Assembly (NCBI RefSeq): GCF_000221045.1
Contig: NC_015856.1
Coordinates: 2,176,687-2,240,686, forward strand
Reading direction: 5' to 3'
Length of the DNA stretch: 64,000 nt
Source of the DNA: Collimonas fungivorans Ter331
Lineage (GTDB): Bacteria; Pseudomonadota; Gammaproteobacteria; Burkholderiales; Burkholderiaceae_D
Of this stretch, positions 1 to 64,000 are shown piece after piece. The notes under the pieces are model-generated. The model had not been told where the DNA came from. It ran no database searches and saw only the letters and a list, made by a program, of their open reading frames with translations. The stretch's first letter is position 1, and each line of letters opens with the position of its first letter. The translations under genes and the position numbers were made by a program.

Positions 1-220
1 ACTGCGCATCCTTGCCGGAGCATAGCTGGCGCAGCGATTGCCCGGCCTGGCGGCCGAACGCCTGTTTTATTTCCGGGGCATCGATGCCGGCCAGGCGCAG
101 CTTGAGCCGGCTTCGTCCGACCTGCACAGTCATGCTGTCGCCGTCGGCCACGCTGATGACCCTGTATGCGTGCGCCGCCAGCGGCGCGACCAGCAAAAAA
201 ACGGCAAGCAATATTCTCAT
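1..220 (-). CDS. Thermonuclease (SNase)-like secreted nuclease, truncated by window start
   Basis: Reading the minus strand from an ATG at 218-220 gives an open frame of 73 residues that runs off the window. It begins with a signal peptide (MRILLAVFLLVAPLAAHA) followed by a staphylococcal-nuclease-like N-terminus. That part has VADGDSM, carrying the first metal-binding Asp, and LRLAGIDAPE, carrying the Arg, Asp and Glu of the SNase active site. These motifs predict a periplasmic or secreted Ca-dependent nuclease. A TAA lies directly upstream in frame, so this ATG is the first possible start; the ribosome binding site is weak. The C-terminal half lies outside the window, so intactness cannot be judged. 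Confidence 0.8.
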   Translation of the reverse strand, partial: MRILLAVFLLVAPLAAHAYRVISVADGDSMTVQVGRSRLKLRLAGIDAPEIKQAFGRQAGQSLRQLCSGKDAQ

Positions 221-285
221 TTACACTGAAGCATGGGAAACAGGAGTGACACACGACTGATCCGACAGTTTACAGAGGAACGGCA

Positions 286-975
286 ATGAAAAATATAAGA
301 GGCATCGTATTCGATCTCTACGGCACGCTATACGATGTGCATTCGGTGGCGGCAGCCTGCAACGCCTTTCATCCGGGCCGGGGGCGCGAGATCAGCGTGG
401 TCTGGCGGCAGAAGCAGCTTGAATACACCTGGTTGCGCAGCCTGATGGGCGACTATGCCGATTTCGAGCAGCTTACCCGCGAAGCCCTGGTGTTTACCTC
501 CGGACAGCTGCAGCTGTCGCTTGACGATGCGGCGCTTTCAGCGCTTTGCGCGGAATATCTCAGGATTGCGCCGTACCCGGAAGTGCCGGCGGCGCTGGCC
601 AGGCTGCAGGCAATCGGGTTGCCGCTGGCGATCCTGTCCAACGGTTCGGCCAATTCAATCCGCAGCGTGGTGACGGCGTCCGGGCTGGAGCAGCGCTTCG
701 CGCACCTGATCAGTGCCGATAGCGTGCGCATCTTCAAGCCGCACGACAAGGTCTACCAGCTGGCCGAACAGCAGATGCACTGCGATCGTTCGGAACTGCT
801 GTTCGTCTCCTCAAATGCATGGGATGCCTCCGGCGCGCGGCATTTCGGTTATCCGGTCTGCTGGATCAACCGGATCGGCAACACGTTTGACGAGTTGGGG
901 CAATCGCCTGACCATATCGTGCAGGGACTGGACCAGCTGGCGGACTGGCTGCAAACGCGGCAGCCTGCTGCTTGA
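286..975 (+). CDS. Haloacid dehalogenase type II ((S)-2-haloacid dehalogenase, HAD superfamily)
   Basis: A 229-residue HAD protein of the usual L-2-haloacid dehalogenase length. The nucleophile motif FDLYGTLYD is at residues 9-17, with Asp10 as the likely nucleophile. WRQKQLEYTW carries the conserved Arg, LSNGS carries the Ser-Asn pair, and KPHDKVY carries the catalytic Lys and Tyr. VSSNAWDASGARHFG carries the Ser, Asn and Asp of motif 4. The family hydrolyses short 2-haloalkanoates to hydroxyacids by inversion; close relatives may instead be phosphatases, so the substrate is uncertain. GAGG lies upstream of the ATG. The gene is divergent from the nuclease and convergent with the CLC gene 18 bp downstream. 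Confidence 0.85.
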   Translation: MKNIRGIVFDLYGTLYDVHSVAAACNAFHPGRGREISVVWRQKQLEYTWLRSLMGDYADFEQLTREALVFTSGQLQLSLDDAALSALCAEYLRIAPYPEVPAALARLQAIGLPLAILSNGSANSIRSVVTASGLEQRFAHLISADSVRIFKPHDKVYQLAEQQMHCDRSELLFVSSNAWDASGARHFGYPVCWINRIGNTFDELGQSPDHIVQGLDQLADWLQTRQPAA

Positions 976-993
976 CCGCATCCAGTCCAAGAT

Positions 994-2757
994 TCAGCTC
1001 AACAGGCGCTCACGCTTCTGTTCTTCGTCGAAAAACAGCCGCGACGGTTTGATCAGGTCGCTGCGGCTGATGATGCCGACCAGGCGCCGGCTTTGCAGGT
1101 CGCTGACCACCGGCAGCCGCTCCAGATGATGGGTCGCCATGCGCGCGGCCACGATGCGGCAGGTTTCCGACGGCAGTGCGACCAGGGCCGCCGATTGTTC
1201 CAGGTAGGCGGGATTGAACAAGGTCGTCAAGGCATTGCTGCCGTCGGCTTGCGGGCTGAAGCTGCTGCGTTCGACCATGCCCATCAACCCCTGGTTGATG
1301 TCGACCACCGGGTAGCAGCGGTGCACTTGCTGTGCGCCGAAATGGCGCTCCAGCGTTTCAGCGATGGTGAGGCTGGCAGGAATCGCGGTTACCGCATGCG
1401 TCATCACTTCATCCACATGCTGTCGTTCCAGCGGATCGACGCCGTATTCGCGATAGATGTGGTAACCGCGCCGGGCGATCTTTTCGGTCATGATCGAGCG
1501 TCGCATGGTCAGCACGGTAACACCGTAGGCGACGCCGGTGGTGAGCAGCAGCGGCAGCAGGGCATTGGTGTCGTGGGTCAGGCCGAAGGCGAACACGGCG
1601 GCGGTGAGCGGCGCGCCCAGCACGCCGGCCAGCACCGCCGCCATGCACACCAGCGGCCACAAATGCACATCGCCGCCCGGCAGCCAAGGCGCCAGCACCG
1701 TGCCGAGACCGGCGCCGATGATCAGCAGCGGCGCCAGCACGCCGCCGGAAGTGCCGGAACCGAGCGCAATCACCCAGATCACGGCTTTCACCAGCAGCAG
1801 GCTCAGCGCCAGCTGCAAGGCCAGGTTGCCGTTGAGCAGGTCGCCGATCACATCGTAGCCGACGCCCAGCGCCCGCGGCTCGAAATAACCGCCTATGCCG
1901 ACCGCGATGCCGCCCAGCGCCGGCCACCACATCCAGTGCAGCGGCAGTTTGCCGAACAGGTCTTCGACCCGGTACAAGGCAGTCGACATCAGCGCCGACA
2001 ACGCGCCGCCGAGGATGCCGGCGACCACGCAGGAGAACAGGGCGCTGAGGCCGATTTCCGGCGTCTGCAAGGGAAACAACGGGCCGGCGTCCAACAGCAG
2101 CGGCCGGGTGAAACCGGCTACCGCGCAGGCGACGATCACCGGCAGCAGGCTGCGCGGCCGCAATTCGAACAGCAGCAGTTCCACCGCCAGCAGCACTGCC
2201 GCCACCGGCGTGCCGAACACCGCGGTCATGCCGGCCGTTGCCCCGGCTACCAGCAAGGTCTTGCGTTCGGCCGCGGTCAGGTGGAAATGCTGGGCGATCA
2301 GCGAACCGATGGCGCCGCCGGTCATGATGATCGGGCCTTCGGCGCCAAACGGGCCGCCGCTGCCGATCACGATGCCGGACGACAGCGGCTTGAGAATGGC
2401 GACCTTGGCCGACATCTTGCTTTTGCCGAACAGGATCGCTTCGATCGCTTCGATCGCTTCCGGAATCCCGTGGCCGCGGATTTTTTCCGAGCCGAAGCGC
2501 GCGATCAGGCCGACGACCAGGCCGCCGACGACCGGCAGCACGATCACCCAGGCGCCGAGATGATGATCGGCGGGCGAGCGGTTGGCGAAAGACAGCGTCT
2601 GGTAGAAGAACAGGTTGGTGAACAGCCGGATCAGGTTCAGCAAGGTATATGCCGCCAGGGTGCCGAAGCCGCCGATGAGCACCGCGATCAGGGAAATCCT
2701 GAGCAGCCGTGTGTCGGAGGCGAAATCGCGTTTGTGGGAATGCTGTTTCGAAGACAT
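994..2757 (-). CDS. CLC-family chloride channel or transporter with C-terminal CBS pair
   Basis: A 587-residue polytopic protein. The CLC ion-path motifs are present: GHGIPEA, GAEGP with the gating glutamate, and GSGTSGG. Two CBS domains follow after about residue 440 (VDEVMTHAVTAIP... and ALPSETCRIVAARM...), as in channels regulated by nucleotides. At the position of the inner proton-transfer glutamate of E. coli ClcA (EE in FIIEEM) this protein reads AVELLL. The second Glu is therefore Leu, which hints at a channel rather than a Cl-/H+ antiporter, although my alignment is by eye. The gene lies 10 bp downstream of a MarR gene on the same strand, so the two are probably co-transcribed. Confidence 0.88.
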   Translation of the reverse strand: MSSKQHSHKRDFASDTRLLRISLIAVLIGGFGTLAAYTLLNLIRLFTNLFFYQTLSFANRSPADHHLGAWVIVLPVVGGLVVGLIARFGSEKIRGHGIPEAIEAIEAILFGKSKMSAKVAILKPLSSGIVIGSGGPFGAEGPIIMTGGAIGSLIAQHFHLTAAERKTLLVAGATAGMTAVFGTPVAAVLLAVELLLFELRPRSLLPVIVACAVAGFTRPLLLDAGPLFPLQTPEIGLSALFSCVVAGILGGALSALMSTALYRVEDLFGKLPLHWMWWPALGGIAVGIGGYFEPRALGVGYDVIGDLLNGNLALQLALSLLLVKAVIWVIALGSGTSGGVLAPLLIIGAGLGTVLAPWLPGGDVHLWPLVCMAAVLAGVLGAPLTAAVFAFGLTHDTNALLPLLLTTGVAYGVTVLTMRRSIMTEKIARRGYHIYREYGVDPLERQHVDEVMTHAVTAIPASLTIAETLERHFGAQQVHRCYPVVDINQGLMGMVERSSFSPQADGSNALTTLFNPAYLEQSAALVALPSETCRIVAARMATHHLERLPVVSDLQSRRLVGIISRSDLIKPSRLFFDEEQKRERLLS

Positions 2758-2767
2758 GGCGGAGTTC

Positions 2768-3175
2768 TCAGGTATTGATGGTCGGGACGCGGAAGATGTC
2801 AGCCAGGGTGTTCAGCTCGGCATGGTGCAGTTCAGCCAGCTTGGCGAGGCAGCGTTCGCCGGCCGGCAGCAGGTGGATGTTGACCTGGCGGCGGTCGACC
2901 TCGCTGTTGCGGCGCTGCACCAGCTTGAGTTTTTCGCAGCGCGACACCAGCGCCACCACGCTGTGGTGCTGCGACTGCAGGCGTTCAGCCAGCTCGCCGA
3001 CGCTGGCCCAGTCGCGGCCGGGAGTGCCCTTCACGTGCAATAGCAGCAGGTATTGCTGGGGCGTGACGCCTTCAGCCTGGGCCGCTTCTTCGCTGAAGCG
3101 CAGGAATTTGCGCAGCTGGTAGCGGAATGTCGACAGGGCTTCAAAGTCTTGCTTGGAAAGAGTGTGGGATGGCAT
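2768..3175 (-). CDS. MarR-family transcriptional regulator
   Basis: From the ATG at 3175 this encodes 135 residues, the usual MarR length. A central winged helix-turn-helix (WASVGELAERLQSQHHSVV, then LVSRCEKLKLVQRR and the wing DRRQVNIHLLPAG) is clear. The frame stays open upstream to 3391, but those codons cross the promoter region and lack family similarity, so I chose MPSHTLSKQ as the start. It precedes the CLC gene on the same strand by 10 bp. A perfect inverted repeat lies 45 bp upstream and is a plausible autoregulatory operator. The ligand is unknown. Confidence 0.85.
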   Translation of the reverse strand: MPSHTLSKQDFEALSTFRYQLRKFLRFSEEAAQAEGVTPQQYLLLLHVKGTPGRDWASVGELAERLQSQHHSVVALVSRCEKLKLVQRRNSEVDRRQVNIHLLPAGERCLAKLAELHHAELNTLADIFRVPTINT

Positions 3176-3219
3176 CTTGCGACCGCTTTTTTGGGATGAC
3201 TGGATTCGTGAGACCGCAA

Positions 3220-3240
3220 ATATATCACAATACGATATAT
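3220..3240. promoter_or_regulatory. Candidate MarR operator: 7-bp perfect inverted repeat
   Basis: ATATATC, seven bases (ACAATAC), then GATATAT: the arms are perfect reverse complements within the 143-bp divergent region between the MarR gene and the YdeI-like gene. Arm length and spacing fit a MarR dimer site. That the neighbouring regulator binds it is an inference. Confidence 0.5.
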
Positions 3241-3318
3241 ATTTCCCGAGGCCTGCATCGATCTGTGAAATGGGGAAATAGTAATAAAATGCAACTTCCA
3301 TCAATGCAGGAAGAGCAG

Positions 3319-3912
3319 ATGAATCCGGATCGCAGCAAGGTTGCAGAATTGCCGACAGAACTTTTCGGCCAGCAAAAGGATTGGACCGCATGGCTGAAAA
3401 AGAACCATGGCAAGTCGCCCGGGATCTGGCTGCGGCTGGCGAAGAAAAATTCTGAGCAGGTCTCTGTTTCCTACCAGGAGGCGCTGGAGTCGGCGCTGTG
3501 CTATGGCTGGATCGACGGCTTGAAAAGGGCTGAAGATGCAGATTACTGGGTGCAGAAATTCACGCCGCGTTCCGCCAGGAGCATCTGGTCCAAGATCAAC
3601 CGCGACAAAGCCTTGCTGCTGATAGAGAGCGGCCGGATGGCGCCGGCTGGACTCAAGGAAATCGAACGCGCCCAAAGCGATGGGCGCTGGGACGCTGCCT
3701 ACGACTCGGCCAGCATGTCGACCGTGCCGGCCGATTTCCAGGCAGCGCTGGACGCCAGCCTGCGGGCGCTGGCTTTTTTTGCTACCCTCAACAGCGGCAA
3801 TCGGTACGCGCTGCTGTTCAGGATCCAGACCGCCAAGAAAGCAGAGACGCGCGCCAAGCGGATTCAGGATTTCACCCTGATGCTCGAAAGGCACGAGAAA
3901 TTCCATCCTTGA
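3319..3912 (+). CDS. YdeI/OmpD-associated family protein
   Basis: From the ATG at 3319, preceded by GGAAGAG three bases upstream, the product has 197 residues. It shows the YdeI-like pattern: an N-terminal part with SPGIWLRLAKKN, then SYQEALESALCYGWIDGLKR, FTPRSARSIWSKINR, and a C-terminal helical tail with NRYALLFRIQTAKKAETRAKRI. Family members are small cytosolic proteins sometimes linked to peptide or bacteriocin tolerance; the biochemical role is not established. The frame could start further upstream, but that would read through the promoter region. It is divergent from the MarR gene and may share its control. Confidence 0.8.
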   Translation: MNPDRSKVAELPTELFGQQKDWTAWLKKNHGKSPGIWLRLAKKNSEQVSVSYQEALESALCYGWIDGLKRAEDADYWVQKFTPRSARSIWSKINRDKALLLIESGRMAPAGLKEIERAQSDGRWDAAYDSASMSTVPADFQAALDASLRALAFFATLNSGNRYALLFRIQTAKKAETRAKRIQDFTLMLERHEKFHP

Positions 3913-3936
3913 ATCCTTGCTTCCTGGCGCCACGGT

Positions 3937-4308
3937 TCAGCTGACGATCACCGTGCCGGTCATGCTTTCATGGCCGGAGCCGCAAAAGATATCGCAGTGA
4001 AACGGAAATTGTCCAACCTTGTCCGGCGTGAAGCGGATCCGTGCGGTAGTCCCCGGCAGGATGTCGGCACGCAGCCCAAATTCGGGCAGGGCGAATCCCA
4101 TCACCACATCCAGCGTGGTGAATTCGAGCGTCACCGGTTGGTTCTTTTTCAGGCGGATTTCGCCTGGCGTGAAATCGAACTTCTTTGCCACCACCTTGAT
4201 GACGCGTTCCTGGGTCTGGGCGATCACCGCCGCGGCGGTGATCGCCAGGCCGCCGGCGCCTGCTCCGGCCAGCAGCAGGCGCCGTTTATTGTTGATGGCC
4301 ATGGTCAT
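3937..4308 (-). CDS. Exported cupredoxin with CuA-like C-x3-C-x3-H-x2-M site
   Basis: A 123-residue protein with a twin-arginine-type leader (NKRRLLLAGAGAGG) and one cupredoxin domain. The C-terminal metal loop CDIFCGSGHESM matches the CuA loop of cytochrome oxidase subunit II and nitrous-oxide reductase (two Cys, His, Met). The upstream His ligand, normally in a HGF-type motif, is replaced by Met (DVVMGFALPEF). The metal site is therefore either altered or completed by another residue. The start overlaps the stop of the phosphoesterase gene by four bases (ATGA), so the two are translationally coupled. A periplasmic copper-binding or electron-transfer role is inferred. Confidence 0.82.
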   Translation of the reverse strand: MTMAINNKRRLLLAGAGAGGLAITAAAVIAQTQERVIKVVAKKFDFTPGEIRLKKNQPVTLEFTTLDVVMGFALPEFGLRADILPGTTARIRFTPDKVGQFPFHCDIFCGSGHESMTGTVIVS

Positions 4309-5207
4309 CCTTTCTGCAGCGGCAATTCAACGATCTTGAAATCCGTCTTTGGCGCGGCTTCCGCTTCGATTTCACGATAACCGAGGCCGCGATAAGGATA
4401 AGCGTCGTCCCAGGCCAGCGGCGTACGTTTCGGCTGCGAACCGGGCGCCGGCAGCGGGAAGATCAGCGATTTGGCGGCATGATGCGCGATGTGGCCGGTC
4501 ATGTGGTGATGTTCCTGGTGGATATGGCCGTAGAACACGGTCACGTTGGCATGCGGCATCAGCAGTTCCACCGCCTTGGCGCCGTCGCGGGTGGCCCAGT
4601 CCCATTGCGGATACAGGTCGAACAGGGGGCGGTGTGTGAACACCACGATGTTGGCGTCGGCCGGCAACGGTTGCAGCTCGGCGGCGAGCCAGGCCAGTTG
4701 CGCCTCGCCTATGCTGCCGGCCGGATCGGAGACATTGTCGAGCACGATGAAATGCACGCCTTTATGTTCGAAGCTGTAGTGGGTCTTGCCGAAAAATTCC
4801 TGATAGGCGGCGCCGTTGTCGAGCGAAGCGTCGTGCTCGCCCGGCATGAAGCGGACATCCTTGACCTTGAGATCGGCGACGATCTCCTTGAATTCGCGCA
4901 GCCTCTTGCGGCGTTCCTGCGGATCGTCGGTGGTGTGCGTCAGGTCGCCGGTGAAGACGATGAAATCCGGCTGCTGCTCAAGGCTGTTGACGGCCTTGAC
5001 CGCTTTCTGCAGCGTGCCGTGGGCGTCCGGATTGGGCGCTCCTTCGAAGCCCCAGTGGGTATCGGACAGCTGGACGAAAAAGAAGTCCTGGTATGCGCTG
5101 CCTGCTGTGGCGGCGGCGCTGGCCCAGCCGCTCAGGCCGGAAACGTAGATAGCGCCGCCCAGTCCGGCCAGCTTGAGGAAACTGCGCCGTTTGATGGCAT
5201 GGTCCAT
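4305..5207 (-). CDS. Tat-exported metallophosphoesterase
   Basis: A 300-residue protein from the ATG at 5207, with GGGAG at good spacing. The N-terminus has a textbook Tat motif (KRRSFLKLAG) and hydrophobic stretch. The calcineurin-like phosphoesterase motifs follow in order: LSDTHWG, FTGDLTH, PGEHDAS (the usual GNHD has Glu here), FTHRPLF and GHIHQEHHH. These supply the Asp, His and Asn-type ligands of a dinuclear metal centre. The substrate is unknown; exported relatives act on phosphodiesters or phosphomonoesters. It is coupled to the cupredoxin gene and preceded by an ECF-like promoter motif shared with the divergent sigma factor gene. Confidence 0.85.
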   Translation of the reverse strand: MDHAIKRRSFLKLAGLGGAIYVSGLSGWASAAATAGSAYQDFFFVQLSDTHWGFEGAPNPDAHGTLQKAVKAVNSLEQQPDFIVFTGDLTHTTDDPQERRKRLREFKEIVADLKVKDVRFMPGEHDASLDNGAAYQEFFGKTHYSFEHKGVHFIVLDNVSDPAGSIGEAQLAWLAAELQPLPADANIVVFTHRPLFDLYPQWDWATRDGAKAVELLMPHANVTVFYGHIHQEHHHMTGHIAHHAAKSLIFPLPAPGSQPKRTPLAWDDAYPYRGLGYREIEAEAAPKTDFKIVELPLQKG

Positions 5208-5262
5208 GATATCTCCCGTGGTTACCTTGGTTATTGCGATCACTTGATCGACAAAACCCTAT

Positions 5263-5289
5263 ACCGGTGTACCCTGTGATTTATTCCCG
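5263..5289 (-). promoter_or_regulatory. Candidate ECF sigma promoter toward phosphoesterase/cupredoxin operon
   Basis: On the minus strand CGGGAATAA (5289-5281), then 14 bases, then CGGT (5266-5263). The same two boxes with identical spacing occur in the opposite orientation upstream of the sigma factor gene. The layout matches a -35/-10 pair of ECF type, and predicts a 5' untranslated region of about 50 bases before the ATG at 5207. Assignment to the neighbouring sigma factor is inferred. Confidence 0.5.
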
Positions 5290-5299
5290 CATAAATCAC
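5276..5299. promoter_or_regulatory. 24-bp dyad between the divergent operons
   Basis: GTGATTTAT, six bases (TCCCGC), then ATAAATCAC form a perfect 9-bp inverted repeat, followed by seven T residues at 5300-5306. It overlaps the left-facing promoter motif. It could be an operator, or a weak AT-rich terminator-like hairpin that insulates the divergent units. Confidence 0.4.
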
Positions 5300-5306
5300 T
5301 TTTTTT

Positions 5307-5333
5307 CGGGAATAAATTCTTCGCATCAGCGGT
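5307..5333 (+). promoter_or_regulatory. Candidate autoregulatory ECF sigma promoter
   Basis: CGGGAATAA (5307-5315), 14 bases, CGGT (5330-5333), about 30 bp before the sigma factor ATG at 5365. It mirrors the motif facing the phosphoesterase operon. ECF factors commonly transcribe their own operon, so this is the expected place for such an element. Confidence 0.55.
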
Positions 5334-5364
5334 CTTGTGTCGCATGAACCCTGGAAACGCGTGA

Positions 5365-5913
5365 ATGATAGTTCCGACCAAAAAACAGCGATTCCAAACC
5401 AACGTACTGCCGCACTTGAACTCCGCGTTCAACCTGGCGTGCTGGCTCACGCGCAGCCGCCAGGATGCGGAGGACGTGGTGCAGGAGGCTTACTTGCGCG
5501 CCTTCAAGTTCTTCGACGGTTTTCACGGCGACGACAGCCGCGCCTGGCTGCTGACGATCGTGCGCAACACTTTCTACACCTGGTACCAGGAGCAGCAGAA
5601 GCAGCGGCAGGAGACGGCGTTCGACGAGGACATGCATGATTTCAGCGGCGTCGGCGTGGCCGGCATGGCATTCGCCGACAACAATCCGGAGACGCTGCTG
5701 ATGCAGAAAGACAGCGAGCGCCAGTTGCAGCAGGCGCTGCACGCCTTGCCGCTGGAATTCCGCGAGGTGATGGTGATGCGCGAACTGGAAGAACTGTCCT
5801 ACAAGCAGATTGCCGCCATCGTCGGCATTCCCATCGGTACCGTAATGTCGCGCCTGGGGCGCGGCCGTAAATTGCTGGCGGCAATCCTTGCTCCGGCCAG
5901 GCAGGAGGCATGA
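5365..5913 (+). CDS. ECF-type RNA polymerase sigma factor
   Basis: A 182-residue sigma-70 family protein with only regions 2 and 4. Region 2 contains LTRSRQDAEDVVQEAYLRAFKFF and DDSRAWLLTIVRNTFY. Region 4 contains LPLEFREVMVMRELEELSYKQIAAIVGIPIGTVMSRLGRGRKLL, a clear promoter -35 recognition helix-turn-helix. The stop overlaps the anti-sigma start by four bases, so they form one operon. Two mirrored promoter-like motifs upstream suggest it controls itself and the divergent phosphoesterase/cupredoxin operon. The inducing signal is unknown. Confidence 0.92.
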   Translation: MIVPTKKQRFQTNVLPHLNSAFNLACWLTRSRQDAEDVVQEAYLRAFKFFDGFHGDDSRAWLLTIVRNTFYTWYQEQQKQRQETAFDEDMHDFSGVGVAGMAFADNNPETLLMQKDSERQLQQALHALPLEFREVMVMRELEELSYKQIAAIVGIPIGTVMSRLGRGRKLLAAILAPARQEA

Positions 5914-6665
5914 TGGATCATCAGGAAACACTGGAGCTGTTGCCGGCTTTCGCAGACCAGGAACTCGGCATAGTCGAAGCGCAGGAGGTGCAGCGCCATC
6001 TTGACAGCTGCGCCGATTGCCAGCGCGAGTATGCCGCGCAGCGCATCGTCAGCGCCCGCTTCAAGAAGGAGGCAGTGTACTTCGATGCTCCGCCGCACCT
6101 GGCGCATCGCATCAGCAGCGCCTTGCCGCCGGAGCCGGTACGCGCCGGTTCCCGGCGTTTCAGCTGGATGAGCCTGGGCGGCGCCCTGGCAGCCGGGCTG
6201 GCGCTGGTCTGGAGCCTGGGTTTGTATCTCAACCTGCCATCGGACCAGGAACGGCTGACCGATGAGGTGGTCGCCAGCCATGTGCGTTCGCTGCAGGTCG
6301 ATCACCTGTCGGATGTGGTTTCAAGCGACCAGCATACGGTAAAACCCTGGTTCAACGGCAAGCTGGATTTTTCTCCGCCGGTGGTCGATCTGGCGCCGCA
6401 AGGTTTCCCGCTGGTCGGCGGCCGCCTTGATTATCTGGCCGGGCGGCCGGTAGCCGCGCTGGTTTATCGGCGCGCCAAACATCCCATCAACTTATATATC
6501 TGGCCGAGCAATGAGCGCGACGCCGCGCCGCAGTTGCAAAATCATCAAGGCTACCACCTGGTGCGCTGGACCTGGGACGGCATGAATTACTGGACGGTGT
6601 CTGATCTTGCGGCAAATGAACTGGATAATTTCGTGGGGCTGGTGCGCTCTACGGTGCGTCAATAA
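5910..6665 (+). CDS. Anti-sigma factor with zinc-finger (ZAS-like) domain
   Basis: A 251-residue membrane protein whose ATG overlaps the sigma gene stop (ATGA); AGGAGG lies just before it. The cytosolic N-terminus carries His30-x3-Cys34-x2-Cys37 (HLDSCADC), the zinc-binding anti-sigma motif. A single transmembrane helix (LGGALAAGLALVWSLGLYL) lies near residue 95, followed by a periplasmic domain of about 140 residues. It should hold the adjacent ECF factor at the membrane until an envelope signal releases it; redox sensing through the Cys pair is possible but not shown. Confidence 0.9.
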   Translation: MMDHQETLELLPAFADQELGIVEAQEVQRHLDSCADCQREYAAQRIVSARFKKEAVYFDAPPHLAHRISSALPPEPVRAGSRRFSWMSLGGALAAGLALVWSLGLYLNLPSDQERLTDEVVASHVRSLQVDHLSDVVSSDQHTVKPWFNGKLDFSPPVVDLAPQGFPLVGGRLDYLAGRPVAALVYRRAKHPINLYIWPSNERDAAPQLQNHQGYHLVRWTWDGMNYWTVSDLAANELDNFVGLVRSTVRQ

Positions 6666-6816
6666 GGGCGCGCAGCATGAGAATCGAACGGGAGCAAAAC
6701 AGGAGCTAAACCAGAGCATCTTTATTTCCTGAGAGAACCGGTGTTGATCTTGCAACACGGTACAATGCCTGCCGTTGCAAGATGTTGTCCTTTATCTCAC
6801 TTTCTGGAAAATATTG

Positions 6817-7377
6817 ATGAAAAAGCTTTTTTTGGTTGGCATGCTGGGCTACGGGGCAGCCGCGTTTGCCAGCACCGGCAATACCTTGCTGGAGGTGCCG
6901 GTAACTTATCATCCGGATGCCGGCGTAGTTGAAAACGTCAGGAAAGAATGCCAGATAGAAGATATGCTGTCGCATCGGGTTGCACCGGTGCTGGCGAAAC
7001 TGAACAAGGGCGGCGACGGCACCATCGCCGCCGGCTCGGACGCCGCCGATGCGACCCTGCTGCGCTTGCAGATCACCCATGTCCTGGGCGTCGGCGGCGG
7101 CGCCTGGAGCGGGCCGAAAGCCATCACGGTGACGGCGGACCTGTTCGACCCAAGCGGCAAGCTGCTGCGCCATACCAAAATCAACCGCTGGTCGGTCGGC
7201 GGCGTGTTCGGCGCCTTCAAGGGCACTTGCACCATCCTCGACCGCAGCGCGGCGGCGATCGGCAAGGACCTGAGCCGCTGGGTGCGCGACCCGGCCTACA
7301 AGATAGTCGAAGAGCCGGCGCCGAAAGAGGCCGAAGCAGCGCCTGAAGCCGCGGCCGTGCCGGAGCAGGTGCAGTAG
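6817..7377 (+). CDS. Hypothetical secreted protein
   Basis: From the ATG at 6817 the product has 186 residues. It has a signal peptide (MKKLFLVGMLGYGAAAFAS) and a single predicted globular periplasmic domain with a VRKECQIED segment and a later GTCTILDRS segment. The two Cys could form a disulfide. The Ala/Glu-rich tail (about the last 25 residues) looks disordered. I do not recognise a family. An earlier in-frame ATG at 6775 would place charged and hydrophobic residues before the signal peptide, so the later start is preferred. A strong hairpin terminator follows. Confidence 0.7.
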   Translation: MKKLFLVGMLGYGAAAFASTGNTLLEVPVTYHPDAGVVENVRKECQIEDMLSHRVAPVLAKLNKGGDGTIAAGSDAADATLLRLQITHVLGVGGGAWSGPKAITVTADLFDPSGKLLRHTKINRWSVGGVFGAFKGTCTILDRSAAAIGKDLSRWVRDPAYKIVEEPAPKEAEAAPEAAAVPEQVQ

Positions 7378-7410
7378 CCTCTCGCCGGCGGCCGCTCCCT
7401 CGTCGATAAA

Positions 7411-7436
7411 AAGCCCCGTCATATCGGGGCTTTTTT
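7411..7436 (+). terminator. Rho-independent terminator
   Basis: AAGCCCCG, loop TCATAT, CGGGGCTT, then a run of T. It lies 34 bp after the stop of the hypothetical secreted protein gene. Confidence 0.85.
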
Positions 7437-7437
7437 A

Positions 7438-7785
7438 CGGGCGCGAACAAAGCAATAACATTTTCTTCTTTGACAGATGTCGGTTCGTGGACAACAGTGA
7501 ATAGGTCCGGAATGGCAATCACGCCTGCTTGATCAGGGCGTTGCCGCGGATTTGCAGGAATATGCAATTAACTGCCACTATTGACAGTTCAAGAAGGATC
7601 ACCAAAAGCGTACTATCAAGGGGATGGAGCGGGCTTTATGCCCGGTGCGCCGCTATTGCGGCGGAGCCGGGTATTCGGTATTTTTCCTGCACGATCGGCA
7701 ATGTCCTTTCCGTAGCAACGGAAAGTCGATGGTTTTGCCAGGCAGGATGTTCTTTGTCTTTCGACATTAGGCTAAGGAGATTGCA
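7438..7785 (+). other. 348-bp non-coding region with two stable hairpins (possible structured leader)
   Basis: No convincing gene is present; an 89-codon open frame at 7529-7798 has no ribosome binding site or recognisable content. Two hairpins stand out. The first is CCCGG-TG-CGCCGC, loop TATT, GCGGCG-GAG-CCGGG at 7641-7671. The second is a perfect 8-bp stem, CTTTCCGT, loop AGCA, ACGGAAAG, at 7706-7725. Both would lie in the 5' leader of the 61-codon gene at 7786. I could not match them to a known riboswitch class. Confidence 0.45.
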
Positions 7786-7971
7786 ATGGTTAGGCTGAAT
7801 GAAGCTACCGTCATTTTTAAAGGACTGGCTTACGAATTCGACAGCACCGCGGAGGCGGCGGAATTCAAGAAGCGCCTGGAAGCCGGCGGCGATCCGAAAC
7901 GTTATGCTGATGCATTCAAATGTATTGACATCTATTCAAGCCCGGCAAAGCGCGAGGTGGAAGAGGCCTGA
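7786..7971 (+). CDS. Small hypothetical protein (61 aa)
   Basis: The product has 61 residues, starts at an ATG preceded by AAGGAG at good spacing, and has normal codon use. It is soluble and charged, with a likely beta start (LNEATVIFKGLAYEFDS) and a helix (TAEAAEFKKRLEAGGD); there is one Cys. I do not recognise a family. The strong ribosome binding site and structured upstream leader argue that it is real. Confidence 0.6.
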   Translation: MVRLNEATVIFKGLAYEFDSTAEAAEFKKRLEAGGDPKRYADAFKCIDIYSSPAKREVEEA

Positions 7972-8109
7972 TGTAAACGGCCTTTGCCGGCGCCGGTAAG
8001 CGGCGACTGCGTCGGCTTGATGTGTGCTAGGATTTCTCTCCGATAAATTCAATGCGCCGGCTGCCGAGCAGACGATCTTCTGCAGCGCTGGACCGTCACA
8101 GGAGAACCT

Positions 8110-8721
8110 ATGCAGCTCATCGGCATGCTCGACTCGCCCTTCGTCCGCCGCGTTTCGATTTCCCTGCAATTGCTTGGCATCCCATTCGAGCACCAGTCGG
8201 TCTCGGTGTTCAGCACCTTCGAACAATTTCGCCAGATCAATCCGGTCGTCAAAGCGCCGTCGCTGGTGTGCGACGACGGCCAGGTGCTGATGGATTCGAG
8301 CCTGATCCTGGATTATGCGGAAGCGCTGGCTGCGCCGCGTAGCCTGATGCCGGCCGCCATCGGCGAGCGCCAGCATGCGTTGCGGGTGGTCGGGCTGGCA
8401 TTGGCGGCTTGCGAAAAAACCATACAGATTGTCTACGAGCGCAATTTGCGGCCGCCGGAAAAACAGCACGAACCTTGGGTGGCCCGGGTCCAGGGCCAGC
8501 TGTTTGCGGCTTACCAGGCGCTGGAGATTGAACTGCGCAACAAGCCGCTGGCAGTGAGCAGCAAGGCCATCAACCAGGCCGGGGTGAGCACGGCCGTTGC
8601 CTGGTCGTTCACGCAGATGATGCTGCCTGAAATTGTCATCGCGGCCGATTATCCGGCGCTGCAGGCATATTCCGCGCAGGCCGAACGCCTGGCCGAATTC
8701 ATCGCCGCGCCGCCGGTATAA
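8110..8721 (+). CDS. Glutathione S-transferase family protein
   Basis: A 203-residue GST. The N-terminal thioredoxin-like domain begins MQLIGMLDSPFVRRVSISL, with Ser9 at the position of the catalytic residue. The cis-Pro motif follows at VKAPSLV, then the glutathione gamma-Glu contact DSSLILDY. The helical C-terminal domain begins near residue 85. AGGAGA precedes the start. The family conjugates or reduces electrophiles in the cytosol; the substrate cannot be read from the sequence. It stands alone, convergent with two lipoprotein genes. Confidence 0.88.
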   Translation: MQLIGMLDSPFVRRVSISLQLLGIPFEHQSVSVFSTFEQFRQINPVVKAPSLVCDDGQVLMDSSLILDYAEALAAPRSLMPAAIGERQHALRVVGLALAACEKTIQIVYERNLRPPEKQHEPWVARVQGQLFAAYQALEIELRNKPLAVSSKAINQAGVSTAVAWSFTQMMLPEIVIAADYPALQAYSAQAERLAEFIAAPPV

Positions 8722-8760
8722 AACTCAGGGAACCGCAACGGCTCCCGAGCCCGGCGTCTT

Positions 8761-8904
8761 CTATTGCTGATGTTTGGTATTGTGGGCAGCGCCCGTGTCG
8801 TCGCACCAGGACGGGCGGGCATCGGGATCGTCGCATTTCAGGTTCGGATAGGCACAGCCGGCCAGCAGCGAAATCAAGGCAAGTATTCCTAGTGCTGTTT
8901 TCAT
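8761..8904 (-). CDS. Small lipoprotein (47 aa)
   Basis: On the minus strand an ATG at 8904 opens 47 codons ending at TAG 8763-8761. The product is MKTALGILALISLLAGC followed by a short Asp/Pro-rich tail with two more Cys (KCDD and SWCDD). The LLAGC lipobox predicts an outer- or inner-membrane lipoprotein whose mature part is only 31 residues. It lies 22 bp downstream of another lipoprotein gene on the same strand, so they probably form a pair. No family is recognised. Confidence 0.65.
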   Translation of the reverse strand: MKTALGILALISLLAGCAYPNLKCDDPDARPSWCDDTGAAHNTKHQQ

Positions 8905-8926
8905 GAGAACCGCCTGTGGCCTGGAT

Positions 8927-9289
8927 TTAATTCATCATGCGGCACTGCCGCTGTTCACATTTGTAGAGCTGCTGCTGGCCGTCCTGGCAGCTGACCTGGT
9001 AAGTCTCGACGGCACCGGTCTTGGCGATCAGCGTTGCGCCGGGCTGGGCCGGAAGGCAAGCTGTCTTGCGCGCCATGCGCTCCACGGTGTCGGATAATTC
9101 GCCTCCTTTCCGGCCGGAAGACTGTTGCGGCACGTCGATCACTTGTTCGGACGGGCTCAGCGATTCCGATAGCGATACCGGCGCCGGCGCGCTGCTGCGC
9201 TGCGGCGGCGTGTAGCTGCGGACGTTGGGTTGCAATGCGCTGCAGCCGGCAAGAAGGATGGCGGCGAGAAATAGAAGTGGATTTTTCAT
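8927..9289 (-). CDS. Hypothetical lipoprotein (120 aa)
   Basis: 120 residues with a lipoprotein signal (MKNPLLFLAAILLAGC), then a low-complexity Pro/Ser linker and a C-terminal domain. That domain has four Cys (TACLPAQ, VSCQDGQ, YKCEQRQCRM) that may form two disulfides. GAGACG, a weak ribosome binding site, precedes the ATG. It is the first gene of a two-lipoprotein unit with the 47-residue gene. The function is unknown. Confidence 0.7.
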   Translation of the reverse strand: MKNPLLFLAAILLAGCSALQPNVRSYTPPQRSSAPAPVSLSESLSPSEQVIDVPQQSSGRKGGELSDTVERMARKTACLPAQPGATLIAKTGAVETYQVSCQDGQQQLYKCEQRQCRMMN

Positions 9290-9452
9290 GCGTCTCCCAA
9301 TAAAAATGCATTAAATTGGTGCTGGAACCACCTGTGTCAAATGTATCATCTTTTGGGTAAACATAGCTTGGTTTTAAGTGTAGCCCGGGATGGCGAAAAA
9401 AGGAAACCGCAAGCCAGTGCTTGCGGTCGCGGGCGGTCGAACTGCGCGCCGG

Positions 9453-10844
9453 TCAGTCTTTGCCGGGACTCTTGATGAAACGCCAGACCAGCAGCGCCGC
9501 GCCGCCGTAGGCGATGGCGATCGCGCCGAAAGCCAGCGGGATGCGCAGATCCCAGTCCGGCGCCGCGTGCAGGATGCTGCCTATGATGGCTACCCCGACC
9601 AGGGCGCCGATCTGGCGGTTGGCGTTCAAGGCCGCGGCGGCGCTGTTCGCATGGATTCGTCCGGCGACCTGCATGACGGTGGTGGTCATGGCCGGCACTG
9701 CAATGCCGACTCCCCAGTTGGCGATGGCGGCCGCCATCGCGAACAGCAGATAGGAAGTATGCGGCCGCATGCCAGTCAGCAGCGCGGCCAGCAAAGCCGC
9801 CAGCAGCAAGCCGCCCAGCATCGGAAGGCGGGCGCCCCAGCGCGCCGTGATGCGTCCCGACAGCAGGTTCCCGACTGAAAATACCGCCATCACCGGCAGC
9901 AGCTGCAGGCCGGTGTGCAAGGCATCGGCGCCGCGCGCCTGCTGCAAGAACAGGCTGAGCAGGAACAGCTGGCCGAAGGCGCCGAAGTTGATCAGGAAGC
10001 CGATCGCATTGGCGGCGGCAAAGCGCGGCGTGGCGAACAGTGCGCGCGGCAGCAGCGGCTCCGCGCCGCGCCGTTCGCGCCGCACCAGCAGCATCAGCGC
10101 AATTACCACCAGCGCCGCGGTCGCCAGGATAGGCGAGGAAGTCCAGCCGTACACCGGCCCCTCGATCAGGGTGAAGCACAGGCTGGCCAACCCTGTGATG
10201 CCAAGCGCATGGCTGGCGGCGGGCAGCGGCCGCCAGTGCCTGGGCGCCGCCGGAATTACGGTGTGCGCCAGCAGCAGGCCCAGCAAGCCGACCGGGACGT
10301 TGATCAGGAATACGCTGCGCCAGCCGAAACCGTGGACCAGCACGCCGCCGACCAGCGGACCCATGGCCGCCGCCACCGCCACGATCGCCGACCAGGTGCC
10401 CAGCATGCGGGCGCGGACGCGGTCGTCTTCGTAAGCATGGGTCAGCAGGCTGAGCGAACTGGGCATGAACAGGGCCGAGCCGACGCCTTGCAGCATGCGC
10501 GCGGCGATCAGGGTATTGCCGTCGGGCGCGGCGCCGCACAGCAGGGAGCCGAGCATGAACACCACCAGCCCGCTCAGGTAGATGGTCTTGGCGCCGTAAC
10601 GGTCGGCCAGCGCGCCGCCCACCAGCAGCAGGGCGGCAAAGGTCAGCGTATAGCCGTCCACCACCCACACCAGGCCGCTCAGCGGCACCGACAGATTAAG
10701 GGAAATATCGGACAAGGCGACGTTGACGGCGGTGACGTCCAGCATCGCCATCACGAAGCCGATGGCCAGCGTCAGCAGCGGCAGCAAACCGCTGGGCGCC
10801 ATGCGGGCGTCGTTGGCGACGGGGGTGGGACATTGGGCGGACAT
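9453..10844 (-). CDS. MFS transporter, DHA2 (14-TM) drug:H+ antiporter family
   Basis: A 463-residue polytopic protein starting at an ATG with AGGAGAAACTGACC upstream. The DHA2 signature motifs are visible: DVTAVNVALSDIS in helix 1, the motif-A loop GGALADRYGAKTIY, and LQGVGSALFMPSSLSLL in helix 4. About 14 hydrophobic segments are present. It should export a toxic or signalling compound across the inner membrane. The divergent LysR-type gene, with a palindrome in the shared 132-bp promoter region, is probably its regulator. Confidence 0.88.
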   Translation of the reverse strand: MSAQCPTPVANDARMAPSGLLPLLTLAIGFVMAMLDVTAVNVALSDISLNLSVPLSGLVWVVDGYTLTFAALLLVGGALADRYGAKTIYLSGLVVFMLGSLLCGAAPDGNTLIAARMLQGVGSALFMPSSLSLLTHAYEDDRVRARMLGTWSAIVAVAAAMGPLVGGVLVHGFGWRSVFLINVPVGLLGLLLAHTVIPAAPRHWRPLPAASHALGITGLASLCFTLIEGPVYGWTSSPILATAALVVIALMLLVRRERRGAEPLLPRALFATPRFAAANAIGFLINFGAFGQLFLLSLFLQQARGADALHTGLQLLPVMAVFSVGNLLSGRITARWGARLPMLGGLLLAALLAALLTGMRPHTSYLLFAMAAAIANWGVGIAVPAMTTTVMQVAGRIHANSAAAALNANRQIGALVGVAIIGSILHAAPDWDLRIPLAFGAIAIAYGGAALLVWRFIKSPGKD

Positions 10845-10939
10845 GGTCAGTTTCTCCTGTTGTGCCGCTGCGTCTGCGGGCAAGGCTCTATGGTAGTCCG
10901 CTCCGATGATGTAATAAATCAGTATAATTTCATCTGTCT

Positions 10940-10955
10940 GATGCAAAAATGCATC
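10940..10955. promoter_or_regulatory. Candidate LysR operator
   Basis: GATGCA, AAAA, TGCATC is a perfect 6-bp inverted repeat between the divergent MFS and LysR-type genes. A TATAAT hexamer lies just upstream at 10923-10928 and may be the -10 box of the LysR-type gene. Repressor placement downstream of its own promoter would fit autoregulation. Confidence 0.45.
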
Positions 10956-10976
10956 ACCACAGCCAATGGAGGATTG

Positions 10977-11843
10977 ATGGATTGGGACAGCGCCCGGATT
11001 TTCCTCGGCATATACCGCGCCGGCACGCTGCGCGGCGCTGCTGCGCTGCTGCAGGTGGACCAGGCCACCGCCGGCCGCCGCCTGAACGGCATGGAGCAGG
11101 CGCTGGGGGCGCGTTTGTTCTTGCGCACGCCTACCGGCTATGTGCCGACGCCTGCGGGCGAGCTGGCGTTTGCCGCGGCGGAGCGGATGGAGCATGCGGC
11201 CGACCAGCTGCAGCGGCAGATGCAGGGCATCGACGATCGTTTGTGCGGCGTGGTGCGACTGGCCACGACCGACACTATGGGCAAGCATTTTCTGATGGTG
11301 GCCATGCAACGGCTGCATGCGGTGCATCCGGATATCCGGGTGGTGCTGAGCACTTCCACCCAGGTCTCGAACCTGACCCGGCGCGAAGCGGACCTGGCGG
11401 TGCGCACCATACGTCCCAGCAGCCCGGACCTGATTTCGCGCCATCTGACGCGCCGCGAAGTCGGCCTGTATGCGGCAAAAAGCTACCTCAAACTGCGCGG
11501 CGAGCCACTACCCGATACCGCACTGGCCGGCCACGACCTGGTGATCTACCAGCGCAGCATTTCACCTTCCCAAGGCGTGGCCTTGTGCGGCGAAGCCGTC
11601 GGCAACGCCAGGGTGGCGATGGAAGTCAACTCCGGGCTGATGATGATCGAGGCGGTGCGCGCCGGACTTGGCATCGGCGAGCTGCCGACCCACATGGCCG
11701 ACAGCGATCCGCTGCTGGCGCGGATCTGGCCGCAGCGCGCCGAAGCCTACGATATCTGGCTGGTGCTGCACGGCGACCTGAACCGCACGGCGCGGGTACG
11801 TGCGGTGGCGGATGCGATCGTCGAAGTGTGCAGCGAAATGTGA
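10977..11843 (+). CDS. LysR-family transcriptional regulator
   Basis: 288 residues from the ATG at 10977 (GGAGG five bases upstream). The N-terminal winged helix (WDSARIFLGIYRAGTLRGAAALLQVDQATAGRRLNGMEQALGARLFLR, residues 2-50) is of LysR type. A type 2 periplasmic-binding-like effector domain follows (residues 90-288). It is divergent from the DHA2 exporter gene, a common arrangement in which the regulator controls the pump in response to a substrate. Confidence 0.9.
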   Translation: MDWDSARIFLGIYRAGTLRGAAALLQVDQATAGRRLNGMEQALGARLFLRTPTGYVPTPAGELAFAAAERMEHAADQLQRQMQGIDDRLCGVVRLATTDTMGKHFLMVAMQRLHAVHPDIRVVLSTSTQVSNLTRREADLAVRTIRPSSPDLISRHLTRREVGLYAAKSYLKLRGEPLPDTALAGHDLVIYQRSISPSQGVALCGEAVGNARVAMEVNSGLMMIEAVRAGLGIGELPTHMADSDPLLARIWPQRAEAYDIWLVLHGDLNRTARVRAVADAIVEVCSEM

Positions 11844-11865
11844 CGGCGCCGGAAAAATCAGGCGC

Positions 11866-12948
11866 TCAGAATTTCAAGGCATTGAGATAGCCGGTCAGCT
11901 CCAGGTAACCGCGCCCGGCGTGTTGGCCATTGCGATTGACAGTCACCGCGCCTTCCCAATACACCGATCCGGTCGACAGCCGCGAGTCGAGTTCCTGGTC
12001 GTCCTGTAATGGCGCCAGCGACCATTCGACAGCGCCGGTATGCAGCAGCTGCTGCACCGGATAACTGGCGTCGGTGCGCGGCGAACGCCAGCTGCGCTGC
12101 GGCTGGAAGCTGACCTGCTCGGGTGCGAACTGGGTGACCTTGCCGGCGGCGTCGCGCAAGGCGGCGTGCGCCCACAGCTTGCTGCCGTCGCGGCTGCGGA
12201 TCTGGAACGCCATCAAGGCGGAACCGTCGTCCAGGTTGGCGCCCAGCCAGTCCCAGCCGACGGCGTCGGCGTCCAGCACGCTGGTCGACCATTCGTGATC
12301 GAGCCAGGCGCTGCCGCTGACCTCTTGCGCGCGGCCGGCGCGAACCAGCTTGCCGCTGACCTGCAGCTGCGGTTCGCTATAGTAATAACTGGCTTGCGCC
12401 GCTTGCGGTCCCTTGCGCGAATAGCCGTGCTGGCCTTGCAGCATGGGCGGCTGGCTCGGTTTGAGCTTCAACTGCAAGGTGAATCCGTCGGCGGCGACGC
12501 TGGCCTGGTAGCTGCCGTCGGCGCCGCGCAGCAAACGCCAGTCGTCCAGCGTGACATCGGTATTGCCTTCCTTGGCGTAGGCCAGGCCGAAACCTGCGCG
12601 CGCGCTTTTTTGCGCATGCAGGAGTTTGCCCAGGCTGGGGTCGGACAGCGCCGCATGGGCGATGATCAGCTGGCTGGGCGCGAAGGCGCTCGGATTGGCG
12701 CGGTCATGTTCGGTAGCGGAACGGAAGAAGGTGACCTGGAAACCGATAGGCTTGCCGTCGGGCGTCGCCAGCCAGCCGGTGGCGTACCACCATTCGGTAC
12801 GGAAATCGGGATGGGCGCCGCTGTCTTGCGGCAGCGTCACCGTCCGCTCCGGCGTCACCTGCGCGAAGCGCGGCGGCGCGGCGAATTGCGGCGGCGCCGC
12901 CAGCAGCAAGGCGCTCAATAGCCACAACCGGCAGCAGCGGAAAAACAT
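11866..12948 (-). CDS. AttH/CrtC-like lipocalin-type protein of an ABC system
   Basis: 360 residues starting at an ATG that overlaps the permease stop by one base (TGATG), with GGAGG upstream. It has a signal peptide, then the AttH/CrtC pattern: FRTEWWYATGWLATPDG near the N-terminus, QVTFFR, SGSAWLDHEWSTS with DAVGWDWLGANLDDGSALM in the middle, and a C-terminal lipocalin-like half. Relatives are the AttH component of AttEFGH ABC systems and carotenoid hydratases of the CrtC group. Position behind an ABC ATPase and a FtsX-type permease favours the AttH role. The substrate is unknown, possibly a lipid. Confidence 0.82.
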   Translation of the reverse strand: MFFRCCRLWLLSALLLAAPPQFAAPPRFAQVTPERTVTLPQDSGAHPDFRTEWWYATGWLATPDGKPIGFQVTFFRSATEHDRANPSAFAPSQLIIAHAALSDPSLGKLLHAQKSARAGFGLAYAKEGNTDVTLDDWRLLRGADGSYQASVAADGFTLQLKLKPSQPPMLQGQHGYSRKGPQAAQASYYYSEPQLQVSGKLVRAGRAQEVSGSAWLDHEWSTSVLDADAVGWDWLGANLDDGSALMAFQIRSRDGSKLWAHAALRDAAGKVTQFAPEQVSFQPQRSWRSPRTDASYPVQQLLHTGAVEWSLAPLQDDQELDSRLSTGSVYWEGAVTVNRNGQHAGRGYLELTGYLNALKF

Positions 12949-15527
12949 CACCAATCCTCCCGTACCGAATGCAGCACATCGACAGACACCGCGCGCAATC
13001 CCGCCAGCAAGGCCGTGGCGCCGGCCGACAGCAGCAGCAACAGCGCCACTGCCGCCAGTTCCTGCCATGGCATGTGCAATTCCATGGTCCAGTGAAACGA
13101 TTGCGGATTGACGATGAACACCAGGATCAGGCTGATGGCCCAGCCCAGCAGGAAACCGACCAGCATGCCGAGCGCGGTCAGCAGGCCGCCTTCCAGCGCC
13201 AGCATGGACAGGATCTGGCGGCGCGTGACGCCGACATGGCGCAGCATGCCGAATTCGCGCGCACGGGCCAGGGTCTGGGCGGAAAAGGTGGCCGCCACGC
13301 CAAACAGGCCGATCACGATGGCGACGATTTCCAGCAGGTAGGTGACGGCAAAACTGCGGTCGAAAATCTTCAGCGTCTGCGCCCGGATTTCTCCTGGCTG
13401 GGAAATTTCCAGCGCTGCGCCGAACGGCAATTTGCGCAAGGCCGCCATCACCGCGCCGGGATCGGCGTCGCGCTGCAGCCTGAGTGCGGCGTCGGTGACT
13501 TCAGTATCGCCGCTCAAACGCTGGTAGTCTGGCAGCCGCAGCTGGATGGCGCCAGATTGCCGCGCATAATCGCGCCAGACGCCGGCCACCGTGAAGCGAT
13601 AAGGATGGCCCGCCAGCGGCAGCGTGACTTGCTGCCCGAGACGGTAGCCGTAGAGGTCGACCATGGCTTCCGAGACCCAGATCGGCAAGCTGCCGGCGGC
13701 AACCGCGCTGGCCGGCAGCAGCGGGCCGACCAGCGGCAGCGTACGGGCCGGATCGGCGGCGTCGATGCCGCGTGCGATCAGGATCACCGGCGGCCGCGCC
13801 GGGTCCAGCGTGAGCGTCGAGGTACGCAGGAAATCGGCGCGCGCGACGCCGGGAACCGCCGCCAGCAAGCGCTGCTCGGCCGGCTGCATGGCGCCGGTTT
13901 CGCCGCTGGTGGCGGAGCGCGCATACAGGTCGGCCGACAGCAGCTGCTGCATCCAGTCGTCCACCGATATGCGGAAACTGGCGACCATGATCGCCATCGC
14001 CACGATCAGGCTGAAGCTGGACAGCACGCCGCCGAGCGCAATCGAAGCTTGTCCCGGCACATTGGCCAGGCGCGCCAGCACCAGGGTCGCGATGAGGCCG
14101 CGGCGGCCTTCCGGGCTGAACCCTAGGCTCAATCTTTGCAATGCAGAGAACACCAGCGCCGCCGCCCGCGGCATCAATGTGATGCCGCCGATCAGCAGCA
14201 GCGCCACCGCGACATAACCGAAGATAGGCAAGCCGAACAGCGGCGGCAGCCGTGTCAGCAACGCGCCCAGCAGCAGGCAGGCCAGCGCCGGCCAGGGTGT
14301 CGCCAGCCGCGCCAGCGGGGTTTCTTCGCTGCCGGACTTGAGTGCGGCGGCTGGTTGCGCGCGCGATGCTTCCAGCGCCGGCGCCAGGCTGCCGAGCAGG
14401 GCGATGCCGCTGCCGAGCGCGAAAAAAACCAGCGCCGCTGGCAGGTCGAATTGCACGCTGGCCTGCACGCCGCGAAAATAACCGCCGCCCAGGTCGCCGC
14501 CAAAAAAATGCAAGGCGGCCGCCGCCAACGCATATCCCAGCGCCAGCCCGAGCAGCGCTCCCAGGCAGCCCAGCAAGGCGCCTTCCAGCAATACCTGGCG
14601 CAGCAATTGGCTGCGCCGCCATCCGAGTACGCGCAGCAGGGCAAACTGCGAGCGGCGCCGGATCACCGACAGCGCCTGGGTCGAGAACACCAGGAACGCA
14701 CCCGTAAACAACGCCACCAGCGCCAGCACATTCAGGTTGATGCGGTAGGCGCGCGACATGTTGTCGTTGCTGCTTTCCTGGTCCTGGCTGGCCGAGACCT
14801 GCAGGCGTTGCGCCCACTCGGCCTGCAGCGCGCGCCTGAACGCTTCGCGGTTGACGCCCGGCTGCAGCTTGAGGTCGATGCGCGACAGCTTGCCGATGCG
14901 GTCGAAGCGCCATTGGGCGGCGCCGATATCCATCACCGCAATCCGCTGCCCGGCGCGGGCCCGCACCAGGCCGCCTGCCACCCGCAGCTTGACGATGGCG
15001 GTGCCGTTGCGCAGCGCCAGCGTCTGCCCAGGCTGGACCTGCAGCCATTGCTGGGCCGCCGGCGACAGGAAGATGGCGTCGTCGGCCAGGGTATCGAACT
15101 GGCGGGCAGGATCGGCTACGCCGGTCAGGTCGGGCGTGATGTGGGCGGCGCGGAAGGTGTCGACGCCCAGCACTTTCAGCGCGCTGGCCTGGCCCGGCAC
15201 GGTGACGTTGAGTTCCAGCACCGGGCTGGCGACCGCCACGCCCTCGCGTTTTGCCAGCTGCGGATAGATGGTCTCGTCGAACAGGCTTTGCATGCCGCGC
15301 AGCTGCAGGTCGGACTGGCCCGACAGGCTCCTGGTGGCGGCCGAGAATTCGTTGAACGCGGCGCCGTTGATCAGGTCCACCGCATAACCGAGGGAGACGC
15401 CGAGCGCGATGGCGGCGATCGCCACCAGCGCCCGCACCGGATGCGCGCGCCATTCGCCCAGCAGCAGCCAGCGCGCCAACGCCGGAGCCTGCTGCAGCGG
15501 ATTGCCTGTGCCCGCCATCGACGTCAT
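12948..15527 (-). CDS. ABC transporter permease, FtsX/MacB type
   Basis: An 859-residue permease with an N-terminal helix, a large periplasmic domain (about residues 45-255), a three-helix FtsX core (about 270-400), extra helices, a second periplasmic region (about 520-710) and a C-terminal FtsX core. This duplicated layout is that of LolCE/AttF-G-like and YbbP-like exporters fused in one chain. ATGA overlap with the ATPase gene shows tight coupling. It probably moves a lipid, lipoprotein or peptide between membranes rather than importing a nutrient. Confidence 0.85.
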   Translation of the reverse strand: MTSMAGTGNPLQQAPALARWLLLGEWRAHPVRALVAIAAIALGVSLGYAVDLINGAAFNEFSAATRSLSGQSDLQLRGMQSLFDETIYPQLAKREGVAVASPVLELNVTVPGQASALKVLGVDTFRAAHITPDLTGVADPARQFDTLADDAIFLSPAAQQWLQVQPGQTLALRNGTAIVKLRVAGGLVRARAGQRIAVMDIGAAQWRFDRIGKLSRIDLKLQPGVNREAFRRALQAEWAQRLQVSASQDQESSNDNMSRAYRINLNVLALVALFTGAFLVFSTQALSVIRRRSQFALLRVLGWRRSQLLRQVLLEGALLGCLGALLGLALGYALAAAALHFFGGDLGGGYFRGVQASVQFDLPAALVFFALGSGIALLGSLAPALEASRAQPAAALKSGSEETPLARLATPWPALACLLLGALLTRLPPLFGLPIFGYVAVALLLIGGITLMPRAAALVFSALQRLSLGFSPEGRRGLIATLVLARLANVPGQASIALGGVLSSFSLIVAMAIMVASFRISVDDWMQQLLSADLYARSATSGETGAMQPAEQRLLAAVPGVARADFLRTSTLTLDPARPPVILIARGIDAADPARTLPLVGPLLPASAVAAGSLPIWVSEAMVDLYGYRLGQQVTLPLAGHPYRFTVAGVWRDYARQSGAIQLRLPDYQRLSGDTEVTDAALRLQRDADPGAVMAALRKLPFGAALEISQPGEIRAQTLKIFDRSFAVTYLLEIVAIVIGLFGVAATFSAQTLARAREFGMLRHVGVTRRQILSMLALEGGLLTALGMLVGFLLGWAISLILVFIVNPQSFHWTMELHMPWQELAAVALLLLLSAGATALLAGLRAVSVDVLHSVREDW

Positions 15528-16222
15528 TGCGGCTGCAGGCCGTCTGCGCTCATGACCAGGACGCGGTCGGCGCTGGCGGCCGCGGCGGCGGAATGGGTGA
15601 CCACGATGGCCGAGGCGCCGTTGGCCTTGATTTCCTGGCGCAGCAGGGCCAGCACTTCATGCGCGGTATCGGGATCGAGGTTGCCGGTAGGTTCGTCGGC
15701 CAGGATCAGCTTGGGGCGGTGCACCAGGGCGCGCGCAATCGCCACCCTTTGCATTTCACCGCCCGACAGCTGGCGCGGGAAATCGTTGCCGCGGCCGGCC
15801 AGCCCGACCGCCGCCAGCAGTTCCAGCGCGCGTTCCAGCGGCGCGCCGTTGAGCAGCAGCGGCAGGGCGACATTCTGCTGCAAGGTCAGGTGCGGCAGTA
15901 CATGGAAGGCCTGGAAAATGAAGCCGAGTTTCTGCCGGCGCAGCAGGGTAGCGGCATCGTCGTCCAGGCTCGACATGCTGACGCCGTCGATCAGTATCGA
16001 GCCGCTGTTGGCGCTGTCGAGGCCGGCGATCAGGTTGAGCAAGGTCGACTTGCCGACGCCGGAATCGCCCATGATGGCGACGTATTCGCCGGCCGCCAGC
16101 GAGAAGTCGAGATGCGCCAGCACCACCCGGCCATGCGCATAAGACTTGCGCAGGCCGCGGCATTCCAGCGTGGGGACCAGGTCGGGGATGAAATCGGATG
16201 TCGTTTCGGTTGTGGTGTGCAT
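15524..16222 (-). CDS. ABC transporter ATP-binding protein (LolD/MacB-like)
   Basis: 232 residues from the ATG at 16222. Walker A is GDSGVGKST, the Q-loop is FIFQAFHVL, the signature is LSGGEMQRVAIARAL, Walker B is LILADEPTGNLD and the H-loop is VVTHS. This is the compact MacB/LolD class that pairs with FtsX-type permeases, here encoded by the next gene. The frame is open upstream to 16297 but those residues are unlike the family. The gene heads a three-gene operon with the permease and the AttH-like protein. Confidence 0.9.
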   Translation of the reverse strand: MHTTTETTSDFIPDLVPTLECRGLRKSYAHGRVVLAHLDFSLAAGEYVAIMGDSGVGKSTLLNLIAGLDSANSGSILIDGVSMSSLDDDAATLLRRQKLGFIFQAFHVLPHLTLQQNVALPLLLNGAPLERALELLAAVGLAGRGNDFPRQLSGGEMQRVAIARALVHRPKLILADEPTGNLDPDTAHEVLALLRQEIKANGASAIVVTHSAAAAASADRVLVMSADGLQPQ

Positions 16223-16323
16223 GCAGGCCGGTCGCTTGAACAAAGTTGGTCGCCAACAGTGTAGAGGATTTGCGCGATGACCGTGCTTCACACTCATCGG
16301 CTGAACTTATAATAGGCATGGTT

Positions 16324-16381
16324 CACGCGAAAACCGCGTGGCCGCATTATTTTTGGCACTTTGGCACTTTGGCACTTTGGC
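16324..16381. repeat. Short hairpin and 8-bp tandem repeat
   Basis: CACGCG, AAAAC, CGCGTG (16324-16340) forms a small hairpin. It is followed by 3.75 copies of the 8-bp unit TTTGGCAC (16352-16381) in the region between the ABC operon and the DUF3820 gene. The repeat lies just upstream of the DUF3820 gene and could vary in copy number. Confidence 0.7.
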
Positions 16382-16417
16382 TCTATACGCGCCCTTAGCG
16401 ATTCTTTGCGGACATCC

Positions 16418-16630
16418 ATGAACCCGGAACACCTACAACTGCTGGTCACGCGCCAGATGCCTTACGGGAAATACAAGGGACGCCTGATCGCCGACCTGCC
16501 GGGCGATTACCTGGCCTGGTTCGCGCGCGAAGGTTTTCCCACGGGTGAGCTGGGCGGGCTGATCGCCTTGATGTATGAGCTGGATCACAACGCGCTGGCG
16601 CACCTGCTTGAGCCTTTGCGCCAGCGCTGA
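16418..16630 (+). CDS. DUF3820 family protein
   Basis: 70 residues from the ATG at 16418. The pattern MPYGKYKGRLIADLPGDYLAWFAREGFPTGELGGLIALMYELDHN is that of the small DUF3820 proteins, whose role is not established though some are called quorum-sensing-regulated virulence factors. It ends 49 bp before the TAXI-type gene, so co-transcription is possible. Confidence 0.8.
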   Translation: MNPEHLQLLVTRQMPYGKYKGRLIADLPGDYLAWFAREGFPTGELGGLIALMYELDHNALAHLLEPLRQR

Positions 16631-16679
16631 AGCAATAAAGTTATCTGTCCACCTTCCTTTCAGCGATAGAATCCGTCTC

Positions 16680-18038
16680 ATGGCTACTCCACTCAATCCT
16701 TCCGAACTGAAACAATCCGCCAGGAACATCAAGGCGCGTTTCGTCGCCATCTCCTGGCGCGACCTGGCCATCAGCTTTGGCCCGATCGCCTTGCTGGTGG
16801 TGGTCGCCATCTGGCTGGCGATCTGGTTCATCCATCCGGCGCCGCCGAACAGCATCACGATGATCACCGGCCCTGAACATAGCAATTTCTGGAATACGGC
16901 GCAGAAGTACCAGAAGATTTTGGCGCGCAACGGCATCAAGCTCAAGATCGTGACTTCGGAGGGCTCGCTGGATAACCTGAAGAAGCTGAACGATCCGAAT
17001 TCCGGCATCGACGTCGGTTTTGTCCAGGGCGGGGTGGCGGGCGACCTGCCGATCGACCAGCTGGTGTCGCTGGGCAGCGTCTCTTATGTGCCGGTATCGG
17101 TGTTTTACCGCGGCAAGGAAAGGCTCAACCGCCTGTCCGAACTGGCGGGCAAGCGGGTCGCCATCGGCATGCAGGGCAGCGGTTCGCGGGTGCTGGCCTT
17201 GACGTTGCTGAAAGCGAACGGCATCGAAGCCGGCGGCAAGACCGAGCTGCTCGACATGGGCGGCGACGAAGCCGCGCAGGCGCTGACCGACAGCAAGATC
17301 GACGCCGCTTTCCTGATGGGCGACTCGGCCTCGCCGCCGACCATGGGCAGGCTGCTGCACACGCCCGGCATCCGCCTCCTCGATTTCTCCCAGGCCGGCG
17401 CTTATGCGCGCCGCTTCAGCTACCTGAACGAATTGAATATGCCGAAGGGGGTGTTCGACCTGGGCCAGAACATTCCCAGCCGCGACATCCGCCTGATTGC
17501 GCCGACCGCCGAACTGATCGCTCGCGAAGACCTGCATCCGGCGCTCTCCGACCTGCTGATCGACGCCGCCAAGGAAGTGCACAGCGGTCCCAATGTACTG
17601 CAGCGCGCGGGCGAGTTCCCGGCGCCGCTGGCCCATGAATTCCGCATCAGCGACGACGCTACCCGTTACTACAAATCGGGCAAGGGGTTTTTCTATCGCA
17701 CCTTGCCGTTCTGGCTGGCCAGCCTGGTGGACCGTACCTTGGTGGTGCTGCTGCCGATCATCCTGCTGCTGATCCCCGGTTTCAAACTGGTGCCGCTGCT
17801 GTACGGCTGGCGCATCAAGTCGCGCATCTATCGCTGGTATGGCATCCTGATAGCGCTGGAACGCGCCGCCGTGGTCGACACCGACACGCCGGAGCAGCAG
17901 GCGCAGCTGCTGAAGAAGCTCGACCATATCGAGGATTCGGTCAACCGGATGAAAATGCCGCTGGCGTTTGCCGATCAGTTTTACGTGCTGCGGGAACATA
18001 TCGGTTTCGTGCGCAGCCGCCTGCTTAATCGTAGCTAA
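16680..18038 (+). CDS. TAXI-family TRAP transporter solute-binding subunit, membrane anchored
   Basis: 452 residues from the ATG at 16680. An N-terminal transmembrane helix (FGPIALLVVVAIWLAIWFI, about 33-51) is followed by a TAXI-type binding domain (about 60-340) with ITGPEHSNFWNTAQKYQKIL and GKRVAIGMQGSGSR. A second hydrophobic stretch (about 355-380) and a cytosolic helical tail follow. No TRAP permease gene is adjacent, so it may sense a ligand rather than feed a transporter. The family binds small organic anions; the ligand is unknown. Confidence 0.82.
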   Translation: MATPLNPSELKQSARNIKARFVAISWRDLAISFGPIALLVVVAIWLAIWFIHPAPPNSITMITGPEHSNFWNTAQKYQKILARNGIKLKIVTSEGSLDNLKKLNDPNSGIDVGFVQGGVAGDLPIDQLVSLGSVSYVPVSVFYRGKERLNRLSELAGKRVAIGMQGSGSRVLALTLLKANGIEAGGKTELLDMGGDEAAQALTDSKIDAAFLMGDSASPPTMGRLLHTPGIRLLDFSQAGAYARRFSYLNELNMPKGVFDLGQNIPSRDIRLIAPTAELIAREDLHPALSDLLIDAAKEVHSGPNVLQRAGEFPAPLAHEFRISDDATRYYKSGKGFFYRTLPFWLASLVDRTLVVLLPIILLLIPGFKLVPLLYGWRIKSRIYRWYGILIALERAAVVDTDTPEQQAQLLKKLDHIEDSVNRMKMPLAFADQFYVLREHIGFVRSRLLNRS

Positions 18039-18103
18039 AATCGCGTAGCTGAATCGCGTAGCTGAATCGCGTAGCTGAATCGCGCAACTGAGTCGCGCAG
18101 CTG
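18039..18103. repeat. 13-bp tandem repeat, five copies
   Basis: Directly after the TAA of the preceding gene, the unit AATCGCGTAGCTG occurs three times exactly (18039-18077), followed by two diverged copies (AATCGCGCAACTG and AGTCGCGCAGCTG, to 18103). The degeneration runs from one end, as in a slippage-generated array. It does not resemble a CRISPR array because there are no spacers. Confidence 0.85.
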
Positions 18104-18257
18104 AATCGGCCCATTGCAGGCGGCCCGCGCACCTGGCGCATTACTAGCACATTACAATTGGCAATAACAGATGTGGCCGTTAAAACATCTTTTCAAATTG
18201 CTGCGCAGCATCGGTTATGATTTCCCGGATATTTTGTCAATCGAGCAGAGGTGAGCC

Positions 18258-18725
18258 ATGAGATTCCCCGTTCCTGTCATATGCGCGTTGCTGTTTGCGC
18301 AATCCGCGCCGGCGTTTGCGGCGCTCGGTGCGGCTGCCGGCCCGGCCGCCGGCGCTCCCCCCCAGGCCCAGGCTGACGCCGCACGCGCCAAGGCCAGCGC
18401 CCGCGTGACCAGCTACAGCGGTTATACGGTCAGTGAAGTAGTAGAGCCTTCTGGCACCACGGTGCGCGAGTATATCGGCGCCGACAACGTGGTGTTTGCC
18501 GTCAGCTGGCAGGGGCCGAGCATGCCGAACCTGCAGCAGTTGCTGGGCAGTTATGCCGATCAGTACGTGGCGGCCGCCAGCGAGCCGCATCCGGGCCGGC
18601 GCGCCGTCGCGATCCAGTCGGATCAGCTGGTGCTGCGTTCCGGCGGCCACATGCGTTCCTTTGCTGGCAACGCCTATGTGCCTTCCTTGCTGCCGCAAGG
18701 CGTGACCCCTGACAACATTCGCTGA
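18258..18725 (+). CDS. DUF2844 family secreted protein
   Basis: 155 residues with a cleavable signal peptide (to about residue 21) and an Ala-rich linker. The DUF2844 domain follows: YSGYTVSEVVEPSGTTVREYIGADNVVFAVSWQGPSMPNLQQLLG. It is preceded by GAGGTGAGCC, a reasonable ribosome binding site. Pairing with a DUF3443 gene 12 bp downstream is a recurring arrangement in Burkholderiales and points to a joint periplasmic or surface function that is not known. Confidence 0.82.
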   Translation: MRFPVPVICALLFAQSAPAFAALGAAAGPAAGAPPQAQADAARAKASARVTSYSGYTVSEVVEPSGTTVREYIGADNVVFAVSWQGPSMPNLQQLLGSYADQYVAAASEPHPGRRAVAIQSDQLVLRSGGHMRSFAGNAYVPSLLPQGVTPDNIR

Positions 18726-18737
18726 CCGGAGACCACC

Positions 18738-19952
18738 ATGCGCTTCCTGACGTATCTGCTTTGCCTGTTCAGCACACTGTTCCTGTTCGCCTGCGGCGGC
18801 GGTGGCGGCGGTTCCGACAGCGGCCCGACGCCGCCGACGCCGCAGCCGGTCCAGAATGTCCAGGCCCTGGTGATCGACAACGGTCCTGCGGCCGCTTCCG
18901 GCTCGGTCAACGCGCCGTATGTCTCGTTGACCATCTGTCAGCCCGGCAGCGCCACGCAATGCCAGACCATCGACCATATCCTGGTCGATACCGGTTCGAG
19001 CGGCCTGCGCATCATGTCTTCGGTGCTGGCCTCTAACCTGGCGCTGCCGTCGGTGGCCAGCGCCAACGGCAGTCCGTTAGCCGAATGCGCGCGTTTTGCC
19101 GACGGTTATAGCTGGGGTTCGGTGAAACAGGCTGACTTGCGCATCGCCGGCGAAGTCGCCAGCGGCATTTCGGTGCACATCATCGGCGACAGCGCCTTTC
19201 CGTCGGTGCCTAACGGTTGCTCCGGCAGCCTGGTGGCGGAAAACACGGTGGCGGCGTTCCATGCCAACGGCGTGCTCGGCATCAGCACCTTTATCCAGGA
19301 TTGCGGTTCTGCCTGCGCCAGCCAGGCGCTGGAAGGCTGGTATTACTCCTGCCCGAGCAGCAACAACTGTACGGCAACCACGTTGGCGGTGAACCGGCAA
19401 GTCGGCAATCCGGTAGCGGTTTTCCCGCAGGATAACAATGGTACGGTGATACAGCTGCCGTCGGTCGGCGCCAACGGCGCCTCCGGCGTCACCGGTTCGC
19501 TGATTTTCGGCATCGGCACGCAAGCCAACAATGCGCTGGGCAGCGCCAGCATCTATACCTTGAACAGTTCCGGCAACCTGAGCGCCTTGTACCAGGGGCA
19601 GGTGATGCAGGCGTTTTTCGACAGCGGTTCGAACGGCCTGTTTTTCGCCGATACGAGCATCCCTAACTGCACCAGCAGCAAAGGGTTTTACTGTCCGTCG
19701 TCCACGCTTAGCCGCAGTGTAGTGAATACCGGCCTGAACGGCCGCAACAGCACCGTCAACTTCAATATCGTGAATGCCGATACGCTGTTCCAGGCCAATC
19801 CGAACAACACCGCCTTCAACAACATCGGCGGCGGCGCGGCTTTCGCTTCGTTTTTCGACTGGGGACTGCCGTTCTATTTCGGGCGTTCGGTCTACACCGC
19901 GCTTGAAGGGGTCTCGGCGGGCGGCACGACCGGGCCTTACATAGCCTATTGA
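18738..19952 (+). CDS. DUF3443 family lipoprotein with two aspartic-protease-like motifs
   Basis: 404 residues. A lipoprotein signal ends at Cys19 (FLFACGGG) and a Gly/Pro linker follows. The body contains LVDTGSSGL with Asp84 and FFDSGSNGL with Asp295, two D-T/S-G-S motifs about 210 residues apart, as in bilobed pepsin-like (A1) proteases. Eight or more Cys suggest disulfides. The family is formally of unknown function; protease activity is my inference. It lies 12 bp after the DUF2844 gene and ends just before a strong bidirectional terminator. Confidence 0.82.
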   Translation: MRFLTYLLCLFSTLFLFACGGGGGGSDSGPTPPTPQPVQNVQALVIDNGPAAASGSVNAPYVSLTICQPGSATQCQTIDHILVDTGSSGLRIMSSVLASNLALPSVASANGSPLAECARFADGYSWGSVKQADLRIAGEVASGISVHIIGDSAFPSVPNGCSGSLVAENTVAAFHANGVLGISTFIQDCGSACASQALEGWYYSCPSSNNCTATTLAVNRQVGNPVAVFPQDNNGTVIQLPSVGANGASGVTGSLIFGIGTQANNALGSASIYTLNSSGNLSALYQGQVMQAFFDSGSNGLFFADTSIPNCTSSKGFYCPSSTLSRSVVNTGLNGRNSTVNFNIVNADTLFQANPNNTAFNNIGGGAAFASFFDWGLPFYFGRSVYTALEGVSAGGTTGPYIAY

Positions 19953-19960
19953 TCGATGCG

Positions 19961-19994
19961 GGTAGGGTGGGCACAAAAGCGTGCCCACCCTACC
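19961..19994. terminator. Long perfect hairpin, bidirectional terminator, REP-like sequence
   Basis: GGTAGGGTGGGCAC, loop AAAAGC, GTGCCCACCCTACC is a perfect 14-bp stem between convergent genes; it overlaps the end of the LysM gene. Related core sequences recur at 38253-38269 and 46802-46831, so it may belong to a dispersed palindromic repeat family. Confidence 0.75.
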
Positions 19995-20742
19995 GGCTTG
20001 GCAGATAGCGGGACGGGTCGACCGGTTTTCCCTGGCGGCGGATCTCGAAATACAGCTTGACCGCGCTGCTGTCGGACTTGCCCATTTCGGCGATCTTCTG
20101 GCCCTTGCTGACCATCTGTCCTTCCTTGACGACGATGGTCTTGTTATGGGCATAGACCGACAGCAGGCTGCTGTTGTGCTTGATGATGACCAGGTTGCCG
20201 TAGCCGCGGATGCCGCTGCCGGAATACATCACCTTGCCGGCGGCGGCCGCCATCACCGGCTGTCCCAGCTGGCCGAAAATGTCTATCCCCTTTTTGCCCT
20301 GGCCGAGGCCGCTGCCGGATTGGCCGCTGGCCGGCCAGGCCCAGTCGATCGCATCCTTGTCGTCGCTGGCGGCGGGCGCCGTATCGGCGCTGTCCGTGCT
20401 GCGCGGTTTGGCGGTGCTGCCGGAAGTTGCGGCGGCGCCTTGCGGCAAGACCCGCAATACCTGGTCGACCTTGATGTCGTTCGGGTCCGACAGCCGGTTC
20501 CAGGCGATGATGTCGCTATTGCTGCGCCGGAATTTGCGCGCGATGCTGGACAGGGTGTCGCCTTTTTGCACGGTGTAGTAGCCGGGGCCGCTCGGCTGAG
20601 CCGGGCCGGAGCCGGACGGCGTGCCGCAGGCGGCGAGGGTGGCCAGCAGGATCAGCGCGAGGCTGAGGTTCCTGATTCTGTTGCGTTTTTTCGGGCTGGA
20701 TGCTTCGGTATTCAGGACCAACAATGTCATTCCTCTGATCAA
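19990..20742 (-). CDS. LysM/M23 lipoprotein with degenerate LytM domain (NlpD/EnvC-like)
   Basis: About 250 residues. A lipoprotein signal (LALILLATLAAC) follows a basic N-terminus. A LysM peptidoglycan-binding domain (YYTVQKGDTLSSIARKFRRSN...) and a C-terminal M23/LytM domain come next. The zinc ligands are missing: the H-x3-D motif reads KKGIDIFG and the H-x-H motif reads KLYFEIR. It therefore probably activates cell-wall amidases, as NlpD and EnvC do, rather than cutting peptidoglycan itself. The start is either TTG at 20742 or ATG at 20730; AGAGGA abuts the ATG, so I kept the TTG. Confidence 0.85.
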   Translation of the reverse strand: MIRGMTLLVLNTEASSPKKRNRIRNLSLALILLATLAACGTPSGSGPAQPSGPGYYTVQKGDTLSSIARKFRRSNSDIIAWNRLSDPNDIKVDQVLRVLPQGAAATSGSTAKPRSTDSADTAPAASDDKDAIDWAWPASGQSGSGLGQGKKGIDIFGQLGQPVMAAAAGKVMYSGSGIRGYGNLVIIKHNSSLLSVYAHNKTIVVKEGQMVSKGQKIAEMGKSDSSAVKLYFEIRRQGKPVDPSRYLPSR

Positions 20743-21209
20743 TCGATCTCGCTTTAGTTAGGTAATGGCCGGCGCCGTCGGGCCGGCGCCGCATCTTCTG
20801 ACCTTGTCAGGCTTAACTAGTTGCGTGTTTCGCATTCATGGGCGGTGTTGCCGTTTTTTCTAGAGGCTTGAGGATATCCCAATTGTGCCGGCGGGGTAAA
20901 GGCAGCAATCCGGCTCTTGAGAAGGCCCTGTTTTGGTGTCAATAAGATAATTGATTGTACCCGTTTCGTGTCCGCTGTTACGTTACATGTAACGTATCAA
21001 TTGCGGTCCGGCGACGCCAGCCAGGGATGAGCGCGGTTTTGCTGAAAATTCTCTTAGCCTTTGATTTATAAGGATTTATTTCTTGCAATAATAGAAAATG
21101 TGGATATGTTTTTTTCATTTATTCAAAGCTTTTCCGGTTGGCATGTTCTTTGCGGAATAGACAAGCAGGAACAACCGGTTCGAACTTTCAATAAAAGGGG
21201 AAACACATC
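20743..21209. other. 467-bp intergenic region with an 18-bp perfect palindrome
   Basis: No gene is visible. Near 20765 GGCCGGCGCC occurs twice, three bases apart, and can form a GC-rich hairpin. At 20979-20996 TACGTTACA/TGTAACGTA is a perfect 18-bp palindrome, the likely site of a dimeric regulator. The stretch 21040-21130 is AT-rich and probably holds the promoter of the Gly-rich lipoprotein gene. Confidence 0.6.
20979..20996. promoter_or_regulatory. 18-bp perfect palindrome (candidate operator)
   Basis: TACGTTACA followed directly by TGTAACGTA, with no spacer. It is 214 bp before the Gly-rich lipoprotein ATG and 236 bp from the LysM gene start. Perfect palindromes of this length are usually bound by TetR-, GntR- or LuxR-type dimers; which protein binds is not visible. 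Confidence 0.55.
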
Positions 21210-22853
21210 ATGAAAACATCAAAAGGTGGTTTGATTGTCGCATCGCTGTTATTGACCAGTTTGCTGGCCGGTTGCGCCAGCGGCGGCACCATCGGCAAAT
21301 CGTTGGGATCGGGCAGCGGCACTGGCCAGGGGGCTGGCGGCGGTGCGGGCGGCGGCACTGGTGATGGTGGTGGAACAGGCGGTGGCGGCGGTGGAACCGG
21401 CGATGGTGGCGGCACAGGTGGCGGCGGAACAGGCGGTGGTGGAACAGGCGGTGGTGGAACAGGTGGTGGTGGAACAGGTGGTGGTGGAACAGGTGGCGGC
21501 GGCACAGGTGGCGGCGGCACAGGTGGTGGCGGCACAGGCGGTGGCGGCACAGGCGGTGGCGGCGGCGGCGGTGGTGGCGGCGGTGGTGGTGGCGGTGGCG
21601 GTGGCGGTGGTGGTACAGGCGCTTCGGCCAACTTCCTCTCCAACGTCGGCACTACCGTTTCCGGCACAGGCGCTGCGCTGGATGCGATAGGCAATACCGT
21701 GATCAATAACGTGCCGCTGCTGTCGACCGGGGCTAAGGGCGGCCTGGCCGGCGTGGTTAACAACGGCACCGGCATTGTCTCCACCTTGGGCGCCGGCATT
21801 ACCAACGGCCTGGGCCAGCTCGGCACCAATCCGAATGCACTCGGCACTACCCTCGGCAGCACCGGCAACGTGGTTACGGGAGTGGGGAATACTGTACAGA
21901 GCGCCGGGCAGCTGGTGTCTGGTCTGGGCAGCGGTCCGCTGGCGCCACTGGCTGTCGTTACAACGCCTGTGGGCGGCCTGGTGACTCAGGTCGGCGCTGC
22001 AGTCTCCGGACTGGGAGCACCGCTGACTGCTGCCTTGACTACCGGCCCGGTGCAGCAGATTACTCAGACCGTGACCCAGGCAATCGTACCGCTGACCAGT
22101 ACTGTGACGACGTTGACACAGACAGTCGGCAATGCGACCGGCCTCAACCAGCCTGTGAACACCTTGCTGGTGACAGCGGGCGGCGGCGTTTCCAGCCTGG
22201 GCGGTGCATTGACCGCGGCTAACGTGCCGGTAGTCAGCAGCCTGGGCGGCGTAGTGAGCAATGTCGGCGCCACGGTAGCCGGACTTGGCACCAACGCCCT
22301 GGTCGGCACCGGCCAGCCTCTGCTGGGCAACAAGACAGGCGGTTTGCTGCAGCCTTTGAATAATGTGCTGACCGGCGTGGTGGGCGGAATAGGTGGCGTA
22401 GGCGGCGGCGCCGGCGGCCCATTGGCGCCGATCACCGGCTTGCTGGGCGGCTTGACCGGTGCTGTCGGCGGCGCAGGCGGCTCGGCCGGCGGTCCGCTGG
22501 CTCCTGTCACCGGCTTGCTGAGCGGCCTGACTGGCGCGCTCGGCGGCGCCACAGGTTCAGCAGGCGGTCCATTGGCTCCCGTCACCGGCTTGTTGAGCGG
22601 CCTGACTGGCGCAGTTGGCGGTGCAACCGGCGCAGGCGCCGGTCCCCTGGCTCCAGTAACCAACCTGGTCGCCGGCTTGACTGGCGCGCTCGGCGGTGCA
22701 ACCGGTTCGACTGCGGCCAGCCCTCTGGCTCCAGTCACCAACCTGGTGGCCGGCCTGACTGGCGGCAAGCCAGCGACGGGCACCACCAACGATCCGCTGG
22801 CCCCGGTGACAGGCCTGCTGAACGGCCTGCTGGGAGGAGCTGCTAAGAAATAA
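21210..22853 (+). CDS. Gly-rich repeat lipoprotein (collagen-like/PLAPVT repeats)
   Basis: 547 residues. A lipoprotein signal ends at Cys22 (LLAGC). Residues about 30-155 are almost pure Gly with Thr and Asp, built on TGGGG pentapeptides and an uninterrupted run of about 20 Gly. The middle is a Val/Thr/Asn/Gly-rich hydrophobic region. The C-terminus carries six copies of an approximately 30-residue repeat built around GPLAPVTGLLSGLTGA-GG. AGGGGAAA precedes the start. It is probably displayed on the outer surface as an adhesive, matrix or fibre-forming protein; that role is inferred from composition only. Confidence 0.8.
   Translation: MKTSKGGLIVASLLLTSLLAGCASGGTIGKSLGSGSGTGQGAGGGAGGGTGDGGGTGGGGGGTGDGGGTGGGGTGGGGTGGGGTGGGGTGGGGTGGGGTGGGGTGGGGTGGGGTGGGGGGGGGGGGGGGGGGGGGTGASANFLSNVGTTVSGTGAALDAIGNTVINNVPLLSTGAKGGLAGVVNNGTGIVSTLGAGITNGLGQLGTNPNALGTTLGSTGNVVTGVGNTVQSAGQLVSGLGSGPLAPLAVVTTPVGGLVTQVGAAVSGLGAPLTAALTTGPVQQITQTVTQAIVPLTSTVTTLTQTVGNATGLNQPVNTLLVTAGGGVSSLGGALTAANVPVVSSLGGVVSNVGATVAGLGTNALVGTGQPLLGNKTGGLLQPLNNVLTGVVGGIGGVGGGAGGPLAPITGLLGGLTGAVGGAGGSAGGPLAPVTGLLSGLTGALGGATGSAGGPLAPVTGLLSGLTGAVGGATGAGAGPLAPVTNLVAGLTGALGGATGSTAASPLAPVTNLVAGLTGGKPATGTTNDPLAPVTGLLNGLLGGAAKK
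21355..21620 (+). repeat. Intragenic Gly-encoding tandem repeats
   Basis: Inside the lipoprotein gene, the 15-base unit GGTGGTGGAACAGGC and variants repeat about 12 times, followed by a GGT/GGC run. Copy-number change would occur in multiples of three or fifteen bases and would lengthen or shorten the Gly tract without breaking the frame. Confidence 0.75.
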
Positions 22854-22945
22854 CAGCCATGTAGTGCAGTAGTGCAGGGAAGCGCTGGCGGCGCCAGGCT
22901 TCCTTGTTCCAAGGCTGGATGCTTAGCAACTTCTGAGGTGGGATC

Positions 22946-23140
22946 ATGAGAGCCGAACAAATAGTCGATCTGATCGCTTGCGCCAGCCCACAAGCGCAGG
23001 TACCGGGCAACGATCTGCTGATCGGAATGCTGGCTCGCGAAATTGCGGCGCTGTCATACAAGCTGACCGAGCAGGAGTTGTATCGCCTGATAGCCGTTGG
23101 TTCGCTGGTATACGAACGCGGGCGGCGCGGCAGGGTGTGA
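22946..23140 (+). CDS. Small hypothetical protein (64 aa)
   Basis: 64 residues from an ATG with GAGGTGGGA upstream. It is predicted helical and soluble (MRAEQIVDLIACAS..., LLIGMLAREIAALSYKLTEQELYRLIAVGSLVYERG). I do not recognise it. It follows the Gly-rich lipoprotein gene by 92 bp on the same strand and could be its partner or a regulator. Confidence 0.55.
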   Translation: MRAEQIVDLIACASPQAQVPGNDLLIGMLAREIAALSYKLTEQELYRLIAVGSLVYERGRRGRV

Positions 23141-23150
23141 TTGTTATTGT

Positions 23151-24716
23151 CTAACGCGGATCGGCGCTGGAGCAGACACGGTTGCGGCCGGCTGACTTTG
23201 CTGCATACAGCGCCCTATCTGCCGCCTGGATCAACTCAAATGGAATATTGTCGTCACGGACCGGGACGAAAGCATCGACCCCGGCGCTGACAGTGACCAG
23301 ACCGAAAGTACTGCTTGGATGTTCAATGTGCAGATTGCAGATGGCGACCCGAATTTTTTCCGCCACCGCCACTGCTCCCGCCAGATTGGTGTCGGGCAGC
23401 AGCACTACCAGCTCTTCGCCGCCGTAACGCGCCGCCAGGTCGCCCGGGCGGTTCTTGCTGGCCTTGACGATTTCACTGATCTGCCGCAGGCATTCGTCGC
23501 CGGCCAGGTGTCCGTAAATGTCGTTGTACTGCTTGAAGTAGTCGACATCGATCATCACCAGCGCCAGCGAATTCTCGGTGCGCATGGCGCGGCTGAATTC
23601 GTCGCGCAGCGCATTGTCGAACTGGCGGCGATTGGCGAGGCCGGTCAGGCTGTCTTGCAGGGCCAGCTGCTCCAGGTGGCGGTTGAGCATCCGCAGCGAT
23701 TCCTGGACGCACAGCAAATCGTTTTCCGCCAGCAGGCGCAACCTGATCTGGTGGATCAGGCGCCAGCCGAGCAGGCCCAGCGCCAGCGTCAGCAGCATGG
23801 CGCCGAACAGGTGCAGGTAGGTATCGGCGCGCCATTCGGCCAGCACCTCATTCTTGGAACGCGCGACCGTCACGAACAACGGGTATTGCTGCAGGTGGCG
23901 ATAAGCGATCAGCCGCTCGATGCCATCCTGGTCCGATTTCATGATGGCGGTGCCGACTGCGCTCCTCGATGCGTAATCGCGGTAGATCGGATAGTTGGAC
24001 AGGTTCTTGCCGATGGTGTCGTCCATCATCGGCCGCCTTACCAGCATGGTGCCGTCATTCAGGCTGAGGAAAATCGAGCCGGCGCGGCCGATGTCGAAAC
24101 TGTCGTAATACTTCTTGAAGTAATCGATATTGATGGTGCCCAGGACCAGGCCGGCGAAACTGCCGTCGGCATGGTTGTAGCGGCGCGAGACGGTCACTAT
24201 CCAGGCGCCGGTGGAGCGGCTGCGCACCGGCGGCCCGATATACGGTCCGCGCCCGGGATGGCTGCGGTGATAGCGGAAGTACTGGCGGTCTGAATTGTTG
24301 ACCAGCGGGACCGGTCCGGTGCGGGCATTGGCCAGCCATAATCCGGTTTCGTCGTAGATCGACAGGTCGTTCAGCTGCGGCAATTCGGCGATATGGTGGA
24401 TCAGCAGCGCATGTAGCCGTTCCAGCGAGGCGCTGCCGGTGCCGTCTACTTCCAGCCGCTCAACCAGGCCCACCAGCACGGTGTCGGCTTCTTTGATGGT
24501 GTCGTCGGCATGCTGCGACAAGGCGCGCGCCAGGTTGGACGTGGCGATTTCGGTTTCATGCAGTTCGATATTGCGCGCGTTCCAGCTGCGCCACACTTCG
24601 ACCGACATCAGCGAAACGCACACCAGCACCACGAAGACGGTCGCAAGATAAGTGATCGGCAAAGACTTGAGGGCAGGGCGCGCTGGCCGCGGCGCTATGG
24701 CGATGGGAATGGTCAT
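23151..24716 (-). CDS. Membrane-bound diguanylate cyclase (dCACHE-GGDEF)
   Basis: 521 residues: a transmembrane helix near residues 23-43, a periplasmic double-CACHE-like sensor (about 60-300) with NSDRQYFRYHRSHPGRGPYIG, a second helix (about 308-330) and a C-terminal GGDEF domain. The active site is GGEEL at 432-436, an accepted variant, preceded by an RPGD inhibitory site five residues upstream. It should make cyclic di-GMP in response to a periplasmic ligand and be product-inhibited. It lies 30 bp after the GlxA-type regulator gene on the same strand. Confidence 0.92.
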   Translation of the reverse strand: MTIPIAIAPRPARPALKSLPITYLATVFVVLVCVSLMSVEVWRSWNARNIELHETEIATSNLARALSQHADDTIKEADTVLVGLVERLEVDGTGSASLERLHALLIHHIAELPQLNDLSIYDETGLWLANARTGPVPLVNNSDRQYFRYHRSHPGRGPYIGPPVRSRSTGAWIVTVSRRYNHADGSFAGLVLGTINIDYFKKYYDSFDIGRAGSIFLSLNDGTMLVRRPMMDDTIGKNLSNYPIYRDYASRSAVGTAIMKSDQDGIERLIAYRHLQQYPLFVTVARSKNEVLAEWRADTYLHLFGAMLLTLALGLLGWRLIHQIRLRLLAENDLLCVQESLRMLNRHLEQLALQDSLTGLANRRQFDNALRDEFSRAMRTENSLALVMIDVDYFKQYNDIYGHLAGDECLRQISEIVKASKNRPGDLAARYGGEELVVLLPDTNLAGAVAVAEKIRVAICNLHIEHPSSTFGLVTVSAGVDAFVPVRDDNIPFELIQAADRALYAAKSAGRNRVCSSADPR

Positions 24717-24746
24717 CGTTGATCCAGTAGCGCGCTGGCCTCGGTT

Positions 24747-25769
24747 TCAGGTTGGTCGTATTCCCTTGCGATATTCCGTGGGTGAAGTCCACATGTGCTT
24801 GCGGAACAGCTTGGCGACATGCTCGCCGCTGAACAGGCCGCAGCGCCGCGCTATCTTGTCTACCGGCAGGTCGGTCTCGGTCAGTTGCTGGCGCACCGCT
24901 TCCAGGCGCAGGTTGAGCAGGAAGTCATGCGGCGTCTGGCCGGTTTCGCGCTTGAACTGCCGCACGAAATTGCGCTCGCTCATGGAAACGAAATTGGCGG
25001 CGTCGACCACGCTGATGGAATCGGCCAGGTGTTCGACAAACCATAACGAGGCGCGGTGGATCTTGCTGGTCTTGACCGGATCGCCGGCCGCCGCAGCCTG
25101 GTTGGCCGGCGGGGTGTCGCGGCGGCGCTGGCAGACCACCAGGCTTTGCGCCACGCGCCGTGCAACCGCCGGACCGAGATCGCTTTCCAGCAAGCGCAGC
25201 GCCAGGTCGGTGGCCATGCCGACATCGCAAGAGGTGAAGATGCCGTCGTCTTCGCTGATCTGCGCTTCGCGGTCGATCTTGATCAACGGGAATTCGCGCG
25301 CCAGTTTGTCAAGCAGTGCCCAGTGCGTGGTGGCGCGCCGGTTGTTCAGGAAGCCGGCGGCGCCGATCACGAATACGCCGGTGCAGATGGCCGCGATGCG
25401 GCGCACGCTGCTGCGCATCTGCTGCAGCCAGGCGATCAGGTCGGGATCCCGGTAAGCATCGAAGTTGCCGGTGCCGCTGGCGATGAGCAGGGTATCGAAA
25501 TGGTGCTTGCCGAACGACGCCAGCGACGAGGTCATGATCTGCACCGAGGCCGATGACATGATCATGCCGCCGGCGATGGAGAGAACCGAAACGGCGTAGC
25601 GCGTGGTGCCAGGGAATACCGTGGAAATCAGCTTGTCGCCGATGCCGAAAACATCTGCCGCGCCGACGACGTCAGCCAGTACGACTCCCTCAAAAACGAT
25701 GATCCCTATATGCCTGGTTGAGCTGCTATTGTCTATCACCTCAAGTGTCTTTGCGCACTCGATATCCAT
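24747..25769 (-). CDS. GlxA-family AraC-type regulator (DJ-1/PfpI + AraC HTH)
   Basis: 340 residues with GGGGAGA before the ATG. The N-terminal half is a DJ-1/PfpI-like domain (IGIIVFEGVVLADVVGAADVF ... LLIASGTG ... IAAICTGVFVIGAAGFLNNRRATTHW) with the nucleophile-elbow-like Cys. The C-terminal half has two AraC helix-turn-helix motifs (SISVVDAANFVSMSERNFVRQFKRETG and PVDKIARRCGLFSGEHVAKLFRK). Family members regulate catabolic or stress genes. It is probably co-transcribed with the downstream diguanylate cyclase, tying c-di-GMP output to its own ligand. Confidence 0.9.
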   Translation of the reverse strand: MDIECAKTLEVIDNSSSTRHIGIIVFEGVVLADVVGAADVFGIGDKLISTVFPGTTRYAVSVLSIAGGMIMSSASVQIMTSSLASFGKHHFDTLLIASGTGNFDAYRDPDLIAWLQQMRSSVRRIAAICTGVFVIGAAGFLNNRRATTHWALLDKLAREFPLIKIDREAQISEDDGIFTSCDVGMATDLALRLLESDLGPAVARRVAQSLVVCQRRRDTPPANQAAAAGDPVKTSKIHRASLWFVEHLADSISVVDAANFVSMSERNFVRQFKRETGQTPHDFLLNLRLEAVRQQLTETDLPVDKIARRCGLFSGEHVAKLFRKHMWTSPTEYRKGIRPT

Positions 25770-26063
25770 GTGATTCTCCCCGCTAGCGATTTACCTTTGT
25801 GCATTGCCGGAACGCAATTTTTTATTGGTAAATTACTATTCCCCATTCTGCTACAAAATTAGATTTTGTCCAGAAAATGATTGTTAAATATAGTCATTTG
25901 TGTGGCGCGTTTACACTAGTTTTTTACGGCAACAAAAAATCTTCATACTGAAACCCGTTGTGTCCTTGAATGTTAATTTCTGTCTGGCATTTAATTAAAG
26001 CGCGATGCGTGCCGTATGCGGCTCATCCTGCGCCGCAGCTTTTTTTTATGCGCGATGCTAGCT
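25770..26063. other. 294-bp intergenic region with a + strand terminator-like hairpin
   Basis: The left part (25780-25960) is AT-rich and should carry the GlxA-type gene promoter. On the + strand TGCGGC, nine bases, GCCGCA, GC and eight T (26017-26047) looks like an intrinsic terminator, although no + strand gene precedes it. The 9-mer GCGCGATGC occurs at 26000-26008 and again at 26050-26058, flanking the hairpin. A short + strand transcript is possible but unproven. Confidence 0.4.
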
Positions 26064-26357
26064 TCAATTCGACGAGCTGTAGTGCTCATGCTTGCTTTTC
26101 TTGTCGTCCAGCGCATCTTGCAAACGCGAGTTTTCCAACGTCAGTTCGGCCACGATCTGCTTCAGTTTGGCGTTCTCTTCCTGCAGACATTTCAAGTCGT
26201 GCGGATAAGCTTGCAGGCCGCCGTACTGTTTCTTCCAGTTGAGGAAGGTGCGTTCGGTGATGCCGGCTTGCCGGATCACGTCGACCAAAGGCATGCCGAG
26301 CTCTTCCTGCTTGAGCGCGGCGGCAATCTGGTCGGTTGAGAACGGAATACGTTTCAT
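26064..26357 (-). CDS. Lone IS3-type OrfA-like HTH protein
   Basis: 97 residues: MKRIPFSTDQIAAALKQEE... DVIRQAGITERTFLNWKKQYGGL is the helix-turn-helix of IS3-family transposase OrfA. It is followed by the usual leucine-zipper-like coil (CLQEENAKLKQIVAELTLENSRLQDAL). There is no OrfB catalytic (DDE) gene next to it, and I see no inverted repeats or target duplication. A strong GAGGGGG ribosome binding site and a 21-bp gap place it as the last gene after the Ser-rich gene. It is either a remnant or a domesticated DNA-binding protein. Confidence 0.75.
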   Translation of the reverse strand: MKRIPFSTDQIAAALKQEELGMPLVDVIRQAGITERTFLNWKKQYGGLQAYPHDLKCLQEENAKLKQIVAELTLENSRLQDALDDKKSKHEHYSSSN

Positions 26358-26378
26358 GGCATCCCCCTCGCGTCTTTT

Positions 26379-27257
26379 TTAGCGGTCTTTTAACGCCGAC
26401 AGTTCAGGCAGTTTGTCCAAGCCGAGCCGTGCCCGTATTACCGGATCCTTGTACTGGTCGCCGATGGTGTTGATGCTGTTTTGACCGATGACGCCGGTTG
26501 ACGCTGCAGTAGGCGGCACCGGTGCGGCAGGCACGCCGGCTCTTTCCATGCCGGGGCAGGAACGTCCGGTCGATTCGACTGCCTTGCGGTTGGCTTCGCT
26601 TTGGCACAGCAAGGCAAGCGCAACGTCGTTCAGGCCCATGGCGCGGAATTCCCTGGAATCGAGGCGGCGTACGCAAGCCTGGTCGACCATGGTGGTGCCG
26701 CCGGTGGCGCCGAAGCCGGTGAAGGACAGGCCGAACGAGGCCGAGCCCATGCAGGTATCGGACAAGGTGGTGGTCAGCGAAGGCGCCACGATGTTCGGCA
26801 CGGTCTTGACGGTATAAGTGCCGCCGTATTCGACCGTGGCCTTGGTATTGTTGGGGCTGCTGCCGGGTTCGCCTGCCGCTGCGCTGCTGCCGGTGGCGCT
26901 GCTGCCGGTGGCGCTGCTGCCGGTGGCCGACGCCGATTCAGCCGGCAAGGTTACCGATACGTTCACGTTGGAATTGCCGCCCGCGGATGTCGAGCGCGAA
27001 TTGCCGCCGGTCGAGGTCGAGCGCGATGAGCCGCCGCCGATCGCCGTCGAGTTCGAGCCGCTGGTGGAGCCGCTCGATGAATTGCTGTTGGTGCCGATAT
27101 TGTTGTTGCTTGAACCGGCGCCCTGTGAAGTCGAGGTTGATGTCGAACCCGATGTCGAACCTGAATCCGATGTGGAGCCCGAGATGATATCCGCTTGCGC
27201 CAGATTCGCCGCCGAGAGAGCGATCAAGAGCGCCGTTGCTTTAATTGCGCATTTCAT
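26379..27257 (-). CDS. Secreted Ser/Gly/Thr-rich protein of unknown function
   Basis: 292 residues, AGGAG before the ATG. A signal peptide ends at AQA (residue 22). Residues about 25-135 are Ser/Thr/Gly/Asn repeats (including three GSSAT units), probably unfolded. The C-terminal part is folded, with Cys residues in DTCMGSASFG, QACVRRLDSREFRAMG, LLCQSEANRKAV and RSCPG. I do not recognise the family. It sits between another Gly/Ser-rich gene and the OrfA-like gene, all on the minus strand. A surface or extracellular location is inferred. Confidence 0.65.
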   Translation of the reverse strand: MKCAIKATALLIALSAANLAQADIISGSTSDSGSTSGSTSTSTSQGAGSSNNNIGTNSNSSSGSTSGSNSTAIGGGSSRSTSTGGNSRSTSAGGNSNVNVSVTLPAESASATGSSATGSSATGSSAAAGEPGSSPNNTKATVEYGGTYTVKTVPNIVAPSLTTTLSDTCMGSASFGLSFTGFGATGGTTMVDQACVRRLDSREFRAMGLNDVALALLCQSEANRKAVESTGRSCPGMERAGVPAAPVPPTAASTGVIGQNSINTIGDQYKDPVIRARLGLDKLPELSALKDR

Positions 27258-27354
27258 TTTTTTCTCCTAGCGGGGCTACTCGGAACTTGCGTTCCTTTCG
27301 CCCCTTACGAACGGTTGGCCTGGAGCTAAGACTGGATAGTCGTCAGCACTGGTC

Positions 27355-27756
27355 TCAAGGGAAAAAGTGGAAATTCCACATGCTGCTTTGTGTGCCGGCA
27401 CCAGCTGTTGCGCCGGTAGTCGATCCCGAAGTGCCGCCAGCACCCGATGCACCGTTGCCAAAGCCGCCTGCAGCGCTGGTGTTGGTGGATGTCGAGCCGG
27501 TATTCGAAGCTGTGGCGACGCCTGATGGGCCGAACACGGCAGCAGAGTTGGCTCCGCCGACGCTGGTGTTGGTAGTTGTTGCTGCATGGTAGCCGTTGCC
27601 GATGCTGACTGCACCGGAAACGCCGCCGGAAGTCGAGCCGGACGAAGATGTAGCGCCGGCGCTGCCCGACGTTTGACTGCCACCTACGGCACCGGCCATT
27701 GCAGCATAACCACAGAGAACGGAAGCCAAAACTACAAGGGTTGTCTTGCGTAACAT
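27355..27756 (-). CDS. Secreted Gly/Ser-rich low-complexity protein
   Basis: 133 residues from the ATG at 27756, with AAGGAG at ideal spacing. After the signal peptide (to about residue 24, AGA) nearly all residues are Gly, Ser, Thr, Ala or Asn. There is no Cys after the signal, and the C-terminus is aromatic (QSSMWNFHFFP). Such composition with an aromatic tail suggests an extracellular fibre-forming or matrix protein, but nothing in the sequence proves it. It is followed after 97 bp by the Ser-rich gene. Confidence 0.6.
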   Translation of the reverse strand: MLRKTTLVVLASVLCGYAAMAGAVGGSQTSGSAGATSSSGSTSGGVSGAVSIGNGYHAATTTNTSVGGANSAAVFGPSGVATASNTGSTSTNTSAAGGFGNGASGAGGTSGSTTGATAGAGTQSSMWNFHFFP

Positions 27757-28422
27757 TTTGATTCTCCTTAAGGTAGGGGCGTCATTCACCGTGTTGTCTC
27801 GTCTATATACGCCCCGATCAATAGACAAGAATTGCGAAAACTTTTCCTGTTCGGCGCCAGCCGGCGGTGTCTCTTTTCGACAAGCCTGCTTGTGATCAAA
27901 AACTGCGTGAATGGCTTTGATCAACGCGTCGGTGAGAGGTAGTGCTGGTTTGCGTTGATCTGATAATAGGAGTGCAAGTCGAAGTGTTTATGACAAAACC
28001 TTGTCAGCTTCGGACAGCGAAGATGGCCGATATGGCTATTGTTTTTCCGTGCTGCATCATGTGAGCGCTAACAAGAAATGCTAAAAAAATCAGCCCATTC
28101 ACAGGTACGGCAAAGGTCTCTGGCCGATTAGTGGCGTACGGAAAATAAAGCGCCGATGCGTGATGTCCGTTTTTGACAAGACTGAAAATATCTTGTCGTT
28201 GCGCGGCGCCTCGATCGGCGATGGTGAGTCTCTGGTCGCGGCCGGAGCTTTTGGGCGGGCAGGATTGCGCATCGATTTCATGCGCATTTTTTTTGAAATT
28301 TTCCGCTCGCGCAGCGAGAAGTTTTTACGTGAGCGCCTTTAATCGGATATATTGCCGCATGTTAATTTGTGTGCGGGAACCTGCGTTGTCCCTGCCGCCT
28401 AATCCAATTCGAAGAATCCATC
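27757..28422. other. 666-bp region without a supported gene
   Basis: Short frames at 28099-28287 (minus) and 28160-28342 and 28173-28436 (plus) overlap one another. None has a convincing ribosome binding site or family content. The sequence is relatively AT-rich and should hold promoters for the divergent Gly/Ser-rich gene and the EamA gene. I see no repeats or stable long hairpins. Confidence 0.5.
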
Positions 28423-29307
28423 ATGAACATCGCTGAATTGTTTTTGCTCGCCGCCATCTGGGGTGCGTCGTTTCTTTTCATGCGCGTCGGCACGCCGGAA
28501 TTCGGTCCGGTGCCGCTGATATTCCTGCGGGTGGGCATCGCCGCGCTGGTATTGCTGCCGGTGCTGCGTTCGGCCGCCGCGCGCAGCCACTTGCGCAGCA
28601 AGGCCTGGCCGATGCTGGTGGTCGGCGTCACCAATTCAGCCATACCGTTTTCACTGTTTGCGTATTCCACCTTGTATGTCAATGCCGGTTTCGACGCCGT
28701 GCTGAACGCTACCGTGCCGCTCTGGACCGGTCTGATTGCATTCGTATGGCTGAAGGCGCCGATGAGCCGGGCACAGGTGATCGGCATGCTGGTGGGCATG
28801 GCGGGCGTGGTGGTCCTGGTGTGGGACAAGATAGGCGAAGGCCAGGCCGGCGTCTGGCTGGCGACGGCGGCGGTCCTGCTGGCCACCTTGTGCTACGGTT
28901 TCGCCATCAATTATTCGAAAACCCGCCTGGTTGGCGTGCCGCCTTTTGTGGTTGCCGGCGGCAGCCAGCTGGCGGCGACCCTGGTGTTGCTGCCGCTGGC
29001 GTTCTGGTATTGGCCTACTGCAACGGTTTCCGCCACGGCCTGGTATGCGGTGCTGGCGCTGGGAGTGGTCTGCACCGGGCTGGCCTATGCGATTTTCTAT
29101 CGTTTGCTGGATCGCGTCGGTTCCGCCTACGCCGCCTCGGTAACCTTCCTGATCCCGATATTCGGCGTGATCTGGGGCGCCATTTTCCTCAAGGAAGAGG
29201 TGACGCCCGGCATGGTGCTGGGCTGCGTGATCATTCTGCTGGGCACGGCCCTGGCGACCGGCAAGCTCAATTTGTCGGTTTTTTTGCGCGACAAAACGGC
29301 TAAATAA
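28423..29307 (+). CDS. EamA-family (DMT superfamily) transporter
   Basis: 294 residues from the ATG at 28423. Ten hydrophobic segments are arranged as two EamA repeats: IAELFLLAAIWGASFLFMRVG... in the first half and WLATAAVLLATLCYGFAINYSK... in the second. The conserved PVxFLxPIFGVxWG-type segment (ASVTFLIPIFGVIWGAIFLKEEV) lies near the C-terminus. Members export amino acids or other metabolites across the inner membrane; the substrate is unknown. Confidence 0.88.
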   Translation: MNIAELFLLAAIWGASFLFMRVGTPEFGPVPLIFLRVGIAALVLLPVLRSAAARSHLRSKAWPMLVVGVTNSAIPFSLFAYSTLYVNAGFDAVLNATVPLWTGLIAFVWLKAPMSRAQVIGMLVGMAGVVVLVWDKIGEGQAGVWLATAAVLLATLCYGFAINYSKTRLVGVPPFVVAGGSQLAATLVLLPLAFWYWPTATVSATAWYAVLALGVVCTGLAYAIFYRLLDRVGSAYAASVTFLIPIFGVIWGAIFLKEEVTPGMVLGCVIILLGTALATGKLNLSVFLRDKTAK

Positions 29308-29519
29308 GCCGCCAGATAAGCAGCTAAACAGGCGACCGGATGGGCCGCTGAATGATTTTGCTCGGCGGCGGCGGGAACGGGCCTTGCCAGTGAATATATG
29401 CAACACCACAGGCCGAGTATGTGGTTTTCGGGGCGTACAAGCGTATTGGTGGCCTGCTTCTATGGCATAATCAAGAGCTAAATTCACTGTTTAGCGCAGC
29501 CTCGAAGCTGCCCCGGATC

Positions 29520-30920
29520 ATGCTTAAAACGCTCTACGATAAACTTTGGGAATCCCACGTCGTCCATACCGAACAGGACGGCACGGCGATTCTGTATATT
29601 GATCGACATCTTTTGCATGAGGTCACCAGCCCTCAGGCTTTCGAAGGGCTGAAGCTGGCCGGCCGCAAGCCATGGCGGCAGGCCGCCAACCTGATGGTGG
29701 CCGACCACAACGTGCCGACCACCGGCCGCGCCAACGGCATCGCCGATCCGATTTCGCGCCTGCAGGTGGAAACCCTGGACGCCAACGCCAAGAGCTACGA
29801 CCTGACCTATTTCGGCATGAACGACCACCGCCAGGGCATCGTCCACGTGATCGGCCCTGAGCAGGGCGCGACCCTGCCTGGCATGACCGTGGTCTGCGGC
29901 GATTCGCATACCTCGACCCACGGCGCTTTCGGCTGCCTGGCGCACGGCATTGGCACCTCCGAAGTGGAGCATGTGCTGGCTACGCAAACCTTGCTGACCA
30001 AAAAATCGAAATCGATGCTGGTCCAGGTCGACGGCGCGATACCTGCCGGCGTCACCGCCAAGGACATCGTGCTGGCCGTGATCGGCCGCATCGGCACCGC
30101 CGGCGGCACCGGTTATGCGATCGAATTCGCCGGTTCGGCGATCCGCGCGTTGTCGATGGAAGGCCGCATGACAGTCTGCAACATGGCGATCGAAGCGGGC
30201 GCGCGCGCCGGCATGATCGCCGTCGACGACACTACGCTCAACTACGTCAAGGGCCGGCCGTTCTCGCCGGCCGGGCCGCATTGGGAACGCGCCGTGACCT
30301 ACTGGCGCACCCTGCATTCCGACCAGGGCGCCAAATTCGACATGGTGGTGACCCTGGGCGCGGCCGAGATCAAGCCGCAGGTTACCTGGGGCACTTCCCC
30401 CGAGATGGTGGTGGCCGTGGATGGCCGCGTGCCTGATCCGGACAAGGAAAAAGACGCCACCAAGCGCGACGGCATGGAAAAGGCGCTGGCTTACATGGCG
30501 CTGAAACCGAACACCGCGATTGAAGACATCCGTATCGACAAGGTATTCATCGGCTCTTGCACCAATTCGCGGATCGAAGATCTGCGCGCGGCGGCGGCAG
30601 TGGTGCGCGGCAAGTTCCGTGCTTCCAACGTCAAGCTGGCGATGGTGGTGCCGGGTTCCGGGCTGGTCAAGGAACAGGCCGAGCGCGAAGGCCTGGACAA
30701 GATTTTCAAGGACGCCGGTTTCGAATGGCGCGAACCGGGCTGCTCGATGTGCCTGGCGATGAACGCCGACCGGCTGGAGCCGGGCGAACGTTGCGCGTCC
30801 ACTTCGAACCGCAATTTCGAAGGCCGGCAGGGCGCGGGCGGACGCACCCACCTGGTCAGCCCGGCGATGGCCGCCGCCGCCGGCATCGCGGGCCATTTCG
30901 TGGATATTCGTTCCTTATAA
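29520..30920 (+). CDS. leuC: 3-isopropylmalate dehydratase large subunit
   Basis: 466 residues from the ATG at 29520, the usual LeuC length. Aconitase-type motifs are clear: [26 protein letters not shown] and [10 protein letters not shown], the last two carrying the three Cys of the 4Fe-4S cluster. With LeuD it isomerises 2-isopropylmalate to 3-isopropylmalate in leucine synthesis. The frame extends upstream to 29421, but family alignment supports [16 protein letters not shown] small hairpin (GCAGC/GCTGC, 29496-29511) lies just before the start. It heads the leuC-leuD-leuB series. Confidence 0.97.
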
Positions 30921-30940
30921 ATTATTACCGAAGGATAAAG

Positions 30941-31063
30941 ATGAAGAAAATAGTCACCCTGTGCGTTTTGCTGGCTAGCGCTTATGCGCTCAGCGCCTGC
31001 AATACTTTCCACGGCTTTGGCAAGGACGTGGAACACGTCGGCGAGAAAATTCAAGGCAAGTGA
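30941..31063 (+). CDS. Entericidin A/B-like small lipoprotein
   Basis: 40 residues: MKKIVTLCVLLASAYALSAC then NTFHGFGKDVEHVGEKIQGK. The LSAC lipobox and the CNTxxGxGKDVxxxGxxI pattern identify the entericidin family, short outer-membrane lipoproteins linked to stress and lysis control in enterobacteria. AAGGA precedes the ATG. Its place between leuC and leuD recurs in related genomes, so it is probably co-transcribed with the leucine genes. Confidence 0.88.
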   Translation: MKKIVTLCVLLASAYALSACNTFHGFGKDVEHVGEKIQGK

Positions 31064-31125
31064 CCGGCTCGCCGAGGCGAGCAGTGGATTGGAATAATGC
31101 GTGAAATGATGCGTGGAATAATGTG

Positions 31126-31773
31126 ATGAATAAATTTACTGTAGTGGATGGCTTGGTGGCGCCGCTGGACCGCGCCAATGTGGATACCGATGCGATTATC
31201 CCGAAGCAGTTCCTGAAGTCTATCCAGCGGACCGGCTTCGGCCCGAACCTGTTTGACGAATGGCGTTACCTGGACCATGGCGAGCCCGGCATGGACAATT
31301 CGCGCCGTCCGCTGAACCCGGATTTCGTGCTGAACCAGCAGCGCTACCAGGGCGCTTCGATCCTGCTGACCCGCAAGAATTTCGGCTGCGGCTCGTCGCG
31401 CGAACACGCGCCGTGGGCGCTGGACCAGTACGGTTTCCGTGCGGTCATCGCGCCCAGCTTTGCCGATATCTTCTTCAATAACTGCTTCAAGAACGGCTTG
31501 CTGCCGCTGGTGCTGCCTGAAGCGCAGATCGACCGCCTGTTCGATGAAGTCAAGGCGTTCCCGGGTTACCGCCTGCAGATCGACCTCGATAAGCAGCTGG
31601 TCAGCACCGCCAACGGCAACGTCGCGTTCCCGTTCGAAGTAGGCGAATTCCGCAAATACTGCCTGCTGAACGGGCTCGACGACATCGGCCTGACTTTGCG
31701 CCAGTCAGACAAGATCCGCGATTTTGAAGAGCGCCATCTGTTTGCCCAGCCTTGGCTGAGCAACACCATTTAA
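31126..31773 (+). CDS. leuD: 3-isopropylmalate dehydratase small subunit
   Basis: 215 residues from the ATG at 31126. The swivel-domain motifs [13 protein letters not shown] and [15 protein letters not shown] are intact. It forms the heterodimer with LeuC. A GTG directly before the ATG extends the frame by one codon and is unlikely to be used. The upstream 40 bases contain a partial duplication (GGAATAATG twice). It is followed 47 bp later by leuB. Confidence 0.97.
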
Positions 31774-31820
31774 GCGGCTTGCCTGTAACTGACTTTTTGA
31801 ATTATTCAATCCAGGAAAAA

Positions 31821-32891
31821 ATGAAAATAGCAATTCTGCCAGGTGATGGCATCGGTCCGGAAATCGTTGAGCAAGCGGTCAATGTGCTGCAGGCGCTGGG
31901 CGAAAAATTTGAACTGGAAACGGCGCCGGTAGGCGGCGCCGGTTACGCCGCGCACGGCCATCCGCTGCCGGACGGCACCTTGAAGCTGGCGAAGGAAGCC
32001 GACGCCGTGCTGTTCGGCGCGGTCGGCGATTACCAGTACGACAGCCTGGAACGTTCGCTGCGCCCGGAACAGGCGATCCTCGGCCTGCGCAAGAACCTCG
32101 GCCTGTTCGCCAACCTGCGTCCGGCGATCCTGTACCCGGAACTGGCCGGCGCTTCGACGCTGAAGCCGGAAGTGGTGTCCGGGCTGGATATCCTGATCAT
32201 CCGCGAACTCACCGGCGATATCTACTTCGGCCAGCCGCGCGGCGTGCGTACCGCGCCGGACGGCGCTTTCAAGGGCGAGCGCGAAGGTTTCGACACCATG
32301 CGCTACGCTGAATCGGAAATCCGCCGCATCGCCCACGTCGCGTTCCAGGCCGCGCAAAAGCGCGACAAGCGCCTGACCAGCGTCGACAAGGCCAATGTGC
32401 TGGAGACTTTCCAGTTCTGGAAGGATATCGTGACCGAGGTGCACAAGGATTATCCGGATGTCGCGCTGGAGCACATGTATGTCGACAACGCCGCGATGCA
32501 GCTGGTGCGCGCGCCGAAAAAATTCGACGTGATCGTCACCGGCAACATGTTCGGCGACATCCTGTCCGACGCCGCCGCCATGCTGACCGGTTCGATCGGC
32601 ATGCTGCCGTCGGCTTCGCTGGACGCCAACAACAAGGGCCTGTACGAACCGTCGCACGGTTCGGCGCCGGACATCGCCGGCAAGGGCATCGCCAATCCGC
32701 TGGCGACCATCCTGTCGGCCGCCATGATGCTGCGCTTCTCGCTGGACAAGGCGGAGCAGGCGGAGCGTATCGAAAATGCGGTCAAGCAGGTGCTGGCGCA
32801 AGGTTTGCGCACCGCCGATATCTACGAAGCGGGCACCACCAAGGTCGGCACCAAGGAAATGGGCGCAGCGGTAGTGAAGGCATTGGGCTAA
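31821..32891 (+). CDS. leuB: 3-isopropylmalate dehydrogenase
   Basis: 356 residues from the ATG at 31821 (AGGAAAAA upstream). Decarboxylating dehydrogenase motifs are present: [44 protein letters not shown] and the NAD site [14 protein letters not shown]. It oxidises 3-isopropylmalate to 2-oxoisocaproate with NAD and Mg2+ in the cytosol. It completes the leucine block; leuA is not in the window. Confidence 0.97.
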
Positions 32892-32959
32892 AAGAATTAG
32901 GCAGATGGGTCTGCCGTAATATGGAGTGCGGGGCTTTTCCCGTTCATTGTTAGGGAATC

Positions 32960-34096
32960 ATGATGAAACTGGTTGGTTTGGTCGGTTGGCGTGGCATGGT
33001 GGGTTCGGTCTTGTTGCAGCGTATGCAGGAAGAGGGCGATTTCGCCCATATCGAACCGGTATTCTTTTCAACTTCAAATGCCGGCGGCAAAGCCCCGGCG
33101 CTGGCGAAAAACGAAACAACGTTAAAAGACGCCACCGATATTGAAGCCTTGAAAAAATGCGACATCATTATTACCTGCCAGGGCGGCGACTACACCAGCG
33201 AGATTTTCCCGCAGCTGCGCGCCGCCGGCTGGAACGGCTACTGGATCGACGCCGCGTCGACCCTGCGCATGAAGGATGACGCCATCATCGTGCTGGATCC
33301 GGTCAACCTGGATGTCATCAAGGACGGCTTGCAGCGTGGCGTCAAGAACTACATCGGCGGCAACTGCACGGTCTCCTGCATGATGATGGGCCTGGGCGGC
33401 CTGTTCCAGCAAGACCTGATCGAGTGGATGACCTCCATGACTTACCAGGCAGCCTCGGGCGGCGGCGCGCAGCACATGCGCGAACTGCTGACCCAGTTCG
33501 GTTCCATCAACGCCGAAGTCAAGGCGCTGCTGGACGATCCGAAAGCGGCGATCCTGGAAATCGACCGCAAGGTGCTGGGCAAGCAGCATGCCATGTCGGC
33601 CGACGAGACCAAACAGTTCGGCGTGCCGCTGGGCGGCAACCTGATTCCCTGGATCGACAAGGACCTGGGTGAAGGCTTGTCAAAAGAAGAATGGAAAGCC
33701 GGCGCCGAGACCAACAAGATCCTCGGCCGCGGCGAGGGTTTCAGCAATGGCGGCAAGGTCATCCCGGTGGATGGCCTGTGCATCCGCATCGGCGCCATGC
33801 GCTGCCATTCGCAGGCCCTGACCATCAAATTGAAAAAAGATGTGCCGCTGGACGAAATCAATGACATCATCGCCGATAATAACCAGTGGGTGAAAGTGGT
33901 GCCTAATGACAAAGAGTCATCAATGCGCGACCTGACCCCGGCGGCGGTGACCGGCGGCCTGACAATTCCTGTCGGTCGTTTGCGCAAACTGCAGATGGGT
34001 GGCGATTATTTGTCAGCCTTTACCGTAGGCGACCAATTATTGTGGGGTGCGGCAGAACCGTTGCGCCGCATGCTGCGGATTGTGCTGGATACCTGA
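32960..34096 (+). CDS. asd: Aspartate-semialdehyde dehydrogenase
   Basis: 378 residues. The N-terminal NADP-binding part has [16 protein letters not shown]. The catalytic Cys is in [10 protein letters not shown], and the substrate-binding stretch [14 protein letters not shown] follows. This is the gram-negative type of Asd, which reduces aspartyl phosphate to the semialdehyde for Lys, Met, Thr and diaminopimelate synthesis. It follows leuB by 68 bp, the usual betaproteobacterial order. Confidence 0.97.
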
Positions 34097-34138
34097 CTTG
34101 TTGCGGTAGTTGTGATATTGTTGCCGACTTGCAATATG

Positions 34139-34176
34139 GCCCGCTAAGTATTTTCTTGAAGAAAGTCTTAGCGGGC
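34139..34176 (+). other. Long hairpin between asd and fimV
   Basis: GCCCGCTAAG and CTTAGCGGGC are perfect 10-bp arms, and the 18-base interior adds another five pairs (TTTCT/AGAAA), giving an almost continuous stem. There is no T run after it, so it is either a rho-aided terminator of asd, an mRNA-stabilising end, or a leader structure for fimV. Confidence 0.65.
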
Positions 34177-34357
34177 TTGGCGTATCTGTTTGTATTTATA
34201 GAATGTTGTTACGCTAGCCAGCAAGAGCTTCATAAATGGGATCGCATTTGCGAAGCGCCAGACTAATGTCAATCTGGATATTGATTTTTAAAAAAACTGG
34301 GTACAGTATTTGCTTTCAGCAAGATTTGTTTCCTTATACGTCAACGGACAGTCCTTC

Positions 34358-37330
34358 ATGCCACACAACATGCACCTGAATTCTTCGAATAAATTTATTT
34401 CCACCGGTTTAAAGACCCTTACTGCAGCCGTGGTCTCCACGCTGCTGATGGTGTCTAATGTCGACGCCGCCGGACTGGGTAAATTAACCGTGCTGTCCTC
34501 GCTGGGACAACCGTTACGTGCAGAAATTGAGCTTACCTCGGTAAGCGCGGATGAAGCCGGCGGCCTGGTGGCGAAACTGGCCAGTCCGGAAACTTATCAG
34601 CAGGCCAACATCGATTTCAACCCGGCCCTGATGTCTTTGCAATTTACCATCGACCAGCGCAACGGCCGCCGTTTTGTGCGGGTGACATCGACCCAGCCTA
34701 TCAATGAGCCGTTTGTCGACATGCTGATGGAACTGGGCGGCACCAAGGCGCGCCTGGTGCGCGAATACACCTTGCTGCTCGATCCTGCCGGCCAGCGCCA
34801 GGCGCAGCCGGCCCAGATCGCCGCCGCGCCTGCGGCGCCGCGCGCCAGCACAGGAGCGCTCGCCGCTCCTCGTTCGGCCCCGACCCAGGCCCAGACCGGC
34901 CAGGTGCAGTCGCAAGGCGGCGGCGCCTCGACCATCACCGATGCTACCCGTGCCGCAGCCGCCAGGGCAGTCGCCGGCGGCGAGACTGCTCCCGCCAGCA
35001 GCGCAAGCAAGCCGGCGGTTTCAGCTTCAACCTCAAGCCCGACTGGCCAGGCCAAGTCCTCCAGCGCGGCGCCAGCGCCTGCGGGCGGCGATTACCAAGT
35101 CAAGAAGGGCGATACGCTGGCCCGCATCGCCAGCGAAAACCTGCCGGCCGGCATCTCGCTGGACCAGATGCTGGTGGCGTTGTATCGCAGCAACGAAGGC
35201 GCGTTTGTCGGCAAGAACATGAATCGCCTGCGCTCGGGCCAGATCCTGTCGATTCCAGATGCCGACAGCGCGCGCAGCGTCAGCAAGTCGGAAGCCCGCA
35301 ACGTGGTGCTGGCGCAATCGAATGATTTCAAGAGCTATCGCAACAAGCTGGCCGGCATGGTCGAATCGGCCGCGCCAAATGCGGCGGCTGAATCCAGGCA
35401 AAGCAGCGGCGGCAAGATTACCGCCAAGGTGGAAGAGCAAGCCACTCCGGCCAGCGAATCCAAGGACAAGCTGAAACTGTCGCGCGGCGCGGCTGCTGCC
35501 GACGCCAAGGCCGCTGCTGCGGCAGCGACAGAAGAGAAGATCGCCCGGGAAAAAGCGGCCGCCGAAGCGGCATCGCGCGTCAAGGAACTGGAAAAGAATG
35601 TCAGCGATCTGCAAAAGACGCTGGAATTGAAGAACAAGAACCTGGCTGACCTGCAGAACCAGGCTGCCAATGTGAAGCCTGCAGCCCCCGCAGCAGCGCC
35701 TGTGGCGGCAGCACCGGCCGCAGCCGTGCCGGTTACCCCGCCGGCAGCAGTTGCGCCTGCGGCAGCGGTTCCCGTCGTGGCTCCGGCGCCGGCGGCTGCC
35801 GTGCCTGCTGCGGCTGAACCAGCCGCCGCCAGCTCGGCTCCTGCCACCATCGTCGATACGGGCGTCGCCGGCGCTGCGCCGATCGCTGCGGCTCCGGTTG
35901 CCGCCGCGCCGGTTGCAGCCGCACCGGCGCCGGCCAAGCCAAAGGCAGTTGCACCGCCAGAGCCGAGCGTCATCGAAAGCATTACCGAAAATCCATTGCT
36001 GCTGCCGGTTGGCGGCGTCCTGGTAGCTCTGCTGGCCGGTCTCGCCCTGTTCCGCTATCGCCGCAATCGCGCGCGCCAGCAGGCTTTTCTGGACAGCAGC
36101 GGAGCGCCGATGACAAATACGGGCCTGAAGGGTAACTCCCTGTTCGGCTCCACCGGCGGACAAAGCGTCGACACCAAGAACAGCATCTTCAATTCGAATT
36201 TCGTGCCGTCGGTCAGCCACCTCGACACCAATGTCGATCCGGTAGCCGAAGCGGATGTGTACATCGCTTACGGACGCGATGCACAAGCCGAGGAAATCCT
36301 GAAAGAAGCCCTGCGCAACCAGCCAAGCCGCAACGCGATCCGCGTCAAGCTGCTGGAAATCTACGCCAACCGCAAGGATCCGCGCTCGTTTGAAATCCTG
36401 GCCAGCGAGCTGTACAGCCTGACCCGCGGCGAAGGCGAAGACTGGCAGCAGGCTGCCGCACTGGGCCTGAATGTCGATCCGGCCAATCCTCTGTACGGCG
36501 GCGGCAAGCTGCAAGACCAGGTGATCGCCAAGGCGGATGCAATTACCGCGCCGACCCAGCCGATGGACGGCCTCGACTTCAATTCCCTGACCGCGCCGAC
36601 CGAGCCGCACGCTGTTGCGCCGATTCCTGAACTGGTGCACCCGGCCGCGCCGGCCCAGCTGCTGGCGCCGTTGACCGCAACGGAACTGGGCAAGCACGGC
36701 AGCCCAGCAGCCGCGGCGCCAGCGGCTGACATGGATTTCGACCTGGAAGAACTCGGCAGCGAAACTTCCGGCAACCAGAACACCGTGTTGCTGTCGGCTT
36801 CCCACGACGCCGGCAAATCCATGCTCGACGCCCTCGATTTCGAATTGGACCACAAGCCGGCAGCCGCACTTGCAGCCGCACCGAAAGCCGTGGAAAAGAG
36901 CGTGGCGCCAGCAATGACGTTCAGCTCGCTGGAACTGCCGGCAGGCGGACAGCCTTCGAACTACGAACCGGCCCATGCCCATATCGATATCCCGGCAGAA
37001 ACCAAGCCAGCCAAGGCGCCAGTGGCGCCTTCGTATGCCCAGCATGCGGAACCGATGGTGGCGCCGCTGGAATTCAACCTGGCCGGCATGAACCTGGACC
37101 TGGACAGTGCGATCCACGCACATGCGCCAGCCGCCAGCGCAGCGCCGACCGCGGTTGATGCTGCCATATCCTCGACAGCCAATCCTGAAATGGCGACCAA
37201 GCTGGACCTGGCCGTCGCATACAAGGAAATCGGCGACAAGGAAGGTGCACGCGAACTGCTGGAAGAAGTCTTGAAGGGCGGTAGTGCGGAGCAGGTTGAT
37301 GCGGCCAAGTCGTTGCTGACCAAGCTGTAA
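34358..37330 (+). CDS. fimV: FimV/HubP-type polar hub protein
   Basis: About 990 residues from the ATG at 34358. Order of parts: signal peptide, the FimV N-terminal domain (GLGKLTVLSSLGQPLRAEIEL...), an Ala/Pro/Ser linker, a LysM-like domain (YQVKKGDTLARIASENLP), and a coiled coil (RVKELEKNVSDLQKTLELKNKNLADLQ). A Pro/Ala region, one transmembrane helix (LLPVGGVLVALLAGLALFRYRR), an acidic cytosolic segment and a C-terminal FimV TPR motif (MATKLDLAVAYKEIGDKEGARELLEEVL) follow. Family members organise cell poles, type IV pili and type II secretion. An upstream TTG at 34310 is in frame but unlikely. Confidence 0.95.
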   Translation: MPHNMHLNSSNKFISTGLKTLTAAVVSTLLMVSNVDAAGLGKLTVLSSLGQPLRAEIELTSVSADEAGGLVAKLASPETYQQANIDFNPALMSLQFTIDQRNGRRFVRVTSTQPINEPFVDMLMELGGTKARLVREYTLLLDPAGQRQAQPAQIAAAPAAPRASTGALAAPRSAPTQAQTGQVQSQGGGASTITDATRAAAARAVAGGETAPASSASKPAVSASTSSPTGQAKSSSAAPAPAGGDYQVKKGDTLARIASENLPAGISLDQMLVALYRSNEGAFVGKNMNRLRSGQILSIPDADSARSVSKSEARNVVLAQSNDFKSYRNKLAGMVESAAPNAAAESRQSSGGKITAKVEEQATPASESKDKLKLSRGAAAADAKAAAAAATEEKIAREKAAAEAASRVKELEKNVSDLQKTLELKNKNLADLQNQAANVKPAAPAAAPVAAAPAAAVPVTPPAAVAPAAAVPVVAPAPAAAVPAAAEPAAASSAPATIVDTGVAGAAPIAAAPVAAAPVAAAPAPAKPKAVAPPEPSVIESITENPLLLPVGGVLVALLAGLALFRYRRNRARQQAFLDSSGAPMTNTGLKGNSLFGSTGGQSVDTKNSIFNSNFVPSVSHLDTNVDPVAEADVYIAYGRDAQAEEILKEALRNQPSRNAIRVKLLEIYANRKDPRSFEILASELYSLTRGEGEDWQQAAALGLNVDPANPLYGGGKLQDQVIAKADAITAPTQPMDGLDFNSLTAPTEPHAVAPIPELVHPAAPAQLLAPLTATELGKHGSPAAAAPAADMDFDLEELGSETSGNQNTVLLSASHDAGKSMLDALDFELDHKPAAALAAAPKAVEKSVAPAMTFSSLELPAGGQPSNYEPAHAHIDIPAETKPAKAPVAPSYAQHAEPMVAPLEFNLAGMNLDLDSAIHAHAPAASAAPTAVDAAISSTANPEMATKLDLAVAYKEIGDKEGARELLEEVLKGGSAEQVDAAKSLLTKL

Positions 37331-37435
37331 TGTAACGAGGGCCTGTTGCCCTATACAATACCCTTAGCATTTTGCTTTTGACGGGCGCGGCGTTATGCTG
37401 GCGCCCGTTTGCTTTTTTTGAGATTGGAACCGGGT

Positions 37436-38251
37436 TTGAATCCGAATTTGAATCGTATTGTTCTCGGTGTGCAATACGACGGCACACCTTGGCAAGGATG
37501 GCAGACCCAGCCTAGCGGCAAGACCGTGCAGGACAGGCTGGAAGCCGCCTTGCAGAAATTCGCGCAGGGCGCCATCGACACCACGTGCGCCGGCCGTACC
37601 GATTCCGGCGTGCATGCGCTGGAGCAGGTGGTGCATTTCGATACTGCCTTGTCGCGCGAAACATTCTCCTGGGTGCGCGGCCTGAACGCTTTCCTGCCGC
37701 CGTCGATCGCTGTGCGCTGGGCGCATCAGCTGCCTCTGCTTGCCGAAGGTGAAGATCAATTCCACGCGCGCTTCAGCGCCACCGCCCGGACCTATCACTA
37801 CCTCTTGTACAACAACCCGGTCCGTTCGCCGCTGCTGGAAGGCAAGGCCGGCTGGGTGTTCCGGCCGCTGGAGCTGGAGCTGATGCGCCAGGCCGCGGCG
37901 CACCTGGTCGGCACCCACGATTTTTCGGCCTTCCGCGCGGTGGAATGCCAGGCCAAGTCGCCGGTACGCACCATGGAAGAGATCCGCATCGAGCGGCGCG
38001 GCGACCTGATCGTGTTCAGCTTGCGCGCCAACGCTTTCCTGCATCATATGGTGCGCAATATCGTCGGTTCCCTGATCTATGCCGGCAACGCCAGCAAGCC
38101 GCCGGAATGGCTCGCCGAATTGCTGGCCCAGCGCGACCGCGGCCGCGCGGCGCCGACTTTCATGCCGGACGGCCTGTACCTGGCGCAAGTGGCTTATGAT
38201 CCGAAGTGGCGCTTGCCGCAGCAGCCGGCTGGGGTTTTGCCCTGGCTGTAG
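37436..38251 (+). CDS. truA: tRNA pseudouridine(38-40) synthase
   Basis: About 271 residues. The catalytic Asp is in [15 protein letters not shown], and [13 protein letters not shown] and [18 protein letters not shown] are conserved TruA segments. It modifies U38-U40 in tRNA anticodon arms. No ATG exists before the conserved core; the frame opens with a series of TTG codons (37409, 37418, 37424, 37436, 37448). I chose 37436, which has GGAACC about seven bases upstream. The gene follows fimV and precedes trpF. Confidence 0.93.
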
Positions 38252-38252
38252 G

Positions 38253-38269
38253 GTGGGCACTCTGTGCCC
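38253..38269. repeat. Short hairpin, partial copy of the GGTGGGCAC palindrome
   Basis: TGGGCAC, loop TCT, GTGCCCA, preceded by GTAGGG, directly after the truA stop. It shares the TAGGGTGGGCAC core with the longer hairpin at 19961-19994 and may act as a weak terminator. Confidence 0.6.
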
Positions 38270-38364
38270 AGGCGTGACCTGAATAGGCGTTGCAGGGTTT
38301 TGCTGTCAATTCGCCATGCTTTAAGATGATATATTGCGCTTCCTGATGTTTTTCTGACCAGACC

Positions 38365-39039
38365 ATGAGCCACCGTACCCGAATCAAGATCTGCGGCCTG
38401 ACCCGCGAGCAGGATGTGCAAGCCGCCATTGCGGCGGGCGCCGATGCGCTGGGTTTTGTGTTCTATCCGAAAAGCCCGCGCTACGTCACGCGGCAGCAGG
38501 CTGCCGGCCTGATCGCCAAGGCGCCGCCGTTCGTCACCACGGTCGGCCTGTTTGTCAACGTCGAGCCGGCGCAGCTGCAAGAGATTGTGGCGCAGGCGCC
38601 GGTATCGCTGCTGCAATTCCACGGCGACGAAACCGTGGAGCAGTGCGCGGCGCTGGCGCAGGCGGTAAACCGGCCGTTTATCCGCGCCATGCGCATCGGC
38701 AGTGCTACAACGGCCGCCGATTTGCTAGAATACGCTCAGGCATATCGGAGCAGCAGCCATTTGTTTGCAGGATTGCTGCTTGATACCCTGGTTGAAGCTT
38801 ATGGTGGCAGTGGAAAGGTATTTGATTGGTCTCTCATCCCAAAAGAACTCGCGCCTCAGGTCGTTTTAAGTGGTGGCTTGAGCGTGCACAATGCGACTGA
38901 CGCGGTAAAACGCGTACGTCCCTTTGCGGTCGACATCAGCAGTGGCGTCGAACAAGACAAGGGCATCAAGGACGCCGCCAAGATTCGCGCATTCATTGCC
39001 GCGGTACGGCAGGCGGACGTCGATCCAGCCGGACTCTAG
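38365..39039 (+). CDS. trpF: Phosphoribosylanthranilate isomerase
   Basis: 224 residues. The TIM-barrel PRAI pattern is complete: RIKICGLTREQDVQAA with the catalytic Cys, ALGFVFYPKSPRYV, VGLFVN, LLQFHGDE, GLLLDTLVEAYGGSGKVFDW with the catalytic Asp, and LSGGLSVHN. It isomerises N-(5-phosphoribosyl)anthranilate in tryptophan synthesis. It starts the trpF-trpB-trpA-accD group common in betaproteobacteria. Confidence 0.96.
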   Translation: MSHRTRIKICGLTREQDVQAAIAAGADALGFVFYPKSPRYVTRQQAAGLIAKAPPFVTTVGLFVNVEPAQLQEIVAQAPVSLLQFHGDETVEQCAALAQAVNRPFIRAMRIGSATTAADLLEYAQAYRSSSHLFAGLLLDTLVEAYGGSGKVFDWSLIPKELAPQVVLSGGLSVHNATDAVKRVRPFAVDISSGVEQDKGIKDAAKIRAFIAAVRQADVDPAGL

Positions 39040-39101
39040 CAACAGTTTCGAGGTCCGGCCGGCAAGTCAGACAATACTGAGAGATACCAGAAAGATACGC
39101 C

Positions 39102-40364
39102 ATGAAAGAATTCACACCCCTCGAGCAGTACGCCGAGCGCCAGCCGCTCGCCAATACCACCTTGCGCCAGAGCGCCCAGTACAATCTGCCGGACGCCAAG
39201 GGCCACTTCGGCATGTACGGCGGCAGCTTCGTGTCGGAAACCCTGACGCTGGCGCTAAGCGAACTGCAGCAGGCTTACGCCAAATATCAGAACGAACCGC
39301 AGTTCCTGGCCGAATTCCACAGCGAGCTGAAACATTATGTCGGCCGTCCCAGTCCGATCTATCACGCCAAACGCTGGTCGGAACAGATGGGCGGCGCGCA
39401 GATCTACTTCAAGCGTGAAGACCTGAACCACACCGGCGCCCACAAGATCAACAACGTCATCGGCCAGGCTTTGCTGGCCAAGCGCATGGGCAAGCCGCGC
39501 GTGATCGCCGAAACCGGCGCCGGCCAGCACGGCGTGGCGACAGCTACCATCTGCGCCCGCTTCGGCCTTGAGTGCGTGGTGTACATGGGCAGCGAAGACG
39601 TCAAGCGTCAGATGCAGAACGTGTACCGCATGAACCTGCTGGGCGCCAAGGTGGTGCCGGTCGAATCCGGCTCCAAGACCTTGAAGGATGCGCTCAACGA
39701 AGCCATGCGCGACTGGGTCACCAACGTCGAAGACACGTTCTACATCATCGGCACGGTCGCCGGCCCGCATCCGTATCCGATGATGGTGCGCGATTTCCAG
39801 TCGGTGATCGGCAATGAGTGCCTGGTGCAGATGCCGGAGATGACCGGGCGCCAGCCGGATCACGTGGTCGCCTGCGTCGGCGGCGGCTCGAATGCGATGG
39901 GGATTTTTTATCCCTATATCAATCATCACGACGTCGCCCTGGTCGGGGTCGAAGCTGCCGGCGAAGGCCTGGCCAGCGGCAAGCACTCGGCTTCGCTGAC
40001 GCTCGGCTCGCCCGGCGTGCTGCATGGCAACCGCACCTACCTGCTGCAAGACGCCAACGGCCAGATCATCGAGACCCATTCGATTTCGGCCGGCCTCGAT
40101 TATCCGGGCGTGGGTCCGGAACACGCATGGCTCAAGGACTGCGGCCGCGCTACCTACGAAACCGTGACCGACGACGAGGCGCTGGCGGCGTTCCATACCT
40201 GTTGCCGCATCGAGGGCATCATCCCGGCGCTAGAATCGAGCCACGCCCTGGCGTATGCGGCCAAGCTGGCGGCAACCTTGCCCAAGGATAAGATTGTCCT
40301 GGCCAATCTGTCGGGTCGCGGCGACAAGGACATGCATACCGTTGCCGAGCGCCTGAAGCTCTAA
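39102..40364 (+). CDS. trpB: Tryptophan synthase beta chain
   Basis: 420 residues of usual TrpB1 length. The PLP lysine is in [26 protein letters not shown] is the substrate loop, and [13 protein letters not shown] binds the cofactor phosphate. It joins indole with serine in the alpha2beta2 complex with TrpA. It begins 62 bp after trpF and is followed by a hairpin before trpA. Confidence 0.97.
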
Positions 40365-40376
40365 AGCAAGCCAAGA

Positions 40377-40399
40377 GCAGGGCGGCGCTCCCGCCCTGC
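40377..40399 (+). other. Hairpin between trpB and trpA
   Basis: GCAGGGCGG, loop CGCTC, CCGCCCTGC: a perfect 9-bp GC-rich stem with no T run. It may stabilise the upstream message or reduce read-through into trpA rather than terminate fully. Confidence 0.6.
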
Positions 40400-40428
40400 A
40401 GTCCTGATCACCTCATTCAATAGATACC

Positions 40429-41226
40429 ATGTCCCGAATCCAGACTACCTTGGCAGCGCTCGCTGCAAACAATAAAAAAGGCTTGATCCCTTTCATTACC
40501 GCCGGCGATCCGGCGCCCGAGTTGACCGTGCCGCTGATGCATGCGCTGGTCAGGGGCGGCGCCGACATCCTCGAGCTGGGCGTGCCGTTTTCCGATCCGA
40601 TGGCAGAAGGCCCGGTGATCCAGCGCGCTTGCGAACGGGCGCTGAAATTCGGCGTCAGCCTGCATGACGTGCTGGCTTATGTGCGCGAATTTCGGCAGAG
40701 CAACAACAGCACGCCGGTGGTGCTGATGGGGTACGCCAATCCGCTGGAACGGATGGGCGTCGATGCATTTATTGCTGCTGCGAAAGAGGCCGGAGTCGAC
40801 GGCAGCATCGTGGTCGACTATCCGCCTGAAGAGTGCGAAGAGTTTGCCGAGAAGATGCAGGCCAACGGCATGGATCCGATTTTCCTGCTGGCGCCGACTT
40901 CGACCGAAGAGCGGATTATGCAGGTGGCCAAGGTCAGCAGCGGATTCACGTATTATGTGTCCTTGAAGGGCGTGACTGGCGCCGCCAACATCGATACCGG
41001 CGAAGTCGCGGCCCGGGTGGCGGCGATCCGCAAACATGTCAAATTGCCAATCGGCGTCGGTTTCGGCATCCGCGATGCGGCCACTGCCAAGGCCGTGGCG
41101 CAAGTGTCGGACGCGGTCGTGATCGGCAGCCGGATCATCCAGGAACTGGAAAATACGCCGCGCGAACAGGCTGTAGCTGCTGTGGAAAGCTTCTTGTCGG
41201 GGATCAGGAAAGCGCTGGACGAGTGA
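40429..41226 (+). CDS. trpA: Tryptophan synthase alpha chain
   Basis: 265 residues. [30 protein letters not shown] with the catalytic Glu, [12 protein letters not shown] with the catalytic Asp and the phosphate-binding [13 protein letters not shown] are intact. It cleaves indole-3-glycerol phosphate and channels indole to TrpB. Confidence 0.97.
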
Positions 41227-41340
41227 TTTTTGTATCAAAGTGACAAATATTTCCTGAATCGGCCGGCTTGAATAGCTATTTCGCCGATTTGGGGATGAAG
41301 GTACAATTCGGCAGGAAAAAAATCTGAAGGAGGTCGCTCT

Positions 41341-42213
41341 ATGAGTTGGCTAGAAAAATTACTACCCCCACGTATTCAGCGCAGCGACTCGGCAACCCGT
41401 AAATCGATCCCCGAGGGATTGTGGGTCAAATGCCCGTCGTGCGAAGCGGTTTTGTATCGCACCGACCTGGAGTCGAACATCCATGTTTGCCCGAAGTGCA
41501 ACCATCACATGCGGATACGCGCACGCGAACGCCTGGACGCCTTGCTGGACGCCGGCGGCCGCTATGAGATCGGCCAGGAAACCCTGCCGATCGACACCCT
41601 CAAGTTCAAAGACAGCAAAAAATACCCCGACCGCCTGAAAGCTGCGATGGACGCCACCGGCGAAACCGATGCGCTGGTGGTGCTGGGCGGTTCCATCATG
41701 ACGCTGCCGGTAGTGGTGGCGGCATTCGAGTTTGAATTCATGGGCGGTTCCATGGGTTCGGTGGTGGGCGAGCGTTTTGTGCGCGGCGCCCAGGTGGCGC
41801 TGGAGCAGAAGGTGCCGTTCATCTGCATCACCGCCACTGGCGGCGCGCGCATGCAGGAAGGCTTGCTGTCGCTGATGCAGATGGCCAAGACTACTTCGAT
41901 GCTGACCAAGCTGTCGGAGAAGAAGCTGCCGTTCATCAGCGTCCTGACCGACCCGACCATGGGCGGCGTGTCCGCTTCGTTTGCCTTCATGGGCGACGTC
42001 GTGATCGCCGAACCGAAGGCGCTGATCGGTTTTGCCGGCCCGCGTGTGATCGAGAACACCGTGCGCGAGAAGCTGCCGGAAGGCTTCCAGCGCGCCGAAT
42101 TCCTGGTCACCAAGGGTGCGGTCGACATGATTGTCGACCGCCGCAAGATGCGTGAGGAAATCGCGCGTTTGTTGGCGTTGTTGCAAGACCAGCCAGTCGA
42201 ATCCATCGCTTGA
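41341..42213 (+). CDS. accD: Acetyl-CoA carboxylase carboxyltransferase beta subunit
   Basis: 290 residues with a near-perfect AAGGAGGT ribosome binding site. A Cys4 zinc ribbon ([23 protein letters not shown], residues about 31-53) is followed by the crotonase-like carboxyltransferase fold with [18 protein letters not shown] and [16 protein letters not shown]. It transfers CO2 from carboxybiotin to acetyl-CoA, the first step of fatty acid synthesis. A terminator follows before folC. Confidence 0.96.
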
Positions 42214-42231
42214 TGTGAATTTCGCCCCTAG

Positions 42232-42266
42232 GGCCTGAACTGTTGCGGTTCAGGCCTTTTGTTTTT
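42232..42266 (+). terminator. Rho-independent terminator after accD
   Basis: GGCCTGAAC, loop TGTTGCG, GTTCAGGCC, then TTTTGTTTTT. It lies 19 bp after the accD stop and 15 bp before the folC start, so it should attenuate or separate transcription of the two genes. Confidence 0.85.
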
Positions 42267-42280
42267 AGTTGGATGTCAAA

Positions 42281-43591
42281 ATGTCAAATATTCCCGCCAA
42301 GCCCGTGACGCTTGCCGACTGGCTCTCCCTGCTGGAGTCGCGCCATTTCAAAACCATCGACATGGGCCTGGACCGGGTGGTGCAGGTGAAAGAACGGCTG
42401 CAGCTGCAATTCGACTGTCCGGTGATCATGGTGGCGGGCACCAACGGCAAGGGCTCGACCTGCGCCATGCTGGAGTCGATCCTGCTGCGCGCCGGCTACA
42501 AGGTCGGCCTGTACATCAAGCCGCATTTCCTCGATTTCAACGAACGCGCCCGCATCGGCGGCGAATCGGCCTCGGATGCGGCCCTGATCGCCAGCTTCGA
42601 AGCGGTGGAAGCGCAGCGCGGCGACATTTCCCTGACGTATTTCGAATTCACCACCCTCGCCATCATGCACTTGCTGGCGCAGGCAAAGCTTGACGTGGTG
42701 ATCCTCGAAGTGGGCCTCGGCGGGCGCCTGGACGCGGTCAATATCGTCGATGCCGACGTCGCCATCGTCACCAGCGTCGATATCGACCACGTTGAATACC
42801 TGGGCGACACCCGCGAGAAAATCGGCTTTGAAAAGGCCGGCATCTTCCGCGCCGGCAAAACCGCGGTCTGCAGCGATCCGGTGCCGCCGCAATCCCTGAT
42901 CGACCACGCCAACGCCATCGGCGCCGACCTCTGGCTGCTGGGCCGCGATTTCAACTATACCGGCGACAAGCAGCAGTGGAACTACGGTGGCCGCGGCCAG
43001 CGCCGCAATGCGCTCGGCTATCCCAGCCTGCGCGGCGCCAACCAGCTGCTCAATGCGTCGGCGGCGCTGGCGGCGCTGGAAGCCTTGCGTGACCGCCTGC
43101 CGGTCAGCGCGCAGGAAGTGCGCAGCGGCTTCGTCATGATGGATTTGCCGGGCCGCTTCCAGGTCTTGCCGGGCCAGCCGCTGGTGATCCTGGACGTCGC
43201 CCACAATCCGCATGCGGCGGCCACGCTGGCGCAGAACCTCGACAACATGGGTTTCCATCCCTATACCTATGCCGTGTTCGGCGCCATGCTGGACAAGGAT
43301 ATCGAAGGCATCGTCGCGCAGCTGAAGACGCGCATCGACCACTGGTGTCTGACCTCCTTGCCGCTGCCGCGCGCGGCCAGCGGCGAACAGTTGCAAGAAC
43401 GTTTGCTGGAAGCGGGTGTCCATGCAGAGCCGGGGCCGGATGCGCAAAGCAGCATCCTTTCCTTCGATTCTCCCGAGCTGGCCTATGCAAATGCATTAAG
43501 CAGGGCAGGCGAGAATGATAGAATTGTGGTTTTCGGATCGTTCCTGACCGTGGCTGGCGTAATGGCAGCCAGGAAGTCTGGATTCCACTGA
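42281..43591 (+). CDS. folC: Bifunctional folylpolyglutamate synthase/dihydrofolate synthase
   Basis: 436 residues from the ATG at 42281. The Mur-ligase-like ATP site is VAGTNGKGSTCAML. ISLTYFEFTTLAIMHLLAQ, GLGGRLDAVNIVDAD and TSVDIDHVEYLGDT are conserved, and the C-terminal domain begins near LPGRFQVL...LDVAHNPHAA. It adds glutamates to folates in the cytosol. It stands between accD and the SPOR protein gene, as in related genomes. Confidence 0.95.
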   Translation: MSNIPAKPVTLADWLSLLESRHFKTIDMGLDRVVQVKERLQLQFDCPVIMVAGTNGKGSTCAMLESILLRAGYKVGLYIKPHFLDFNERARIGGESASDAALIASFEAVEAQRGDISLTYFEFTTLAIMHLLAQAKLDVVILEVGLGGRLDAVNIVDADVAIVTSVDIDHVEYLGDTREKIGFEKAGIFRAGKTAVCSDPVPPQSLIDHANAIGADLWLLGRDFNYTGDKQQWNYGGRGQRRNALGYPSLRGANQLLNASAALAALEALRDRLPVSAQEVRSGFVMMDLPGRFQVLPGQPLVILDVAHNPHAAATLAQNLDNMGFHPYTYAVFGAMLDKDIEGIVAQLKTRIDHWCLTSLPLPRAASGEQLQERLLEAGVHAEPGPDAQSSILSFDSPELAYANALSRAGENDRIVVFGSFLTVAGVMAARKSGFH

Positions 43592-43646
43592 CGATTGATC
43601 AGCCTGCGCCTATGGCGCCGGCTCACTAGCTAGCTAAAAATATCGC

Positions 43647-44606
43647 ATGGGTTTGTTCTCTTTTCTTCGCAAAAACAAGCAGCAAACCGACCCTGACCAG
43701 GGTGTTTATCGTTCCAAGGCCGATACCTTCGGTCCCGGCGCCGAGCAGGCCGAACTGCCGCTGCGCAGCCGCAAAGCCAAGGCAGGCAAGGCCGGCAACC
43801 AGTCCAATGAAGCGGTAGATCCGGTCCTGCCGGAAAAGAAGCGCGCCCGGCGCCGCCTGGTGGGAGCAGTTGCCCTGGTGCTGGCGGTCGTCATCATATT
43901 GCCGATGATCCTCGATTCAGAGCCGAAACCGCTGGCTGACGATATTGCGATCCAGATTCCGTCGCGCGACAAGCCGGGCGCTGGCGCCAGCGCCTCGGCC
44001 AGCGCGGCGGCGCCGGTCAGCAATAGCAGCGGTCTCGACCAGCAGGAAGAAATAGTCGATCCGGCCAGCACCCCGGCCATGCCAGCTACGCCGGCCGTGC
44101 CGCCGGCAGCCGTCGCCAGCAAACCGCCGGTCACCGGCAATACGGCCGCGACTACCGCGCCGCCACCCAGAGTAGCTGCAATTGTGCCTCCTGAAGCTGC
44201 GCCAAAGCCGGAACCCAAGCCTGAGCCGAAACCGAAGCCGGAAGCCAAGCCGGAAGCCGCGCCAAAACCGGAATCGAAGCCGGCTCCGGTCGCGGAAAAG
44301 CATGACGATGCAGCGCGCGCGCAGGCAATCCTGGAAGGGCGCGCCGACGCCGCGCCGGCCGCCGCCGACAAGAAACCGGCGAAATACGTGCTGCAGGTCG
44401 CCGCGCTGGCGTCGCAGGACAAGGTCGATGAGCTGCAGGGCAAGCTGAAAGAAGCCGGCATCCGCTCCTATACGCAAAAAGTCCCGACCCAGGCGGGTGA
44501 GCGCATCCGTATCCGTGTCGGCCCGTTCGGCAGCAAGGAAGAGGCTGAAAAGGCCCGCGCCAAACTGGGCAAGCTGGGGCTGAACGGCAGCCTGATCCCT
44601 GGTTGA
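43647..44606 (+). CDS. dedD: SPOR-domain membrane protein (DedD-like)
   Basis: 319 residues. A cytosolic N-terminus rich in Lys precedes one transmembrane helix (LVGAVALVLAVVIILPMIL, about 72-90). A long Pro/Ala/Lys-Glu periplasmic linker (PKPEPKPEPK-type repeats) and a C-terminal SPOR domain (KYVLQVAALASQDKVDELQGKLKEAG ... IRIRVGPFGSKEEAEKARAKLGKLG) follow. SPOR domains bind denuded septal peptidoglycan, so the protein should act in cell division. The symbol rests on position and architecture. Confidence 0.88.
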   Translation: MGLFSFLRKNKQQTDPDQGVYRSKADTFGPGAEQAELPLRSRKAKAGKAGNQSNEAVDPVLPEKKRARRRLVGAVALVLAVVIILPMILDSEPKPLADDIAIQIPSRDKPGAGASASASAAAPVSNSSGLDQQEEIVDPASTPAMPATPAVPPAAVASKPPVTGNTAATTAPPPRVAAIVPPEAAPKPEPKPEPKPKPEAKPEAAPKPESKPAPVAEKHDDAARAQAILEGRADAAPAAADKKPAKYVLQVAALASQDKVDELQGKLKEAGIRSYTQKVPTQAGERIRIRVGPFGSKEEAEKARAKLGKLGLNGSLIPG

Positions 44607-44673
44607 CCGCGGGCGGCTTGATTCGGCCGTATTCGGCGCCATATAGACCACTGACCAGGGAAATACAGGCAGC

Positions 44674-45162
44674 GTGACAATTTTCGACTATCTGGTGTTT
44701 TTTGTACTGATCTGCTCGGTCGTGATCAGCACCCTGCGCGGCCTGGTAAAGGAAATCCTGTCATTGGCGAGTTGGGTCATCGCCTTGGTGGTGGCCAACG
44801 CGTATGGTGAAAATCTGGCAAAATTGCTCCCCGACGCGATTCCCGGGAATGTAACGCGCTTAATCGTGGCTTTCCTAGCCCTGTTTATTGGCGTAAGGTT
44901 ATTAATGATGTTGTTGAGTTCGGCGCTTGACGCCGTGGTCAAGGCCAGCGGTCTGGGGGCGGTGGACCATGGGCTGGGCGTGCTGTTCGGACTGGCGCGC
45001 GGCCTGGTGCTGGTGCTGGCGGCGGTCCTGGTGTGTGGTGCTACGGCAATTCCGCAACAGCCTTTCTGGCGCGATGCGATGCTGAGCCCGCTGGCGGAAG
45101 CTGCCGCGCGAACTGTGATTCCCTATTTGCCGGGACAGTTCGCCAGCCACCTGAAGTTTTGA
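44674..45162 (+). CDS. cvpA: CvpA family inner-membrane protein
   Basis: 162 residues from a GTG start. Four hydrophobic segments, with the CvpA pattern TIFDYLVFFVLICSVVISTLRGLVKEILSLASWV at the N-terminus and LLMMLLSSALDAVVKASGLGAVDHGLGVLFGLARG in the middle. Its function in colicin V production and purine synthesis is indirect and poorly defined. It lies immediately upstream of purF, the classic arrangement. Confidence 0.93.
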   Translation: MTIFDYLVFFVLICSVVISTLRGLVKEILSLASWVIALVVANAYGENLAKLLPDAIPGNVTRLIVAFLALFIGVRLLMMLLSSALDAVVKASGLGAVDHGLGVLFGLARGLVLVLAAVLVCGATAIPQQPFWRDAMLSPLAEAAARTVIPYLPGQFASHLKF

Positions 45163-45259
45163 ATTTGTTTGACAGGACTTGCGCAGGTTTCGTAGCAAAG
45201 CGCGTGGAGAAATCGCAAGTCCCTCGAGTACCGGATTGTTTATCGTTTAGGAGTCCACC

Positions 45260-46777
45260 ATGTGTGGCATAGTCGGCATCGCTTCCCATAACCCCGCCAA
45301 TCAGCTCATCTATGACGCCTTGTTGCTTTTGCAGCATCGCGGCCAGGATGCAGCGGGGATCGCAACCAACCACGGCAACGGATTTTTCATGCACAAGGCC
45401 AACGGCCTGGTGCGCGACGTTTTCCGTACCCGCAACATGCGTTCCTTGCCAGGCAACTACGGCATCGGCCAGGTGCGTTATCCAACCGCGGGCACCGCCA
45501 GCGCGGAAGAGGCGCAACCGTTTTACGTCAATGCGCCGTTCGGCATTATCCTGGCGCACAACGGCAACCTGACCAATGCCGAGCAGCTGAAGATCGAGAT
45601 GTTCAAGAACGATCGCCGCCATATCAACACCGATTCCGATACCGAAGTGCTGCTCAACGTACTGGCGCACGAGATCCAGCAAGAAACCCGCGGTTATTCG
45701 CTCGATCCGGGCGTGCTGTTCAAGGCCGTGGCCAATGTCCACAAACGGGTGCGCGGTTCTTACGCCGTGGTGGCGCAGATCGCCGGCCACGGTTTGCTGG
45801 CTTTCCGCGATCCTTACGGCATCCGGCCGCTGTGCATCGGTCTCAACGAAACCGACAAGGGCACCGAATACGTCATCGCCAGCGAATCGGTCGCGCTGGA
45901 AGGCCTGGGTTTCCGCTTCCTGCGCGACGTGACGCCCGGCGAAGCGATTTTCATCGACATCGACGGCCAGATGTACAACCAGCAATGCGCCGACAATCCG
46001 ACCCTGAATCCGTGCGCCTTTGAATTCGTCTACCTGGCCCGTCCCGATTCGATCATCGACGGTGCCTCGGTATATGCTACCCGCCTGAAAATGGGCGAGT
46101 ACCTGGCCGACAAGATCAAGCGCGAATTCCCCAGCGGCGACATCGACGTGGTCATGCCGATTCCCGATTCGTCGCGTCCGGCCGCAATCCAGCTGGCGCT
46201 CAAGCTGAATATCGAATACCGCGAAGGTTTCATCAAGAACCGTTACATCGGCCGCACGTTCCTGATGCCGGGACAGGCGATCCGCAAGAAATCGGTGCGC
46301 CAGAAACTCAATGCGATCGGCTCCGAATTCAAGGGCAAGACCGTGCTGCTGGTCGACGATTCGATCGTGCGCGGCACCACCAGCCGCGAGATCGTACAGA
46401 TGGCGCGCGATTCCGGCGCCAAGCGCGTGATCTTCGCCTCGGCCGCGCCGCCGGTGAAGTTCCCCAACGTCTACGGCATCGACATGCCGACCCGCGGCGA
46501 GCTGATCGCCTACGGCCGCAGCGATGAAGAAGTGTGCCGCGAAATTACCGCCGATGCGCTGGTGTACCAGGATATCGACGCCCTCAAGCGTTCGATTTCC
46601 GACATCAATCCATTGCTGAGGAATTTCGAGGCTTCCTGCTTCGACGGCAACTACATCACTGGCGATATTTCGCGCGACTACCTCGACCGCATCGAGTTCG
46701 CACGCAACAATCCCAAGCCTGAAAGCGAAGACGCGGTGCGTTCGCAGCTGAACCTGAGCCTGGCGCAAGTCGACTAG
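45260..46777 (+). CDS. purF: Amidophosphoribosyltransferase
   Basis: 505 residues. It starts MCGIVGI, with the N-terminal nucleophile Cys exposed after Met removal. The glutaminase motifs HRGQDAAGIAT and LAHNGNLTN are present, as is the PRPP-binding motif VLLVDDSIVRGTTS. It catalyses the first committed step of purine synthesis, transferring amide nitrogen from glutamine to PRPP. AGGAG precedes the start. Confidence 0.97.
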   Translation: MCGIVGIASHNPANQLIYDALLLLQHRGQDAAGIATNHGNGFFMHKANGLVRDVFRTRNMRSLPGNYGIGQVRYPTAGTASAEEAQPFYVNAPFGIILAHNGNLTNAEQLKIEMFKNDRRHINTDSDTEVLLNVLAHEIQQETRGYSLDPGVLFKAVANVHKRVRGSYAVVAQIAGHGLLAFRDPYGIRPLCIGLNETDKGTEYVIASESVALEGLGFRFLRDVTPGEAIFIDIDGQMYNQQCADNPTLNPCAFEFVYLARPDSIIDGASVYATRLKMGEYLADKIKREFPSGDIDVVMPIPDSSRPAAIQLALKLNIEYREGFIKNRYIGRTFLMPGQAIRKKSVRQKLNAIGSEFKGKTVLLVDDSIVRGTTSREIVQMARDSGAKRVIFASAAPPVKFPNVYGIDMPTRGELIAYGRSDEEVCREITADALVYQDIDALKRSISDINPLLRNFEASCFDGNYITGDISRDYLDRIEFARNNPKPESEDAVRSQLNLSLAQVD

Positions 46778-46801
46778 TTTTACTCAGTGCGGGACTGCAA
46801 G

Positions 46802-46831
46802 GCAGGGTGGCCAGATGTTTGCCCACCCTGC
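46802..46831. terminator. Hairpin after purF, related to the GGTGGGCAC family
   Basis: GCAGGGTGG, 12-base loop, CCACCCTGC. It follows the purF stop by 24 bp and shares the GGGTGG/CCACCC core with the hairpins at 19961 and 38253. There is no T run, so termination would be weak. Confidence 0.55.
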
Positions 46832-46866
46832 GCGCGCCGAAGCTCCCAGATAAGTATCGATCAAAC

Positions 46867-48102
46867 ATGACTCAAAAATACGGCTTCACCACCACCATCC
46901 TGCACAGCGACCGCCAGAAACCCATCGAGCACGGCGCTCCGCACAAGCCTATCCATACCTCGGTGACCTGGGGCTACAGCGATGCGCGCCAGCTGGCCGA
47001 TGTGTTCCAGGGCAAGCAGTCAGGTTATCGCTACGGCCGCCAGGGCAACCCGACTGTCGCGGCGCTGGAGGACAAGGTCACCAAGATGGAGGGCGGCCTG
47101 GCTACCATCTGCTTCGCTTCCGGCATGGCGGCGATCGGCGCGGTGATACAAGGCTTGCTGCGCGAAGGCGACCATGTGGTGTCGTCGGCATTCCTGTTCG
47201 GCAATACCGCCAGCATGTGGCAGACCTACGGCGGCCAAGGCGGCAAGGTGACCATGGTCGATGCTACCGACGTGGCGCAGGTGGAAGCGGCATTGACGCC
47301 GGCGACCCGTGTCGTATTCGTTGAAACCATCGCCAATCCTCGCACCCAGGTCGCCGACCTCAAGCGCATCGGCGAGCTGTGCCAGGCGCGCGGCATCCTG
47401 TTCGTGGTCGACAACACCATGACGTCGCCTTATCTGTTCCAGCCCAGGCTGGTAGGTGCCGGCCTAGTGATCAATTCCCTGACCAAGTCCATCGGCGGCC
47501 ATGGCAACGCCCTGGGCGGCGCAGTCACCGACACCGGCTTGTTTGACTGGAGCCGCTTTCCCAACATCCTCGACGGCTACAAGCGCAATCCGCAGCCGCA
47601 GTGGGGTCTGGCGCAAATGCGCGCCAAGAGCTTGCGCGATTTCGGCGCTTCGCTCGGGCCCGAAGCGGCGCACCATATTGCGGTAGGCGCCGAAACCATC
47701 GCGTTGCGCATGGAGCGCAGCAGCGCCAGCGCGCTGGCGGTGGCGCAGATGCTGGAGGCCGATCCGCGGGTAGCGGCGGTGCATTACCCGGGACTGGCTT
47801 CGCATCCGCAACATGCTTTGGCAGCAGACCTGTTTCGCTCGAACGGCTATCTGTTCAGTTTTGAATTGAAGCAGGATATCGATTGCTTCGATTACCTGAA
47901 CCGGCTGAAACTGGCGATTTCCGGCACCCACCTGGGCGACAACCGGACCCTGGTGATCGCGGTTGCGCATACCATTTTCTACGAGATGGGAGCAGAGCGC
48001 CGCGCCGCCATGGGCATCAGCGAATCGCTGATCCGGGTATCGGTCGGGATTGAAGATACGGCAGACCTGGTGGAGGACTTCAGGCAGGCGCTGCAAGCTT
48101 AA
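46867..48102 (+). CDS. Cystathionine gamma-synthase family PLP enzyme
   Basis: 411 residues from the ATG at 46867. Cys/Met-metabolism PLP-enzyme motifs are present: YRYGRQGNPTVAALEDKV, FASGMAAIGAVIQ, VDNTMTSPYLFQP and the PLP lysine in NSLTKSIGGHGNALGG. It could be a cystathionine gamma-synthase, O-acyl-homoserine sulfhydrylase or methionine gamma-lyase. MetZ is often found after purF in proteobacteria, but this protein's N-terminal sequence is not that of classical MetZ, so I give no symbol. A terminator follows. Confidence 0.85.
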   Translation: MTQKYGFTTTILHSDRQKPIEHGAPHKPIHTSVTWGYSDARQLADVFQGKQSGYRYGRQGNPTVAALEDKVTKMEGGLATICFASGMAAIGAVIQGLLREGDHVVSSAFLFGNTASMWQTYGGQGGKVTMVDATDVAQVEAALTPATRVVFVETIANPRTQVADLKRIGELCQARGILFVVDNTMTSPYLFQPRLVGAGLVINSLTKSIGGHGNALGGAVTDTGLFDWSRFPNILDGYKRNPQPQWGLAQMRAKSLRDFGASLGPEAAHHIAVGAETIALRMERSSASALAVAQMLEADPRVAAVHYPGLASHPQHALAADLFRSNGYLFSFELKQDIDCFDYLNRLKLAISGTHLGDNRTLVIAVAHTIFYEMGAERRAAMGISESLIRVSVGIEDTADLVEDFRQALQA

Positions 48103-48123
48103 GCCGGCAGAACCATAACTATG

Positions 48124-48149
48124 CGGGGTGGACAGGGTCCACCCCGTTT
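48124..48149. terminator. Bidirectional hairpin terminator
   Basis: CGGGGTGGAC, loop AGG, GTCCACCCCG, then TTTG. It lies between the convergent PLP-enzyme and LOG genes and can serve both. Confidence 0.75.
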
Positions 48150-48154
48150 GCATT

Positions 48155-48745
48155 TCAGATGGTGTTGCGGTCCAGCCATTTCGGCACCAGATGCGGCACA
48201 AACGACTTGAAGCGTTGCAGCAGTTCTGCAGCGTGCGCTTCCGCGATCAGGATTTCTGCCTGCTCGCCTTTCAGGAAACGCTGCGACACCATATGCTGGA
48301 TGAACTGCAGCAAGCCGTCGTAAAAACCGTCGACGTTCAGCAGGCCGATCGGCTTCTGGTGGAAACCCAGCTGGGCCCAGGTGAATACTTCGAACAATTC
48401 CTCCAGCGTGCCTACGCCGCCCGGCATCGCAATAAAGCCATCCGAGAGGTCCGCCATCATTGCCTTGCGCTCGTGCATGTCCTTGACGATATGCAGCTGC
48501 GTCAGGCCCTTGTGACCCAGTTCCTTTTGCAGCAAGGCCTGCGGAATCACGCCGGTGGCGCGGCCGCCCAGGCGCAGCACTTCATCGGCAATGATGCCCA
48601 TCAGGCCGACGTTGCCGCCGCCGTATACCAGCGCGATATCCTGCTCGACCATGGCTTGCGCCAGCCCGCGCGCCGCTTCCGCATAAACCGGAGTAGCGCC
48701 GGGAGAAGAGCCGCAATAGACGCAGAGAGATTTGATTTCTTGCAT
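48155..48745 (-). CDS. LOG family protein (cytokinin riboside 5'-monophosphate phosphoribohydrolase-like)
   Basis: 196 residues from the ATG at 48745. The Lonely Guy motif PGGVGTLEELFEVFTW and the upstream CVYCGSSPG and YGGGNVGLMG are intact. Type I LOG enzymes hydrolyse nucleoside monophosphates, including AMP and cytokinin ribotides, to base and ribose phosphate. In bacteria the physiological substrate is often unclear. The TetR gene lies 56 bp upstream on the same strand. Confidence 0.9.
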   Translation of the reverse strand: MQEIKSLCVYCGSSPGATPVYAEAARGLAQAMVEQDIALVYGGGNVGLMGIIADEVLRLGGRATGVIPQALLQKELGHKGLTQLHIVKDMHERKAMMADLSDGFIAMPGGVGTLEELFEVFTWAQLGFHQKPIGLLNVDGFYDGLLQFIQHMVSQRFLKGEQAEILIAEAHAAELLQRFKSFVPHLVPKWLDRNTI

Positions 48746-48801
48746 AGGTAGAAAATATAGAAAGATGATGTGACTGCAGCGGCAGGGCGCCGCTGCACCG
48801 G

Positions 48802-49467
48802 TCAGGCGTTGGTTTGCAGGTATTTTGTTTTCAGCTGCTCGAAATGCAGCAGGGTTTCGCCGCGCAGGTAGGGATGCATGAGCGACAGGACCTGGTAGCA
48901 GCCGCTCGCCAGTGCGTGCTCGACGACCGCCTGTTCGGTGTACTGGCGTGGATTCAGGACGTACTGGTAAGACAGCCAGTAGCTGGCTACCACCACCATG
49001 TTCGATGACAGGGCGTCGATCTCGGCCGGGCTGGCCTGCAGCGTCTGGTCTTCGTGCAAGCCCTGGCACAGTTCTTTGACCACCGCTATCTTGTGGCCGA
49101 AGATTTCCTTGAAGTGCAGCTCCAGGGTACGGTTGCGCGACAGCAGGTCGTTGAGGTCGCGATAGAAGAAGCGATAGCGCCAGATCAGCTGGAACATATG
49201 GTGCAGATAGTGCCAGACGTCGTGCATGGTGGGACGCTGTCCTTGCGTCATGGCCAGCATGCGGCTGATTTCTTCTTCGAAGGTGACGAAGATCGAATTG
49301 ACGATATCGTCCTTGTTCCGGAAATGGTAATACAGGTTGCCAGGCGAGATCTTCATCTCGTCGGCGATGATGGTGGTGGTGATGTTGGGTTCGCCGAACT
49401 CGTTGAAGAGCCGTAACGACAGGTCCATGATTTTTTCGCGGGTACGACGCGGCGCCTTTTGCTCCAT
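48802..49467 (-). CDS. TetR-family transcriptional regulator
   Basis: 221 residues from the ATG at 49467. The N-terminal helix-turn-helix is TREKIMDLSLRLFNEFGEPNITTTIIADEMKISPGNLYYHFRNKDDIVNSIF. The C-terminal ligand domain is helical and aromatic-rich. Ser-Pro-Gly-Asn-Leu-Tyr-Tyr-His-Phe is typical of the TetR recognition helix. An in-frame start at 49500 lacks a ribosome binding site. The target and ligand are unknown; the adjacent LOG gene may be in the same unit. Confidence 0.9.
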   Translation of the reverse strand: MEQKAPRRTREKIMDLSLRLFNEFGEPNITTTIIADEMKISPGNLYYHFRNKDDIVNSIFVTFEEEISRMLAMTQGQRPTMHDVWHYLHHMFQLIWRYRFFYRDLNDLLSRNRTLELHFKEIFGHKIAVVKELCQGLHEDQTLQASPAEIDALSSNMVVVASYWLSYQYVLNPRQYTEQAVVEHALASGCYQVLSLMHPYLRGETLLHFEQLKTKYLQTNA

Positions 49468-49715
49468 GACTTTATTTTCTTTCTGATATCCAATGCACAA
49501 TGCTGCAATGCTGTTTTACCAATTGGCAATCATGCTCACTAAGATTGTATATTGCTTCGCGCCTATCGTCGTGAATGTATTGCTGAAATGATAGTAATTG
49601 CAGTTGCCGGCATCGCCACGATCATCCTGCCGCTGTTATAAAATGGAGGGCCGGCATCTGTTCTCGACTTGCCCGGTCTCAACCGCAGCAACGCTTCACA
49701 TTTTAAAAGGTCAGC

Positions 49716-49907
49716 ATGTCACAGTCTCCCTCGCAACGTCCCGATACACCCTGCGTGGCAGTCTGTTCCACCACTTTCGACGATGTCTGCCGCGGCTGCG
49801 GCCGTACCGTCAATGAAGTGGCGCACTGGGTCTTCATGACCGAGGAAGAAAAGACCAAGGTATGGGAACGGATCACCGCCGAGGGCTACCCGCGCCGCCA
49901 AGGTTAA
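49716..49907 (+). CDS. DUF1289 family Cys-rich protein
   Basis: 63 residues. TPCVAVCSTTFDDVCRGCGRTVNEVAHWVFMTEEEK carries the C-x3-C-x7-C-x2-C pattern and the following EVxxW-type segment of DUF1289 proteins, probably a small metal- or cluster-binding domain. The 248 bp upstream, between it and the TetR gene, is AT-rich and should contain both promoters. It is convergent with galE, 6 bp away. Confidence 0.85.
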   Translation: MSQSPSQRPDTPCVAVCSTTFDDVCRGCGRTVNEVAHWVFMTEEEKTKVWERITAEGYPRRQG

Positions 49908-49913
49908 CAGGCC

Positions 49914-50945
49914 CTAATTATCGCCATAACCCTGTGGATTCTCGCTGTGCCAGCGCCAGTGGTCGGCGCACATGTCCGCCAGGCCCTTGCTGGCGCGCCA
50001 GCCGAGCAGTCTTGACGCCTGCGCCGGGTCGGCATAACAGCTGGCGGTATCGGCAGCGCGGCGCGCCCTGATTTCATACGGGATGCGGCGCACGCTGACG
50101 GCTTCGAAAGCATCCAGCATTTCCAGTACGCTATACCCGCGCCCGGTGCCCAGGTTGACGGTGAAGCCGCGCCTGTTGCCGAACAGGTAGCGCAGCGCTG
50201 CGATATGGGCATCCGCCACATCAGTCACATGGATGTAGTCGCGCACCCCGGTGCCGTCGGCGGTGGGGTAATCGCCGCCGAATATCGGCAGCATGGCTTG
50301 TTGTCCCGACGCGACACGCGCCATGGCCGGCAGCAGGTTGTTCGCCATGGTGCGCGACGCTTCGCCCATGATGCCGCTGACATGCGCCCCGACCGGGTTA
50401 AAGTAACGCAACACGCCAATCGCCCAACTGCTGTCCGCGGCGCCCAGATCCGCCAGCACCTGTTCCGCCATCAGTTTCGACTGGCTGTACGGATTGCTGG
50501 CGCGCAGCGCGGCGGTTTCCGCGATCGGCACAGCGGCCGGCGCGCCGTACACCGCCGCCGACGAGCTGAATACGAAATTCCTGACCCCATGCTGCTGCAA
50601 GGCCTGCAGCAGGGTTACCGTGGCGCTGACGTTGTTGTGGAAATAGCGCAGCGGCTGTTGCACCGACTCGTTCATGTTCTTGAGTCCGGCGCAGTGGATG
50701 ACGGCGTCCACGCTATGCGCCTGCAGCAGGCGGTCGAGGGCGGGGCGGTCGCCGAGGTCGATCTGGTGGAAATCGATCTTGCCATCGCCGCAACGTTCCG
50801 CCCGGCGTATCGCCTCCAGCGAACTGTTCGACAGGTTGTCGACGGCAAGCACGGAGTATTTTTCGGACAGTAGTGCGGCGCAGATATGGGAACCTATATA
50901 GCCCGCGGCGCCGGTCACCAGGATTATGTTGTTTTTGATCGTCAA
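49914..50945 (-). CDS. galE: UDP-glucose 4-epimerase
   Basis: 343 residues. The NAD-binding Rossmann motif VTGAAGYIGSH is at the N-terminus, the catalytic YSQSK (Tyr-x3-Lys) motif is in the middle with SSSAAVYG before it, and YFNPVGAH and RDYIHVTDVADAH follow. It interconverts UDP-glucose and UDP-galactose for surface polysaccharide or LPS synthesis. It is divergent from the pigment cluster and close enough to share its promoter region. Confidence 0.94.
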   Translation of the reverse strand: MTIKNNIILVTGAAGYIGSHICAALLSEKYSVLAVDNLSNSSLEAIRRAERCGDGKIDFHQIDLGDRPALDRLLQAHSVDAVIHCAGLKNMNESVQQPLRYFHNNVSATVTLLQALQQHGVRNFVFSSSAAVYGAPAAVPIAETAALRASNPYSQSKLMAEQVLADLGAADSSWAIGVLRYFNPVGAHVSGIMGEASRTMANNLLPAMARVASGQQAMLPIFGGDYPTADGTGVRDYIHVTDVADAHIAALRYLFGNRRGFTVNLGTGRGYSVLEMLDAFEAVSVRRIPYEIRARRAADTASCYADPAQASRLLGWRASKGLADMCADHWRWHSENPQGYGDN

Positions 50946-51225
50946 AGCGACTGTAATTTATTAGAATTGATCGGTTTTAGGCCTTACTTTGTGTATTTTA
51001 ATGCTAAAACATACTGTAACTTACTGTATATTCCGGCCTAAAAACCACCGTGTCGTGAGAGAGTGGCAGTAAAGGTTAAAGATCGTAATACTGTGAGATT
51101 AAGAACGTTTCTCTGCGGCATATACTTTATAATGCCGCCAAAAATCCAGGAATTGCCATCGGCTCAACTCCCAAGATTGCTGGCAGAAAATAAAATAGAT
51201 TTGATGGGTGTTGGAGAATGGTGAG
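50946..51225. promoter_or_regulatory. Divergent AT-rich promoter region between galE and the aryl polyene operon
   Basis: 280 bp, clearly more AT-rich than its flanks. On the + strand TATAAT at 51128-51133 is the best -10 candidate for the pigment operon; the base 17 positions upstream (ACGTTT, 51105-51110) is a poor -35, so an activator may be needed. GGAG at 51213-51216 serves the first gene. Confidence 0.5.
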
Positions 51226-51999
51226 ATGAAACTCGGGGGAGTTCGGTTTTCAATTGTATCTGATGCAGCATGGGCGCCCGGGCTGGATACGGCCGCCGCA
51301 TGGCTGGGCTGGGCGGCGCAGCCCTATGCCATCGAAGGCAGCGGCGATGCAGCCGTTGCGGCCATGCCCGCGATGCTGCGCCGGCGTGCCGGCGCCATGG
51401 GGAAAATGGCGCTGGAAGCGGCTTATCGCTGCCTCGACGGCAAGACCGGCGTGCCAACCGTGTTTTGTTCCCGCCACGGCGAGTGCGCACGCTCGATAGA
51501 GCTGCTGGCCGACCTGGCCCAAGACCAGCCCTTGTCTCCCACTTCTTTCAGCTTGTCGGTCCACAACGCCGCCGCCGGCCTGTTTTCGATCGCGCGCAAG
51601 GACCAGGCCAGCCATACTGCCCTGGCGGCCGGGCACAGCGGCGTCGAGCACGCGGTGATTGAAGCCTGCGGCTTGCTGGCCGACGGTGCGCCGGAGGTGC
51701 TGCTGGTGGTTTATGACTGCCAGTTGCCGGAACTGTTTCAAGAGTTCCAGGATTGCCTGGAGCAGCCTTTTGCCTGGGCCTGGCTGATGTCCGCAGAAAG
51801 CGTCGGATCCGGCCACCGCATGGCGCTGTCGTGGGACGGCGCTGGCCAAGATGAAACGAATGCCATGGCGCAGGAATCCAACAATGGCCGGCAGCCGGGC
51901 GGGCTGGATGTGCTGGCTTTTTACTTGCGCAGCGATCGCGAGCTGGTGCGGAACGCCGATGGGCGCCGCTGGTGCTGGGAGCGTCATGCGCATGATTAA
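51226..51999 (+). CDS. Beta-ketoacyl synthase-like protein (PF13723-type), aryl polyene cluster
   Basis: 257 residues from the ATG at 51226 with GGAG nine bases upstream. The segment PTVFCSRHGECARSIELL ... PLSPTSFSLSVHNAAAGLFSI ... HTALAAGHSGVEHAVIEACGLL matches the short N-terminal ketosynthase-like family found in aryl polyene clusters. The usual Cys-His-His triad of an active ketosynthase is not recognisable. A partner role (chain-length or scaffold subunit) for true ketosynthases encoded beyond the window is inferred. It is the first gene of the operon and overlaps the next. Confidence 0.82.
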   Translation: MKLGGVRFSIVSDAAWAPGLDTAAAWLGWAAQPYAIEGSGDAAVAAMPAMLRRRAGAMGKMALEAAYRCLDGKTGVPTVFCSRHGECARSIELLADLAQDQPLSPTSFSLSVHNAAAGLFSIARKDQASHTALAAGHSGVEHAVIEACGLLADGAPEVLLVVYDCQLPELFQEFQDCLEQPFAWAWLMSAESVGSGHRMALSWDGAGQDETNAMAQESNNGRQPGGLDVLAFYLRSDRELVRNADGRRWCWERHAHD

Positions 52000-52786
52000 A
52001 CACGCCAACCGCTACTGGCGCGTGCTGGCGACCGGTTTCAGCTTCGTGCTGTTCGCGCTCGGCGGCCTGCTGCTGCGGATCTTGGTGTTTCCTGTCTTGA
52101 ACCTGCTGATATGGGAAAGACAACTGCGGGTATTGGTGGCGCGTCGCGTGATCCGCTTGGTGTTTCGCGGTTTTGTCGGGTGCATGCGCTGGCTCGGGGT
52201 GCTGGATTACGATATCCGCGGACTGGAACGGCTGGAGCGGCAAGGCTTGCTGATCCTGGCAAACCACCCGACCTTGATCGACACGGTGTTCCTGATGGCT
52301 TTCGTCAAGCGCGCCGACTGCATTGTCAAAAGGCGGCTCTGGGACAATCCGTTTACGCGCGGACCGATCAGGGCCGCCGGCTATATCAGCAACGAGTACT
52401 GCGGCAACGAGCATGGCGGCGGGCTGATCGAGGATTGCACCCGCTCCTTGCAGCGCGGCAGCAACCTGATCATTTTTCCGGAGGGCACCCGCACCGCGGG
52501 CGACGGTCAGATCAATTTAAAGCGCGGCGCGGCCAACATTGCGGTGCGCAGCCTGTCGAACGTGACGCCGATAGTGATTCGCTGCCTGCCGCCGACCTTG
52601 GGCAAGGGCGTCAAATGGTGGCAGGTGCCGCCGATTGCCGCGCATTTCAGCATTGAAGTAAAAGAAGACATAGATGTCCACGAGTTTCTCGCAAAAGCCG
52701 GTAGCGAAGTGTTGGCAGCCAGGCATCTGACCGCCTATCTGCAAGATTATTTTAGAAAAGAAAGCCAGGGTTATGCAGCAGCTTGA
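51986..52786 (+). CDS. Lysophospholipid-type acyltransferase (PlsC-like)
   Basis: 266 residues from ATG 51986 (or 51992). A hydrophobic N-terminal anchor (VLATGFSFVLFALGGLLLRILVFPVL) is followed by the 1-acylglycerol-3-phosphate acyltransferase motifs: NHPTLID (an H-x4-D motif) and FPEGTRTAGDGQINL. In aryl polyene clusters such enzymes are thought to attach the polyene carboxylic acid to a membrane lipid. It overlaps both neighbours by about 14 bases. Confidence 0.87.
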   Translation: MRMIKHANRYWRVLATGFSFVLFALGGLLLRILVFPVLNLLIWERQLRVLVARRVIRLVFRGFVGCMRWLGVLDYDIRGLERLERQGLLILANHPTLIDTVFLMAFVKRADCIVKRRLWDNPFTRGPIRAAGYISNEYCGNEHGGGLIEDCTRSLQRGSNLIIFPEGTRTAGDGQINLKRGAANIAVRSLSNVTPIVIRCLPPTLGKGVKWWQVPPIAAHFSIEVKEDIDVHEFLAKAGSEVLAARHLTAYLQDYFRKESQGYAAA

Positions 52787-53033
52787 AGAAGAAGTGAAGC
52801 AGGTCATCATCGATGTCCTGCAGTTGGAAGACATGACTCCCGCCGACATCGTCAGCGATGCGCCGTTGTTTGTCGATGGCCTCGGCCTGGATTCGATCGA
52901 TGCGCTGGAACTCGGCGTGGCGATCCAGAAGCGTTACGGCATTTCATTGTCGGCCGATTCGGCCGAGACGCGCAACCATTTTGCTTCGGTACAGACGCTG
53001 GCTGCAATGATCGCCAGCAACAGAAAGAAATGA
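52773..53033 (+). CDS. Acyl carrier protein 1
   Basis: 86 residues. The phosphopantetheine site is GLGLDSIDALELG, with the Ser in DSID. The helices around it follow ACP length and charge. It should carry the growing polyene chain as a thioester after modification by a phosphopantetheinyl transferase (not seen in this window). It overlaps the acyltransferase end by 14 bases. Confidence 0.93.
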   Translation: MQQLEEEVKQVIIDVLQLEDMTPADIVSDAPLFVDGLGLDSIDALELGVAIQKRYGISLSADSAETRNHFASVQTLAAMIASNRKK

Positions 53034-53042
53034 CGGTGTGAC

Positions 53043-53315
53043 ATGACATTGACCAACTCAATGAGCAAGGAAGAAATCTACCTGTGGCTGGTGAACGTGC
53101 TGCATGAAATGTTCGAGATCGACAAGGACCAGGTGACGCCCCAGGCCAACCTGTATACCGACCTCGATATCGACAGCATCGATGCGGTCGACCTGGTGGT
53201 CAAGCTCAAGCAGCTGACCGGCAAACGCCTGCAGCCGGACGTGTTCAAGGCGGTGCGCACGGTGCAGGACGTGGTCGACGCGCTGGCGGCCTTGCTGGCC
53301 GAGGACGAAAAGTAA
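53043..53315 (+). CDS. Acyl carrier protein 2
   Basis: 90 residues with the site DLDIDSIDAVDLVVKLKQ. It is clearly distinct from the first ACP, as in other aryl polyene clusters, which usually carry a pair. A second in-frame ATG at 53061 is possible. It starts nine bases after the first ACP gene ends. Confidence 0.93.
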   Translation: MTLTNSMSKEEIYLWLVNVLHEMFEIDKDQVTPQANLYTDLDIDSIDAVDLVVKLKQLTGKRLQPDVFKAVRTVQDVVDALAALLAEDEK

Positions 53316-53330
53316 GGCCTCAGGGACATC

Positions 53331-53936
53331 GTGCTGAATTTTACCCGCTATATCAGGCGCTTTTTACCCACGGTAGTGAGCGTGCTGCTCACTTTGCTCT
53401 ATCCGCTCGCGATCTGGCTCGGACACGGGCGGGTCGAGCCGCGCCTGCTGGCTTTGCTGCTGGTGCTGGCCGCGGCCAGCCGGCTGCCTGCCCTGAAACT
53501 GAGGCGCGGCAGCCGCTGGTGGCTGGCCGGCGCCTTGCTGCTGGCGGCGCTGGCGATATGGAACAACGCCTTGCTGCCTCTGAAGCTGTATCCGGTGCTG
53601 GTCAATCTCGGCATGCTGGCAGTGTTCGGCTACAGCCTGCATGCGCCGCCATCGGTCATCGAGCGCATGGCGCGCCTGAGCGATCCGGCCTTGCCTGCTT
53701 ATGCGGTTGCCTACACGCGGCGGGTGACGCAGGTGTGGTGCGGTTTTTTTGTCGTCAACGGCGCGCTGGCCTTGCTGACCGCGGTCTGGGCTTCCGCCGC
53801 AGTCTGGTCGCTGTATAACGGCGTGCTGGCTTATGTGCTGATGGGCTGCCTGTTCGCCGGCGAATACCTGGTGCGGATTGTCGTCAGGCGTCGTCATCGC
53901 CGCCTGGAACAGCCGCCGGATGGACAGCATGTCTGA
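53331..53936 (+). CDS. COG4648-like membrane protein
   Basis: 201 residues from a GTG start, mostly hydrophobic with about six membrane segments (VVSVLLTLLYPLAIWLGHGRVEP, LLALLLVLAAASRLPAL, WWLAGALLLAALAIW and others). PLKLYPVLVNLGMLAVFGYSL and ERMARL are conserved in the family. It occurs regularly beside the ligase gene in these clusters; its function is unknown. It overlaps the ligase start by eight bases. Confidence 0.8.
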   Translation: MLNFTRYIRRFLPTVVSVLLTLLYPLAIWLGHGRVEPRLLALLLVLAAASRLPALKLRRGSRWWLAGALLLAALAIWNNALLPLKLYPVLVNLGMLAVFGYSLHAPPSVIERMARLSDPALPAYAVAYTRRVTQVWCGFFVVNGALALLTAVWASAAVWSLYNGVLAYVLMGCLFAGEYLVRIVVRRRHRRLEQPPDGQHV

Positions 53937-55692
53937 TTCGCCTAATCTCCTGACTTTCTTGAGCGCGCCGCGCCAGCACGAGCAGCCGTTTGCATGGCGC
54001 GACGGCAAGCCGCTGAGCCATGCCTGCGTGGCAGCCCAGGTTGCCGCCTGGCGGCGCGTGCTGTCGTCTCAGGCGGGATCGTGTTTCGCCTTGTACTCCA
54101 GCGATAGCGCCACTTTTGCCTGCATCTTGCTGGGCGCGTGGCAAGCCGGCAAGACGGTCTACCTGCCGGGCGACGTGCTGCCCGCTACCTGCGCCAACCT
54201 GGGTAAGCTGGTCGACGGTTACCTGGGCGATTTCCCGCCGCAATATGCGCCGCTGACCGAGGCGCCATTGACTGCTGCCGAGGCGGATGGCGCCAGGCCC
54301 GCATTCAAAGCATTGTCGCCGGATTTCCCCGCGCTGGTGATTTACACCTCGGGCAGCACCGGCGAGCCGCAGGCAGTGCCGAAATTCCTGTCGCAGCTGG
54401 CCGCCGAAGTGGCGTCCCTGGAGCAATTGTTCGGCGGCAGGATGGGCGCTGCCGATATCGTCGCGACGGTTTCGCACCAGCACATCTACGGATTGCTGTT
54501 CAAAGTGCTGTGGCCCCTGACTGCCGGCCGTGTGATCCATGCGCGTCAGCTTGAATACCTGAACGAGTTCCAGCCGCTTAGCGGCAAGCAGATTGTCCTG
54601 GTCTCCAGTCCGGCCCATCTGAAGCGTTTGCCTGCCGCGTTCTCTTCAGATCAGGCTGCGGCGATCCGCGTCATATTTTCATCCGGCGGGCCGTTGCCCT
54701 CCGAAGTTGCCGCAGCAGCCGGGCGGGCGCTGGGGTCGATCCCGATCGAGGTCTACGGCAGTTCCGAAACCGGCGGCGTGGCCTGGCGCCAGCGCGTCGC
54801 CGGCGCGGACGACAGCTGGCAAGCGATGCCGGCGGTTGCCTGGCGCGTCGCCGCCAACGATGAGGTGCTGGAAATCAGCTCGCCCCATTTGCCCGACGCC
54901 GGCTGGCATGCGCTCGCAGACCAGGTGCAAGCCGTCGACCGCCAGCGTTTCCGCCTGAAGGGGCGTGTCGACCGCATCGTCAAGGTTGAAGAAAAACGGA
55001 TTTCCCTGGATGGGCTGGAACGGTACCTGAAGGCGATCACGCTGGTGGCGGATGCGCGCGTAGTGTTGGTAGAGCAGCCGGAATTGCAGCAACGGCAGCG
55101 GATTGCCGCTTTCGTAGTGCTGTCGGCAAGCGGTTCGGAAATGCTTGCGGCGCAGGGCAAGCTGGCGCTGAATCGCCTGCTGCGCGAGGGCATCGCGCAT
55201 GCGGTGGAAGCGATTGCGCTGCCGCGCAGCTGGCGTTACCTGGACGCGCTGCCGGTCAACGCACAAGGCAAGACAACGCGCGCCGACCTGCTGGCGTTGC
55301 TGGAACCGGCCGCTGGCGCCGGCCCCGCTCCTGCTCCGCGCAAACCTGGCGAGCGCCTGCTGGAGCAAGAACCCCAGCGCGTACTGCTAGAGTTGACGGT
55401 GCCGGCCGATCTCCTGTATTTCAACGGTCATTTCGAGGGCGCGCCGATTTTGCCTGGCGTGGTGCAGCTCGACTGGGCGATCAGTTACGGCCGCCGCTAT
55501 TTTGCGTTGGCGCCGCACTTCCTCGGCATGCTCGGCCTGAAATTCCAGCGCGCGATCACGCCGGGCATGGTGGTGCAACTGGAGTTGCTGCATGACCTGC
55601 AAAAAAGCAGCCTGGCCTTTCGCCTGTTCTCGGTTGCGGGACAGCACGCCAGCGGCCGTATCACTTTTGGAGCCGGCCATGCCGCAAGCTGA
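53929..55692 (+). CDS. AMP-dependent acyl ligase fused to a FabZ-like dehydratase
   Basis: 587 residues from the ATG at 53929. Residues about 1-465 form an adenylate-forming domain with YTSGSTGEP (P-loop), YGSSETG, GRVDRIVKVEEKRISLDGLE and the catalytic Lys in NAQGKTTRADL. After a Pro/Ala linker, residues about 485-587 form a hotdog dehydratase-like domain with YFNGHFEGAPILPGV, the FabZ His motif. The ligase should load an aryl starter acid onto an ACP; the dehydratase would act on beta-hydroxyacyl-ACP. An ATG at 53920 is an alternative start. Confidence 0.88.
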   Translation: MSDSPNLLTFLSAPRQHEQPFAWRDGKPLSHACVAAQVAAWRRVLSSQAGSCFALYSSDSATFACILLGAWQAGKTVYLPGDVLPATCANLGKLVDGYLGDFPPQYAPLTEAPLTAAEADGARPAFKALSPDFPALVIYTSGSTGEPQAVPKFLSQLAAEVASLEQLFGGRMGAADIVATVSHQHIYGLLFKVLWPLTAGRVIHARQLEYLNEFQPLSGKQIVLVSSPAHLKRLPAAFSSDQAAAIRVIFSSGGPLPSEVAAAAGRALGSIPIEVYGSSETGGVAWRQRVAGADDSWQAMPAVAWRVAANDEVLEISSPHLPDAGWHALADQVQAVDRQRFRLKGRVDRIVKVEEKRISLDGLERYLKAITLVADARVVLVEQPELQQRQRIAAFVVLSASGSEMLAAQGKLALNRLLREGIAHAVEAIALPRSWRYLDALPVNAQGKTTRADLLALLEPAAGAGPAPAPRKPGERLLEQEPQRVLLELTVPADLLYFNGHFEGAPILPGVVQLDWAISYGRRYFALAPHFLGMLGLKFQRAITPGMVVQLELLHDLQKSSLAFRLFSVAGQHASGRITFGAGHAAS

Positions 55693-56467
55693 TCTGACGG
55701 CTGCGCCGGCGCAATTCAAGCCGTGTGCGGTGATCCCGGTCTATAACCATGAGCATGCCATCGGCTTTGTGCTGTCTGCAGTGCTGGCGCACGATCTGCA
55801 TTGTGTGCTGGTCGACGACGCCAGCTCTGCTTCCTGCGCGGCAGTACTCGACGGGCTGGCAATAGCTCATCCCGAATCGGTTACCTTGTTGCGCCACGCC
55901 GTCAATCGCGGCAAGGGCGGGGCGGTATTGACCGGCCTGCGGCACGCCGCCGCAGCCGGTTACACCCATGCAATGCAGATCGACGCCGACGGCCAGCATT
56001 GCACTGACGATATCCCGCGCTTCCTGCAGCAAGCCGCGGCCCGGCCGCGCAGCCTGGTTACCGGCTATCCGCAATATGACGAGAGCGTGCCGCCGATGCG
56101 CCTGTATGCGCGCTACCTGACGCATGTCTGGGTCTGGATCAATACCTTATCGCTGGATATCAAGGACTCGATGTGCGGATTCCGGGTCTATCCCTTGCCG
56201 TCCCTGATGCGCCTGATACAGCGCAGGAAACTGGGCGAGCGGATGGATTTCGATACCGAAGTGCTGGTGCGCCTGCATTGGGACGGCGTGTCCATCGTCA
56301 ACCTGCCGACCCGGGTTACTTATCCGATGGACGGTGTCTCGCATTTTCGCGCCGGCCTCGACAACCTGCTGATTTCACGTCTCCATGCCACCTTGTTTTT
56401 CGGCATGCTGTGGCGCGCGCCGCGCCTGCTGGGGCGGCGCCTGCGCTTGCTGCGGGGACAACCGTGA
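55679..56467 (+). CDS. Glycosyltransferase family 2
   Basis: 262 residues from the ATG at 55679. The GT-A motifs are PVYNHEHAIGFVLSAVL near the N-terminus, VDDAS, NRGKGGAVLTGL and the DxD-type MQIDADGQH. It resembles dolichol-phosphate-type transferases. In aryl polyene clusters it probably adds a sugar to the lipid anchor. It overlaps the ligase gene by 14 bases and the next gene by four (GTGA). Confidence 0.88.
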   Translation: MPQADLTAAPAQFKPCAVIPVYNHEHAIGFVLSAVLAHDLHCVLVDDASSASCAAVLDGLAIAHPESVTLLRHAVNRGKGGAVLTGLRHAAAAGYTHAMQIDADGQHCTDDIPRFLQQAAARPRSLVTGYPQYDESVPPMRLYARYLTHVWVWINTLSLDIKDSMCGFRVYPLPSLMRLIQRRKLGERMDFDTEVLVRLHWDGVSIVNLPTRVTYPMDGVSHFRAGLDNLLISRLHATLFFGMLWRAPRLLGRRLRLLRGQP

Positions 56468-57426
56468 GCGACAGCCAGCGCCACTGGGCGCAAATCAACG
56501 AAGCCAGCTTTGTGGGCGGCATGCGGCTGTTGTTCGGGATATACCGGATCGCCGGCCGCTGGCCGTTCCGGTTCGCCTTGTATCCGGTGCTGGCCTGGTA
56601 TCTGCTGAGCAAACCGGCGGCGCGGCGCGCTTCCATGGAATATTTGCAACGGCTGTGCGCTTTCGACCCCGCGCTAGCCAGGCTTAACCGGATCCGGCCG
56701 GACTGGCGCGGCGTATTCCGGCATTTTTCCTCTTTTGCCGAAAACATCCTCGACAAGATGCTGTTGTGGGGCGGCTTGTTCAAGACCGCCAACGTGGTCT
56801 CGTTCGGGCGTGAACAGATGCTGGAAAACATCCAGGCGCAGCGCGGCGGCCTGCTGGTTTGCGCGCACCTGGGCAATCTTGAGCTGTGCCGGGTGCTGTC
56901 GCGCCAGCGCCGCCAGCTGCGCATTACGGTGCTGGTGCATACCAGGCACGCCCAGGCGTTCAACCGGCTGCTGGCGAAACTCGATCCGGACAGCCAGCTG
57001 AACCTGATGCAGGTCAGCGAGATGACGCCGGCCACCGCGATGCTGCTGGCCGAGAAAGTAGGGCGCGGCGAATTTGTCGCCATCGCCGGCGACCGCATTC
57101 CGGTGTCGCCCATGCCACGCGTGGCGCAGGCTTCGTTCCTGGGCCGCACCGCAGCCTTCCCGGTCGGCCCTTATGTGCTGGCCAGCTTGCTGCAGTGTCC
57201 GGTCTACCTGCTGTTTTCAATGACAAAAAACGGCCACTCAGAATGTCATTTCGAACTGTTTCGAGAGTCGATTCACTTGCCGCGCAAAAGCCGCGATCAA
57301 GTCCTGCATGAACTGGCCGCCGCCTATGCGGCAAGGCTGGAGTTTTTCTGTCTGAAAGCTCCGCTGCAATGGTTCAATTTTTACGATTTCTGGCATTTAT
57401 CCGGGTACAAAGATGCATCTCGCTGA
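56464..57426 (+). CDS. LpxL/HtrB-like lauroyl-type acyltransferase
   Basis: 320 residues from a GTG at 56464 overlapping the glycosyltransferase stop. The conserved block HWAQINEASFVGGMRLLFGIYRIAGRWPFRFALYPVLAWYL is typical of the cluster-associated acyltransferase. The catalytic motif is CAHLGNLELCR (H-x4-E), followed by GDRIPVS. It should acylate the lipid anchor of the pigment. The frame is open upstream to 56173, but that part shadows the glycosyltransferase gene. Confidence 0.88.
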   Translation: MSDSQRHWAQINEASFVGGMRLLFGIYRIAGRWPFRFALYPVLAWYLLSKPAARRASMEYLQRLCAFDPALARLNRIRPDWRGVFRHFSSFAENILDKMLLWGGLFKTANVVSFGREQMLENIQAQRGGLLVCAHLGNLELCRVLSRQRRQLRITVLVHTRHAQAFNRLLAKLDPDSQLNLMQVSEMTPATAMLLAEKVGRGEFVAIAGDRIPVSPMPRVAQASFLGRTAAFPVGPYVLASLLQCPVYLLFSMTKNGHSECHFELFRESIHLPRKSRDQVLHELAAAYAARLEFFCLKAPLQWFNFYDFWHLSGYKDASR

Positions 57427-59003
57427 ACTGAAAAACCTGTCTGCAGCTACACCGGCGCCGGCGGCGCCGCTGCAACGCACCGTCTGCTTTGACCAGGGCC
57501 GCCTGACGATCGAAGATATTGTCGACCTGGCGTCGGGAGCGGCGCAGGCCAGCTTGTCCGCAGCGCCGGCCTTCCGCGCGGCGATCACGCGCGGCGCCGA
57601 TTTCCTGGACCGCCTGCTGCGCGAAAGACGGCACCATCTACGGCGTGACCACCGGTTACGGCGATTCCTGCACCGTCACCGTGCCAGCCGAACTGATCGC
57701 TGAACTGCCGCATCATTTGTACACCTACCACGGCTGCGGCCTGGGCGAACTGTTCAGCCCGGCGCAGACGCGGGCCATCATGGCGGCGCGCCTGGCCTCG
57801 CTCAGCAAGGGCTATTCCGGCGTCAGCGTCGGCCTGCTGGAACAGATCGCACGTCTCTTGAAAGAGGATCTGCTGCCCTTGATCCCGTCCGAAGGGTCGG
57901 TCGGCGCCAGCGGCGACCTGACGCCGCTTTCCTACCTGGCCGCGGTGCTGTGCGGCGAGCGCGAAGTCTGGCGCGACGGCGTCAAGGTTAGCGCCGCCGA
58001 AGCCTTGGCCGCTGCTGGCATCACGCCGCTGCGCCTGCGGCCGAAAGAGGGGCTGGCGATCATGAACGGCACCGCGGTGATGACAGCCCTGGCTTGCCTG
58101 GCCTACGACCGCGCGCAATACCTGGTGCGCATCGCGACCCGCATCACGGCCATGGCCAGTTTTGCGCTGGACGGCAACGCCCATCACTTCGACGCCGCCT
58201 TGTTCGCGGTCAAGCCGCATGCCGGCCAGCAGCAGGTGGCTGCCTGGCTGCGCCAGGATTTGCCGGTGACCGATGCGCCGCGCAACCAGCAGCGCTTGCA
58301 GGACCGATATTCCATCCGTTGCGCGCCGCATGTCATCGGCGTGCTGGCCGACGCCTTGCCATGGATGCGGGAATCGATCGAAAACGAACTGAACAGCGCC
58401 AACGACAATCCGATCATCGATGCCGAAAATGAAAGGGTGCTGCACGGCGGCCATTTCTACGGCGGCCACATTGCGTTCGCCATGGACAGCATGAAAAACG
58501 CGGTCGCCAATGTCGCCGACCTGCTCGACCGGCAGATGGCCTTGCTGGTCGACAGCCGCTACAACCATGGCTTGCCGGCCAACCTGTCGGGTGCGGAAGG
58601 GCCGCGCGCCAGCATCAACCACGGCTTGAAGGCCCTGCAAATCAGCGCCTCGGCCTGGACTGCCGAAGCGCTCAAGCAGACCATGCCAGCCTCGGTGTTC
58701 TCGCGTTCTACCGAATGCCATAACCAGGACAAGGTCAGCATGGGCACGATTGCCGCCCGCGACTGCTTGCGCGTACTGCAGCTGACCGAGCAGGTGGTGG
58801 CTGCATTGCTGGTCAGCGTGCGCCAGGGCGTCTGGCTGCGCAGCCGGCTGGATGGCGATGCGCAGCCGCAGCAGAATCTGCAGCAGATGATGGAACTGCT
58901 GGCGGCCGATATTGCCGTAATACAGGAGGACCGCATGCTGGAACCCGATTTGCGCCGCCTGCTGGAACGCATACGCCTCCAGCACTGGTCTTTGTACGAG
59001 TAG
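57413..59003 (+). pseudogene. Aromatic amino acid/histidine ammonia-lyase with a one-base frameshift
   Basis: The frame opens at ATG 57413 and runs correctly to codon 71 (57625). One surplus A in the AAA run at 57624-57626 then shifts it. Dropping one A joins it to a frame that ends at 59003 and gives a 529-residue ammonia-lyase of normal length. The repaired protein has DGTIYGVTTGYG, the MIO triad in SVGASGDLTP (Ala-Ser-Gly near 165-167), NSANDNPII and RSTECHNQDKVSMG. It would deaminate an amino acid to an aryl-acrylate starter. The fault may be real, a sequencing error, or recoded. Confidence 0.85.
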
Positions 59004-59006
59004 GCC

Positions 59007-59450
59007 ATGGCTGATTTACATAAGCACTTACATAAGCACCGCTGGTCGGCAGAACTGGAATTGCAGGTGCAGTTCTACGATCTCGATCCGATGCAGATCG
59101 TCTGGCACGGCAATTACGTCAAATACCTGGAAATGGCGCGCTGCGCACTGCTGGACAAGCTGGATTACAACTATCCGGAGATGCAGGCTTCCGGATATAC
59201 CTGGCCGATCATCGACCTGCACCTGCGTTACGCCCATCCGGCGACGTTCGGCCAGCACATCAAGGTGCGCGCCAGCGTCATCGAATGGGAAAACCGGCTG
59301 CGGATCGAATACGTTATCACCGACAGCGCCAGCGGCCGCCGCCTTACCCGCGGCACCACCACGCAGGTGGCGGTGGCGATTGACAGCGGTGAAATGTGTT
59401 TTGCGTCGCCGCCTGTGTTGTTTCAAAAATTAGGAATCGAGCAAGCATGA
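59007..59450 (+). CDS. 4-hydroxybenzoyl-CoA-type hotdog thioesterase
   Basis: 147 residues. The hotdog-thioesterase motif QFYDLDPMQIVWHGNYVKYLEMARCALL holds the catalytic Asp. It would hydrolyse the starter or the finished chain from CoA or ACP. It begins three bases after the ammonia-lyase stop, so translation is coupled. Overlap with the next gene is ATGA. Confidence 0.9.
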   Translation: MADLHKHLHKHRWSAELELQVQFYDLDPMQIVWHGNYVKYLEMARCALLDKLDYNYPEMQASGYTWPIIDLHLRYAHPATFGQHIKVRASVIEWENRLRIEYVITDSASGRRLTRGTTTQVAVAIDSGEMCFASPPVLFQKLGIEQA

Positions 59451-60064
59451 AACGAAACCTTGTCGCTGTTCTTGCGGCCGTCTTTTTAAGCTGCAGCGCC
59501 TGGCCGGCGCTTGCCGCCGCGCCGGTAGAGAAAATCCAGGCCATGCTGGCGCGGCCGCCGGTCTTGTGCGGCCGTTTCGACCAAAGCAAGCAGCTGGTCG
59601 GCATCAAGAAACCGCTGTTGTCGAACGGCCGCTTCTGCGTAGTGAACGGCAAGGGCGTCCTGTGGCGCACCTTGCAGCCGTTCCCCAACACGCTGCGCCT
59701 GAAGCGCGACGAAATCGTGCAGATGCAGGGCGACCGGGTCGCGATGCGCATGGACGCCAAACAGGAACCGGTGGTGAGGATGATCAACAGCGTGCTGTTT
59801 TCGCTATTGGCGGGCGACCTCAGCCAGCTCGACAGCCTGTTCGAACTGGATGGCAGCGTGCAGGGCAACAGCTGGAAGGTGGCGCTGAAAGCGCGCCAGC
59901 CGGCGCTGGCCAAGGCGATCGGCACGCTGGCCCTGAGCGGCGGCGCCTACGTCAAGACGGTGACGATCAGCGAGGCCAGCGGCGACCGCACCGATATCAG
60001 TTTTTCCGAACTGCAAAGCGGCAGCAACGCCATGACGGCGGAAGAAGGGGCTGCATTTGACTGA
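59447..60064 (+). CDS. LolA-like outer membrane lipoprotein carrier protein
   Basis: 205 residues from the ATG at 59447, starting with a signal peptide (to about residue 25, ALAAA). The LolA-like segment LCGRFDQSKQLVGIKKPLLSNGRFCVVNGKGVLWRTLQPFPNTLRL is clear. In these clusters the protein is thought to shuttle the lipid-linked pigment across the periplasm. It contains a Cys pair in the mature part. Confidence 0.88.
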   Translation: MKRNLVAVLAAVFLSCSAWPALAAAPVEKIQAMLARPPVLCGRFDQSKQLVGIKKPLLSNGRFCVVNGKGVLWRTLQPFPNTLRLKRDEIVQMQGDRVAMRMDAKQEPVVRMINSVLFSLLAGDLSQLDSLFELDGSVQGNSWKVALKARQPALAKAIGTLALSGGAYVKTVTISEASGDRTDISFSELQSGSNAMTAEEGAAFD

Positions 60065-62489
60065 TCCAGGCGACGGCCGCCCAGGCTGGGGCAGGCGCAT
60101 GGCGCTGGCGTGGGCCCTGGCGGTCGCCTTGCTGCTGGCGCATAACGGCTACCTGTGGCTGGTCAAAGGCGTGGTGCCGGATACCGACATCATGGCCTTG
60201 CTGCCGGTCGAGCAGCGCGATCCGGTGCTGCAGCAGGCGTTCACGCACATGGTCGACGCCGCCCAGCAGCGGCTGGTGGTGCTGGTCGGCGCCGACGACT
60301 GGGAGCACGCCCGCGCCGCCGCCGATGCTTATAGCGCGGTGCTGGCCATGCAGCCGGCCCTGCTGCAGCGTACGGTCCAGCTGTCGGCGCAGAACCAGCA
60401 AGACTGGCTGGCGCCGTCACAGCAGATGCGGCTCAGCCTGCTGACGCCGGCGCAACAGGCAGCGCTGCGCCAGCAAACGCCCAAATACTGGGTCGATACC
60501 GCCTTGCAGCAGTTGTACAGTCCGTTTTCCGGGCCCAAGCTGGGCGCCTGGCAGGACGATCCGTTCGGCCTGTTCAACGGCTGGGTGCAAGCGCGTGCCC
60601 AGGAAACGCCGGTGCGCCCGCGCGACGGTTATCTGTTTGTGGAAGACCAGGGACGTCCTTATATCGTGCTGCTGCTGAACCTGCGGCAGCCGGCATTCTC
60701 GATGGCGACCCAGCAGGCGCTGCTGCCGCTGCTGGACCAGGCCGGCGCAGCCGCCCGCCAGGCAGTGCCGGCGGTTGAACTGGTCAGCGCCGGCGTGGTG
60801 TTGCATGCCGGCGCCGGCAGCGCCCAGGCCAGCCGGGAAATGTCGACCATAGGCATCGGCTCGCTGCTGGGCGTGATCCTGCTGATGTGGCTGACTTTCC
60901 GTTCCTTGCGGCCGATCGCCATGATCATGCTGTCGATAGGCGTCGGCTGCCTGGCCTCGTTTTCCCTATGCTGGATGATTTTCGGACAAGTGCATTTGCT
61001 GACGCTGGTGTTCGGCGCCAGCCTGATCGGCGTAGCCCAGGATTACGGGATTTATTTCCTGTGCAGCCGGGTCGCCGCCGACCGCGCGCTGGGATCGTGG
61101 CAATTGCTGCGGCGCCTGATGCCGGGCCTGGCGCTGACCCTGGCCGCCGCGGTGATAGGCTATATCGGCCTGGCGCTGACGCCGTTTCCAGGTTTGCAGC
61201 AAATGGCTGTGTTTTCGGTGCTGGGCCTGGTGTTTGCCTGGCTGACGGTGGTTTTCTGGTTTCCGGCGCTGCTGACTGCGCAAACGTTGAAGAACTCCGC
61301 CTTTGCCGGCTGGTTCGGCCAGACCCGGCGTCATTGGCCATTGCTGGGCATGAATCGTGCGTCGGCGATGGCAGTGCTGCTGTTCGGTATTTTTGCCGTG
61401 GCCGGCATGACGCGGCTGACGGTGAACGACGATATCCGTTCTTTGCAGACGCCGCCGAAAGCGCTGCTGGCAGACCAGATCAAGCTGGGAAAACTGCTCG
61501 ACGCGCCGACCCCGGTGCAGTTCTACCTGGTGCGCGGCGCCAGCGCGGAACAGGTGTTGCAGCGCGAGGAAGCACTAAAGCAGCGGCTGGAGCCCTTAGT
61601 TGCCAAACACGTCATCAGCGGTTACCAGGCGATGTCCAACTGGACGCCCTCGATACGGGAACAGGCGGCGAACCGAGCCCTGGTCACGCAGGCCTTGCTT
61701 GCTGCCGACGGTCCGTTGCAGGCGCTGGCGGCGCAACTGGGTGAGGATGCGGGTTGGGTAGCGCAAATGCGCAGCCGGGCCCTGAGCGCGGCGGCCAGCG
61801 CCAACGGCGGCCACGACCTTACTCCGGCTGCATTCCTGAAGAGCGCGGCCAGCGAGCCGTCGCGCTTTCTCTGGCTGGGAGAAATAGAAGGGGCGCAAGG
61901 CCGCGTCCATGCCAGCATAGTCGCGCTGCGCGGGCTGAACAATTACGGCAACCTGCCGCTCCTGAAACAGGCCGCCGGGGAACTGGAGGGCGTGTCATGG
62001 GTCGACAAGGTCAGTGAAATATCTTCGGTGCTGGGCCATTACCGGCAATACATGGGATGGGTGCTGCTAGGTGCATATGCGGCGATCTTCCTGCTGCTGT
62101 TTAGCCGTTATCGCAGCGCAGCCTGGCGCGTGCTGACGCCGCCGGCGGTGGCCAGCATCGCTACCCTGGCCATGCTGGGCTTGCTGGGGCAGCCGTTGCA
62201 ATTGTTTCATGTGCTGGCGCTGATGCTGATCCTGGGGCTGGGCGTCGACTACGGTATTTTTTTGCAAGAACAAAGCATGCAGCGCGATCGCTTCGCCTGG
62301 CTCACGGTCGGATTGTCGGCCGCCAGCGCCTTGTTGTCGTTCGGCTTGCTAGCGTTGTCCGCCACGCCGCCGCTGCATGCATTCGGATTCACGATGCTGA
62401 TCGGAATTGCGGTCGTTTGGCTGGTCGCCCCTTGTTTTAGCCAGGATTCACAACAGGAAAAAGAAGAACAACATGCAAACAAGAGTTGA
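60057..62489 (+). CDS. MMPL/RND-type exporter
   Basis: 810 residues with about 12 membrane helices and two periplasmic loops. Helix motifs such as LLTLVFGASLIGVAQDYGIYFLCSR and the second-half LALMLILGLGVDYGIFLQEQ carry the proton-relay Asp-Tyr pair in each half. The start is TTG at 60057 (AGAAGGGG upstream, overlapping the carrier gene stop by eight bases), with ATG 60099 as an alternative. It should extract or export the polyene lipid at the inner membrane. Confidence 0.9.
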   Translation: MTDPGDGRPGWGRRMALAWALAVALLLAHNGYLWLVKGVVPDTDIMALLPVEQRDPVLQQAFTHMVDAAQQRLVVLVGADDWEHARAAADAYSAVLAMQPALLQRTVQLSAQNQQDWLAPSQQMRLSLLTPAQQAALRQQTPKYWVDTALQQLYSPFSGPKLGAWQDDPFGLFNGWVQARAQETPVRPRDGYLFVEDQGRPYIVLLLNLRQPAFSMATQQALLPLLDQAGAAARQAVPAVELVSAGVVLHAGAGSAQASREMSTIGIGSLLGVILLMWLTFRSLRPIAMIMLSIGVGCLASFSLCWMIFGQVHLLTLVFGASLIGVAQDYGIYFLCSRVAADRALGSWQLLRRLMPGLALTLAAAVIGYIGLALTPFPGLQQMAVFSVLGLVFAWLTVVFWFPALLTAQTLKNSAFAGWFGQTRRHWPLLGMNRASAMAVLLFGIFAVAGMTRLTVNDDIRSLQTPPKALLADQIKLGKLLDAPTPVQFYLVRGASAEQVLQREEALKQRLEPLVAKHVISGYQAMSNWTPSIREQAANRALVTQALLAADGPLQALAAQLGEDAGWVAQMRSRALSAAASANGGHDLTPAAFLKSAASEPSRFLWLGEIEGAQGRVHASIVALRGLNNYGNLPLLKQAAGELEGVSWVDKVSEISSVLGHYRQYMGWVLLGAYAAIFLLLFSRYRSAAWRVLTPPAVASIATLAMLGLLGQPLQLFHVLALMLILGLGVDYGIFLQEQSMQRDRFAWLTVGLSAASALLSFGLLALSATPPLHAFGFTMLIGIAVVWLVAPCFSQDSQQEKEEQHANKS

Positions 62490-63705
62490 ACAGTGTGATG
62501 TATTGATAATCGGCGCCGGTCCAGCAGGTTCGGTGGCGGCAGCGTTGCTGCTGAAGCAAGGACGACGGGTGCTGGTGCTGGAGCGGGAACAGTTTCCACG
62601 TTTTAGCATAGGCGAGAGCCTGCTGCCGCAAAGCATGGAATACCTGCAGCAGGCAGGCATGCTGCAGGCGGTGGTGGAAGCAGGGTTCCAGTACAAGAAC
62701 GGCGCCGCGTTCGTGCGCGGAGACCGCTATACCGACTTCGACTTCCGCGACAAGCACTCCCCCGGCTGGGGCACCACCTACCAGGTGCAGCGCGCCCAGT
62801 TTGACCAGGTGCTGGCCAATGAAGCCGAGCGCCAGGGCGCGCAAGTGCGCTATCAGCATACCGTGACCGCGTTTGACGCCGATGCAGAAAAACCACGGGT
62901 CGCGGTGCGCCATACAGACGGCACGGAATATATCGTGGAAGCGGGTTTTGTGCTGGACGCCAGCGGTTTCGGGCGCGTGCTGTCGCGCCTGCTGCAGCTG
63001 GAGACGCCGTCGAATTTCCCGGTGCGCGGCGCCATTTTCACCCACATCGAAGATGGCATCGATGTGCCCGGTTTCGACCGCAACAAGATCCGGATTACCG
63101 TGCATCCGGAACATTGCGATGTCTGGTACTGGCTGATTCCTTTTGCCGGCGGCCGCTGCTCTATCGGCGTGGTCGCGGAAACCGCGTTCCTGGAGCAGTT
63201 CAAGGGCAGCGAAACCGAACGCCTGCAGACGCTGGTCATGCAAGACCCGGCATCGCGCGCCTTGCTGGAGAATGCGCGCTGGGATACGCCGGCGCGCCAG
63301 ATCGTCGGTTATTCGTCCAACGTCAAGTCCTTGTGGGGCAAGGGTTACGCCTTGCTCGGCAACGCCGGGGAATTCCTGGATCCGGTGTTTTCTTCCGGCG
63401 TCACGATCGCGGTCAAGTCCGCCAGCCTGGCCGCTGCCGCCTTGCAGCGCCAGTTCGCAGGCGAAACCGTGGACTGGGAAAGCGAATATGCGATACCGTT
63501 GAAAAAGGGCGTCGATACTTTCCGCACCTTTGTCGATTCCTGGTATTCGGGCGGTTTCCAGAAAGTCATTTTTTATGAAAAGCAGCAGCCGGAAGTGCGC
63601 CGCATGATCGCCGCCATCCTGGCCGGTTATGCCTGGGACGACAGCAATCCGTATGTAAAGGAAAGCAAACGGCGCCTGAAAACGCTGGAGGAAATATGCA
63701 GCTGA
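62473..63705 (+). CDS. FAD-dependent oxidoreductase (tryptophan-halogenase/geranylgeranyl-reductase-like)
   Basis: 410 residues from the ATG at 62473. The N-terminal FAD motif is VLIIGAGPAGSVAAALLLKQG, and the C-terminal FAD-binding block is GYALLGNAGEFLDPVFSSGVTIA. RFSIGESLLPQSMEYL is typical of the family. The halogenase lysine motif cannot be confirmed, so the reaction (reduction, hydroxylation or halogenation) is open. It overlaps the exporter gene by 17 bases and the next gene by 10. Confidence 0.88.
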   Translation: MQTRVEQCDVLIIGAGPAGSVAAALLLKQGRRVLVLEREQFPRFSIGESLLPQSMEYLQQAGMLQAVVEAGFQYKNGAAFVRGDRYTDFDFRDKHSPGWGTTYQVQRAQFDQVLANEAERQGAQVRYQHTVTAFDADAEKPRVAVRHTDGTEYIVEAGFVLDASGFGRVLSRLLQLETPSNFPVRGAIFTHIEDGIDVPGFDRNKIRITVHPEHCDVWYWLIPFAGGRCSIGVVAETAFLEQFKGSETERLQTLVMQDPASRALLENARWDTPARQIVGYSSNVKSLWGKGYALLGNAGEFLDPVFSSGVTIAVKSASLAAAALQRQFAGETVDWESEYAIPLKKGVDTFRTFVDSWYSGGFQKVIFYEKQQPEVRRMIAAILAGYAWDDSNPYVKESKRRLKTLEEICS

Positions 63706-64000
63706 ACCACCTGGCTGGCCGCTGCGGCTGGCTGCGCACTGGCGCGTTGATCTGCGTGTTGGCTTGCGCGCTTGCAGCCTGTACAACCACGCAGCCGCAA
63801 GCGCCGGCCACTGCATTGGCACGACTCGGGCTGATGCTGGCGCCGGCGTCCTTGGGCGCCAGCATCAGCCTGCAACAGCATTTGACGGTGGAGCGCCAAG
63901 GGCGCATCGACCAGCTCGATGCTGCGGTGGAAGTCGACCAGCAGCAATTCAACATGGTCGGTCTGGCGTTCGGCCAGCGTGTCCTGAGCATGAACTATGA
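63696..64000 (+). CDS. DUF3261-like lipoprotein, truncated by window end
   Basis: The ATG at 63696 opens a frame still open at the end of the window (101 codons seen). The signal peptide has a lipobox (LACALAAC, Cys29). The visible mature part, LGLMLAPASLGASISLQQHLTVERQGRIDQLDAAVEVD, resembles the DUF3261 lipoproteins found after the oxidoreductase in aryl polyene clusters. AGGAAA lies upstream of the ATG within the oxidoreductase gene. The C-terminus lies outside the window. Confidence 0.75.
   Translation, partial: MQLNHLAGRCGWLRTGALICVLACALAACTTTQPQAPATALARLGLMLAPASLGASISLQQHLTVERQGRIDQLDAAVEVDQQQFNMVGLAFGQRVLSMNY

Follow-up and report, generated by a model that had tools for sequence, protein, structure and literature searches.

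A very probably complete aryl polyene operon in Collimonas fungivorans Ter331 and the frame-broken ammonia-lyase gene within it

Genes and layout of the locus

The window, by which we mean the whole 64,000-nt stretch of DNA that was analysed, closes with a run of 14 genes, all on the + strand, which starts at 51,226, reaches the window end at 64,000 and consists mostly of overlapping genes. The first encodes a chain-length factor (CLF) resembling ApeC (51,226-51,999; PF13723, Pfam E 1.7e-79, best solved match 6qsp_B), with no ketosynthase (KS)-type Cys motif in the portion of the CLF inspected. It is followed by an ApeD-like lysophospholipid-type acyltransferase (51,986-52,786; PF01553, motifs NHPTLID and PEGTR) and two acyl carrier proteins (ACPs) in the ApeE and ApeF positions (52,773-53,033 and 53,043-53,315; both PP-binding, each with DSID). 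The ApeG position is taken by a membrane protein (53,331-53,936) for which no match was found in Pfam or NCBIfam. A single gene then fuses an acyl-ACP ligase to an ApeI-like dehydratase (ApeH-ApeI; 53,929-55,692; PF00501 and PF22818), the C-terminus of which has solved relatives in 3esi and 6qsr.

A family-2 glycosyltransferase (GT2; 55,679-56,467) and an LpxL-type acyltransferase (56,464-57,426; Lip_A_acyltrans, PF03279) precede the aromatic amino-acid ammonia-lyase gene (57,413-59,003; Lyase_aromatic), which is frame-broken near 57,620. The remaining genes encode a 4HBT thioesterase in the ApeK position (59,007-59,450), a LolA-like periplasmic carrier in the ApeL position (59,447-60,064), an MMPL/RND-type exporter in the ApeM position (60,057-62,489), an FAD-dependent halogenase-like oxidoreductase (62,473-63,705; Trp_halogenase/FAD, with GAGPAG, GFQYKNG, WYWLIP and FLDPVFSSG) and, in the ApeN position, a LolB-like DUF3261 lipoprotein (63,696-64,316 in window-equivalent coordinates, thus running past the window end).

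Upstream, galE (49,914-50,945) is divergent from the operon, and the two are separated by an AT-rich promoter region (50,946-51,225). The GC content of this gap is 38.9%, against 62.9% in 51,226-64,000, and equal AT-richness is found in 0.16% of 280-nt windows (step 20). Within 800 nt, the + strand carries two promoter-like matches, where shuffled sequences would give 0.6: the first lies at ~51,099-51,126 and the second overlaps the galE start. The original prediction had described both this divergent promoter region and a one-strand set of fourteen overlapping or nearly touching genes, and both descriptions hold.

It had also called the cluster partial, a view that we reject, since the remaining genes are found in the genome sequence that follows. 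In the next 20 kb, which we inspected, the synthase genes lie directly beyond 64,000. After the rest of the DUF3261 lipoprotein gene come an ApeO-like KS (64,319-65,494), an ApeP-like dehydratase (65,491-65,964), a ketoreductase (KR; 65,961-66,725), an ApeR-like KS (66,722-67,966) and a phosphopantetheinyl transferase (PPTase; 67,970-68,680), all in window-equivalent coordinates beyond the window. The prediction had allowed about 12 kb for a ketosynthase or ketoreductase gene to appear, and both turn up no more than about 3 kb past position 64,000. Of the enzymes that it proposed to look for further on, ketosynthases, a ketoreductase and a dehydratase were found, and a methyltransferase was not found among the 19 operon genes. 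Successive gaps along the 19-gene run are -14, -14, 9, 15, -8, -14, -4, -14 and 3 nt for the first nine and -4, -8, -17, -10, 2, -4, -4, -4 and 3 nt for the remaining nine. The operon's PPTase gene is followed by a phasin gene and then by surE-pcm-nlpD-rpoS.

Assignment to the aryl polyene class

We are highly confident that the 19 genes, which span 17.5 kb, form a complete aryl polyene (APE) operon of an ammonia-lyase-bearing subtype. Both a KS (ApeO) and a chain-length factor (ApeC) are present, and a single entry supplies the best solved match of each, as its chains 6qsp_A and 6qsp_B, followed by 7f28. We take 6qsp to be the X. doucetiae ApeO-ApeC pair. The KR belongs to the FabG family and is accompanied by ApeP- and ApeI-type dehydratases (PF22817 and PF22818, both above cut-off), while the predicted ligase and ACPs would provide for activation of an aryl acid. 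LolA, the MMPL/RND exporter and the DUF3261 lipoprotein complete the set. The DSID motif of the ACPs, the Cys and His motifs of both KSs, the YxxxK motif of the KR and the PPTase motifs, all presumably catalytic, are in place.

Pfam and NCBIfam identities agree with the gene list that had been put forward as typical of aryl polyene clusters. The assignment to this class, together with a lipid-export module, is likewise upheld by family matches, by the best solved matches and by a gene-for-gene match to the table of E. coli ape genes in PMC8253772. The roles of ApeO-ApeC and of ApeR are described in passages of PMC8358021. The cluster is thus complete and ordinary in kind. The operon adds another case to the known APE class, in a subtype that has an aromatic amino-acid ammonia-lyase and, in many cases, an enzyme resembling flavin halogenases.

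The ammonia-lyase and the halogenase-like enzyme

The downstream part of the lyase matches PF00221 with an E-value of 2.7e-152 and keeps the MIO Ala-Ser-Gly in the alignment. Its His aligns with the 'SH' of a solved tyrosine aminomutase and of L118, a paralogue in the same genome that we take, from its motifs, to be HutH-like. The lyase has NQDK where L118 has NQED. From these few residues, tyrosine, rather than phenylalanine or histidine, is the candidate substrate. A role in histidine catabolism was considered and rejected: L118 is a separate paralogue at another genomic location, and the two sequences are unlike at the NQED site.

The halogenase-like enzyme carries GxGxxG, WxWxIP, a catalytic Lys and FxxPxxSxG, which we take to be the motifs of flavin-dependent halogenases. 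They are present here and in 52 of 52 orthologues aligned over >300 residues, 13 of which have the variant GAGPSG. The Lys aligns with that of the deposited halogenases 3e1t, 5bul and 5bva and also with that of 3nix, the best solved match, which was deposited as a 'flavoprotein/dehydrogenase'. Such motifs are no proof of halogenation, for which the ring or the chain of the product would be candidate sites.

The frame break in the lyase gene

The original prediction treated the lyase as one gene and missed the break near 57,620. The N-terminal ~70 codons, which begin at 57,413, and the rest of the gene, which ends at 59,003, occupy two different frames, so that no intact single open lyase frame is found in this genome. 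Across the rest of the genus, 13 of 14 genomes have the lyase in one longer frame, and the last one gives no match; the stop-to-stop frame is 527-550 aa in these relatives versus 498 here. A set of 100 lyase loci, in which some genomes occur twice, was read by script: four were unreadable, and of the 96 others 94 continue in frame, a contig end truncates one, and the last is this genome.

Could programmed frameshifting join the two frames and yield a full lyase? Both frames are conserved, as such a mechanism would have it, but the lyase is encoded in one frame in 94 of 94 readable full-context relatives, so no conserved shift is seen, and no canonical slippery site was recognized by eye at the break. 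We consider this explanation extremely unlikely and reject it.

Selection on the two pieces was compared with G003, the nearest relative, whose lyase is 99% identical and whose stretch ends before the last five operon genes; in the same comparison, the R_KS match to G008 is spurious and falls where a stretch ends. The main piece differs by 4 nonsynonymous and 48 synonymous changes (dN/dS 0.025) and the N-terminal piece by 2 and 6 (dN/dS 0.119). These values are too low for an old pseudogene, a reading that we reject. As there is no relaxed selection in the broken lyase, the break is either very recent or an assembly error.

That the break arose in sequencing or assembly, so that in the living strain the lyase would be intact and the pigment made as in its relatives, we regard as an evenly balanced proposition. 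The intact selection on both pieces speaks for it, and so do isolated breaks elsewhere in the assembly. In a screen for broken genes over 283 kb of this genome, 163 G012 genes had a good match here, and 10 rows, representing 9 distinct genes, were flagged; the reverse screen flagged 10 rows among 161. Inspection covered the 9 genes of the forward screen plus three and nine places in the window. By their reading frames, the lyase and two others of the 9 are cleanly split, three are doubtful and three are full-length (all in the window); the other cleanly split genes indicate that isolated breaks do occur elsewhere. Against an assembly error stand the single contig of this genome and the fact that, among the flagged window places inspected, no coding gene but the lyase is cleanly broken (27,746-28,061 is ambiguous).

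That the break is instead real and recent is a serious prospect to which we give slightly less than an even chance. The dedicated aryl starter supply would then be lost, and the pigment would be on its way to loss or made from 4-hydroxybenzoate. The break is unique among the genomes examined, given the intact frames in the genus and in the readable loci, and a UbiC-family gene for 4-hydroxybenzoate is present in the genome. Parts of PMC8253772 report the use of this acid by X. doucetiae ApeH in vitro and predict it for E. coli ApeH. Against a real break speaks that the lyase has neither a second disabling change nor relaxed selection.

Distribution in relatives

Of 588 confirmed stretches, the 80 best were compared as named relative loci; all 17 core genes are found in 61 of these, with identical order in 61 of 61. 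The CLF is present in 71 of these 80; some of the nine others are short or at a contig edge, and neither L051 (Massilia aurea) nor L078 (Xanthomonas bonasiae) resembles an ape cluster over its 21 kb. Within the genus Collimonas, an O-type KS occurs in 14 of 15 genomes, our own included. The genus and locus sets overlap (G010 and L024, for example, share a position). In a class-wide sample of 185 genomes, again including our own, nine carry the lyase. All nine also have the CLF family, and in seven the lyase lies within 10 kb of the CLF on the same contig.

Proposed pathway

From its genes, the product would be an aryl polyene, a yellow membrane pigment. In relatives with an intact lyase, an aromatic amino acid, probably tyrosine, would be converted to an arylacrylate such as p-coumarate, and the resulting aryl acid would be loaded on an ACP by the ligase domain. 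Extension with malonyl units would fall to the ApeO/ApeC-like pair and the ApeR-like KS, and the KR and the two dehydratases would turn the chain into a conjugated polyene, the ring or chain of which the halogenase-like enzyme may modify. The thioesterase, acyltransferases and glycosyltransferase are predicted to release the polyene and attach it to a lipid, and LolA, the MMPL pump and the DUF3261 lipoprotein to transport that lipid to the outer membrane. In this genome, since the lyase frame is broken as assembled, the dedicated aryl starter is predicted to be lost, or else to come from UbiC-derived 4-hydroxybenzoate or scavenged cinnamates.

Significance

Passages of the cited papers explain the starters of APE and xanthomonadin by 4-hydroxybenzoate or 3-hydroxybenzoate, yet 9 of the 39 CLF-bearing genomes in our sample of 185 carry an ammonia-lyase. 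By title and abstract opening, no paper on the role of an ammonia-lyase in aryl polyene clusters was found, in a search that did not extend to the 2014 article in Cell on these pigments, and by title no paper on aryl polyenes in Collimonas. The main text of PMC4690342, on Collimonas genomes, does not contain 'polyene', 'arylpolyene' or 'pigment' in the form available, the pigment passages of PMC4911057 concern a purple pigment, and 'ammonia' is absent from the passages concerned of PMC9966250.

A tentative reading is that a widespread APE subtype uses a lyase-derived starter, with an arylacrylate replacing the chorismate-derived hydroxybenzoate, and that the Collimonas strain is a natural lyase-null that shows the output of the operon without the lyase. 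Jointly with this reading, and just as tentatively, the lyase-bearing subtype may extend over Oxalobacteraceae, Xanthomonadaceae, marine gammaproteobacteria and myxobacteria. If the lyase break is real, the strain offers a ready natural test of the lyase starter route and may be pigment-less; if it is not, the sequence of a single-contig genome can be corrected at this point.

Comparison with known systems

In flexirubin biosynthesis, an ammonia-lyase supplies the aryl starter. Flexirubin clusters with the TAL FlxA (NF053541) share this kind of enzyme with the operon, and the operon gives matches to FlxA, LolA2_flexi and FlxB in NCBIfam. All three fall below their curated cut-offs, that to FlxA by far (317.8 versus 700 bits), and no dialkylresorcinol-type enzyme, such as flexirubin clusters possess, was matched among the 19 genes or the neighbours examined. 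Judged by the operon and its close neighbours, a flexirubin/dialkylresorcinol cluster in place of a plain APE one is very unlikely, and we reject this assignment.

The arcuflavin clusters of Azoarcus BH72, as presented in PMC3949708, have halogenase, ligase, ACP, lolA, exporter and acyltransferase genes in common with the operon. They differ from it in their two loci, chorismatase starter and dialkylresorcinol hybrid, and 'ammonia' is absent from the main text of that paper as available. According to parts of PMC3691225, the xanthomonadin clusters of Xanthomonas and Lysobacter are likewise of type II PKS kind with an unusual KS-CLF, and a halogenase gene is present in Xanthomonas. They rely on a XanB2-type enzyme and 3-hydroxybenzoate, whereas the operon has an ammonia-lyase and no XanB2-like gene recognized in it.

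The comparison is closest with the ape cluster of E. coli CFT073 (apeA-R), following the relevant parts of PMC8253772. Equivalents of its ApeA lipoprotein and ApeB methyltransferase were not found here, H and I are fused, a membrane protein stands in the G position, and a separate glycosyltransferase and acyltransferase take the place of J. The ammonia-lyase, the halogenase-like enzyme and the operon's own PPTase are extra, the E. coli cluster being without a PPTase. Equivalents of C-F and H-R are common to both, and their order is broadly the same.

Cluster structure and completion

The original prediction regarded the cluster as partial, but the remaining genes are found in the next 20 kb, and the locus is a complete, ordinary aryl polyene (APE) operon of the lyase-bearing subtype, a known kind, with one gene frame-broken. 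The window corresponds to 2,176,687-2,240,686 of a 5,186,898-base single-contig genome, and the proposed check past 64,000 was run: ketosynthases (KS), a ketoreductase (KR) and a dehydratase were all found there. In window-equivalent coordinates (position in the fetched locus L003 plus 63,313), the DUF3261 lipoprotein gene ends at 64,316 and is followed by an ApeO-like KS (64,319-65,494), an ApeP-like dehydratase (65,491-65,964), the KR (65,961-66,725), an ApeR-like KS (66,722-67,966) and a phosphopantetheinyl transferase (PPTase; 67,970-68,680). Beyond the PPTase lie a phasin gene on the opposite strand and then surE, pcm, nlpD and rpoS.

Motifs that we take to be catalytic are present in the acyl carrier proteins (ACPs), both KSs, the KR and the PPTase, and motif inspection of the chain-length factor revealed no KS-type Cys motif. 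The two chains of 6qsp are the best solved matches for the ApeO-like and ApeC-like proteins. ApeO-ApeC is described as able to make a fully elongated polyene, with ApeR complementary, in the portion of PMC8358021 used here.

Within the window, 14 genes on one strand, most of them overlapping, were confirmed, and profile searches agree with the predicted gene families, with the exception of one membrane protein without a family match. The gap between galE and the operon is AT-rich, as had been proposed (38.9% GC, a level as low in 0.16% of 280-nt windows), and the region holds two promoter-like matches, with 0.6 expected.

The lyase frame break

The ammonia-lyase gene starts at 57,413; its first ~70 codons align with relatives, and the remainder, to 59,003, aligns in another frame. 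The break is seen against all five relatives compared (the same-genus genomes G003, G004, G008, G009 and G012), and 13 of the 14 other Collimonas genomes carry the gene intact in frame. The exception, G001 (1.7 Mb, 99% complete), has neither a lyase nor an ApeO-type ketosynthase match, the only such genome of the 15 in the genus; at about one-third of the usual size, it looks like a reduced genome. A scripted frame reading of 100 loci, in which some genomes are present twice, could read 96: 94 stay in a single frame throughout, a contig end truncates one, and the last is our own genome.

The break may be a sequencing or assembly error, or it may be a real mutation. In a 283-kb screen, 163 matched genes of our genome gave 10 flagged rows (9 distinct genes), and 161 of the reference genome G012 likewise gave 10; the lyase itself is among the flagged genes. 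On inspection of the reading frames of these nine, three look like clean splits (the lyase and two genes that lie upstream of the window), another three upstream genes are doubtful, and for the remaining three, inside the window, our genome has a full-length frame. The inspection did not alter the relative probability of error and mutation. The two apparent upstream splits, seen against G012, lie near contig positions 2,031,100-2,033,000 and 2,116,100-2,117,100. Among the inspected flagged places in the window, no other clean broken coding gene was found, 27,746-28,061 being ambiguous.

Against G003, whose stretch does not include the last five operon genes, the main piece of the lyase has a dN/dS of 0.025 (4 nonsynonymous and 48 synonymous changes), the lowest of 15 gene pieces except for an ACP without amino-acid change. 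Against G012 the value is 0.047, and one ACP (0.029) and the ApeR-like KS (0.043) are lower. Selection therefore acted on the lyase gene until very recent times.

Lyase function and frequency

The downstream part of the lyase is a strong Lyase_aromatic match and keeps the MIO triad. Its His aligns with the 'SH' position of a solved tyrosine aminomutase (2qve) and of L118, a paralogue in the same genome (near 2,846,000), which has NQED where the lyase has NQDK. We infer from these residues that tyrosine, rather than histidine or phenylalanine, is the probable substrate. Two further, nearly identical genes of the ammonia-lyase family (L119, near 3,565,000, and L120, near 4,033,000; 543 and 542 aa) are distinct from L118. 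The genome also carries a UbiC-family gene, which could be an alternative supply of 4-hydroxybenzoate, the ApeH starter in the part of PMC8253772 used here.

Of 185 genomes sampled across the class, our own included, 39 have the chain-length-factor family and nine have the lyase (E up to 1e-150). All nine are among the 39, leaving 30 without such a lyase at this threshold. The two genes lie on the same contig, at most 10 kb apart, in seven of the nine, and on different contigs of draft genomes in two.

The halogenase-like gene

The halogenase-like protein contains the motifs GAGPAG, GFQYKNG (with its Lys), WYWLIP and FLDPVFSSG, whose residues are conserved in all 52 long orthologue alignments, with a GAGPSG variant in 13. 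Its best solved match is 3nix ('flavoprotein/dehydrogenase'), followed by entries deposited as halogenases. Halogenation by this enzyme is plausible. For comparison we used 80 named lyase loci, the best 80 of 588, and the gene is present in 53 of these. Both neighbours were found in 69 of the best 80, with the gene present in 50 and absent from 19; among the latter, the neighbours are at most 130 nt apart in 14 and separated by ~1.1-1.2 kb of other DNA in five. In these five (L055, L057, L091, L094 and L098), the DNA between MMPL and DUF3261 has no detected match and could encode a different tailoring enzyme. The part of PMC3691225 used here places a halogenase gene in two Xanthomonas xanthomonadin clusters and not in the Lysobacter cluster.

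Comparison with known aryl polyene loci

All 17 core genes are found in 61 of the best 80 of 588 lyase loci, in identical order in every one of the 61; the other 19 lack at least one core gene in the fetched stretch, partly owing to contig ends. Close lyase relatives also occur outside any visible APE operon, in L051 (Massilia aurea; 80%) and L078 (Xanthomonas bonasiae; 70%), where no ape cluster was found within the 21 kb fetched; L078 has ligase-like and ACP-like matches near the lyase.

Set against the E. coli ape table in the part of PMC8253772 used here, the operon has no detected counterparts of ApeA and the methyltransferase ApeB. It has counterparts of ApeC to ApeR, that of ApeG by position only; H and I are fused, and two genes stand in the place of J. 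Beyond the E. coli set as given there, it carries the ammonia-lyase, the halogenase-like FAD enzyme and the PPTase.
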